Source: Anaeromyces robustus (lineage: Eukaryota > Neocallimastigomycota > Neocallimastigomycetes > Neocallimastigales > Neocallimastigaceae). From it: a stretch of 64,000 nt of DNA. Below are positions 1 through 64,000 of the stretch, piece after piece. Location of the stretch: contig MCFG01000096.1 in NCBI GenBank assembly GCA_002104895.1, forward strand, positions 119,672 to 183,671, written 5' to 3'. The notes beneath the pieces were generated by a model that worked only from the letters and a program-made list of their open reading frames with translations, searched no databases and was not told the DNA's origin. The number at the start of each line of letters is the position of its first letter. Position 1 is the stretch's first letter. The translations under genes were made by a program, and so were the position numbers.

Positions 1-1458
1 TTATATTAAAATATTTAATATAATAGTTACAAAAAGCATTTATTGTAATACAATTTAATATATAGCATTTTGTTTTATTGTAATTAAACCCTATTTATTT
101 TAATATATTATATTATAATTGATAATAAAAATTATTAAGGATTATTATAAAAATAAAAAAAAATTGTATCCAGAAAAATTTAGATTATATAATATATTAA
201 AATATACTTTAATATATTAAAATATAAATTAAAACAATAGTTATTATTGATTACAAAAAAAATGAAAAATAGGCTATATTATAATTTTTTAATTCTTGAA
301 TATAATTTATTATAGTTAAGATTCTTTTTTAGAGTATCTTTATTAAATGTAACTTTACTTAGAGTAAAAAATGTTAATACTAAATGTGGAATAAATAATA
401 AAAAAGAATAATAAAATAAGTATGAGTATTTTTTTTTTAGTGATAACAAATATAACCTTTTTAGTTGATTATGCGTTTTTTATTATTTATTTCATATAAG
501 AATTAGCATAAAAACTTATTTTTTTTTGTATATAAAAGAAAAACTTGAATATAATAAAATCGATTTGATAAATTATTTGATCCAATCACATATAAGATAA
601 TTTACAATTTTTTTAATAATTATAATTATATATTATAATATTTACTTTAAAGTTAATAAATGTCAAAAAAAAATGTGGGTTAAAATATTAAACAATCAAT
701 ATGGAATCTTTTTACTTAAAAAAAATGTGTGTAAAATTATTAAGAATTAGAAAAAAATGTGGGTAAACCATTGAAATATCATTTTACTTAAATAAATTAT
801 TATAAAATGTTAAGAATATTAGAATCGTTTTATTTCCATTTAATTTTTAATATTTAATAAAAAATATATATTTCATTATTACATCAAATCATTATTTAAA
901 TAAAGAGTGTAATAGAATTATCATTAATATCTACAATTTCTTTTTTATTATGGAGAAAAATATATAGCTATCAATTAAGTAATTAAGTAATAAATATATA
1001 TATTGCTTCTAGTTTTATTTGAAAAACTATTCTTCATTGTTCATTGAATCCCTAATATATATAAATATTAATTTAAAATTGTAACTGACTATAATAATTA
1101 TTGATTTATTATAAATAAAAACAATAATGATTTTATCTTTGTAATATATTATAAATCATATAATAAAATTATAGTTTTTTTTATTTTATAGACCACGTGT
1201 ATCTACCTGCATATAATTATTAACCTATAATTTGTTATACAGTTTATGATTCATCAGAAATTACCAACAATAAAAAAATTATAATATTACATTTTTTTTT
1301 TTAATTTCATTTTTTTTAGGTTATTACTAATAATGAATTTTGTGATTTAGTAATAGTAATAATATATAATATTATAATTTAATTTATTATTATATTATTA
1401 CCAAAAAGTAAATAAATAAATAGATAGATAAATAAATAATAAATAAATAAATAAATAA

Positions 1459-1505
<47 letters not shown>

Positions 1506-1820
1506 ATGAATAAATAAATAAATAAATAAATAAATAAATGAATTAATAAATAAATGAATAAATAAATAAAAATTATATTTTTTTATTAAAAGATATTTAA
1601 AGAAATAAAAATATACCCTTAAATTTAATTAAATCTAACTTATATGTTGGAAAATATAATTTTTTAGTATCATATATTATTGTAATAATTTAATAATTAT
1701 AATACATGCATTAAAAGCAAAATATATAAGAAATCCAAATAAATTTTATAAATTAATCATTTTTGAAATTTAAATTTTTATATTATTAATTTTTTTTTTT
1801 TTGATATATTCTATAACAGT
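1..1820. other. AT-rich intergenic region, no gene seen
   Basis: No coding region is supportable here. The stretch holds an AAAT tetranucleotide array at about 1409-1571. It also has three loose direct repeats built on AAAAAAATGTGKGT at about 664-680, 717-733 and 751-766. The last part before 1821 is T-rich and would be the promoter and 5' leader of the SQS1-like gene. Confidence 0.6.
1409..1571. repeat. AAAT tetranucleotide microsatellite
   Basis: Near-continuous AAAT units with a few AATAAT and AATG interruptions, lying about 250 bases upstream of the SQS1-like start codon. It is noncoding. Confidence 0.9.
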
Positions 1821-4319
1821 ATGAGTGATTTATTTTTCTTTGATGTTCAAGGTGATTCAACATTACAAAATTTAAATACAATAATTGAAGATGATAAACC
1901 TACTAATATTCTAACGTATAGTAATAATGAACAAGATTATATAGAAATTAGTGATACTTCTAGTAAAAAAAATAAAAAAAATAAAAAGAAAAGAAACATG
2001 AAAAAGAATAAATTTTATGCTAACCCAACTAAAGAAAGACCAATTATTTTAGATGATGACGTATATATTGATGTTGATAGTGATAAAAATAATGATAGTG
2101 TTATTATTAGTAGTAATGCTTTTGATATTCTTAATACTGTTCAAATAAATGATGATATGGATGACGAAGTAGTAAAAGATTATTTAGAAAATTGTAAAGA
2201 AGAAAATGATGAAAATGGTAATAATAATTCTGATAATATTCATATAAATAAAAATGATATTGATGAACAAGAAATAGATTTTTTAAATTCAGCATTCGCA
2301 AAGAATATTATAAAGTCAGATGTTGGTGTAGAAAATGATAATATTGAAATGGAAATGGATTTAATAAAACTATTGGAAAATAAGTTACCTTCAGAGAGTT
2401 CTAGTAGTTCTTCAGATGAATTTGATTCTGATATTGAAGTATTATACGTTAAAAATAATATATCTGTTAATACTAATAATAGTAATAATAGTTTAAATTC
2501 AAATCCAACAATTTCTAATAATAACAATAAAAATAAAAGAAAAAAGAATAAAGGAAAAAAGAATAATAGACAAGCAAATAATACAATAAAGAAAAATGAT
2601 ACTCCAATAGAAATCTTAAATAATGACAATAATAACAATATCACAAATAGTAATATACCAGAAATAAATATAGAAGATGTAATTTCAGATTTAGAAAAAG
2701 ATATAAATTTAAAAATTAATAAAGAACTATCAAATTTCAATAATAATGATAAATCATATATTGAAGAAGATGATACTGAAAAATCGGATAAAAATCAAAA
2801 TCTAAATAAAAGTAAAAGTAAAAATAAAAATAAAAATAAAAATAAAAATAAAAATAAAAATAAAAATAAAAACAGAGATAGAAATGAAAGTAATATTAAT
2901 AATAAAAGTGAATCAGAACTAATAGAAATTGATAAAAGTGATAATCATGAAGAAATTGATATTATTTCATTATTGGAAAAACATAGTGAAGATATTGTTT
3001 TAATTAGTGATGAAGAAATTAATAATAATAATATCATAACAGAAAGTAGTAGTGATGAAGAAGATATATTGATAAGTGAAGAAGAAGACGATAATGATGA
3101 AAGTAATAATGAAAATGATGAATATAATGAAATTGATGAGAGTGATTTAGAAGAAGATTTTAATGAAGATGATGATTTAATAGAATTAAATGAAAACTTA
3201 TTTAAACGGAAATATGGTGAACATAATATTTTATTAAACGATAATAATCTGGATTATTTATTAGATGACAATTTTGAAGGTGGAGAATCTACATGGGATT
3301 TAGATGATAAAGCTATAGAAGAAAAATTGAAAAATTCTAAATTTAAATCAATATTAAATAGCGATAAAAATAGTTTACTAAGATTACAAAAGAAAAAACT
3401 TCAAAAGAAGGAGTTAGCTCAAAAGAAGGAATATCTTTTACAAAAGAAAGAGAATCTTGCAAGAGAAAATAAAAGAATTCAGAAAGTTCTTAAATCAAAA
3501 AAGGGAAATAAACTTCAAACCTCACCAGAAGTTTTTAAGTATTTAAAGCATGTTAATACTACAATAAAAGAGTTTGTTAATAATGGATTTGAAAGTATTC
3601 CTTTAGGAAATCTACCTTCAGAATTAAGAAAAAGCGTAGGTATGATTGCCATAGAATATGGTGTTAAGATTAAAACAAGAGGCGCAGGGAAAAGAAAAGT
3701 TACTAACCTTATTCGTACTTCAAGAAGCAGAATACCAGAAAATTGGAACAGAATAGTTGAAACAATATTTAGTAAAACTGAAGCTCAACGTCATTCAAAT
3801 ATGGATGTTAGAAAACGTAATTTAGATATGGCAAAAAGACGTGGTAAATATCATAATAATAATAATAATAAAGGTAAAAGATCAACAGAAAAACCGGAAT
3901 TAGGTTCTAAAGTTGGTGAAAATGCCAGACCTATTTCTGATAACAATAAAGGATTTAAATTATTACAAAATATGGGATGGACACCTGGTGAATCACTTGG
4001 TACAAGTAGTTCAAGTGGATTACTTAATCCAATTGAAGTAGTGGTACGTGATCAAAGTGGCTTAGGTGCATCTTGTTTTGATCAAGGTTATACTCAAAGT
4101 AGTAGTAGTACTAGTAATTTTTCAAGAAGTATAGATCCATATTCATATGATTATAGGGGATTTAGTAATGATAATCTTAGTTTAAGTCGAAAGTCAAGTA
4201 AAACATCATTAAATTCAAAACGAAATAGTAGAATTGGTGAGACAGGTGGATTGGAAAATTCACCATATTCATTTGTAGATTTCCAGAAAGGATCAACTTT
4301 ATTTACTACTAAAGACTAA
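1821..4319 (+). CDS. SQS1: R3H and G-patch domain protein, SQS1/PFA1-like
   Basis: Single-exon gene of 832 residues. SQS1-type proteins bind and stimulate the DEAH helicase Prp43 through their G-patch in ribosome biogenesis and spliceosome disassembly. The first 470 residues are acidic and Asn/Ser/Lys-rich, with a Lys-Asn dipeptide run at about 330-353. A highly charged helix follows at about 517-563. An R3H-like region sits at about 571-640, containing IKTRGAGKRKVTNLIRT, and a G-patch at about 700-755, recognised by GFKLLQNMGWTPGESLG and the later GLGA. This R3H-before-G-patch order, with an acidic N-terminus, is typical of SQS1. The canonical R-x3-H histidine of R3H is not evident. A Ser-rich tail of about 80 residues ends the protein. 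ATG 1821 follows a T-rich leader. Confidence 0.8.
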   Translation: MSDLFFFDVQGDSTLQNLNTIIEDDKPTNILTYSNNEQDYIEISDTSSKKNKKNKKKRNMKKNKFYANPTKERPIILDDDVYIDVDSDKNNDSVIISSNAFDILNTVQINDDMDDEVVKDYLENCKEENDENGNNNSDNIHINKNDIDEQEIDFLNSAFAKNIIKSDVGVENDNIEMEMDLIKLLENKLPSESSSSSSDEFDSDIEVLYVKNNISVNTNNSNNSLNSNPTISNNNNKNKRKKNKGKKNNRQANNTIKKNDTPIEILNNDNNNNITNSNIPEINIEDVISDLEKDINLKINKELSNFNNNDKSYIEEDDTEKSDKNQNLNKSKSKNKNKNKNKNKNKNKNKNRDRNESNINNKSESELIEIDKSDNHEEIDIISLLEKHSEDIVLISDEEINNNNIITESSSDEEDILISEEEDDNDESNNENDEYNEIDESDLEEDFNEDDDLIELNENLFKRKYGEHNILLNDNNLDYLLDDNFEGGESTWDLDDKAIEEKLKNSKFKSILNSDKNSLLRLQKKKLQKKELAQKKEYLLQKKENLARENKRIQKVLKSKKGNKLQTSPEVFKYLKHVNTTIKEFVNNGFESIPLGNLPSELRKSVGMIAIEYGVKIKTRGAGKRKVTNLIRTSRSRIPENWNRIVETIFSKTEAQRHSNMDVRKRNLDMAKRRGKYHNNNNNKGKRSTEKPELGSKVGENARPISDNNKGFKLLQNMGWTPGESLGTSSSSGLLNPIEVVVRDQSGLGASCFDQGYTQSSSSTSNFSRSIDPYSYDYRGFSNDNLSLSRKSSKTSLNSKRNSRIGETGGLENSPYSFVDFQKGSTLFTTKD

Positions 4320-4618
4320 AGAATAATAATTATATATTTAAAAAATTATTTAAAAGATATTTATTTCAGTCAATTCTCTTTTGAATAGAATTATTTAAAT
4401 CAAATTAATAGATAATATTCATAATATTTTATATTTTCTTATAAATAAAAAACTTATATAGAATTAGCAATCATTTGAACATTTATTATTTAAAATAACT
4501 TTATTTACGTATATATATATCGTATATCTATTTATATCTATTTATATTTATTTAAATAATAATAATAATAATAAATAAATAAATAATAAATAAATAATAC
4601 TCATACTCATACTAATAC

Positions 4619-4660
<42 letters not shown>

Positions 4661-5729
4661 TGTATTTTTAAATACAAATATTAAGATTAATAAAATTTCA
4701 AAAAATAAAATAATGTAGATATTTCATGGATAATTTTGAATAACTATGTCTTAAACATATATATATGTTTGTTTTTTGTGTTTATATAATAATGTTTATT
4801 AAAAAATATTTTAATATTGATTAATCATAATTGTAATTTTTATTTTATTTATATTAAATAAAAACTAATAAAACCAAAAGCAATATCTTTTATTATTAAT
4901 ATTAATATTAATATTATTGTTGTATTAATAAAAGTTTCTATTTTATTTATATATTAGCAATTTCTATTTTTATTTCATATTTTTTTTTATATTATTTCAA
5001 AAATATATATTATATATTATATACTTTTTTTCTATTTGTTACTTGTTATTTATTTGTAGTTTAAAAATTTTAAAATCAATCATCACCACAGGGACTTAAG
5101 TAATAATAAGTTATAAAGAAATATACCATATTTATTAGATTAACAATGTATAAAATAAAATAAAACTTTTATATTTTTATTATTTTTTAATATATGATTT
5201 ATTTTTTAACATAATTTTTTTAAATATTTTTTTTTTTTTTTAAATAAAGAATTTAATAAATAAAATATATGAATTTTCTTTGTATCGTTTAATGGCTTTT
5301 TTATCTACATATATATTGTTATTATATTATAATATATTATAATATATTATAATATAAATTAATATAAAAATATTATAAAAATCTTATACGTAAAATATGT
5401 AATTGTATTTATAAAAAAAAATTTTTAATATACTTTGATCGTAATATATCTATATATAAAAAAAATTTTTTTGTTAAATTTTTTTTCTTCTTCACTCTTT
5501 TTAATTTTTTAATTAGATAATATAAAACTAATTATATTTTGAAGTAAGTTTAGTTTATTTAAATTAAAAATTATAGAAAAATAAATTATAAATAATTTTT
5601 ATTTAAAATTTATTTATTTTGTATTAAAATTAATAACCTTTTATTTTTATTTTTTTTTATTTTATTTTATAATATTTAATTTTTTAAAAATAAATATTAA
5701 TATTTTAAAAATAATTTAAAGAATTCAAG
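4320..5729. other. Intergenic region, terminator and promoter space
   Basis: Very AT-rich DNA between the SQS1-like gene and AGM1, with no coding signal. It has short AAT/AAAT arrays at about 4554-4657 and T-rich blocks (5220-5240, 5645-5680) just upstream of the AGM1 start. No defined regulatory motif could be assigned. Confidence 0.6.
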
Positions 5730-8537
5730 ATGTCTTTTGGAGGAATTACTGCTGAAGCTATTAAGACCGCTGCTAAGGCTTATCCAAAGCCAGCTGTTCA
5801 CTACACTTACGGTACTGCTGGTTTCCGTACTAAGTAAATATATACTTTTTTTGTATCAATTATTTATATTTCATGATATAATGGTTTATTAAAAATTTAT
5901 TATAAACAAAACTTTTATATAATCAAATAAAAATTATTGTTCTTTATAAGAATACCTTTTTTTTTTTTTTTCTTAGAAATAATAAATATTTTGGTTGTTA
6001 AAGAAATAAAACAGTGTTTATTGGATTATTATTTGTTGATTATTTTAAATAATAATAAATTGATTATTTTATCTTAAATAAAAAAATTTCAATGGATGAA
6101 TCATTATTTATATTATCATTTGCTTATTATAATAGTTTATTACCATTATGAATTTAATTTAATATTCAAATTTTATTTTTATTTTTTTTGTAAATATTAA
6201 TATTTAATTTAAAATTTATTTAGGGGTGATTTACTTCCATCTGTTATGTTCCGCATTGGTCTTTTAGCTGTTCTTCGTTCAAAAGTTCTCGGCAAGACTA
6301 TTGGTGTTATGATTACTGCTTCTCACAACCCAGAAATTGTAACAAATTTATAATATTTAAAAATATTATAATCCAAAAAAAAAAAAAAAAAAGATAAAAA
6401 AATAATTAATCATTATGTTATTTTTTTTATTCATTATATAATATAAAAATAGGATAATGGTGTCAAATTAGTTGAACCAATGGGTGAAATGTTAAAGCAA
6501 TCATGGGAAGGTTATGCTACTGAATTAGCTAACGCAGAAACTGAAGATGCTATGTTAGATTCTTTAAAGAAAGTCATTGCCGAAGAAAATATTCCAATGG
6601 ATGTTAATTCTAGTGTTGTTGTTGCCAGAGATACTAGGTATAATAATAAGAATTTATATCTTTTTTATTTTTATTATTATTATTATTATTTTTTATTTTT
6701 TAATATTTATATTATTTTAATATTTATATTATTTTAATATTATTATTATTTAATATTATTATAATTATTATTATATTAATATTAATATAATTTATATTTA
6801 TTATATTCTAATATTTTTTAGACCAAGTGGTGATCTTTTAGTTAAAGCTTTACTTGATGGTCTTAACGTTATGAAGGCTGATATTAAGAATTACGACATG
6901 TTAACTACTCCACAACTTCACTACATGGTTAGATGTATTAACACTAAAGGTACTCCAGATGCATATGGTGAACCAACTACTGATGGTTATTACAACAAAT
7001 TATATGCCGCTTTCAAGAAGTTTGTTGTAAGTTTTTTTTTTTTTTTCATTGATTTAATAATTTAATAATTAACAAAAGAATAAAAAATATATTTAAAATA
7101 ATAATATTTTATTTAATTTATATATTGTATATATTTTTCATTTTCATTTTTTTTTTCCTTTGTGAACTGATAATAATTAAATAATGAACTAATTTAATTA
7201 ATAGGTTGGAAAACCAAAATTATCTCAACTTCATGTTGATTGTGCTAATGGTGTTGGTGCTCCAAAATTAAAGGAATTAATTAAGGTTATGGGTAATGAT
7301 ATTGACATTAAGGTTGAAAATGATCAAATTACTACCAAGGGTAAGCTTAATTACAAGTGTGGTGCTGACTTTGTTAAGTTATACCAATTACAACCAGAAG
7401 GTATGGAATTAAAACCAGGTTATCGTGCCTGTTCTCTTGATGGAGACGCTGACCGTATTGTTTACTACTACATCGATAACGGTATATTTATTTAAAATTT
7501 ATTTAAAGTTTATATTTAAATAAAAAAAAAAATCATTAATAAAAAAATATTATTATGAATAATTGTATATGAATAAATTTTTTTTTTTTCAATAATAATT
7601 AACAATTATTACTTTATTCACATATATTCTTCATTTTATCATTATTATGATCAATTATATTATCAATATTATTATGTTATTATTACTGTTACTATTATCA
7701 TAATAATTTTTCATATCAATAATATCTTTATAATTAAAATTATAAATAGACAACAAATTCAGACTTTTAGATGGTGATAAAATTGCTTCTTTAGCCGCTG
7801 GTTATATTATGGATATGGCTAAGATTGCCAATATTCAAGTTCCAAGAGAAGATGGTAGTAAAAGTCCACTTAAGATTGGTGTTGTTCAAACCGCATATGC
7901 TAACGGTAGTTCCACTGATTATCTTCGTAACAAGCTTAATGTTCCAGTTCCATTCACTCAAACTGGTGTTAAGCACCTTCATCATGAAGCTTTAAAATAC
8001 GATGTTGGTGTTTACTTTGAAGCTAATGGTCACGGTACTGTTCTTTTCAGTGATGCTGCTATTAATGCTTTCAAGACCACTAAAGGTGCTACTCCAGAAC
8101 AAGAAAATGCTATTGAAAGCTTAAAGGGATTAACTGAACTTATTAACCAAGCTGTTGGTGATGCTATTTCTGATATGCTTTTAGTTGAAGCTATTTTAAC
8201 TGTTCGTGGTTGGACTTTAGAACAATGGAACTCACAATATACTGATCTTCCAAGTAGACAAGAAAAGGTTAAAGTTAGTGACAGAACTCAATTCAAATGT
8301 ATTAAGGCCGATACCGAATTAGCTGAACCAAAGGAACTTCAAGAAATCATTGACAATGAAGTTAAGAAATATCCAAATGGTCGTTGCTTTGTTAGACCAT
8401 CTGGTACTGAAGATATTGTTCGTGTTTATGCTGAAGCTAATACTGCTGAAAATGCTGATAAACTTAATTACACTATTTCCGGTATTGTCTTTGATAAATT
8501 CGGTGGTGTTGGTGAAAGACCATCTTACTATTTATAA
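5730..8537 (+). CDS. PCM1: Phosphoacetylglucosamine mutase (AGM1/PCM1)
   Basis: Six exons: 5730-5833, 6224-6338, 6453-6637, 6822-7026, 7205-7481, 7750-8537, giving 557 residues, the same size class as yeast Pcm1. The enzyme interconverts GlcNAc-6-phosphate and GlcNAc-1-phosphate, supplying UDP-GlcNAc for chitin and glycoproteins in the cytosol. All phosphohexomutase signatures are present: GTAGFR near the start, the phosphoserine loop TASHNP (Ser about 68) followed by DNGVKLVEP, which is specific to the AGM1 branch, the metal loop DGDADR at about 282, and the phosphate-binding RPSGTED at about 511. All junctions are GT-AG and keep frame. Codons such as AAG, CTT and GCC are much more frequent than in neighbouring genes, suggesting strong expression. 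It is not a general phosphoglucomutase, because the exon 2/3 region matches AGM1. Confidence 0.93.
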
Positions 8538-9959
8538 ATTAATTAATTTCAAGTAACCTAGAATATTCAAAATAATAATAATATATAAAACCAAAGAATA
8601 AATAAATAAAAAAAAAAAAAAATAGGAATCATTCAAAAGTTGATTTTATTTTTTTTAAAATATATATATATATATATAATTTAAAAAATAGTATAATAAT
8701 AAGCAAAACAAAGAAATAAAAACAGGAAAAAAAATAAAAATTATAAAAAAAATAATAAATATAAAAAAAAAAAAAATAGGGGAAAAGAATCAATAATAAG
8801 TTTAAAAATAATTATTGATTATCTATAATAAATTTAATAATAAAAAAAATAATCAAGCAAGTAAAATTATTAATAAAGAATTATAAAAAAAAATATCCTA
8901 AAGACAAAAATATTAATGACATTAATAATTTTTATTTTTTGTGTAACATGTAAAATTTATTAATTATAGATAATTTGTTTATATTATTATTTTTAAATAC
9001 TTCAGATTACATTATTTTATTTTAGAAAAAAAAATTATAATAAACAATAATATTTATAATTATTTATTTATTTATTTTTTATATATTTATATATTTATTT
9101 ATTTTTTATATATTTATATATTTATTTATTATTTATATATTTATTATTTATATATTTATTATTTATTTATATATTATTTATTTATTTATTTATTCACTTT
9201 TATTCTTTATATATAAAACTTATTTCTTTTTCTTATTAATTTCTTGTGTTGTATGGGCCGAGAGACAGTTGGCACATCCCCTTCATAAAAATTAATTTCT
9301 TAAGATTTTTTATTTTAATGATTATTTATTTTGTTTATATTATAAACAAAATAATAGTTAATTATTATTTATTTATTAAATTTACTTTCATTGCTATTTC
9401 TATTTAATTGTTTTATTCTATTTAATACAAGTGACTAAAGAAGAAAAAATAATGGTAAATTAAATTAATATTTTTGTGTATAATTATTTTTTTTTTCTAA
9501 AATAGCAAAAAAAAGAATTATTTTAATATTGATTAGAATTTTAAATAGCCAAATTTTTTCTGTGAATGAATCTTTAATCTATAAAAATAAAAATCAACAA
9601 TAATATAATTATATATATAATAATAAATATACTTTAAATATATATAAATTTTGTGGATTTTTAATTAAATTAAATTTAAGGTTTTTTTTTTTTTTTTTTT
9701 TTTTTTATTTATATGATAAATATTTTATAATGCTAAATAAAATGTATATTTTACTATAATAAAAATTGTCATTAAGAATATATACTACTATATGTAAATG
9801 ATAAATAAAAAATTATAATTATTAAAACAATAGAAAAAAAAAAAAAAAAAAAAAAACTAATTATTATTTATATAATATAAATAATAATATTTAATATACC
9901 ATATATACAATAATTAAAAAACAATAATATAATAACTATATCATTATATATTGAAGAAA
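8538..9959. other. Intergenic region with a small GC-rich island
   Basis: Mostly A/T homopolymer and TTTA/ATATTT arrays (about 9059-9195). The exception is a block of about 35 bases at 9253-9287 that contains GGGCCGAGAGACAG and CACATCCCC, the most GC-rich noncoding stretch noticed. It matches no RNA gene I recognise. A poly-T run lies at about 9681-9706. Confidence 0.6.
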
Positions 9960-14086
<4,127 letters not shown>

Positions 14087-15548
14087 TTAATATGAAAATA
14101 TTTAAATCTTTAATATTTTTTATGTACAGTATAAAAAAAAGGATAAAAAAATTATATATATAAAAAAATTTCTTATTAATTTTTTTTATATTTTGATTAA
14201 TATAATATTAAATTTTTTTATATTATTAAAGATTAGTACAAAAAATTGAAAATTGATTTGTTAATAAAATCTGCTGCGAAAAAAAAAAAAAAAAAAAAAT
14301 AGATAATAAATAAATAAATTTTAACAATTATTTTTTTTCTTTTATATTTTAAATTTTGTTATTATTTTAAATAATTAAAAGTTTATTTTTTTTCTTTTAT
14401 ATTTTAAATTTTGTTATTATTTTAAATAATTAAAAGTTTTAAGTAATTTTTTTTCATATATTGAATAAAAGTATTATCAAAATAAAATAATTTTTTTAAT
14501 TAATAACATAAAATATATCCATATTACTATTAAAAAGCATAATACTATTTATTATTTTTTATTAAATATTTTGTATAAAAAATATAAATTTCAATATTCA
14601 ATATTATTTATATTAGTTATTATTATAATTAAATTTAAATTAAAATTAAAGTAATTAAAATATTACATATATTTAATGAATTCCATTCATTTTGGAGAAT
14701 TTTATATATTGAATAAATTAAAACTATTAATAGAAATATTAAAATAGATTTTTTTAACTTTATTGTTATTATATAATGGTAAATTTGTTTGTTTGTTCTT
14801 AAAAAAAAGCTTGTATAATTTTTTAAATAAAATAAAATATATAATAATAATAAAAAAAAAAAAGCAATATTATATTATTTTTTTATCTTTTATTATTTAA
14901 AAAATTACATAACATAAAAATCATCACAAGCTTTTTTATTTATATTAAAAATATTCAAAAAATACAAAAGTTTATTTTGTAATTTTTAATAAAGGATAAA
15001 ATTCTTATTAAGGTTATAAAAATGGATAAATAAATAATATTTCATTTAAACTGAATTTAAATTATATATATTCCTTTCTATTTTTAAATGACCTAACTTT
15101 TTTTTTTTTTATAATATTTTGTAATAAATATTTAATATATCCACAATATATAGATAATATATATAATTTAATATTTTATATTCTTTAATTATTTAATTAT
15201 AAATTTAATTTTATTTTACTTAAATTTTGTTTCTTGTTTTTTTATCTATTTTTTTTTTAAGTATTATATTATTTTTCTATATATTAAGTATATAAAATAT
15301 AAATTCATTTTAGTCTTTTATAAATATAAATATAAAATAATTAATAAAAAAAAAGTTAAAAACGATAATATAAAAAGAAGAAAAGAAGTTTTTTTTATTG
15401 AAAAAAAGAGTTAATAAATTATTATAAAATCAAAATAAGAAATACTTATATTTTTAATATAATTATTAAATAATCATCTAAAAAAATTGTTTTATCTTTA
15501 TTGTTATTTTTCATATTAAATAAATATTAATATCAATTATATAAAATT
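14087..15548. other. Intergenic region with a 55-base tandem duplication
   Basis: No gene is seen. An almost exact direct duplication with a 55-base period lies at about 14329-14440: CTTTTATATTTTAAATTTTG recurs at 14339 and 14394. The rest is A/T homopolymers. Confidence 0.6.
14329..14440. repeat. Tandem duplication, 55-base unit, two copies
   Basis: The two copies are essentially identical over the whole unit, each ending in ATAATTAAAAGTTT. This implies a recent duplication in noncoding DNA downstream of the CCDC13-like gene. Confidence 0.85.
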
Positions 15549-17139
15549 ATGGATAATAAATTTATAAATGAACAAATTGAAATATATTATAAAAAATCAA
15601 AATTATCAATCAAAAATAAATCTTATTCATCAGGCTTAAATATACAACCAAGAACAACACCTAATAATATAACAAAATATGATGAAATATTTTCACATAA
15701 TAATGATAGTAAAAGTAAATATGAATATCAGGATGCTGAATTAAACGAAGATGATGATTTCACAAATTTTGGTGTAAAAAAAAGAAATTTTTCAATATCT
15801 AATAATAAAGAATGTTTAGAATATGAAAAACAACTACCGAAAAGAGTTGATAAATTTTTAAGTATTAATGATTCATATGATGATTTATCGAAAATTGAAC
15901 ATATATCAATAATAAATGAGATGAAGCATTTTTATATAGAATTTACATCAAAACTTGATCTTAATGAAGAAAAAGAGTTAGACAATATAAATAATGAAAC
16001 CAAAAACTTACAAGAACCTAATTGTAAGGAAAATGAGTTTATTATTTCACCTTCAAATAACTTAGAAAATAATAATAATAATCTTCAAAAACATAATCAT
16101 AAATTAAATGAAGGTATCTCATTTAAATCAATTCCTTTGATATGTACTAATGAAATATCCACAACAGGAGATATTAATAATGAAAAACAAGATTCAAGTG
16201 AAAACTTATTAAAAAAAATACATAATAATGATAATAATGATAATAAATATAACATTAATAAAAATATTAATACTTATAATAAGAATAATAATATCAGTAA
16301 CAACAACAATAGCATTAATAATAAAACTGAATTAAATGATACTTTTTCACTTGTTTCTTCATTTAACAGTTCATATGTTGTGATTCCTCAACGTCGTAGA
16401 ATTAACATACTAAAATCAATTTTCAATAAGAAAAATAGAAATAGTTCAATTTCTTCATCTCAATTTACAGTTGGTAGTAATACAAATACATATTCAATTA
16501 ATAACAGTGATTCATCTAATAATATAGGATCATCTTCTCTTCTTTTACCTAATATTAATGAAAATGAGAATCATACTTCATTATATTCTTCATTTAATTA
16601 TGATATTAATGATGTTTTAAATATTGGTATTAATACAACAATTAGAGAAGATGCTAATGTATTAACAAAAAATTCAAAGAAAAAAAGTAAATGTAAAGGA
16701 AATAATATGAGTAATAGTTTAGTATTAAGTAATGGTCATGATATAAATTCAGTTTTTAAACACCCTGATATTGAATTAATAGGTAGAATTTCTCCTGAAA
16801 ATTCAGTTGTTAGTATGTTTTTAGCTGAAAAGGTAAAAATTAAGCAGCTATTATTATTAATATTAATATTAAAAAAATTTTAAATGTTTAACAATTATAC
16901 CTTGAATATATCATTTATATAAAATTATAATATTTAATTTAAAAAAATTATAAATATCGTATAGTTAAGAAAAGTATTACCACCTTATTACAGAGAATGT
17001 CAAACATGGGAATTAGTATATAGCATAATAGATCATGGTGCAAGTTTAAGTACATTATTATTAAATTGTAGTGAAACCTATTTAACTGGTTCATTTATAT
17101 TGGCTATATTAGACTCTGATGGATATGTATGTAAAATGT

Positions 17140-17208
<69 letters not shown>

Positions 17209-17262
17209 TTGATAACATTTAACATTATTTTTTTTTAAAAAATTATTAATATTTATTACTGA

Positions 17263-17322
<60 letters not shown>

Positions 17323-17760
17323 ATATAGATTTTTGGTGCATATTTATCAGAAATAATCCATGTTAGTCAACGATTCTATGGATCAGGTGAATGTTTTCTT
17401 TGGAGATTAAACAATGAAAAAAAGGAAATTGAATATTATAGAGGTTCAATTGAAAATCAATATCATATAGTAACCGAAAAGTCATTTATTGCCTTTGGTG
17501 GAGGGTATGAATTAAAATTAATTATTTTAATACATTTAAATAAGAATTAAAGAAATATTTATTAATTTTTTTATCTTATTGAATATGTTTTATTTAAACA
17601 AAAATTTTAAAATAGAAATGGTGAATTTGGATTATACATATCAAATGATTTATTAAATGGATATACCACACCATGTCCAACTTATCATAATCCACCTTTA
17701 ACACCAAAATGTAAATTTGAATGTGTAAATATTGAAATATGGGGATTCAATTTTAAATAA
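15549..17760 (+). CDS. TLDc-domain (OXR1-type) protein
   Basis: Four exons: 15549-16832, 16965-17126, 17329-17504, 17616-17760, giving 588 residues. The C-terminal 175 residues form a TLDc domain. Visible family signatures are WELVYS...HGASLSTLL, LDSDGYIFGAYLSE, FYGSGECFLWRL, the hallmark FGGGNGEFGLYI, and the closing VNIEIWGF. OXR1/NCOA7/Rtc5-type TLDc proteins act in oxidative-stress resistance and bind the V-ATPase, promoting its disassembly. The first 400 residues are Asn/Ser-rich and look disordered, with no recognisable LysM or GRAM domain. Introns 2 and 3 are normal GT-AG; intron 2 carries two ATT microsatellites. Frame and conservation run across every junction, so the gene model is firm, while the physiological role is family inference. 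Confidence 0.88.
17142..17322. repeat. Two ATT microsatellites in a TLDc-gene intron
   Basis: ATT arrays at about 17143-17207 and 17266-17320 flank a short T-rich spacer. Together they form most of intron 2 of the TLDc gene. Confidence 0.9.
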
Positions 17761-19734
17761 ATATGGAAAAAACTATATAATTTAACATTAGTATATAAAA
17801 AACGGTTATAAACAAGCAAAAGTAGAATGATAGATAATAATTAAATAATACTGCAAAATAAGCATATATATATATATGTATGTGAGTGAGTGTATATATA
17901 TGCAAGCAAATAAATCAATGAAGAAAAGAAAAAGAAACAAAAATGGAACAATAAATAATAACAAAATTAAATATTGATATAGATATATAAATAAAAGAAA
18001 TGATATTAAAAAAAGTTTTATGTCTTTTCTTTTTATTTATATATTTCTATTAATCCTTTTTCATATATTTGTTATAATTAAATAAAAAGATTATAATTTT
18101 TTTATATTCATAAACATAAAAAATTTACAATTTTATGTTTTTTAATATACAGCAATATACCATAAATAATTACGTTACACATAATATATATTAAAATACT
18201 AAAATATGTATATAAAAATACTACTTTTTTTTTTTTTTTTTTTTTTTATATTTGATACCCTTCAATAAATTTAAATATTGATAATACAACAAGAATTAAT
18301 TAAATACATAAAACTATTCAATATATCTCAAAAAGCATTAGTAACTATTACAATTTTAAAATAATTATAATAATTTTTATTCATCTATAATTCAAAAATA
18401 ATCAATTAAAAAATAATAATAAAATATGTAAATAATTAATAAATTAAGAATTGAAAACTTTAATATTTTTCATTAATATTTAATGTTTTTTTATATGCTT
18501 TGTTTTTAAAAATTAATGTTTAAATCGAATCTATTTACACGTACATGTGGCTGATATAGAATAGTAATAAAGTAGGAATGTTCTAGATTGACATGTGACT
18601 TATACAATAAAATATAACTTTAATTACTAATTATTAATAATATAATTACTAATATAATTATATTCTAAAATTTCTCAAGCCATTAATTTTCATTAAAATA
18701 CTATTAAATTATTAATGTCATATTCTTAATGTTTTTAAATTATTTTGAAGAAATAACTTATATATAGTATTATTTTAATAAATTGAATAATAATTTAGAT
18801 TTATACAATTCTTCTATCATAAATTAATTTTATTTATTCGTTATTAAAATATTTGGAACTACTTTAGTACATTCATATTTCCATTTATTATACTTAAATG
18901 AGTCAAATATAACTAATATATTGCTATGGTAATGTTTTGTCTTAAAAAACATTATTTTTAGTTTTAAACCTATTGAAAAAAATTTATTATAATTTAATAT
19001 TTAATATTCTTAATAATGATTTAATAATGATTGGTTATAAATTTTTAAAATTAACATTTTAGTATAAATACCTGTGAAATTTCCATTTTGCAAAATAATT
19101 CTTTTATTTTATTTTATTTTATTTATTTTAAAAAGTTTAATTACGTTTTCTTTTTAAAAAAATTTTTTATTAAAAAAAAACAATTATTTATAATTTTATT
19201 AATTTTAAACAAGAAAAGTAATTTTAATTTTTTAATTTTATAAATTAGAATAAAAAAGTGTAATATTAGAAATATTTATCAATACAATATTTATGTAAAT
19301 CATTAATAAAAATAACTGTAAAAGAATAATAATAAAATATGATTTGTTAATAAATAAATAAAATTAAAAAAAGGAATTAGATTTATATTTAAGAAATTGA
19401 AAGATATTTATTTTTAATAATTTGATATATTTTTAATATTTTAGTTTTTTATTTTATTTTATATATATTAATTTTATTTTTTTTTTTTTTTTTCCTTTTT
19501 TTTATTTATTTTATTTTTCTTTCTTTTTTTTCTTTCATATTCTTTTTTTTTTTCTATATTAATTAATACTGTTTTTTTTTTTTCTTTTTTTTTTTAATTT
19601 TTATTAATATATATATATATATAATATAAAAATATATTAAAATACTATAATTTTGTATTATATATATTTATTCTGTAATGTTCTACTTTATTTTAGCGTT
19701 AATTGATAGTTTTATTTAAAACACTTTTTTTATA
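17761..19734. other. Intergenic region and XPB promoter
   Basis: No coding signal. A long pyrimidine-rich block (about 19466-19600), dominated by T with scattered C, lies 130-270 bases upstream of the XPB start and is likely part of its promoter or leader. A sequence resembling a heat-shock element (GAATGTTCTAGAT) at 18576-18588 is noted but too isolated to call. Confidence 0.55.
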
Positions 19735-21053
19735 ATGTCCGAATCAAATATGCAATATGGAAAAAGATCAAGAGAAGGTTAATACAAAGAATTTATATAA
19801 TATATCTTATTAATATATCATTTTAATCCTTTTTTTTTTTTTATTTATTTAACTTTTATTTTTATCTCTTTTTTTTTTTTTTTTTTTTTGTCTTATTAAA
19901 TAATTAATAATATTACAATTGCAACAATAACAATATTAATAAATAATTTATAAATTCATGTATAATTTTTATAATTATTATCATAATTATATATATTGGT
20001 TCTATAGCTTCGTTTGATGATAGGGATCCATATTGTAATTATTAATATATTTTACAAATATATATATAAATATATTATTAAAACATTAAAATAAAAAATA
20101 AAACTTGTTATTAAAATTATAAAAATAATTATTCAAAAAATATGCAAAATATAACTTTTTATTAAAATTATAAAAATAATTATTCAAAAAATATGCAAAA
20201 TAAAAGTACCAAAAAAAGCAAAATTGGAATTAGTTAATACTCAGGATAGTTACAATGATAATAATTTAGATAAAACAGATTCAATATATATTAAGGAAAA
20301 TTATACCTCACTACAATTAAAACCAGACCATCGTTCAAGACCCTTATGGGTATGTGATGATGGCAGAATTATATTAGAAGCTTTTTCACCCATTGCTGAA
20401 CAAGCACAAGATTTCTTAGTGACTATTAGTGAACCAGTAACAAGGTAAAATTTTTAAAAATTTTTAATATTGAATTTTGAATTATTGAATTTTTAAATTT
20501 TTAAAATTATGAATTTATAAAATTATAAAATTATGAAATTTTGAAATTTTGATTTTTTGAGATTTTGAATTTTTGAAATTTTGAATTTTTGAATTTTTGA
20601 AATTTTGAAATTTTGAAATTTTGAATTTTTGAATTTTTGAATTTTTGAAATTTTTTGAAATTTAATTAAATTTAATATTGATTATAAAATAATATTATCA
20701 TATTAATATATTATGATATCTTTTTATTTTTAAAATTCAATTATATATATATATTAAAAAAAATAAATAATAATAATAATAAAAAATAGACCAGCACATA
20801 TACACGAATACAAATTAACACCATATTCATTATATGCTGCTGTATCTGTTGGTTTAGAAACAGAAAATATTATTGAAGTATTAAATAGATTATCAAAGGT
20901 ATAATATATAACTGTTTATAAGTATATTAAACAAAATTATTCAAAAATAATTATTGTTAATACATATTTACGATTATTTAATTGTTAATTTTCTTATATA
21001 AATTACATTAATGAACTCGTTGATGTCAATAATAACATTACAACTAATCTAAC

Positions 21054-21093
<40 letters not shown>

Positions 21094-23588
21094 TTATAAT
21101 TTTAATAATAACAATTTAACAATAACAACAATAATAATAATAAAGATTCCTGTATCAGATACCATTAAAAATTTTATTAGAGATTGTACATTATCTTATG
21201 GAAAAGTTAAATTAGTTTTAAAACATAATAGATATTTTGTAGAATCAATATATCCCGATATTTTACAAAAATTATTAAAAGACCCCATTATATTAAATGC
21301 TAAAATAAATTCAGTAACAAATAAAAATGAATTAATGACAGAAAAAGCACCAAACTCGAAAGATATTCAAATAGCAGGTATTGATAAAAAAACAGAAGTT
21401 AAAACAGAACAAGAACAAGAAAAAATAAATGAAAAGAAAAAAGAAGATGATCAATTTGGTGCATTTATTAGTATAGAAAAGGGTATATAATTATAAAAAA
21501 TTAAAATAAAATAAAAAAAAAAACATTTATATTAATAATAGAATGAATAACATAATTTTTAAAATTTATTATTTATTCATTTAAACATAAAAAAGAGGAT
21601 GATGAAGATGAAGAATTAAGAGATGAAGTGGTTCATTCATTTGAAATTGAGCCAGCATGTGTAGAAGTATTTATATATATAATAATAATTTACTCATAAT
21701 TAATGTTTCATAATAAATATAATAATTATTTTTAATAAAACAATAAGTTTTATTAATTATTACATAATAAACATAATAGTAAATAATTTAAAAAATAATT
21801 TTGTATACCTATAACAATATATAAATATATATATATACAGGATGTTAAAAAAAGATGTTGTGATATTGATTACCCTATGCTTGAAGAATATGATTTTAAA
21901 AATGATACCATTAATACTAATTTAGAAATTGACCTTAAACCAACAACAATGATTCGTCCATATCAAGAAAAATGTTTAAGTAAAATGTTTGGTAATGGAA
22001 GAGCAAGATCAGGTATTATTGTTTTGCCATGTGGTGCCGGTAAAACATTAGTAGGTATTACAGCAGCATGTACAATTAAGAAAAGTACCTTAGTATTATG
22101 TACATCAGCGTATGTATTAATATTATAATAATACCTTATATCATATTATATAATATAATATAATATAATATAATATAATATAATATAATATAATATAATA
22201 TAATATAATAATGTAATATATATTTGTATTATAAAGTGTATCAGTAGAACAATGGGCTAGAGAATTTAAACAATGGTCAAATATTAAAGATGGTCAAATA
22301 GCTAAATTTACATCAGAAACCAAAGAAAAATTTATGGGAGATGCTGGTATTGTTATATCAACATATACTATGGTTACCCACACTGGTAAACGTGCTTATG
22401 ATACAAATAAAATGATGGAATTTTTACAATCAAAAGAATGGGGTTTTCTTTTATTAGATGAAGTTCACGTAGTACCAGCAAATGTTTTCCGTAAAGTGTT
22501 AACTACAGTTGCTGCACATACAAAGATGGGTTTAACAGCTACTTTAGTTAGAGAAGATGATAAAATTGATGATTTAAATTTTTTAATTGGACCAAAGTTA
22601 TATGAAGCCAATTGGATGGATTTAGCTCAAAAGGGTCATATTGCCAATGTTCAGGTATAAAAATAAATTACTTTATTTTAATTTGTTTTATATTTTTTAT
22701 TTTTTATACGATTTATATATTAATATCTTTAACAATACATTTTGAAATATTTTATCTATTCTATTAATTTTTTATTTTAAAACAAAACAAAAAAAAAATA
22801 AAATAATTTTTATTATTATTTAAATAGTGTGCTGAAGTATGGTGTGATGTAACACCAGAATTTTATAGAGAATATTTAAAAAGATCATCACGAATAAGAA
22901 GATTATTATATGCGATGAATCCAATTAAATTCCAAGTTTGTCAGTATTTGATAAATTATCATGAATCAAGAGGAGATAAAATTATTGTATTTTCTGATAA
23001 TGTTTTTGCTTTAAAAGTATGTATAATATGTATAATATTATATAATATTATATATAATATAATATAAAATAAATATAAATATAAATATAAATATAAAATA
23101 TAAATATAATTTAAATATAAATATATAAATATTTATACTAAATAACAAACAACATTAATTTTAATTATTATTATAATAATATTAATAATTTCTTTTTAGA
23201 ACTATGCTTTAAAATTAGGAAAACCATATATTTTTGGACCAACAAGTCAAACGGAAAGATTACGTATTTTACAACAATTTCAAAATAATCCAAATTTAAA
23301 TACCTTATTTTTATCAAAAGTTGGTGATACCTCTTTGGATTTACCAGAAGCAACATGTTTAATTCAAATTTCATCTCATTATGGTTCTCGTAGACAAGAA
23401 GCTCAACGTCTTGGTCGTATTTTACGTGCTAAAAGAAGAAATGATGAAGGTTTCAATGCCTTTTTCTATTCTTTAGTATCACGTGATACTGAAGAAATGC
23501 TTTATTCTACTAAACGTCAACAATTTTTAATTGACCAAGGTTATTCTTTCAAGGTAAAAAAAAATATTTATTATAATTTTTTTTATAT

Positions 23589-23687
<99 letters not shown>

Positions 23688-23693
23688 TATAAT

Positions 23694-23730
<37 letters not shown>

Positions 23731-24075
23731 TAATTAATATGAATTATAAAGGTTATTACTCACTTGGAAGGTATAGAAAAGATGAAAGATTTAGTTTTTA
23801 GTACACATGAAGAGCAAATTGAATTATTAAATAGTACTTTGAATGCTACAGAAAAAGATGAAGAAGAATCAGATTTAGCTCAATCTGATGATGTTGCCTT
23901 CAATAATAGAAATAGAGGTATATCCCGTTATGGATTTGCTACTCGTAGAGAAACAACTTTAAAATCACATTCTGGTGGTGATGATATGGCTTATATTGAA
24001 TATAATAGAGCAGCAGCCGCTAATATACAAAAGAAACGTAATCCATTATTTAAGAAATACAAAAATAGAAAATAA
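19735..24075 (+). CDS. SSL2: TFIIH DNA helicase/translocase XPB (SSL2)
   Basis: Eleven exons: 19735-19777, 20008-20034, 20207-20444, 20790-20898, 21146-21482, 21596-21666, 21841-22109, 22237-22654, 22828-23016, 23200-23553, 23752-24075; 792 residues, close to human XPB. XPB is the ATP-driven translocase of TFIIH in RNA polymerase II promoter opening and nucleotide excision repair. Seen are the N-terminal damage-recognition-type region ([19 protein letters not shown]), Walker A LPCGAGKT at about 337, the DEVH box at about 439 (DEVH is usual for XPB), the RED motif in [10 protein letters not shown] at about 469, and motif VI in [12 protein letters not shown] at about 635. The acidic linker DDEDEEL sits at the exon 5/6 join. 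All joins are GT-AG and in frame. Exons 1 and 2 are very short (43 and 27 bases) but yield a coherent basic N-terminus. Confidence 0.95.
20109..20203. repeat. Tandem duplication at a splice acceptor of XPB intron 2
   Basis: A unit of about 51 bases (ATTAAAATTATAAAAATAAT followed by TATTCAAAAAATATGCAAAA) occurs twice in a row. The second copy ends at the AG used for exon 3. Confidence 0.8.
20455..20670. repeat. Degenerate TTTTGAA-type minisatellite in XPB intron 3
   Basis: Repeated short units of the form GAATTTTT and GAAATTTT fill most of intron 3. No coding signal. Confidence 0.8.
22141..22211. repeat. TAATA pentanucleotide array in XPB intron 7
   Basis: About 14 consecutive five-base units (ATAAT) form the core of this short intron. 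Confidence 0.9.
23586..23730. repeat. TTTA and AAT microsatellites in XPB intron 10
   Basis: About 100 bases of ATTT units followed by about 30 bases of AAT units, within intron 10 (23554-23751). Confidence 0.9.
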
Positions 24076-24404
24076 ATAAATTAACAATATATATATATAT
24101 ATTTGTATATATTTGTATACATATTATTTATTATTAATAATATCAATAATAAAATAACTATAAATTATTTTTTATAGTAAAGAGTGTTATTTTAAATATT
24201 TATTAAAGAGATTAATATTATATTTTAAATGAATTTAATAATAATAATAATAATAATATAAATAATAAATAAAAAAGATTAAATAATATCGTATAATTAA
24301 TTAATTATATTATATATCTATTCTAATCTTAAATTATTCATAATTTTTAGACTTTTCATTATTATATTTATATAAAGGATTATAAAAAAAAAAAAAAAAA
24401 AAAA

Positions 24405-24560
24405 GATTTAATATTATTAATATTAATATTGCTTGTTTAGTTATGTTATATTTATATTAGTATTATTAGAAATTTTTAATGATTTAATATTATTAATATT
24501 AATATTATTTGTTTAGTTCTATTGTTATATTTATATTAGTATTATTAGAAGTTTTATAAG
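24405..24560. repeat. Tandem duplication, 76-base unit, two copies
   Basis: GATTTAATATTATTAATATT begins each copy (24405 and 24481), and both end in TATATTTATATTAGTATTAT. A few substitutions and a small insertion separate the copies. Confidence 0.8.
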
Positions 24561-25458
24561 TAATATTAGCAATAATGAAAATACATATTTATATTAATAT
24601 GTTAATATGTAATATATATATTAATAATTAATAAATTGGATTTTGTTAATATCATGATAAGGATTACAAATGGATAAATAAAAAATTAATTTCATGTTAC
24701 TTTGTTAAATGAGTATAATATTATATTATAATTTTTATGTTAAAGAAAATTTTGTTATATTAGTATATTATATTTATTATTTAAAGTTCAAGGAAATTTT
24801 GTTAAGAATGAAAAAAATATAAAATTATATTTAATATTTTAATACTTTATAAAATAAAATAAATTAAAAAAATTTTTTATAAAGTATTATAATTTTAAAT
24901 GCTTGAAATATAAAAACTATTTCAAGATTCATAAAATTGTTAATAAATAGTCTATAAAAAAATTAATCATACCTTAAGTCATTAATAAAAAAAATTAATT
25001 CTTGTCCAAATAGTCATTATCTTTATGTTCTACTATACTATAGATTAATATATAAATCAAGTCTATATTTGTACTTTAGTTACAAAATTTATGTTGACCA
25101 CTATATAGTTTTATTGATAAAAGAGATCCATATTATAAGTTATAATCATTTTGTAGGACTATTAATACAAATTGTTAAAATATTAATAAAATATAAATAA
25201 AAAAATTTTTTAATATATATTTATTTGTTTGTAATATTTATAAATATTAAATTAATATTTTATTATTAACTTTAATTATTTTGTCTCCCTTTTTTATTCT
25301 TATTTTCCTCTTTTTTTTTTTTTTTTTGTTTTATTTTTTTTTTTTTTTTTTTTTTGGTTACTTCGTGTTATTTTAAAACTTTATTTACTTAATAATTATT
25401 AACATAAATAAAAATATAAGTTTTAAACTAAAAAGAGGAAATTCTGCGCTTGAAATTA

Positions 25459-25790
25459 GTGGACATTATTATATATATATATGATAATGTCCACAAAGAA
25501 TGTAATATATAATAAATAAAACCTAAAAACAAATAATTACAAATTATTAATAATAAGATGAAATATTTTTATTATATTTTATCAAAATGAAGTTCTATTA
25601 TGATTTTTTTTATATATATTAGGAAGAGACACATTGTAATAGATAAATAAAATATTTATTACAAAGGACAATAGGAAGAGACACATTGTAATAGATAAAT
25701 AAAATATTTATTACAAAGGACAATAGGAAGAGACACACTGTAATAGATAAATAAAATATTTATTACAAAGGACAAAAGTGTCCACAAAAA
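25459..25790. mobile_element. Possible MITE-like element with 52-base tandem repeats
   Basis: The left end is a hairpin at 25459-25494: GTGGACATTAT, an AT-rich loop, then ATAATGTCCAC. Three tandem 52-base units follow at 25622-25673, 25674-25725 and 25726-25777. Each starts GGAAGAGACACAYTGTAATA and ends ATTTATTACAAAGGACAA, and each has near-hairpin symmetry. The right edge has GTGTCCACAAAAATTATG (25779 onward), matching ATGTCCACAAAGAATG after the left hairpin and mirroring the left GTGGACA. No transposase is present. Terminal inverted repeats and target-site duplication are too short to prove mobility, so this could instead be a local satellite. Confidence 0.4.
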
Positions 25791-26394
25791 TTATGTAATA
25801 AATATATATTATTATAATTACATATACTTAATTATTTTATACTATAAAAATCAAAGGAAAAAAAAAAATAAACTTAATTATTTTAATTAATAAAACATTT
25901 TATTTTGTTTTTTATTAATTAGTAATTATATACATACTTATTAATCTAAAAAATTTGTGAAATAAAAAGTAATATTATGTAATATGAAAATGTAATATTT
26001 TTAATTTATTTTTATATTTTTATTTATTCTTTCTATTGTTTTTATATTCTTTCTATTATTTTTAAATTTTTTATTTTTTTAATACATTTAATTGAGTCTA
26101 ATAAATAATAAATAATTAAATTATAAAATAATATTAAAAAATAAAATAAACTATATAAAAAAATTACTATAGAGAATTATATACATAACTATTAAACTAT
26201 ATCAAATATAAATCTTAAAATTAAATTAATAAAAAAAAAAAAAATAATAAATGATTAAATAATTTTATTTTATACTAAAAATTTTTGTATTATTATTATT
26301 ATTATTATTATTATTTTTATTTTTATTTTTACTTTTTTTTTTTTTTTTTTTATTTTTTTTTAAACAATAATATTTTTTTTTAAATAATGTACGC

Positions 26395-28631
26395 TTATTG
26401 GTAATTCTTAAGTGATAAATCTAATTTTTTATCACTGCCATTCATAAATGATGAAACATACTTATTATCATCAATTAATAAATCAGTACTATTTTCATAC
26501 ATGAATGTATTATCCGCTGGTGATGAAGCATCAAAATCCTTATTAGTATTTACGTTATTTTTTGTTTTATGATTTTCAGCGGTATTATCAAATTTTACAT
26601 TATTTCCAAATTCCGTAACACTAATATATTGATTCTTATTTCTTGCATCATCCATATAATTTGTTCTTTCAGGTTCATTATACTATTTTTTTTTTAAAAA
26701 AAAAGAAAAAAAAATAATTAATAAAAAATACATTATACATTATTATTTTATTATCGTTTTTTTTTTTTTTTTTTTTTTTTTTTTATTATTATGTTAATCT
26801 ATTTTACAATAATTATTATTATTACTTACAATTCTTCTGTCATTAGTATAATGACGGTTATAAAGTGTTGAAATTCTACTCTTAAATGATTGAGTTATTG
26901 GTGAATTAGCTATGAAAGAAGTCAAACTTCTTGGACTACTTATTCGTGAACTACTTAATCTTGAACTTAATCTTGAACTTGAATGATTACTACTTATATT
27001 ATAACTGGTATGGGTTGGACTACATAAAGAACCTTCAGTGTAATCTTCTTCTTTTTCTGATACTGACGGACAACCAAAAGTTAAAGCTACTGATGAATGT
27101 TTATTCAATTTATTGTTTTTATATCCATATCCATAAAAAATACCATTACTACTATGAGATGTTGTAGGTGTAATACATTGACTTATATCTGTAGAAGTTC
27201 TTGAAATTGAAAAACATTCAGAATTCGTGTTTTGACTTTTAGAAGAATCAGAATATTTGGATTTTCTATTAGTAGAAATTACTAATGGTGAACTACCATT
27301 TTTCAAATTTTTGTTATTCTTTTTATTACTAAAATTATCACGACTTGGTGGAGGTTTTAAACCTCTATTCATACTATCATACATTCGACTATATTGTTCA
27401 GTAATTTTTGGCGTTGGATTTAAAGCTTTATATTTTAATTAAAATATAAATATAATAATAATTAATGTTAAAAATAATTATATATAATATTATAGCATAT
27501 TATATTAAAAATTATTATTATTATATATTACCATTATTTAAGCTTATTTCTCTACTTGATGATTGAATTGAACTTAATTCTGGATTTAAAACATTATAAT
27601 TAAGTAATGTACCTTGACTTGAATTTTTCATTTCATTCATTTCCTCCATTTCTTTCATTGCTTGAATTTTTTCTAATAAATTACCTGTTTTGAATTCAGG
27701 TTCAATTGATACTTCTTCTACTTGTGCTTTATTATTATTTTTCTTGTATATAAACAAACCTAATATTAAAACAATTATAACAAGAAGGGTAACTAATATT
27801 TAAATTTATAATAAATAAAATAATATTATATTAAAATAATATTTATTATATTATTAATATTTTGTTATTATATTTGTTTATTAATAAAATGTTATTATTT
27901 ATTTAATTTTAAATATATCGAAAGAAATCATTTAGTGCTTCTTATTTTTATTTTTCTTACTTACTTAATAAAAATATAATAACTCCTTTATTTTTTAAAC
28001 CTGGTTTCTTTTTAGTATAGTCTTTTCCGATTTTTTCTTCACTTTGGGTATTAGATGTATCTGTAACATCACTTATATCGGAATTTGTACTTTTATTTAT
28101 ATTTTGATTTGTACTTTGAAATGAATCTGGAACTGATGTTTGAACTGGTGTATAATCATTTGTATTTTCTTGAGGTATTGTTTGAACCTCATTAGTTCCA
28201 TCTGGTGTCTGTCTATTGTTACCTAAATTATTATTTTTATCACTAAATTCCTTATTAGCATCATTATCATTTTCAGTAGGGGGGTAATTATCTCCCATAG
28301 TAGGAACATATTTATATTTTTGTTTTAAATTGTTATCAGAATTAAATTCTGAATTACTTGAAATATTTGAATTATTTGAATTATTCAAATTATTTGAATT
28401 ATTTGAATTATTATTTATTGTAACATCTGAATTATTTGAATTATTATTTATTGTAACATCTGATTTATAATTAAATTTTTTTCTGTAACCCATACTATTG
28501 TTAATATTTTTATCATTGCATTCAATTCCTGGAGGACAATAATTATCTACTTCTACAGGTATTGATACTGTCCATGTTATTTGTATTATTATATAGATAT
28601 ATAATACTATAAAGAAATTTATTTTACACAT
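26395..28631 (-). CDS. Type I single-pass membrane protein, Ser/Asn-rich
   Basis: Four exons on the minus strand: 28631-27965, 27792-27532, 27425-26830, 26682-26395, giving 603 residues. An N-terminal hydrophobic signal peptide (about residues 1-23) precedes an outer domain of about 190 residues rich in Asn, Ser and Thr, with a CPPGIEC pair and a duplicated SDVTINNNSNNS. One transmembrane helix follows at about 214-238. It is created exactly across the exon 1/2 junction, which strongly supports the join. The cytoplasmic tail of about 365 residues is Ser-rich and basic, with many RLSS/RISS sites that could be phosphorylated. The layout resembles fungal wall-stress sensors or adhesion receptors, but no family was recognised. 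Introns are GT-AG. Confidence 0.7.
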
Positions 28632-29505
28632 TTTTTATTTACTATATTAAAAATGATTATGAAATTAAGAAGCAATATAAATGTTTGGTTTATATATATA
28701 TATTAATAAATAAATTTAAATTCTATATTATATACAATTGTGTAAATTTATTTTTCCTTTAATAATATTATGTATTATATAAAGAAAAAAAATTAGGTAT
28801 AAAAAGTATATAAAACGAATAAATAATATTGAAAAAAACTGATTATTTAAGTAATAACAAAAAAATTGAGATTTTTTTTTATTTTTTAAGTATTTTTTTT
28901 CTTTATTGCTTTGAATTATTTTTATTAAATTTTAATTGATATATATTGAAAATGAAAATAATAATAATTGTATATTAAACTTACTTTTCTTTCTTTTCCT
29001 TTTTTTTTTTTTTTTTTTTTATTTTTTTTTTATTTTTTTTTTTTTTTTATTTTTTTTATTTTTTTTTTAATTTTTTTTAATTTTATTAAAGGAAAAGAAA
29101 TGAAAAGAAAAGAAAGCACACAAATTACTTTAAAAATATTCTTATATTATAACTGAATTATATTTTAAATTATGTCATTAATAGATATTTATTTAATTTT
29201 AATTGTATTTTTATAAATGTAAATAATCTTCAAATTATATAATTTAATTGTATTATTATTTTTACAAAAGAAAAAAAAATTATAAAAGGAAAATCTTTTA
29301 TATAAATATTAAAATTTATTAAATATTTGTAAAAAAGTATATATTATATATATAATATATTTATAATATATTATAATAATAAAATTGTTATTATATAATA
29401 TATTGTAGTATTAAATTTTTAAGTAATAATGTAATTAAGTATGTGATATAAAAAAAATATTATTAGTATTTTAATATTTTTATTAAAGGATTTATTTATA
29501 ATAAA

Positions 29506-29536
<31 letters not shown>

Positions 29537-31488
29537 ATATAAAATATATTTTATATTATTTTATGGTTTACAATATTTTATTTTTTTAATATAATTTTAA
29601 TTATGATTTTTTATTACTATAAATGGTATATATTAAATATTATATATTCATTTAAAATTTTATTAATCATATGTAATAATAATGAATTAAATATATTAAA
29701 TCAATTTATTCAATTATTACTTAAATATATTATATATTATAATAAATATTTAAATCTTATTAAATATATTATAAATATTATGTTTATAATATTCGAATCT
29801 TAGCATGCTAAAAATTTGTACTACATATAATGAATATTTAATTATATAATATATTAATTTATATTTTCATAAATTATAATAATATATAATACATAAACTA
29901 TTATATTTACAAAAAAGAATAACTCAAGAATATGACTACAATTGAATATAATGATTATTATATTATTATATATAATGAATTAGAAAAATATTATAATATA
30001 AATATAATTATATTAATTTTATTAAATAATGTATTAATATATTAAAAGTATTATATATTGTAATATAAAAAATAAATTTTAAATTATAATATTTTAACTT
30101 TTTAACTCCAAATATTAACTTTAATTATTATAAATTTTATTAAGTGTAAACATAAAAGTAAATATAAAAAAAAAGTATTTGTGTAATTAGTTTAAATAAT
30201 TTTTTTAAGGATTAAAATTGTGTTAGATTGGTAATAAATTATGAATTGTTAAATTGCTATTTAATTAGAAATAAAATAATTATTATTTAATTTTTTTTTA
30301 TTTTGGTTTTGGGTATAAAAAAAAAAGGATAAATATTAATTCATATGTCAATAATATAGTATCATGGTTGAATAATATTGACGTATAATTATAATAGAAA
30401 ATATGTAATATTATAATATTATTATTTTAATTAATGTAATTCTTAAAAATAATAAATATTTGTTGTCATTAATTATTTGTAATGATATCATTATTACAAT
30501 AAATTTGATGCTTTAAGTCATATATTATAATTTTTATTAATTCCATTAATAAGGAAAAATGACAAATCAAGTCTTTATAAAAATTTCTAATAATTTTTTT
30601 TTTTAAATATTATTTTTTTTCTGTATTTAATAAAATTTCTTTTATTTTAATAACAATAATTCAGTTAAAAATTACAGAATAAATAATAATATAAAATAAT
30701 ATAATAAAAAAAACAATAAACGATATAAACAATAAAAATAAAAATATTCTAATCGCCATATAAAATATAAAGTATATATAATTCATATAGTAATATCAAT
30801 ATATATAATATATAAATTAATAAATTAAATAATTTAATTCCATTATAATAAAAAATATATATTATATATATAATATATTATTAAATATATTATTGATATA
30901 TTAATTTAATTTATTTTTATTTAATATTTAATAATTCATATATCTTTAATATATATCGGATAATATTATTAGTGAAACTTTAATTATATATATTTTTTTA
31001 AAAAAGTTACCTTTCATTTTCCCTTACTAACAAAACGGCTTATTATTAATGACTATATATTATCATAATTAATATAGTTTTTATATACTTAATATATTAT
31101 TTATATAATAAGTAAATAAATAAATAAATAAATAATTATTTTTTTAAAGATAAAAAAAAATATTTTGATTAATAAATTTAAATATATATAAAAAATAAAC
31201 TTAATTTGTTAGGCAACAATAATACTATTTATACAGTTTGGGGATTTTTAATAAATAAATGAATTGACTAAATAAAAAATTTATAAAATTGCTTATATTA
31301 TTCAAAATGAAAAAAAAAAAAAAAATAGAAAAAATATATCTTAATAATATAGTTATAATTTAATAATTTTAATAAAAAAAAATATATCATAATTATAATA
31401 ATTATGAGAGTTATAATTTTAATACACAAAGTTTACAAAAAATATTTTTTCATTATGTTTTATATTAATATTTTTTACAATATATGTT

Positions 31489-31533
31489 TTTTTTTATATT
31501 TTAAATGAGGCAATCATTTAAAATATAAAAAAA
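31489..31533. repeat. Perfect 20-bp inverted repeat (hairpin)
   Basis: The left arm ends ATATTTTAAATGA and the right arm begins TCATTTAAAATAT, with flanking T7/A7, a perfect 20-bp stem and a five-base loop, GGCAA. TTGCCT at 31547-31552 is complementary to AGGCAA spanning the loop edge. Confidence 0.8.
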
Positions 31534-32168
31534 TTGAGAAATAAAGTTGCCTATAGTTATAAAAAAAAAAAAAAAAAAGGAAAAAATCTTTATTTTACTA
31601 TTTAAAAATTATTAATATAATATATTAAATTATATTATAACATATATTATAATATATTATTTTCTTGTTTATATTATTATATAAATATAACATATATTAT
31701 TTTAAATAACATATATAATAAATATATATTACAAATATATATAATGATAAAAAAAGGGGTATGTTGAAAAAAAATCACTAAATGTATAATTATATTTTCC
31801 TATTTTAAACAAATATTTTTTATTTATTTAATAAGAATAATAATAAAGAACCATACATATTTATGAATTTATTCAATATAAATATTATTAATGTAATATA
31901 TTATATTATAATAATATATTATTCTTAGAATAAGAAAATATAATAGACTTTAAACACAAAATAATATTAATAATAAAAGATAAAAAAAGAAGAAATCAAA
32001 AAAGTAAAAAAGAATATTACTGTAAATTCTAATATTAAATGTAGTTTACCGCATATATATAGATAATATATAGAACAAAATGTAAATAAATTACATTCTT
32101 TTTTCCATTATTATCAAGATTTTATTTATTTAAATAAAAAAATTTTTTAAAAAAATGTAAAAGTTATC

Positions 32169-32219
<51 letters not shown>

Positions 32220-33188
32220 TATTATATACTGTTATTAATAATATTAATAATAATAATATTATTATTATTATTCATTATATACTATTATTATTATTATTAT
32301 TATTCTCTTATATGTTTTATTATATAGTTAATGTTTCAAAATTTAAAGTTTTATTTTTTAAATTAAAAATGATCAATTTTCCAAAAAAGGAAATACTTTA
32401 TTAAATAAATCAGTCCATTAATATATTAATTTATTAAATGTGGATTGGTATTACAGTAGATACTGTATTTAATATTTTTTAATAAATTTTCAGTGAATAA
32501 TTAATATTTTTTATTGTATTAATAAAAAAAAATTTTTTTAGTAATAGTTATTTTTTTTTGTCTCTAGTTTTTTTCTGTTTTTTTTTTGTTCCTACTTTAT
32601 TTTTATTCCAAGTATAATAAAGAAATAATCCAGTAATTATGTTAGTATTCTATATTATAATAAAAAAAATTACATAAAACTTTTATATTATTTAAAATTA
32701 CTTGATGTTTTATTTCAATTTTTATTTAAATATGATAATATTATGATAATATTATTTAATATCATTTATTATTAGTTTATTATATTTGAATTATTAGTTT
32801 ATTATTTTTGATTTTGTTTATATTGACCTTTATAAATATATTTTTATGTTTATTTAAATATTATCTATATTGTTACAGTTTTTTTCTTTTTTTAAACAAA
32901 AGAAAAAAAATTACTAGTAAATAATATATATGAAAAGTATCCTTATAGTATTATATATATTTGTCAATTAACGGTTAAAAAATTGGCCGCAAAAATTTTT
33001 AAAAATATCATTTTTATAATTAATAAAAAAAACGTTAAAAATTTTTATAATTTATATTTTGATAATAAATTATATTGAATATTATATATATACTATAAAA
33101 TAATAATTTAATTATATATTAGAATATATTCTATGAATATGAATTATAAATTGATTTTAGTATATTAATATAATATAATTATGTGATA

Positions 33189-33341
<153 letters not shown>

Positions 33342-33966
33342 ATATATTAACCAATATAAATTTATAGGATACAAAGATATAATATATAATATTTAATTAT
33401 TTTTCAATAAACCTTTGATAGTTAGAATGTCAGTTCAATTTTATTTCTTTTTATTTTATTTTATATTAAGAATGAGAAAAGACATGGACTGAAAATCATA
33501 TTTTTTAATCATGAGTTTGATTTAGTGTCATTTATTTAATATAAAAACTTAAAAAATCTTGTGAACTCTTGGAAAAAAAAATGATATTCAAATGATAATC
33601 ATGATTGTAAAAAATTTTTTTAATAATTTATAAATTTTATTATATATAAAAATTATTGTCTGTATTACACTTATTTATTTTTTTTTCTTATTATTATTCA
33701 TATAAATAAAATTTAATTTCTTACTATTATATATTATTGTTAATATTATTATATCTTGGAAAAATGATGCATTATAATTTGAACTGCACATTAATACATT
33801 GTTTTTATCAATATAAAAGAGAAATAAATATTTTTATATCAAAGAATAATTAAATATTATTACTATAATGTATAAACAATATAATAATATATAAAATTTA
33901 TTATTATTCCTATTATTGTATATATAATACAATTGTTTTAATTATTAATATCTAATTATTTATTAT

Positions 33967-34042
<76 letters not shown>

Positions 34043-34886
34043 CTATTATTTTCTATTTTTAAAGATATTTTATACTTAATTTGTAATATTGTGATAATTA
34101 TAAAAAAAAAGAACAATTAACAAAAATGTATAGTGGTATAAATTGTATTTAAATTTTTTAATAATATTTTAATTAAAAAAAAAAAATGTAGATATTATAT
34201 ATATTATTAATTATTAATAAATATATACTTATATATATTACATATATATTTATTTTTTATCATACAACCTTTTTTGATTTTTTAATAATAATTAAATTAA
34301 TTATTAGTTAACAATTATTTTTAAAATAACAATAAAAAATATATATATTAAAAACAATAATATAAATAATAATTAAATAATTAAATAATTAAATAATTAA
34401 ATAATTAAATAATTAAATAACTAAAAGATAGGAATGTATTACATTAAAGTGAATTTGGATTTGTAAAAAACTCTCCATGAATATATTATATATTAATTTT
34501 ATATCCTTAATCCAAAATATTTTAAAAAATTTTTATGGTAATGTATCATTTATAAATATATAACATAAATATTCAACATACTTTTATATATATGATAAAT
34601 TAAACTTTAATTTTTAATTAAAAATCTGAGGGTTAAATGTATAATTAAAAAATTAAATTTTTGAATAATTAAAAAAAGTATCATCAAAATTTATATATGA
34701 AAAGGTATTTTTGAAATGACCATTTAAAAAACAAGAAAAATTATAATTACTTTTCTTATGTGTAAATTCATTAAAATATTAAAATGATATATTAATTTAT
34801 ATACTTAATGATATATTTTTAATTAAAAAAAAAATTATAAAATTATTATTGTTATATGTAATAATTCTTGATATAATAGAAGTAAA

Positions 34887-36096
34887 ATGAGCAATTTATT
34901 TTTGAATAGTCAGTTAAAACAAATACATGAGAATAAATATAAAAATATAAAGTAATTCTTTTATCAATACAATAATATCATTAAGTAAAATAATTTTTAC
35001 GAGTTAGCTTTTTTTTTTTCTTTCTTAATTTTACATATTATAAAATATTATTATTAATCTTTTTCTTAAAAATTAATAAAAGACCAATAATTGATACAGG
35101 ATGTTCTAAAACAAATTATAATAATTATTTAAGAGAAAAATTTAGAGGTACAAATAAATACATAAAATAATTATATATATATTAATTTAAAATACATAAT
35201 TATTAATTGTTTTTTAACATTATTTTATTTTCTATATATATATATATATACATTTTATAGACATGTTAATTAAGGAACATGAAGGTTTTAAAAGAATTAA
35301 AGTAAAATCATTAATTTTAATTATCGAAGATATAAATTCAATGATAGAACAATTAAATAATAATGATGAAGATGATATTACAAAGGAAATTAATTTGGAT
35401 AATCCAATATTACTATTAGATGTTAGGAATTCTCAAGATTATATGCAATAGTAAAGTACATTTTTTATAAAAAATAATACTTATTACTAAAGTTATACAT
35501 ATATTATATTATATTTTATTTATTAATTTTGTTTTAATGGATATTTATATTATTAATATTATTCTTTTTTTCTAAATATATAATACAAAATAAAAATTAT
35601 TAATTATTAATAATAAAAAATTTATAGTCATATAAAAGGAGGTATAAAAATATATTTATCAATTATTAATTATATTTATATAGACACAAATCTAAAATAA
35701 AAAATAAAAAAAAAAAATAAAAAAAAATTAAAATTCTATCAATTCAGCAATTAATTATCCACACACATATTTATTTCGTGGAGCAAATCAATATTCTAAT
35801 GAAATAATTAAATATAAAAATAAAAATGATAAATTAATTATTGTATATGACGAAAATGAAAGGTAAAAAAAGTAAAAATAAAATATATATATATATATGT
35901 AAAAAGATAAAGAAAAACTGTCAATGATATTAATAATATTTATATATATTAAATTATTATTTTTATCAATATATTCAAAGACTAGCTCAAAAAGTAGCTC
36001 AAGGATTAATGGAAAGAAATATTTTAAATTGTTTTATGTTTTCAGGAGGTATAATTCTTTTTCTTTTTCTTTTTCTTCTTCTTCTTCTTCTTCTTC

Positions 36097-36137
<41 letters not shown>

Positions 36138-37232
36138 ATAATATAAAATATTTTAAAAATATAATTAAAATACTTTGAAATATAATAAAATAAAAAAGAG
36201 AAATATAATATTGATAATAATAATTATACTATTAAATATCAATTTTAAATATATATATATATTCATTATATATTTTTATTCCTAATATTTATATACATAT
36301 ATATAAAGGGCTTATTGCAATGTTAAGAGAATATCCTGAATATATAGTAGGTAAAATTCCAGAAACAATTAAGGAAATTGTAACAGTAAGAAAAAATGTA
36401 AATGTAAGAAATGTTAATCTAGATAAAAAAATAGAAAATGACCATAAAATACTACTACAATCATCTTCTTTACTCGAGAATAATCATTCAAATAAAACTT
36501 CATCATCTATAAATTGTAATAATAACAATAGTAAAAATAATGATACCAATTTTACTACTACTATTATTAAACATAATCGTTCACCGTCTCAGGTATCACA
36601 TACTTCTTCAATTTCATCAAAATCTTCATATACCCAAAACTCTGAAAAAAGATTTGAAAGAATTACCTATTATCATGATTTAAAAAAACCACAACCCATT
36701 ACTGACCCTTTTGATATCCTTTATATATTTATTTATATTATTATTTATTATTATTTATTATTATTATAAGTATTATTTTTGGAATATATATAATATGTTA
36801 ATAATTTTTTATTTTATTTTATTTATTTTACTTTTTTATTTTGATTTCTTAAAATCATAAAATTACCTTAATTCTTTTATTATATTTATGCAATTCTATT
36901 TTTTTTTTTTTTTTTTTTTTTTTATTTTTGGACAATACATTTTTCAGTGATTAAAAAAAATATACCAATTGCTATAAGAAAAAATTCAGAAGAAAATCAA
37001 AAAAAATCAAAACTACTAAAAAAGATGTCTTCATCCTCTCCACCTTCATTAAATACAAATTATCATGGTAACTTATATAATTTAATATTTATATATTTAA
37101 TCAATAAAGTTTCAATATTTTTATTTATATTTTTTTTTATCTTATTTATATTAATGATTTAAAATAGCATTATGGAGAATTAAACCTAAACCTATAACTG
37201 AGAAAGTTACCAGAATGAATAATAAAAGATGA
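34887..37232 (+). CDS. CEP41: CEP41-like rhodanese-domain ciliary protein
   Basis: Nine exons: 34887-34951, 35083-35147, 35261-35450, 35628-35641, 35748-35862, 35981-36048, 36309-36713, 36939-37067, 37168-37232; about 371 residues, nearly the length of human CEP41. CEP41 localises to centrioles and cilia and promotes axonemal tubulin glutamylation. Seen are the N-terminal family motif PIIDTGCSKTNY, then GFKRIKVKSL, and a rhodanese domain at about 90-175: ILLLDVRNSQDY, HIKGAINYP, NQYSNEIIKYKN, LIIVYDENERLA, NCFMFSGGL. The catalytic cysteine position in VYDENERLA is Asp, as in animal CEP41, so sulfurtransferase activity is unlikely. Exon 4 is a 14-base microexon encoding HIKG. Intron 7 lacks a GT donor and fits an AT-AC (U12-like) intron; an acceptor nine bases downstream (36948) is also in frame. 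Confidence 0.85.
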
Positions 37233-38154
37233 ATTTAACAAAAAATAATATATCTAATTTAAATAAAATAAATATATATATATATAGATAAACATTAATA
37301 TTTATTTTATTGATTTGATATTTATTTAAAATAAATTAATATAATGATATAATATTTATATTAATGAAAGAATATAATGAAACAATAACGTTTTTTTTAT
37401 TTAAATATATATTGTTTTATTTATAAATAATGAACTGATTTGTTTTAATAGTAATAAATTTCATTAATAAAAGAAAAAATCGTATTTATTTTTTAAAAAT
37501 ATTAAAAATAGAATATATTTTTTATGGATAGAAATTTTGTTTTAAGGAAATATGAAATTTTAAAAAATAATATTTCATTGAATTTTTTCAATTTCATAGA
37601 TGATAATTTTTGTTTATTTTAATAATAGTTATTTTATTTTTACTTGAATCATGTAAATATCAAAACATTTATTATTCTTGGTTTCCATTTGAATTAGCTC
37701 TATATTTTACTCATAGTAATATTTTTTTTATTGTATTATTAATTATTAATTAAAAAGCCAATCAAGGTTAGATTTAAAATGAAAATAAGACTTATAAAAA
37801 ATTTTGGTAATAATTAATTAAAATAATAAAATCAAATATTTTTATTATTATTATTTTAAATGTTTAAACTTATTATTGTATAAGTGGAGGTTATAATTTA
37901 AATTTAAATTATAATATATTTCAAACTGTAATAATTATTACAGAATTTATTTTTATGTTAAATAAAAAAAGATAATAAATTTATATTCCTACAAAAAAGA
38001 ATATTAATATGTTCATTAAGTAAATTTTTTTTTCTTAAGTCAATTAGAAATCCATATAAACTAAAAAAAAATATATCCTTTTTATTATTAATATTATTGA
38101 TTGTAATTACAAAATTACAATTAGAATAAATAAACGAATAATTCTAAATATTAA

Positions 38155-38193
<39 letters not shown>

Positions 38194-38990
38194 ATTAAAA
38201 TATATATAAACAAATGATAATAATTAATAAAAAAAAATTAATAGAGAATATTTTAATAATACTTTACACCTAATAATAAAATTTTACATATAATAAATCA
38301 AATAAAACAATAATAAAAATAATTTAATTATATATAAAAATATAAAAACACTTATATATATAAATGAAATTTTAGTATTAACAATTTTAAGAATATGTTT
38401 TTTATTTTTATTCTTTTTTTATAAATCTTTTTTTCTTTTTTTTTTTTTTTTTTTTTTAATCATAATAATAATATATATTATTATATATATTATTTCTCTA
38501 TATATGGATAAAATTTGAAATGTAATAATAATAAAAAAAAAAAAGGAAAAAGATTTATAATAATGTCTATAATTTTACTCTCTTTCTGTATATTATATAT
38601 AGGTATATAAGTAAATATTAATTATTGTATGATGATAATAATAAATTATGCTTATTCTTTTTTTTTATTATTATTATTTTAATTATTTTGACTTCATTTT
38701 TTTTGTAATTTTTGTAATTTTCTTTTTTTTTCATTATTAGTCTTTATTATTACAATAAAATGTAATATTTATACTATATATATTAATTTATTGATTAATA
38801 TATAATAAATAATGAAATTTTTATTTTTATTTTATTAGTTTTGTTCAAATTATTGTCATTTTTTCTTTTTTCTTAATTTAAGTTTTTTTTATTTTTTTTA
38901 ATTTTTATTTATTACTTTTATTTATATAAACTTTTTATTTTTATTTTTATTTTTTTATTTTTTTATTTTATTTTATTTTATTTTTTTTTT
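37233..38990. other. Intergenic region between convergent genes
   Basis: No coding signal. A short AAAT array lies at 38153-38194. T-rich tracts near 38390-38460 and 38930-38990 border the 3' end of the minus-strand gene. Confidence 0.6.
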
Positions 38991-41095
38991 TTAATTTTGT
39001 TGATTATTAATAGGTAATAATAGATCTTGAATTCTTTTTTCACATTCCATCATATCTGTTAAATCTTTTTGAACATTTTGTATTTGATTTTTGAAAATAC
39101 TTAAACGATTATTAATATTTTTTATACCTTTTTGATTTTCATCATCTGTTATATCATTATTAATAACAATATTATTGCTTTTATTATTATTATTATTATT
39201 ATCAATATTTGATTTAATAGTATTGACAGAATTATTTTCATTTTTATTTTTGATAGTATTATTAATATTATTGATGTTATTGATATTGATATTTGAAATA
39301 GGGTATTGTTGATTAATATTGATATTATTATCATTTATCTTTATTTCTTCTTGATGATAAACATCATTATTTATAGGTAAATTATTTTCATCATTGGAAT
39401 GAACATAACTTATTTGATCAAGAATTGATCTTCTTTTCATTTCCTTTTCTTTTTTATATTCATTATATTCTGAACTTGTTAAAGAATCAAATATAGATCT
39501 TCTTTTAATCTCTTTGTTATCTTCTTTGTGTTCGAAAGATGAAAAATGTTCAAACATTGATCTTCTTTTAATTTCTTTATTATCTTTTATATTATCAATA
39601 GATGAAAAACGTTCAAACATTGATCTTCTATTCATTTCTTTATTATTATTATTGTTATAATTATTATCATTTTCTTCATCTTGACTTATTGGTGATGGTA
39701 TATCAAACATTGATCTTCTTTTAATTTCTTTATTATCTTTTATATTATCAATAGATGAAAAACGTTCAAACATTGATCTTCTATTCATTTCTTTATTATT
39801 ATTATTGTTATAATTACTATCATTTTCTTCATCTTGACTTATTGGTGATGGTATATCAAACATTGATCTTCTTTTTATTGCTTTATCTTTTTCTTCTTTA
39901 GGTTGTTGTAATGTTGAAAGATGATTATTATAACTTGTCATTAAATCAATATCTTTCATATCTTTTTTTTTTTTTTGTGTGTGCATATAAACGAAATAAT
40001 AAAAAAAAAAGAATAAAATAAAATGAAAAATTATTAAAAAATATATAAATATAAATATAAATATAAATATAAATATAAATATAAATATAAATATAAATAT
40101 AAATATAAATATAAATATAAATATAAATATAAATATAAATATAAATATAAATATAAATATAAGTATAGATATAAATAGAAATATATATATTAAATATAAA
40201 ATTTAATGAATAATAATAGTATAAAAAATTTTAAATATCAATATAAATATTATGTACCTGAATATTTAAATACAGGTGGAGATAATGAACAATTTTTTAA
40301 TATCTTTTCTCGACAACGTATATCATTAGCATAACTTTCACTTATTTTTCTAACTCTTGTTTTGTTTTTTGCTATTTCAGGGTTATTGAGTTTATCAATA
40401 TATTCATTAACATCATATTTTATTTCACCAATTGGGGAAATATCAGATACATAGGAATATCTTTTCGTTATATCAATAGTAGTGGGGTATACAAAAGAAT
40501 ATCTTTTATTATTATTTGATTTATTGTTATTATTATTGATATTATTGATAGTATTATTAGTATAATTATTAATATTATTAATATTTTTATTCAATAAATC
40601 ATTATTAATATTATTATTGGTATTATCTTTATTATTTTCTATATTTTTCCAACTTTCAATAATTTTATCATAACTTTTGATATCTGCAAACATTGAATGT
40701 CTTTTGCCTAATAAACATTAATTTTTTTTTTTTTTTAAAAAAAAAAATATTATAAATTATATATATTTATTATTAATTTAAATATTATTAGATAAAATAA
40801 ATACACATATATATATACATAAATGATGTATAATTAATTTTTATTATACTTACTTTTATTATTAGAATATAATAAAGATTTATTTTTTTGAGATGAATTG
40901 AAAATAGAATTACTATTACTTCTATTTCTATGAGATAGTATATTATTTTTTAGTGGAATATTTATATTATTTTCTAAATATTCATTATTATTACTATTAT
41001 TATAATTAGATGGTTTTTGAGGATATGAGAATCGACGTTGATGATTATTTTTAATATTTTTAATATTTTTATTTAAAGAATATATATTATGATAA

Positions 41096-41137
<42 letters not shown>

Positions 41138-42366
41138 GTATTGGTATTGGTATCATTAGTAGCATTATTAATACTATTAGTTATTTTATTTATATTAATG
41201 ATTCCACTACTAATTTTATCTATTTGATTAGTTGTAGAAGAGGGTGTATTTATTGGGGTGGAAGAATTAGAAGAAATAGTTTTATTCCAATCTGATTCTA
41301 AATTATAATTAACTACCGATAAATTATCTTGACTGATAGTAGTAGTAAAACTATTAGGTGAAGAAGGAACAGATGGAATATAAGAATTATTATTGGGATT
41401 AAAATTGGTATCTGAAATTAAACGTAAAAGCTCATTATTTTTTTGTTTTAATTTTTCTATTTGTTGTTCCTGTTGTTTTTGTTTTTCTGTTAGTGATGAA
41501 TTTTTTATTTTTAAATTCATATTCTCTTGTTGTAGTTTTTTATTCTTTTCTTTTAATTCTTTAATTTCTAAATGTAATAGTTCTAATTCATTAGTTTGTA
41601 ATATTGAATCCCCATTATTTAAGGTTTCATTTAGTAAAGAATCTATTGTATTGTTATCTTTTGATTTATTATTATCATTATTTTCGGTTGAGGTAGATAG
41701 GGATGAATCTGAAGTATTATTATTATTATTGTTTTTGTTATTATTTTTATTTATATTTTTATTTTTATTTATATCATTATTTAAAACTAATTTAGAAAAT
41801 GATATGGCATCTTGAAGTAAATCTTTACCATTTGGTTTTTTATTAGTTTTTTCTTCTTTTTTATCGTTAATTTTAATAGATTTCAATATTTCACTTGAAA
41901 TATTATTTTTATTTATATCTGAATTAGAAGATTTATCCGAATTTTCATCACCACTCATAAGTTCATTAGCAAATGCAACTTTTTGCTTATTATGATGATG
42001 GTGTGAACGACGATGTCGCTTCCTTTTTTCACTTGAATATGAGGGAATATCTACATTTTTTCTAGTAATATTTTGATTTAACATTTTATTTCCCTCAGCT
42101 AACATTGCATTTATTTTTTCCTGAAAAGCATCTAGTCTTGAGGATAAAGTATCATTAAAATCAAAATCTTCAATTTCATTTAAAATACCTGATTTTCCTT
42201 CTCCTTTATTTTCATAAGAAGAACTTTGATTTTCAGTTTTTGTTTCATTTTGAATTGTTAAATTATTTTCTTCAAACCATTCATTGTCACTTTCGGTATC
42301 AAGTGACATTAATTCTTTTATTTTGTTTCTTTTATAGGTTTCTCTATCTATTTTTGAAGTTAGCAT
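38991..42366 (-). CDS. Coiled-coil protein with tandem RRSMF phosphosite-like repeats
   Basis: Three exons on the minus strand: 42366-40854, 40707-40258, 39961-38991, giving 977 residues. No family recognised. Residues 1-130 are acidic then very basic ([12 protein letters not shown]). A Leu-heptad coiled coil lies at about 260-325, followed by long Asn/Ser-rich stretches. From about residue 506 the motif [KN]R.S[MFI] recurs: KRHSMF, KRYSFV, KRYSYV, then seven tandem units beginning KRRSMF, NRRSMF, KRRSIF or KRRSIL. Two unit types alternate ([13 protein letters not shown] and [12 protein letters not shown]), the result of an internal DNA duplication. R-R-x-S is the consensus of basophilic kinases such as PKA. 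The splice joins put KRHSMF directly in the repeat series, which supports one gene. Its function is unknown. Confidence 0.7.
39543..39870. repeat. In-frame tandem duplication in the RRSMF-repeat gene
   Basis: A block of about 124 bases encoding [14 protein letters not shown] through the next [14 protein letters not shown] unit occurs twice, almost identical in DNA sequence. This indicates recent expansion within the exon. Confidence 0.85.
40042..40170. repeat. AAATAT hexanucleotide array in an intron
   Basis: About 21 units of AAATAT within intron 2 of the minus-strand RRSMF-repeat gene, degenerating toward 40190. Confidence 0.9.
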
Positions 42367-43254
42367 TCGAGTTTTTTTTTTAATTTATTAATTTAATAAA
42401 TTATCTATCTATTGTTAATTTTAATATTTATTTACTTATTTTACTTATATATAATATATTTTTTTTATCCAATGTTTAAAAACTATATAATTATTCTTTT
42501 TTTTATTTAATTGCTCTATATATAATATATCTATTTTTATTTTTTTTTTTTTTTGCTTTTATAAAAAAAAAAACTTGTTATTATGATATATTTAAATATT
42601 AATATACATATTTACTTCATAGTTTTATTTTTATTGGGGCTTTTTTTTCCTATTTAATACTGAAAATTTAAAACTTCAATTTTTTGTAAATAATTTAATT
42701 TTATAATTAATAAATTCAAGAAATTTATTGAGATAAATAAATAAAAATAAAAGTATTTAAAGATATATATATAATTATTTTGTTTATATAGGCAATTATA
42801 TTTTAAAATAATTTATAAATGTTATTATGAATTATTTTTTAATGAAACCTTGTTTTTTAAAATTTATTATAAATTATTTTTAATTTATAATATTCTGAAA
42901 TTTAATCTTTTGTATAACCTAAAGTATAATATATATTGGATAAATAAATATATAAATAATAAAGCATACAAATTATTGTTTTGTTTTGAAATTTTATTCT
43001 CCTTTTTTTTTTTATATATTATATTTTTATATATTTAATTATTATATTGTTTTTTTTTATTATTTATTATTGAAAATTTATTTATTACTTTTGTGGAATA
43101 ATTATAATTAAAAATAATTTATAATTTATATAATTTATATATTCATTTTTAATACCAATTATTTATAATAATTATTTAATTATTATTTGTATATTTATTT
43201 ACTTTTCTACAAAAAATATATTCAAAAATAAATTATAACTAATAATAAAATAAA

Positions 43255-43434
<180 letters not shown>

Positions 43435-43891
43435 AATAATAATTGATATAATCATTTAAAAAACATGACCATATTAAGAAGAAAATATTAAAAATTTTAT
43501 TTAAAAAATCTGAACAAGCTTTGTGATTATCAATAACTTTAATATATAAAAAAAAAATATATGTAATCATAATAAATTTTAAATTTTAAATATATTTATT
43601 TTATTATCAAAATTATTTTACATATATATGTTAAGATCTTTTAATAAATAATATACATATTCATTCTTTATAGAATTGTTTTTAAGTATAATAATAATAT
43701 ATAATATTTTTAATGCATTTTAATGTATTTCAATATAGGAATGTGATAATTTGAACATATGAAAAATGACATATTTCACCTTCATATATTAATTTGCAAT
43801 TATATAAATATGCATAAAGATTTTTTACATACACTTATTTTATAATTTTTGAAATGTATACATATTAAATTATTAATTTATTTATTTATTT

Positions 43892-43931
<40 letters not shown>

Positions 43932-44846
43932 TTATTCAATATAAGGATTAATTATATACATAATATTAAATATAAGTAAATAAATAATAAATAAATAAAT
44001 TTATAAATTATAGTTATTTACTAATAAAATGGATTAATACTACTTATAATTATTAAAAAAAAAACTTCTGTATTACTTCCTATTTTTGTAATATTTGAAA
44101 TTTTTATATTAGTTTCTTTTTTGTAATTCTGAGAATATTTATATAACTATTTTTTAATTTATAACATGTTGTGTATTACTGTAATAAACCATTAATATAT
44201 ATATTATATAAGAATCATAATAGTTCTTTTTTATCAGATTAAAAAACAACTACTATATTTCAACATAATATTAATATTTAATAATAAAAACTGATATATA
44301 GAAACTAAGAAAACAATTCTATTATTTACTTAATTAAACATAATATAAACGAGTATTTTTTTAAATTTTAACTTGTAATTATTATATAGTTTCCTTTTAA
44401 AATCAAAATTGTGTAACGTTACATTATTACAATATTTTTTAAATATCCTCAAATAAAAATAGAATTTAAAAATAAAATAGTAAATTTATTATTACTTTTT
44501 TTAATAATTATTATTCTGAATATATTTGTAAAATATTTTGATTTAGAATATTATATCATATATAATAAATTCTTTATATTTAAATATAAAAAATTCTCAA
44601 TTAAAACTTATTATGTTATAATTGAGATTTTATAATAGATATAAACTAAATAATATTTATTAAAAAAAGATATTATTTTATGAAAAATTAGCAAATTCAA
44701 TATAAGTATATAAAAAAAATGGAAAAGGAAAACAAAATTATTATGACATTTTAATAAATAATATTACTTTTTTTTTATATTTTATTTATATAAAAATAAA
44801 ACTTTTTTTATTATATTTTTCTTTTTTTTTTTATTTTTAAAAAAAA

Positions 44847-45005
44847 TAAATATAAATATAAATATAAATATAAATATAAATATAAATATAAATATAAATA
44901 TAAATAAAAATATAAACATAAACATAAATATAAATATAAATATAAATAAAAATATAAACATAAACATAAATATAAATATAAATATAAATATAAATATATA
45001 AATAT
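44847..45005. repeat. AAATAT/AAACAT hexanucleotide array
   Basis: Hexamer units with two identical interrupted blocks containing AAACATAAACAT. It is intergenic, immediately upstream of the probable relic gene. Confidence 0.9.
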
Positions 45006-45069
45006 AAATATATGTTATTCGTAAGTAATATCACACAAAATGAGTTTTATGAAAGTAGTTATATATAAC

Positions 45070-45990
45070 TATATTTATAGAACCGAATACTCCTAAAGTT
45101 GATAGAGAAAAGGACAAAATTATTAAATATATATTCCATTGTAACTTCAGAAGATTCACTTTATTATGACAAAAAAAGTATAATAATAATCCTAATATAT
45201 TACCAAAAGAGTCAACCAATGTTTGTGAACGTTCCATATAATATTCAGAAGAAGGTCGAAAAAGAGAGGATTTTGTATGTCCATAATATTATTTTTATTG
45301 ATGATGCATATTATTATGGATGATCAAGAACATTGTTTAAAAAATGAATTTGCTTATACATATTACATATATTTATACCTAAAAATTGAAACTTATATTA
45401 AGGAAAAAGCAAAAGATTTGAAATTTTTTATTTTTCTGTAAAGGAAATTTTTAATGTACTCCTAGACGTGATAATTATATGGTTGATGATATTAGTGTTG
45501 GTATTTTTAAATATCTCAATACAATTTTCAATGTATTAAAGATCATGTATAATATGTTACGTGTATATTATATTTTATCTTCTGATTTTTATTAAATTAG
45601 TACCTTTATCCTAGAAGTTCATCAATAGTTATTAAACTTTTTATACCGTTCTCAGTCTTATGGTTATTTAAATATAACATATCCATTATATTATTATTAT
45701 AAAATTTCATTACATCATTATGTTGGAAAAAAGTGAAAAAGAATATTATATTATTGTACAATAATCATTCCTTAATTTATATTCTCATAATGTTAAAACA
45801 AAATATGATGATCTAATAATTCATTCTGTAGGTTGTGGTATTAAAATGATGATGATGTTAACTATCGTTATTTCATACAAAGAGACAAGGAATGGTATTT
45901 TAAAACAAATAAGGAAATGAGAAATAAGAAAATTAAAATATTACTATTTACCAGAACCTCAAACATAAAACAATGAAGTGAGATACATTT
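45070..45990 (+). pseudogene. Probable decayed protein gene, family unknown
   Basis: This stretch of about 900 bases has more G and C than the surrounding desert. It reads as short coding-like pieces in shifting plus-strand frames broken by stops. Examples are PNTPKVDREKDKIIKY, ESTNVCERSI then YSEEGRKREDFVCP (near 45210-45282), MDDQEHCLKNEFAYTYY (from 45318), TPRRDNYMVDDISVGIF (from 45460) and NYRYFIQRDKEWYFKTN (from 45860). No continuous frame and no consistent set of splice sites was found, so it looks like a gene relic and not a live gene. I do not recognise the family. Confidence 0.4.
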
Positions 45991-46978
45991 TCAAGACAAA
46001 TGAAATAAAAATAAATATTAATAAACAGAATAACAATAAAAATATAAATAAAAATTAAATAAATTTAGAGAAAAAATAAAAAAAATATTTTTAAAATACT
46101 AAAATATAAGAAGGCAAAAAGATTAATATAATTTATATAAATCATATAATAATAATAATAATATAAAAATTAATTATTTACTTCATAAGTAATTTTTAAA
46201 TAAATATAATAAAGAATTTATTTATTAATTGTAATAAAATTTTTTTAATAATAATAATATATATATATATATGAGTATTTAATTTATAAATTTTTTTATA
46301 CCTTTTTGTTATTTATTTATTTCTATTAATTAATATATACGTTTTATGGTTTTTAATTTTTTTTTTTTTTTTTTTTGTTATTTTATGCTATAATTTTTTA
46401 TTTTAGTATTTCCTACGTTCAAAAATTATGAATGTTTTAAAGTTTAATTATTTATATATATTAATTAAATGAAAAGTTTTTTATTTCAATTAATACTTTT
46501 ATTATTCATTGAAATAATTAAAATATTGCAAATAATTTATAAAAAGAAGAAAGTTGCTTGTTTAATGAATCTAAATATTTTTTATATATAAATAAAATTA
46601 CAATAATAAAATAAAAAAATAGATTGTCAACTATTATATATACAATAGTTTTATTAACTTTCGGTAAATTCTAATATGTAAAAAAAAATTTAAATTAAAT
46701 ATGAAAAAAAAATTATTTAATATTAATATTGTAAACAAATTTTAATAATAATAAAATGTAATTTACATAAACTAATGTAAAAAAAAAAAAAATTATTATT
46801 ATACATATTACTAAATTAAAGAAATTATAATATAAAATATAAATTATGTATCAAATAATAATAAAAATTTCTTTTAATATATATATTCTTTTTTAGTTAA
46901 TTGATTTTCTATAGAGAATTTTTTTAATTTTTATTAAAATATTATAAAATTATATGTTGTTTATATAATTAATCAAAT
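45991..46978. other. Intergenic region, PFS2 promoter side
   Basis: AT-rich with no coding signal. The T-rich tract at 46357-46377 and the pyrimidine-rich sequence just before 46979 would belong to the PFS2 upstream region. Confidence 0.55.
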
Positions 46979-51604
<4,626 letters not shown>

Positions 51605-52838
51605 ATATGAACCAAACCGTAGATAATAGATATAATAATAATTTTTAATAAAAGATAATAATTATTATATAAATTATTTATTTTTAATTATTATTATCTT
51701 TTTTTTTTTTTTATTTAATTTATCTATTTATTTATTTATTTATTATAAAAAAAAAAAGTTATAATAATTATAAATTATTTAATAATAAGAATATAAAAAC
51801 ATATTTAAAAGAAAGAAGAAAGATGAAAATTTTATTTTAAAAGATATCCAATATATTTCCTTTTCTAATATTTCCTTTTCTAATTATTTAATTGTTTTTA
51901 TGTTATAATCTTATTTATGTTATAATCTTAATTTAGATATTAATTTAATTTTTTCTTTTTTGTTAGCAAATACGATAATATACCAATATTATTTTTATAT
52001 GTATTCGTATTTGCACATAAATATATTTTTTTTATGTAATTACTTTATATATAATTTAAAATATATATATATGAAAAAAAAAAAAATAAAAATAAAAAAA
52101 TAAAAATAATAAAAATTAAACAATTAAATGGTTTTGTTATTTTAAATATAATATTATTTATCATAATAAAATAAAGAATCATTATCAATTTTTATATTGT
52201 AATTAGATAAATTATAATTGTTTAGATTTAAATAATAATTATTATTAAAATTTAAAATTGCTATAGTATAATTAATTATATAAATTTTTATTAACATATT
52301 TTTAAAAAAGAAAAAATTTTTTATAAAAAAAAATAATATTATATAACATTTTCTTAATAAATTTATAATTAATTAAAATTTTTATCACATCAAGGATATT
52401 TATATTTATATATATTAATTATAAATATTAATAAGAAATCAATTCTTTGTCATATCAAAGATATTAAAACTTTTAATTTTTTTGATTTTAAAAAAAAAAA
52501 AAATATGAAAATAAGATTAATAAATCAATGAAACATGATGAAAAGATAGATCAAAAAATAATTTTATAATTTCTGATTAAATATTGGAATATTTAATTTA
52601 AAAATATTTCCATATGAAGTTAATTATTTTTTAATTAATTATATACAAAGAATTAGGCAGTATTAAAAATGAAAGAAAAAAAAAAAGTATTTAAACTTTT
52701 TTAAACACTTTTATATACTTTTCATTATATTGTAATATGTATAATTTATATATGATCAATTAAAATAAATTAATTTTATATTTAATTACTGTAACACAAT
52801 GTATTTCTTTTTTTCTTTATATATTTAATTTTATTTTT

Positions 52839-52869
<31 letters not shown>

Positions 52870-53878
52870 CATTTATTATTATTAAAATAATTAATTTATT
52901 CATTCATTCATTTATTTTTTTAAAATTAAATAAATAATTTAATTATTTTAGTTTAAAAATAATTAAAAAAAAAAAAAATTTAATATAAATAAAAAAAAAA
53001 TTTCAATTACTATGAAATTTAATTTTTTTTATATATTATTTGTTTTATATTGTTTTATTTAATTAATACAAAATACAACATAACCAAAATTGAATTATAT
53101 TATTCATTGAATTATTTATTATTTAATTATTATATAGGATTAAATATATATAAAATTTTATATTTTAAAATACCAAGTTCTTTTCCTTTTCTTTCTTTCT
53201 TTCTTTCTTTTTTTTCTTTCTTTTTTATTTTTTTAAAATTTTAAAATGAAATAAAATAATAAATTTCAATTAAAATAAAATTGAAATTTTAAAAAAAAAA
53301 AATAAAATAAAATAAATAAATAACTATAAATAATATAAATATGTGAATAAAAACAAATATATTTAAATAAATAAGTAAATATATTAAATTATATATATTA
53401 TATCAATTAGGATAGAGATATTATATATAAAAAAGTAAAGTAAAAATATCAAAAAAGCTTATCTATATTTAATAAAATATATATATTTAAATATTTTAAA
53501 ATAATATACGTATAGTATATGCACGTATTTTAAAATGGAAAAAATATAAATAAAATAAAATAGTAATAATGATAAAAAAAAAAAAGTATCTAAATATTTT
53601 AAATTGAAAAAATAAAAAATAATAAAATATAAAAAACATTAAAAATAGTTATTTTATAGTATATAAAGAAAAAAAAAATATTATTTTACATTTTAATAAT
53701 GGTTTTTTCCTTTTTATATTTTTTAATAAAAAAAGTTTAAATACTCTAAAAATAATATACTTTAATATATTTTAATATCATTAATAATAAAGGTGAAAAT
53801 AGATAAAAAAGGAATTAAAATTAAGAAAATAATTATTACAAGGAAACAGTAAAAAAAAAAAAATACATATATAAAAAG
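51605..53878. other. Intergenic region
   Basis: No gene is supported between PFS2 and the first ankyrin gene. There are short ATTT (52836-52868) and CTTT (53192-53210) arrays and many A/T runs. The small open frame at 53050-53244 is low-complexity and not called. Confidence 0.6.
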
Positions 53879-55882
53879 ATGAATGAAACAAATATAGTAA
53901 TAAAATTACTAACTGAAGAAGTTTCAATACAGAATTTTATTACATTATATTATTATAATAATTTAAGTATTAATAAAATTAATAATGAATCATTTGATGT
54001 CTTAATATATTCCATAGAAAATAGTATAAATAATGAAATCATTGAGTTTTTTATTAATCAATATAATAATTTAAATTATGAGTTTACAAAAAATCAAATT
54101 CCACTTTTTATGGTATTAGAAAGGGAAAATTATTATATTGCTAATAAATTAATAGAAAAAGGTGCTGACATCAATTTTAGAAACAAAGATGGCGACAATG
54201 TTCTTTTTTATCTTTATCAAAATAAATTATTAAATAGAAAAATTTTACGTTATATTATATCTAAAAGAATTCATATTAATAGTAAAGACAGAATAGGATA
54301 TAATATTATATGTTATTTCATTGAAAATGGAAATGAGGACTTGTTAAATTATATTTTTGAGTATTTTACGTATAATATACATTTTGTATTGAAATGTTTA
54401 ACAGCTTATAAAAACAAAATAGGTATGAGTTCTTATGAAATAATTCTTTGGATGAATAAAGATAAAGGTAAACTAAAAATATCTGAAACCATGATAAAAT
54501 TAGCTACTGAACATTGGAATATCAATATAATAAGTAATATAATATTTTTTCGTTTTAATTTACCACTACTTAAACTTTACAATAGAAATAATATTCTTCC
54601 AAAAGTTACTGAATATAATCAAATTCACCTTGTGAAATATCTTGTTTATAATGGGGCATACATTAATAAAAGAGATCAGGATGGTAATACTTCTTTAATA
54701 ATCGCTGCAAAAAATGGTAATTATGATATTGTCAAATTTTTAGTGGATGAAAAAGCTCAAGTAAATAAAGTAAATAATATTGGTTATACCCCTTTAATGT
54801 ATGCTTCTCAAAATGGATTTTATTCTATTGTTCAATATTTATTAAATAATGGTGCTGATGTTAATTTGAAAAGTAAAGGAGATATAGAAAATGAAGAAGA
54901 AAATATTCAAGATATTAATATTAATGCTCCAAAAATAAGTTTAGTATCTCAAATTAAAGATCAAAGTAAAAAAATTTTTGGAACTGTAGAAAATGGTTGT
55001 TCCGCATTAATGTGTGCTGCTAAGAATGGTCATTTAAAAATTATTCAAAAACTTTGTGATCAAGGAGCTTTTATTAAAGAAAAAAATAATCAAGGTTGTA
55101 ATGCATTAATGATTGCTGCTGAAAATGGTCATTTAGATGTGATTCAATATCTTCATGAAAGGGGACTTAGTTTTCATGGGAAAAATAAAGAAAAAAAGAC
55201 AGCACTAATATTAGCTGCTCAAAATGGACATCTATCTGTAGTAAAATATTTAATAGAACAAGGTGTTAATATTCATAAAAGAGACATATATGATAAAAAT
55301 GCTTTTGTTTATGCTTGTCAAATGGGTTATAGAGATATTTTAGAGTATCTTGATGAAAGTAGTTCAAAAAATTTTATTCAAAAAATAGAATCAATGCCAA
55401 TATCAAGTTCAAATTCATTAAAATTAAAATTAAAATCAAAGTCAAAATCAATAACAAAATTAATATCACAATCTATATCAAGTTCAATACAAAAATCGAA
55501 ATTAAAATTACAATCAAAATTAAAATTTAATTCAAAATCATCAAAAAATAAAGAAATGGGATTGATGTTGGCAGCTTTTAATGGTCATTTAGATATTATA
55601 CAATATTTATATGAAAGAGGTACAAAATTAAATTGTGAAAGTAAACAAGGTGAAACACCATTAATATTAGCTTGTATGGGGGGTCACTTAAAGGTAGTTA
55701 AATTTTTATATAGTCATGGGTTAAATATTAAAGAAGGATATAAGAATAGAAAAACAGCATTAATGTATGCTTGGATAAATGGTCATTTAGATATTATTGA
55801 ATTTTTATATGAACATGATGTTCGACTTTTCCCATTTGAAAGTACTAATAATAATAAAAATAATTGCCCTTCTATTAACTAA
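53879..55882 (+). CDS. Ankyrin-repeat protein, 667 residues
   Basis: Intronless gene. At least nine recognisable ankyrin repeats occur, with degenerate ones near residues 75-115, clearer ones at about 245-335, a block of four at 370-500 and three more at 560-650. Typical units are GNTSLIIAAKNGNYDIVKFL, CSALMCAAKNGHLKIIQ and ETPLILACMGGHLKVVKFL. Between the last blocks lies a Lys/Ser/Leu-rich linker (about 508-558) containing LKLKLKSKSKS. There is no signal peptide, membrane segment, kinase or BTB domain. Ankyrin repeats mediate protein binding, so no specific role can be given. The N-terminal portion shares the KNxxIPLF motif and layout with the next gene, suggesting tandem paralogues. Confidence 0.85.
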   Translation: MNETNIVIKLLTEEVSIQNFITLYYYNNLSINKINNESFDVLIYSIENSINNEIIEFFINQYNNLNYEFTKNQIPLFMVLERENYYIANKLIEKGADINFRNKDGDNVLFYLYQNKLLNRKILRYIISKRIHINSKDRIGYNIICYFIENGNEDLLNYIFEYFTYNIHFVLKCLTAYKNKIGMSSYEIILWMNKDKGKLKISETMIKLATEHWNINIISNIIFFRFNLPLLKLYNRNNILPKVTEYNQIHLVKYLVYNGAYINKRDQDGNTSLIIAAKNGNYDIVKFLVDEKAQVNKVNNIGYTPLMYASQNGFYSIVQYLLNNGADVNLKSKGDIENEEENIQDININAPKISLVSQIKDQSKKIFGTVENGCSALMCAAKNGHLKIIQKLCDQGAFIKEKNNQGCNALMIAAENGHLDVIQYLHERGLSFHGKNKEKKTALILAAQNGHLSVVKYLIEQGVNIHKRDIYDKNAFVYACQMGYRDILEYLDESSSKNFIQKIESMPISSSNSLKLKLKSKSKSITKLISQSISSSIQKSKLKLQSKLKFNSKSSKNKEMGLMLAAFNGHLDIIQYLYERGTKLNCESKQGETPLILACMGGHLKVVKFLYSHGLNIKEGYKNRKTALMYAWINGHLDIIEFLYEHDVRLFPFESTNNNKNNCPSIN

Positions 55883-56265
55883 TAATATAGATAAAGATAC
55901 AAAGGAAATTATGACATTTTATGCAAGATATATTAAAAAAAAATAATTGAAGAAACATAACCTCTTCAATTAGTATCTAATTATTAATAACAAAATCATT
56001 TTAACATATATTAATATCTATAATTAATTTAGTTATTTTGCATCACTTTTAAATTATTAAATATTAAAACTTTTATAAAAAAAATGTTTAAGTTAAAAAA
56101 AAAAAAAATCAATAAAATTGACGAAAAAAATAATTCAATAAATATCAATAAATATCATAATAATAAAATGAAACAAATAAAATAAGCAAAATAAAATTAT
56201 AATATGAATAAATGAACAATAAATATAAGAAGTTAAAAAAAAAAATATTTAAATGATCTTGTTAT

Positions 56266-56302
<37 letters not shown>

Positions 56303-57191
56303 ATCTAATAATTAAATATACATACATTTTAAATTTTCTAGCAATTCATTCAAACTGTAATATAAAAATTGACTTTTTTTTATTGATAATCAGTAATTAC
56401 ATTTTTTTTTTTTCAATAAAATTTTTTAAAAAAATTGTTACACAATATTATTGATAGTATATTTTTAATATTTATATATATATTAAAATATTAATTACAT
56501 TATTAAAAAATTAATTAATAAAAAAAAAAAAAAAAAAAAAAAATAACACAGAAAACAATATTTGTAAAAATATTAGTTTTAATAATGTTTTCTTAATTAT
56601 TATTATTAATCATATATATAATTCTATTAATAGTAGAATTTATTTATTAATTTATTTATTTTAAACTTTATTTATAGCAAATACTTATAATGCATTAATG
56701 AATTTATTCATATTAAAATTTGTACAACAAATCTTTTATAAATAAATAAATAAAAAATATGACATTTCTTTATTAAGTTAAATAATTTAATAATAAAATC
56801 AAAAAAAAAAATAAAAAAAAAAAATTGAGAGGAAAAAAAAGAAAGATGTAAAAAGAATAAATAAAGAAAATAAAGATAAAATAAAAAAAATAACAATTAA
56901 TATATATGTAAATATTTAAATAAAATAAATTAATAAAATAATAATAATAATAATAATAAAAATAAAAGTAATTATAAAAGCAATATTTATTTAAAATTGA
57001 CATTTAATAAAAGTGAATGTTTTAGAAATTTAAATATTTTATTATTATTTTTCTTAGAAAGCATATAATGTATATATATATAAGATAATAATAATATGAA
57101 ATTAAATAATTAAAAAAAAAGTAATAATTAATTTAAAAGAGTAATTTATTTTTATTATTATTATATTCTTAATTAAAACAAAATTATAATG

Positions 57192-57223
<32 letters not shown>

Positions 57224-57359
57224 AAAGAAATCATATAAAAGATAATAATAGTAAAAGGAAAAGAAAAGAAAAATAATTTAGAAATAAATATTTTAAAAAC
57301 TTAAAAAAAAAATAAATAAAAAAAAAAAGGGAAGAAATAAAAATAAAAATTAATGAAAA
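55883..57359. other. Intergenic region between ankyrin paralogues
   Basis: No gene is seen. It has long A-runs (56273-56300, 56521-56543, 57190-57221) and an A/G-rich leader before the ATG at 57360. Minus-strand open frames here are low-complexity and not called. Confidence 0.6.
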
Positions 57360-59222
57360 ATGGCGGATGATAACGAGTCTAATAATTCAAAATTAAATAA
57401 AGTTGATAATGAACTTTTGAATCAACGTGAACTTAATAAAAAATTAATTTTATATATTCTTGATAATAAGCGAGAAAAATTCATAATTAATTATAAAGAG
57501 AAATCTGGTGTAGATATTAATTATTGTAAAGATGAATATAATCCATTATTTCAAATATTAATGTATTATAAAGCAGTTGAAGCAAATACTAAATATATAT
57601 CTTTATTGGCATCTCTTGGTGCTAACTTTAATATTGTATTGAAAAATAAAAAGATACCGTTATTTGAAATATTAAATTTGGGTTTAATATCTATTAAAGC
57701 ATTAATTATAGCTAAAGAAAGTGGTGCAGATATGTATCAACGTGATTGTAAAGGAAATAATTTGTTAATGCATGCTATTGAATCTAAAATGAATATTGAT
57801 ATTATTTATTATTTATTTTCTTTAAATTATGATTTAAATGAACAAGATAATGAAGGAAATACTATCTATATGAAAGCCGTCATGACTTATGAGCCATTTA
57901 CATATGATAAGGTACTACCATTTTTAATAGAAAATTTTATTTATAATAACGATACTATTATCAATTTTATTCTTATGGGTAAAAATAAGAAACCAGCTGA
58001 TAATGACACTCTAAGAAATATTATTAAATCTCATAACTTTATAATTAATATAAAAAATAATGAAGGTGATAATCCTCTAACAGTAGCAGTAAGAAAAAAA
58101 TTGAACTATAAAATTTTAGATATGTTAATTAACATAGGAGGAAATGTTGATACACAAGATTATAATGGTAATAGTTTAATCATGCTATCTGCTCAGTACA
58201 ATAGTTTTAGAAGTTTTATATATTTATTAAGATATTTTCCTGACTTGAGTATAAAAAATAATAATAATGATACAATATTAATCATAGCTGCTAGAAATAA
58301 CAGTTTAGAAATAGTGAAAATTTTATTATATGTTTTTGGTCCTATAAATCAACCATATCATAAAATTAGTAAAAAGGAAGTTCATTATTTTTTACATAAT
58401 CCATATATAAATAATTTAAGAACTCATTATGAATTAAAGAAAAATACTTTTTATAATTCATCAACATCAAATCTATTAAGTATTAAGAAAAAAAATAAAA
58501 ATAAACCTTATGAAAGAAGTTATTCATCACCTCCAACATCATCAATACCAATATCAACACCAAAAGAAGTATTATGTTTTGAAAATTCTTTAAGTAAAAA
58601 AAATATTAAAAAATCTCCTACCTATGTCGAGGTAAATGAAAAAAATAACGATGGAGATACCGCATTAATGGTGGCTATTAAAAGCAAAAATCAAAGCATA
58701 ATACACCATTTGATTGCAAGTGGTGCTAATATTAATGTAATAAATAATAATAATGAAACACCATTAATGCTATCAATTTTATCATACGATAAGAAAATAT
58801 TTAATTTAATTTTAGAAAATCAAAATCAAAATTCAATTAATTTTATTAATAAAAATAAGGAAACAGCATTAATGATTGCTATAAATAATAATTTAGGTTA
58901 CTGTGTTGAAAAATTATTAGAAAAAGGTGCTGATATTACCATTAAAGATAGTAATTATCGTACTCCAATTATGAATGCTTCTATTTATTTAATACCAATA
59001 ACCAGTATTTTAAAATATGAAAATAATACAATTAATATGAGAGAAAAAAATGGTAAAACTGCATTATTATTAGCAATTGAAAATCAAAATATTTTAAATT
59101 CAAAAATTTTATTAAAATATGGTGCAGAATTATCGGTTGTTGATAATAAGAAGAACAATGCTTTAATGATTGCTTGTAAAGTAGGATCAATTGAAATTGT
59201 AAATTTTATTTTATCATTAATA

Positions 59223-59294
<72 letters not shown>

Positions 59295-59316
59295 CATAAT
59301 AATAATAATAATAATC

Positions 59317-59389
<73 letters not shown>

Positions 59390-59391
59390 GA

Positions 59392-59449
<58 letters not shown>

Positions 59450-61529
59450 GAGTAATGATAAAAAAATTCATATTGATGATCAAAATGAAAATTTAAATAC
59501 TGCTTTAATGAAAGCATGTAAATATGGACATGAAGAAATTGTTAAACTTTTAATAGATAATAATGCTAATTTAGAATTAAAAAATAAGGATGGGAATACA
59601 GCATTACTTATTGCATGTCAGAATAATCAACAAAAAATTATAAAACTTTTATTAAAAGCAAGAGCAAATATTAATTGTTATAATAATAATTTTATCAATC
59701 CTATTATAGAGTTATGTAATAATAATGAAGATGAATCATATAAATTAATTAAAAATTTAATTGCTTATAGTCCAGAAAAACTTCAATTAAATTATAATCA
59801 TCAATATCAATCATTCATAAAGAAAAATATGGATAAATGCTTTATAACAATGATTGAAAAAGGACAATATCATTTTGTTACATATTTTTTAAATAATGGA
59901 TATATTTTGGATATTTCAAATAGGAATAGTAATTTTCGTAAACTTTTATCTTCACTAATTAATTCTTTTAAAAGTGGTTTTTATAAGGTTGTTGAATTAA
60001 TTTTAAGTCAAGAACAGTTTAATGAAGTGTTATTAGAATTTTGTCAATCTGACGCTTTAATTTATGCATGTAAAATTGTGGATAAAAAAGGAATAGAATT
60101 ATTATTAAATTTTGATTTTAATGTAAATTCAAAAGATAAATTAGGAAATACCCCTTTAATCGAAGCTTCTAAAAAATTTTCACTTATTGAATATATTAAA
60201 GAATTTATTAAAAGAGGTGCAAATGTTAATGCTATTAATAATGAAGGTGAATCAGCTTTTTTAAATAGTTGTAAAATTAAAAATAATAATATTTTCAAAT
60301 GTTTAATTGATAATAATGCCGATATTTATATTTCAGATAACAAAGGAAATAATGCTTTAATATATTCGTCTTGTAGTGGTGTAATTGAAAAGATGAAATA
60401 TTTATTAAATAATAAAATTAATATCGATTCCGTTAATAATGATGGTGATTCTTCTTTAATACAAGCTATAAATGCAGATAAAATAGAAAGTATAAAATTT
60501 TTAATTTCTCATGATGCAGATGTAAATATAATAAATGAGAAACAACAAACTGCATTAAATATTGCATGTATAAAAGGATTTGATAAAGAAATAAATGTTG
60601 AGTATGCCTCTATAATAAAATCTTTAATTCAAAAAAATTCCAATCCAAATGTACCTATAGATGAATTTGGTAATACTATTTTAATGTATTTCATTATGAA
60701 AGACATTACAAGTATGGCAAAATATATAATAGAAAATGCCAAAGAACTTGATATTAATAAAAAGAATAATTTAGGTCATAATGCTTTTACCTATTCTTTA
60801 AAATATAAAAATGAAGAAATTATACAATGTCTATTATCAAAAGGAATTGATATTCGAACGGAAGATGATTATGGTAATGATATGGTAATGTATACAATTT
60901 GTTCCCTTAATATTGATTTTTTTTTTGAATTTGCAAAAATGTTAAGTAAAGAAGAAATTAATAATAATTGTAATCATAATCGAGAAACCTATTTAATTAT
61001 GGCATCTAAACATAATAATGAAAAAGTAATTGATTATTTATTAAAAGAAGGGGAAAATATTAATTATCAAAATTCAGAAGGTAATACAGCATTACATTAT
61101 GCTTCATGTCAAGGTAATATAGAAACCATGGAAAAATTAATTAAGCATCAAGCAGATATTGAAATTCAAAATTATTTCCATGAAACACCAATGATGGTAG
61201 CCTGTCGTTTTAAACAAAGGGAAGCTATAAAATGTTTATTAAATCATCATGCCAATACAAGTTTTATAGATATTTATCTTTATAGATCTTATTTATCCTA
61301 TGAATTTAAAAATAAAGAACAAGATGAATACATATATATGATCATGAAAAAATATGAAGAAATTTCAGAACCTACAACTGAATATTATATGACAACTCGA
61401 ACCTTAATTGAACGTATGAGAGTATTTTATAATCGACCAATTTATAAAGATCGGTATAATAATATAGAAAAAATACTTAAAGAAGGATTTGAAGAAATTG
61501 TTGATATGGTTATGGATTCTATTTCATAA
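57360..61529 (+). CDS. Large ankyrin-repeat protein with Asn tract, 1389 residues
   Basis: Intronless gene. Ankyrin repeats run almost from end to end, about 20-25 units of varying quality. Clear examples are DGDTALMVAIKSKNQSIIHH, NLNTALMKACKYGHEEIVKL, DGNTALLIACQNNQQKIIKL and GNTALHYASCQGNIETMEKL. The series is split by a basic Ser/Pro-rich insert near residues 370-420 and by a tract of about 80 residues at 621-699 that is nearly all Asn, with rare His, Ser and Lys. The last 80 residues lack repeats and end in a helical segment. No enzyme domain, signal peptide or membrane segment is visible. It is probably an intracellular scaffold, with function unknown. It lies head-to-tail with a related gene upstream. 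Confidence 0.87.
59219..59455 (+). repeat. Coding AAT array (polyasparagine)
   Basis: About 235 bases of AAT units with CAT and AGT interruptions, in frame inside the large ankyrin gene. Tyr-, Ile- and Asp-rich frames on the opposite strand are artefacts of it. Confidence 0.95.
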
Positions 61530-61581
61530 AATAAGTTTAAAAAAAAAAAAAATAATTAATAATAAAAATAATAATAAATAA

Positions 61582-61620
61582 ATTACTTATTATATATATT
61601 ATATATATATAATAAGTAAT
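61582..61620. repeat. Perfect inverted repeat downstream of the ankyrin gene
   Basis: ATTACTTATTATATATAT and its complement ATATATATAATAAGTAAT surround a tiny centre, starting 53 bases after the stop codon. It could form a 3'-end RNA hairpin. Confidence 0.75.
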
Positions 61621-61621
61621 A

Positions 61622-61760
61622 AATAGAAAAAAAAAATTACTATCAATCGCCAAAGAATAATAAATAAATAGTAAAAAGAAAAAAAAATAATAAATAATAA
61701 ATAATAAATAGAAAAAAAATTACCATCAATCGCCATAGAATAATAAATAAATAGTAAATA
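61622..61760. repeat. Direct repeat, 83-base period
   Basis: Two copies share ATCAATCGCC (61642 and 61725) and the following ARAGAATAATAAATAAATAG-like tail. They lie directly after the palindrome. Confidence 0.8.
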
Positions 61761-61969
61761 AATAATAAATAAAATAATAAATAATAATAAATGATAACAA
61801 TAATTATAAAATATATATTTATATTTATAATTATAATTATTATTATATATTTATATTAGACTATTATTATTAATATTTAAATTAATATAGAAATAATATA
61901 GAAATAACATTTATACCTTTTTTATTTTATTAAATACATATATATATAAAATTAAAAATTTTTTAAAGC

Positions 61970-62016
61970 AAAACAAAAAACAAAACAAAAAACAAAACAA
62001 AAAACAAAACAAAAAA
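61970..62016. repeat. CAAAACAAAAAA 12-base tandem array
   Basis: Four near-perfect 12-base units in noncoding DNA. Confidence 0.85.
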
Positions 62017-62048
62017 TGGAAAGCAAAAAATCAAAATATCAAAAAAAT

Positions 62049-62090
<42 letters not shown>

Positions 62091-62237
62091 TATCAAAATT
62101 TAAATTATAAGATATTATTAATATCTTTCTTTGTTATGATTTTAAGAAAATAATTTATTTTAAAAATGATAAATAAAATTTATAAGATATTTTTTTTATA
62201 AATTTTTTTATTCTCATTTTATAACTGATGCTAAATG

Positions 62238-62269
<32 letters not shown>

Positions 62270-62412
62270 TATTTCATAATTATATAATTATGAGTTAATA
62301 TTTATTATAAAAAAAAAATAATTCTTTTTTTTTTTTTTTCATATTATTTTATAATTAATAGTAATTGAAATATTTAAAAATTTGAAATTTAAAAAAACAC
62401 GTAAAAAAATAA

Positions 62413-62457
62413 TTTTTTTTTTTTTTTTTTTTTTTTTTTATGGCACATAATTTGTAT
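62413..62457 (-). mobile_element. Second copy of the LINE 3' terminus
   Basis: On the minus strand this reads ATACAAATTATGTGCCAT followed by a run of 27 A. It matches the end of the main element (62639-62656) in 16 or 17 of 18 positions. It is either a severely 5'-truncated insertion or a duplicated tail. Confidence 0.6.
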
Positions 62458-62546
62458 AAAAAAATAATAAATATTTATATATTATATATTTAAATTTAAG
62501 ATACAAAAGTAAATTATTATTATATATTATTATTATTGTTGTTGTT

Positions 62547-62548
<2 letters not shown>

Positions 62549-62602
<54 letters not shown>
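62549..62602. repeat. ATTT array abutting the LINE poly-A tail
   Basis: About 13 ATTT units immediately beyond the T36 run, perhaps expanded from the poly-A junction. Confidence 0.9.
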
Positions 62603-62641
<39 letters not shown>

Positions 62642-64000
62642 GCACACAATTTGTACGTCAACTTTATTGAATTTAAATATTAAAATACATGAATCATAAA
62701 AAAAACACATAATGAAAAAAAATGATACTAAAAAAAAAAATAAAAACCAGTAAAATATTATAGATAATAATAGATAATACTGGAGGAAAAAAAGAAGTAT
62801 AATAATATTTAAAAACAATAAATCCATACAGCCCTTAATTCTAAATATAGAATTAAAGTAAAATTGATCTATCCTATTCCACTAGGGTCGGAAATAGGAT
62901 CGGCATTTGCCCTACTAGGCTGTCCTACTGTGTTATCAGCATTGACGTTCCTGGAGAGGTTGGTTTTAAATTTATTGAATAATATATGTTGTCTTTTACA
63001 GACAACAGGCATGATATCATTCAATAGAGCCGCAGATCGCAACAAGAATGGGGATTTTGAATAAGTACCAGATTCAGTCTGACACTTAAACAAACATTCC
63101 CATTCCTTTTTGTATGGACTATTGTTAATTCTATCACTAAAACCATAATCTCTACCACCAATTAAAAAAATATATATTCTATACCTATTAACTATTTTTT
63201 TACTACCTAATATATCTATATTACTAATACAATTAAACCTCATATTATTACTATTTTTATAACCCTTAACAATACTATTAATTCTATTATCTACACTAGG
63301 GTTATTACTGGTCCTAACTAAACTATTAAAAAGACTATCTAAAAAATAAAAAAAATTTCTATCTAAATCAGAGAAGTGATCAATACGAAGATTTTTAAAT
63401 AAGAAACAATTTATAAACCAATGATCAATTCTCTGATAACTGTCACAATGGAAACAACATGAACAACAATTAGGACAAGAATTATTAATCATTTTAGCAG
63501 CTTTTGCAACTCTAGCATCGATTTTATATCCACATCTTGCCCTAAGTATCCACCGAAAACCTTTGCTATATTCAGGAAATTCTAGATTAAGCTTTAAGTA
63601 ACTTCTTGATTCTTCAAAGTTGTACAATTTATAAGTTTTAGCTTTAATTGATTTATCACTGTTCATGTCTCTGTCCCAATAGAATTCCATAATTTCTTTA
63701 GTAGAGGATGAAATATTGTTTAATTTATCATTTAATATTTTACTTTCTTTGTCCCAAGTCCATTTTCTTGTTGTAGCAACATTATTAACTATCTTTGAGA
63801 TAATGCAGTTGGAGTCCTTCCACTTATTAAAACATCTAACCTGAGCTAAAGCACATTTACCAGAAAGTGGAGGAATATTGAGTTCTTTTGAGATGCAATA
63901 AATAGAAACAAAAGAATTATGTTTCGAGTAGCCTAAAATCCAATAAAAACCTTTGTTAATTATTGTTTGTGTAGAACTAGTATTGTTTTTGTTAGAACCA
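62603..64000 (-). mobile_element. 3' part of a non-LTR (LINE-type) retrotransposon
   Basis: The element enters from the right edge and ends on the minus strand in GTGCCAT plus a 36-base A tail (62603-62638). It comprises an open C-terminal reading frame (62869-64000) and a 3' UTR of about 230 bases. A poly-A end and no long terminal repeat indicate LINE-type retrotransposition. The 5' end and any target-site duplication lie outside the window. Base composition is clearly less AT-rich than the flanks, as expected for a mobile element. Confidence 0.8.
62869..64000 (-). CDS. LINE reverse transcriptase ORF, C-terminal part (partial)
   Basis: Open from the window edge to the TAG at 62869-62871, about 377 residues with no start in the window. 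The order fits the region after the reverse transcriptase core. It begins with a Trp-rich segment containing IPPLSGKCALAQVRCFNKW, then RGFRWILRARCGYKID-like sequence (GFRWILRARCGYKIDARVAK at about 63530-63590). The zinc-binding zf-RVT type cluster follows, with CPNC, CCFHC and the closing HWFINC. These C-terminal domains bind template RNA in LINEs. The last 150 residues include FLIGGRDYG. The frame is unbroken, so the copy may be young. RT and endonuclease domains would lie beyond 64000 and are not seen. Confidence 0.78.
   Translation of the reverse strand, partial: GSNKNNTSSTQTIINKGFYWILGYSKHNSFVSIYCISKELNIPPLSGKCALAQVRCFNKWKDSNCIISKIVNNVATTRKWTWDKESKILNDKLNNISSSTKEIMEFYWDRDMNSDKSIKAKTYKLYNFEESRSYLKLNLEFPEYSKGFRWILRARCGYKIDARVAKAAKMINNSCPNCCSCCFHCDSYQRIDHWFINCFLFKNLRIDHFSDLDRNFFYFLDSLFNSLVRTSNNPSVDNRINSIVKGYKNSNNMRFNCISNIDILGSKKIVNRYRIYIFLIGGRDYGFSDRINNSPYKKEWECLFKCQTESGTYSKSPFLLRSAALLNDIMPVVCKRQHILFNKFKTNLSRNVNADNTVGQPSRANADPISDPSGIG

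Follow-up and report, generated by a model that had tools for sequence, protein, structure and literature searches.

The sequence at 36714-36938 of the window (the whole 64-kb stretch of DNA analyzed) is very probably a U12-type AT-AC intron of a CEP41 gene, as an earlier note on this DNA had proposed. The sequence shows the splice signals and a coding edge, the genome of the window (70.2 Mb in 769 contigs) holds snRNA genes as well as conserved genes with sister introns, and the interpretation is supported by the minor-spliceosome snRNAs in the genome and by 16 further accepted AT-AC introns. Minor introns are removed by a second spliceosome that has been lost from many fungi. The intron would add a cilium gene to this genome's minor introns, and a gene finder assuming GT-AG termini would misread the CEP41 gene.

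CEP41 gene model and coding edge

The CEP41 exons from 35084-35147 through 37168-37232 were joined in a single frame whose sole stop is the terminal one. The joined protein matched the solved chain 11yj_Y0 (Centrosomal protein of 41 kDa; E 1.3e-29) in an alignment that covers the rhodanese domain and, weakly, the N-terminus, and it also matched Pfam Rhodanese (44.9 bits). All introns of the model besides 36714-36938 are GT-AG. The features of the gene and of the candidate intron are listed below.

35084..35147, + strand: N-terminal CEP41 exon, partial (frame shared with the next exon when ended at 35147; weak second stretch of the 11yj_Y0 match)
35261..35450, + strand: CEP41 exon with GT-AG introns on both sides (continuous frame; matches 11yj_Y0)
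35628..35641, + strand: 14-nt CEP41 micro-exon of the rhodanese domain (within the stretch DYMQYHIKGAINYP aligned to 11yj_Y0)
35748..35862, + strand: CEP41 exon of the rhodanese domain (11yj_Y0 match and frame; Pfam Rhodanese on the joined protein)
35981..36048, + strand: CEP41 exon (11yj_Y0 match and frame)
36309..36713, + strand: CEP41 exon upstream of the candidate intron, end G/ATATCC (coding edge at about 36713)
36714..36938, + strand: candidate U12-type AT-AC intron, 225 nt, 8.9% GC (splice signals, coding edge, same signals in 16 other accepted introns)
36714..36722, + strand: candidate U12-type 5' splice site ATATCCTTT (sequence; at the coding edge)
36864..36872, + strand: candidate U12-type branch site TACCTTAAT (8/9 to TTCCTTAAY, one mismatch; 66 nt to the intron end)
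36899..36923, + strand: run of 25 T between branch site and AC (sequence)
36937..36938, + strand: candidate 3' splice site AC, AATAC/ATTTTT (first YAC downstream of the branch site)
36946..36947, + strand: alternative in-frame AG, giving an AT-AG version (frame)
36939..37067, + strand: CEP41 exon downstream of the candidate intron, end CATG/gtaact (open frame into the next exon)
37168..37232, + strand: last CEP41 exon, ending ALWRIKPKPITEKVTRMNNKR and a stop (frame)

The window has a GC content of 10-23% per 2 kb, and an Rfam search of it gave no match. It also contains two long open frames full of ankyrin repeats at 53825-55879 and 57357-61526 (685 and 1390 aa).

The exon upstream of the candidate intron reads ...RFERITYYHDLKKPQPITDPF-G and ends at 36713, one base into a codon, with ATATCCTTT directly after it; the shorter form of the same motif, ATATCCTT, occupies 36714-36721 and is extended by one base to 36722. 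The textbook U12 5' splice site that had been described here is present and in the right phase for both the AC and the AG. With the AC at 36937-36938 the frame resumes as D-F-S-V-I-K-K, in agreement with the previous reading, and the AG at 36946-36947 is likewise in frame as V-I-K-K, while an earlier AC at 36932-36933 leads to a stop after five residues. Read-through of the exon meets an in-frame TAA at 36767-36769. The earlier note had stated that no usable GT donor precedes this stop, which held in part: the GTs nearest the candidate donor start at 36593 (the last in the exon) and at 36770 with none starting in 36594-36769, but those at 36351 and 36531 are phase-compatible with the AG and the statement needs the exon to be kept to its end.

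Coding potential was scored by codon log-odds trained on the other long ORFs of the window, with positions printed from 36641 on. Among these positions the cumulative score peaked at the codon 36713-36715 (57.0; 56.8 at 36707), and because neighboring codon scores are close, the coding edge near 36713 is placed only to within a few codons. The stretch 36872-36946 scored -24.8 and 36947-37066 scored +14.2. A reading in which the major spliceosome joins one of the in-exon GTs (36531 or 36351) to the AG ending at 36947, with the rest up to 36713 being intronic or belonging to an alternative isoform that terminates in the AT-rich extension, draws on the phase of both GTs, which like 36714 fall after the first base of a codon. 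It is highly improbable, as 36533-36712 is coding-like in the frame of the gene (+27.1, against -11.0 and -21.1 in the other two frames, both with stops) and the coding edge coincides with the U12 donor. More improbable still is that the gene ends or is broken at this point, with its C-terminus in the extension or as a pseudogene or assembly error, leaving the downstream exons unjoined; the frame does continue to the stop at 36767, but the extension past 36713 (36713-36766) scores -12.6 and the exons beyond it look like coding sequence in the shared frame. The CEP41 region was not found a second time in the 70.2-Mb genome, where the other 111 of 112 matches fell mostly in the AT-rich part of the locus.

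The U12-type intron reading is supported by the scarcity of its motifs at the required positions. The expected count of ATATCCTTT in the 80-nt donor stretch was 0.002-0.003 and that of TWCCTTAAY in 225 nt was 0.007-0.012, on motif rates taken from only 2-7 occurrences that include CEP41's own sites. Over the 64-kb window RTATCCTT was without enrichment (8 observed vs 7.68 expected), as anticipated from the chance copies described previously, of which those on the + strand start at 34501 and 38073 rather than at 34499 and 38072.

In the mechanism proposed, the minor spliceosome would recognize AUAUCCUUU as donor and UACCUUAAU as branch site in the pre-mRNA, the former through U11 and U6atac and the latter through pairing with U12. 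Splicing of the exon ...ITDPF-G to AUUUUUCAG... would then yield ...ITDPFDFSVIKKN.... We infer from the DNA both that splicing occurs at all and that the minor spliceosome removes 36714-36938 with the AC used over the AG.

Sister AT-AC introns, spacing, and termini

A first genome search used RTATCCTTT followed after 31-91 nt by TTCCTTAAY, permitting G at the first base, and the reversed pattern as control. It returned 22 matches vs four in the control, with A as the first base in 22/22 and G in none, and 11 of the 22 were accepted as introns on the basis of two coding stretches joined in frame through AC; all 11 are AT-AC. The dropped matches were coding-like, in repeats, or had no coding edge (L042, L043, L047, L048, L051, L054, L056, L059, L061, and L063), and L055 was left out of the intron count as undecided. 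A second search at the CEP41 spacing (111-171 nt, TWCCTTAAY) gave eight matches vs four in the control; the eight were five further introns, that of CEP41, and two matches dropped as coding (L070 and L077). In total, 16 AT-AC introns of 101-279 nt were accepted besides CEP41; all of them carry ATATCCTTT, which was a requirement of the search patterns. Each AC was selected for its fit to the frame, either by score or, for L046, L058, L060, and L071-L075, by eye and then checked; the downstream exon of L044 scored -3.6.

Similarity to a known protein spans the junction in seven of the 16 sister introns (L049, L057, L058, L060, L062, L073, and L074). Pfam domains crossing junctions were ATG9 (75.3 bits), XPG_N (112.1), TTL (39.3), and FH2 of formin (37.5), together with PTCB-BRCT in L073 (59.8 bits) and BRCT in L074 (33.5). 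Solved RAD2 and ATG9 chains also aligned across junctions, as did CDK chains in L049 (best E 5.2e-11), whose 42-residue piece was without a Pfam match; for the TTL-like L062 no solved chain matched. Pfam matches were absent for L044 and L046, and in L050 an RRM was matched only upstream of the junction. L045, L052, L053, L071, and L072 were accepted on coding continuity and L075 on its paralog L062.

Two pairs of these introns are close neighbors. L062 and L075 lie about 9 kb apart on contig C759 in neighboring TTL-like genes with the same donor, branch site, AC, and intron position, their introns measuring 119 and 165 nt and their exon flanks differing at 4/45 and 6/90 bases. L073 and L074 lie about 4 kb apart on contig C667 as two AT-AC introns that are both inside BRCT domains and possibly in one gene.

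The spacing, measured from the last base of the branch nonamer to that of the intron, varied widely among the sister introns (in nt: L044 36, L045 74, L046 39, L049 33, L050 37, L052 24, L053 84, L057 9, L058 171, L060 12, L062 12, L071 119, L072 71, L073 11, L074 53, L075 12). The longest belongs to L058, an AT-AC intron that interrupts an XPG/RAD2 N-terminal domain and has its full branch motif at this distance of 171 nt. For CEP41, a branch-like CCTTAAT about 66 bases from the AC had been noted; the 66 nt were confirmed and the element was refined to the nonamer TACCTTAAT. The description of this distance as farther than usual holds when it is compared with the reported optimum of 11-13 nt between branch site and 3' splice site (PMC3584512), but not within this genome, where sister spacing ranges over 9-171 nt and exceeds 50 nt in 6/16, so that the CEP41 value is not odd. 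Short spacing is typical rather than defining, and this rule, from which CEP41 departs with its 66 nt, seems to be relaxed in this genome. Part of the CEP41 distance is accounted for by the 25-T run, which may have been lengthened by slippage. Within 41 nt of the intron end the best branch-site match was 6/9 in CEP41 and 6 or 7 of 9 in L045, L053, and L058, and the long-spaced introns may instead use a poorer branch site closer to the AC.

The same U12-type intron could instead end at the AG (36714-36947), as an AT-AG intron with a product three codons shorter. This ending is unlikely, although it is in frame with a downstream codon score of 7.6 vs 6.3 for the AC version and the AG at 36946-36947 resembles a major-type 3' site in coming after T-rich sequence. 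An AG was sought in the sister introns from the branch site to 40 nt past the AC, and none was in frame in seven of the 16 (L044, L049, L050, L057, L071, L072, and L073), while that of L060 meets a stop at once. An in-frame AG is present in the other eight, but in L058 its use would delete 11 residues aligning to RAD2. The AT-AG combination is also described as disfavored in a review (PMC3584512). GT-AG is the commoner minor subtype in most species (PMC10639083). The AG survey of the 16 introns and the lack of any G-start among the 22 matches favor an intron end at the AC at 36938.

Minor-spliceosome snRNAs and an altered U6atac

The earlier note had named U11, U12, U4atac, and U6atac snRNAs and the minor-spliceosome proteins as a test of the intron, and components of this machinery are present in the genome. 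U6atac was found at full length with 61.5 bits (Rfam cut-off 33; L001 1501-1648, - strand) on scoring 46 of 1013 family candidates, and it was not found in viral and prokaryote contigs. U12 reached 57.4 bits (cut-off 53) and retains GUAAGGAU for branch-site pairing. The U4atac match lies below its cut-off (40.4 bits vs 53), and the U4atac and U6atac of the genome can form 14 consecutive pairs. U11 was not found among the 39 of 6831 candidates scored, nor was the U11-48K zinc finger in a search of the genome.

The AAGGA element of U6atac pairs with UCCUU of the donor, and Incorvaia and Padgett reportedly showed in 1998 that U6atac-donor pairing is required in vivo. The U6atac at L001 reads GUGUUGUAUGAGCCGAGAGA vs the Rfam consensus GUGUUGUAUGAAAGGAGAGA, such that GCCGA replaces AAGGA with three bases changed. 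The accepted introns keep the UCCUU donor ATATCCTTT despite GCCGA in the sole U6atac found, and GCCGA is not expected to pair in the normal way with UCCUU. The predicted pairing of the L001 U6atac was -2.0 kcal/mol with AUAUCCUUUA and -12.2 kcal/mol with the hypothetical AUAUCGGCUC, compared to a predicted -6.4 kcal/mol for human U6atac with AUAUCCUUUA.

A donor changed to match the altered element was not supported. The pattern RTATCGGCT combined with a branch site 20-50 nt downstream gave no match, but the control also gave none, which makes this result weak in isolation. Alone, it gave 110 matches vs 49 for the reversed control, and the 30 of the 110 loci inspected by eye (L012-L041) were mainly coding-like and often ankyrin repeats read backwards, with AT-rich sequence downstream in L013, L016, L030, and L035. 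The excess over the reversed control is apparently due to ankyrin-repeat coding sequence, and both copies of RTATCGGC in the window are inside open coding stretches. CGGCU donors at introns were not found among the 30/110 sites inspected, four of which are unsettled. A second U6atac was likewise not found, either via the U4atac-pairing stretch (six places vs nine in the control; two of the six are the U6atac and U4atac already described, and four lack an Rfam match) or via TATGAAAGGAGAGA with one mismatch (20 matches, none of them canonical or with the U4atac-pairing motif downstream, vs 18 in the control).

Either L001 is a decayed copy and the assembly lacks the true U6atac, or the donor is read independently of U6atac pairing. 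The intact U4atac pairing would favor L001 as a working gene. It is possible, if doubtful, that AT-AC introns are removed here by the minor spliceosome even though standard pairing does not let the sole U6atac (GCCGA vs UCCUU) read their donors, with U11, proteins, or a shifted pairing reading the donor instead; along with the AT-AC-only termini and variable spacing, this would amount to a rewired minor spliceosome. If RNA data confirm it, the U6atac-donor pairing requirement would not be universal and such organisms would provide a natural experiment on the role of this pairing.

Several observations count against a U12-type AT-AC intron in CEP41, namely the single mismatch in the branch nonamer and its 66 nt, far from the 11-13 nt optimum, the eight vs four matches of the motif pair alone at the CEP41 spacing, and the nine of 16 sister introns without protein similarity across the junction. 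To these are added the position of the CEP41 junction outside the part aligned to the solved CEP41 chain, the mismatch of the only U6atac found to UCCUU at its donor-reading element, and the negative searches for U11, among 39 of 6831 candidates scored, and for the U11-48K zinc finger.

Comparison with known minor introns

Minor introns have been reported in the Neocallimastigomycetes Piromyces finnis and Neocallimastix californiae (PMC10639083), which, if that is the lineage, weakens the earlier suggestion that a minor spliceosome in it would be notable. The low GC content, the size of the genome, and the presence of a cilium gene point to a probable anaerobic fungus (Neocallimastigomycota). 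In the available part of that source they are reported without termini, spacing, or U6atac sequence. Literature on the minor spliceosome in anaerobic fungi was not found, and for U6atac in Neocallimastigomycetes the search returned only PMC10639083. Human CEP41 was named a minor intron-containing gene in a 2026 paper (PMC13216214); the gene is the same, while the intron positions are not comparable, the junction here being outside the aligned part of the solved chain.

The U12-type AT-AC introns of animals, plants, and early-branching fungi are alike with those described here in the ATATCCTTT donor, the CCTTAAY branch site, the AC end, and the U12 and U6atac in the genome. They differ in the branch-site distance, which is 66 nt in CEP41 with the T-run in between (9-171 nt in the other 16) against the 11-13 nt given as optimal (PMC3584512). 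The minor introns of Blastocystis (PMC10639083) display the same AT-AC bias, with 196/253 there compared to 11/11 accepted from the first search here, and average just under 42 bp against 101-279 nt for the 16 introns in this genome. The CEP41 intron would join a kind already reported, probably in the same lineage.
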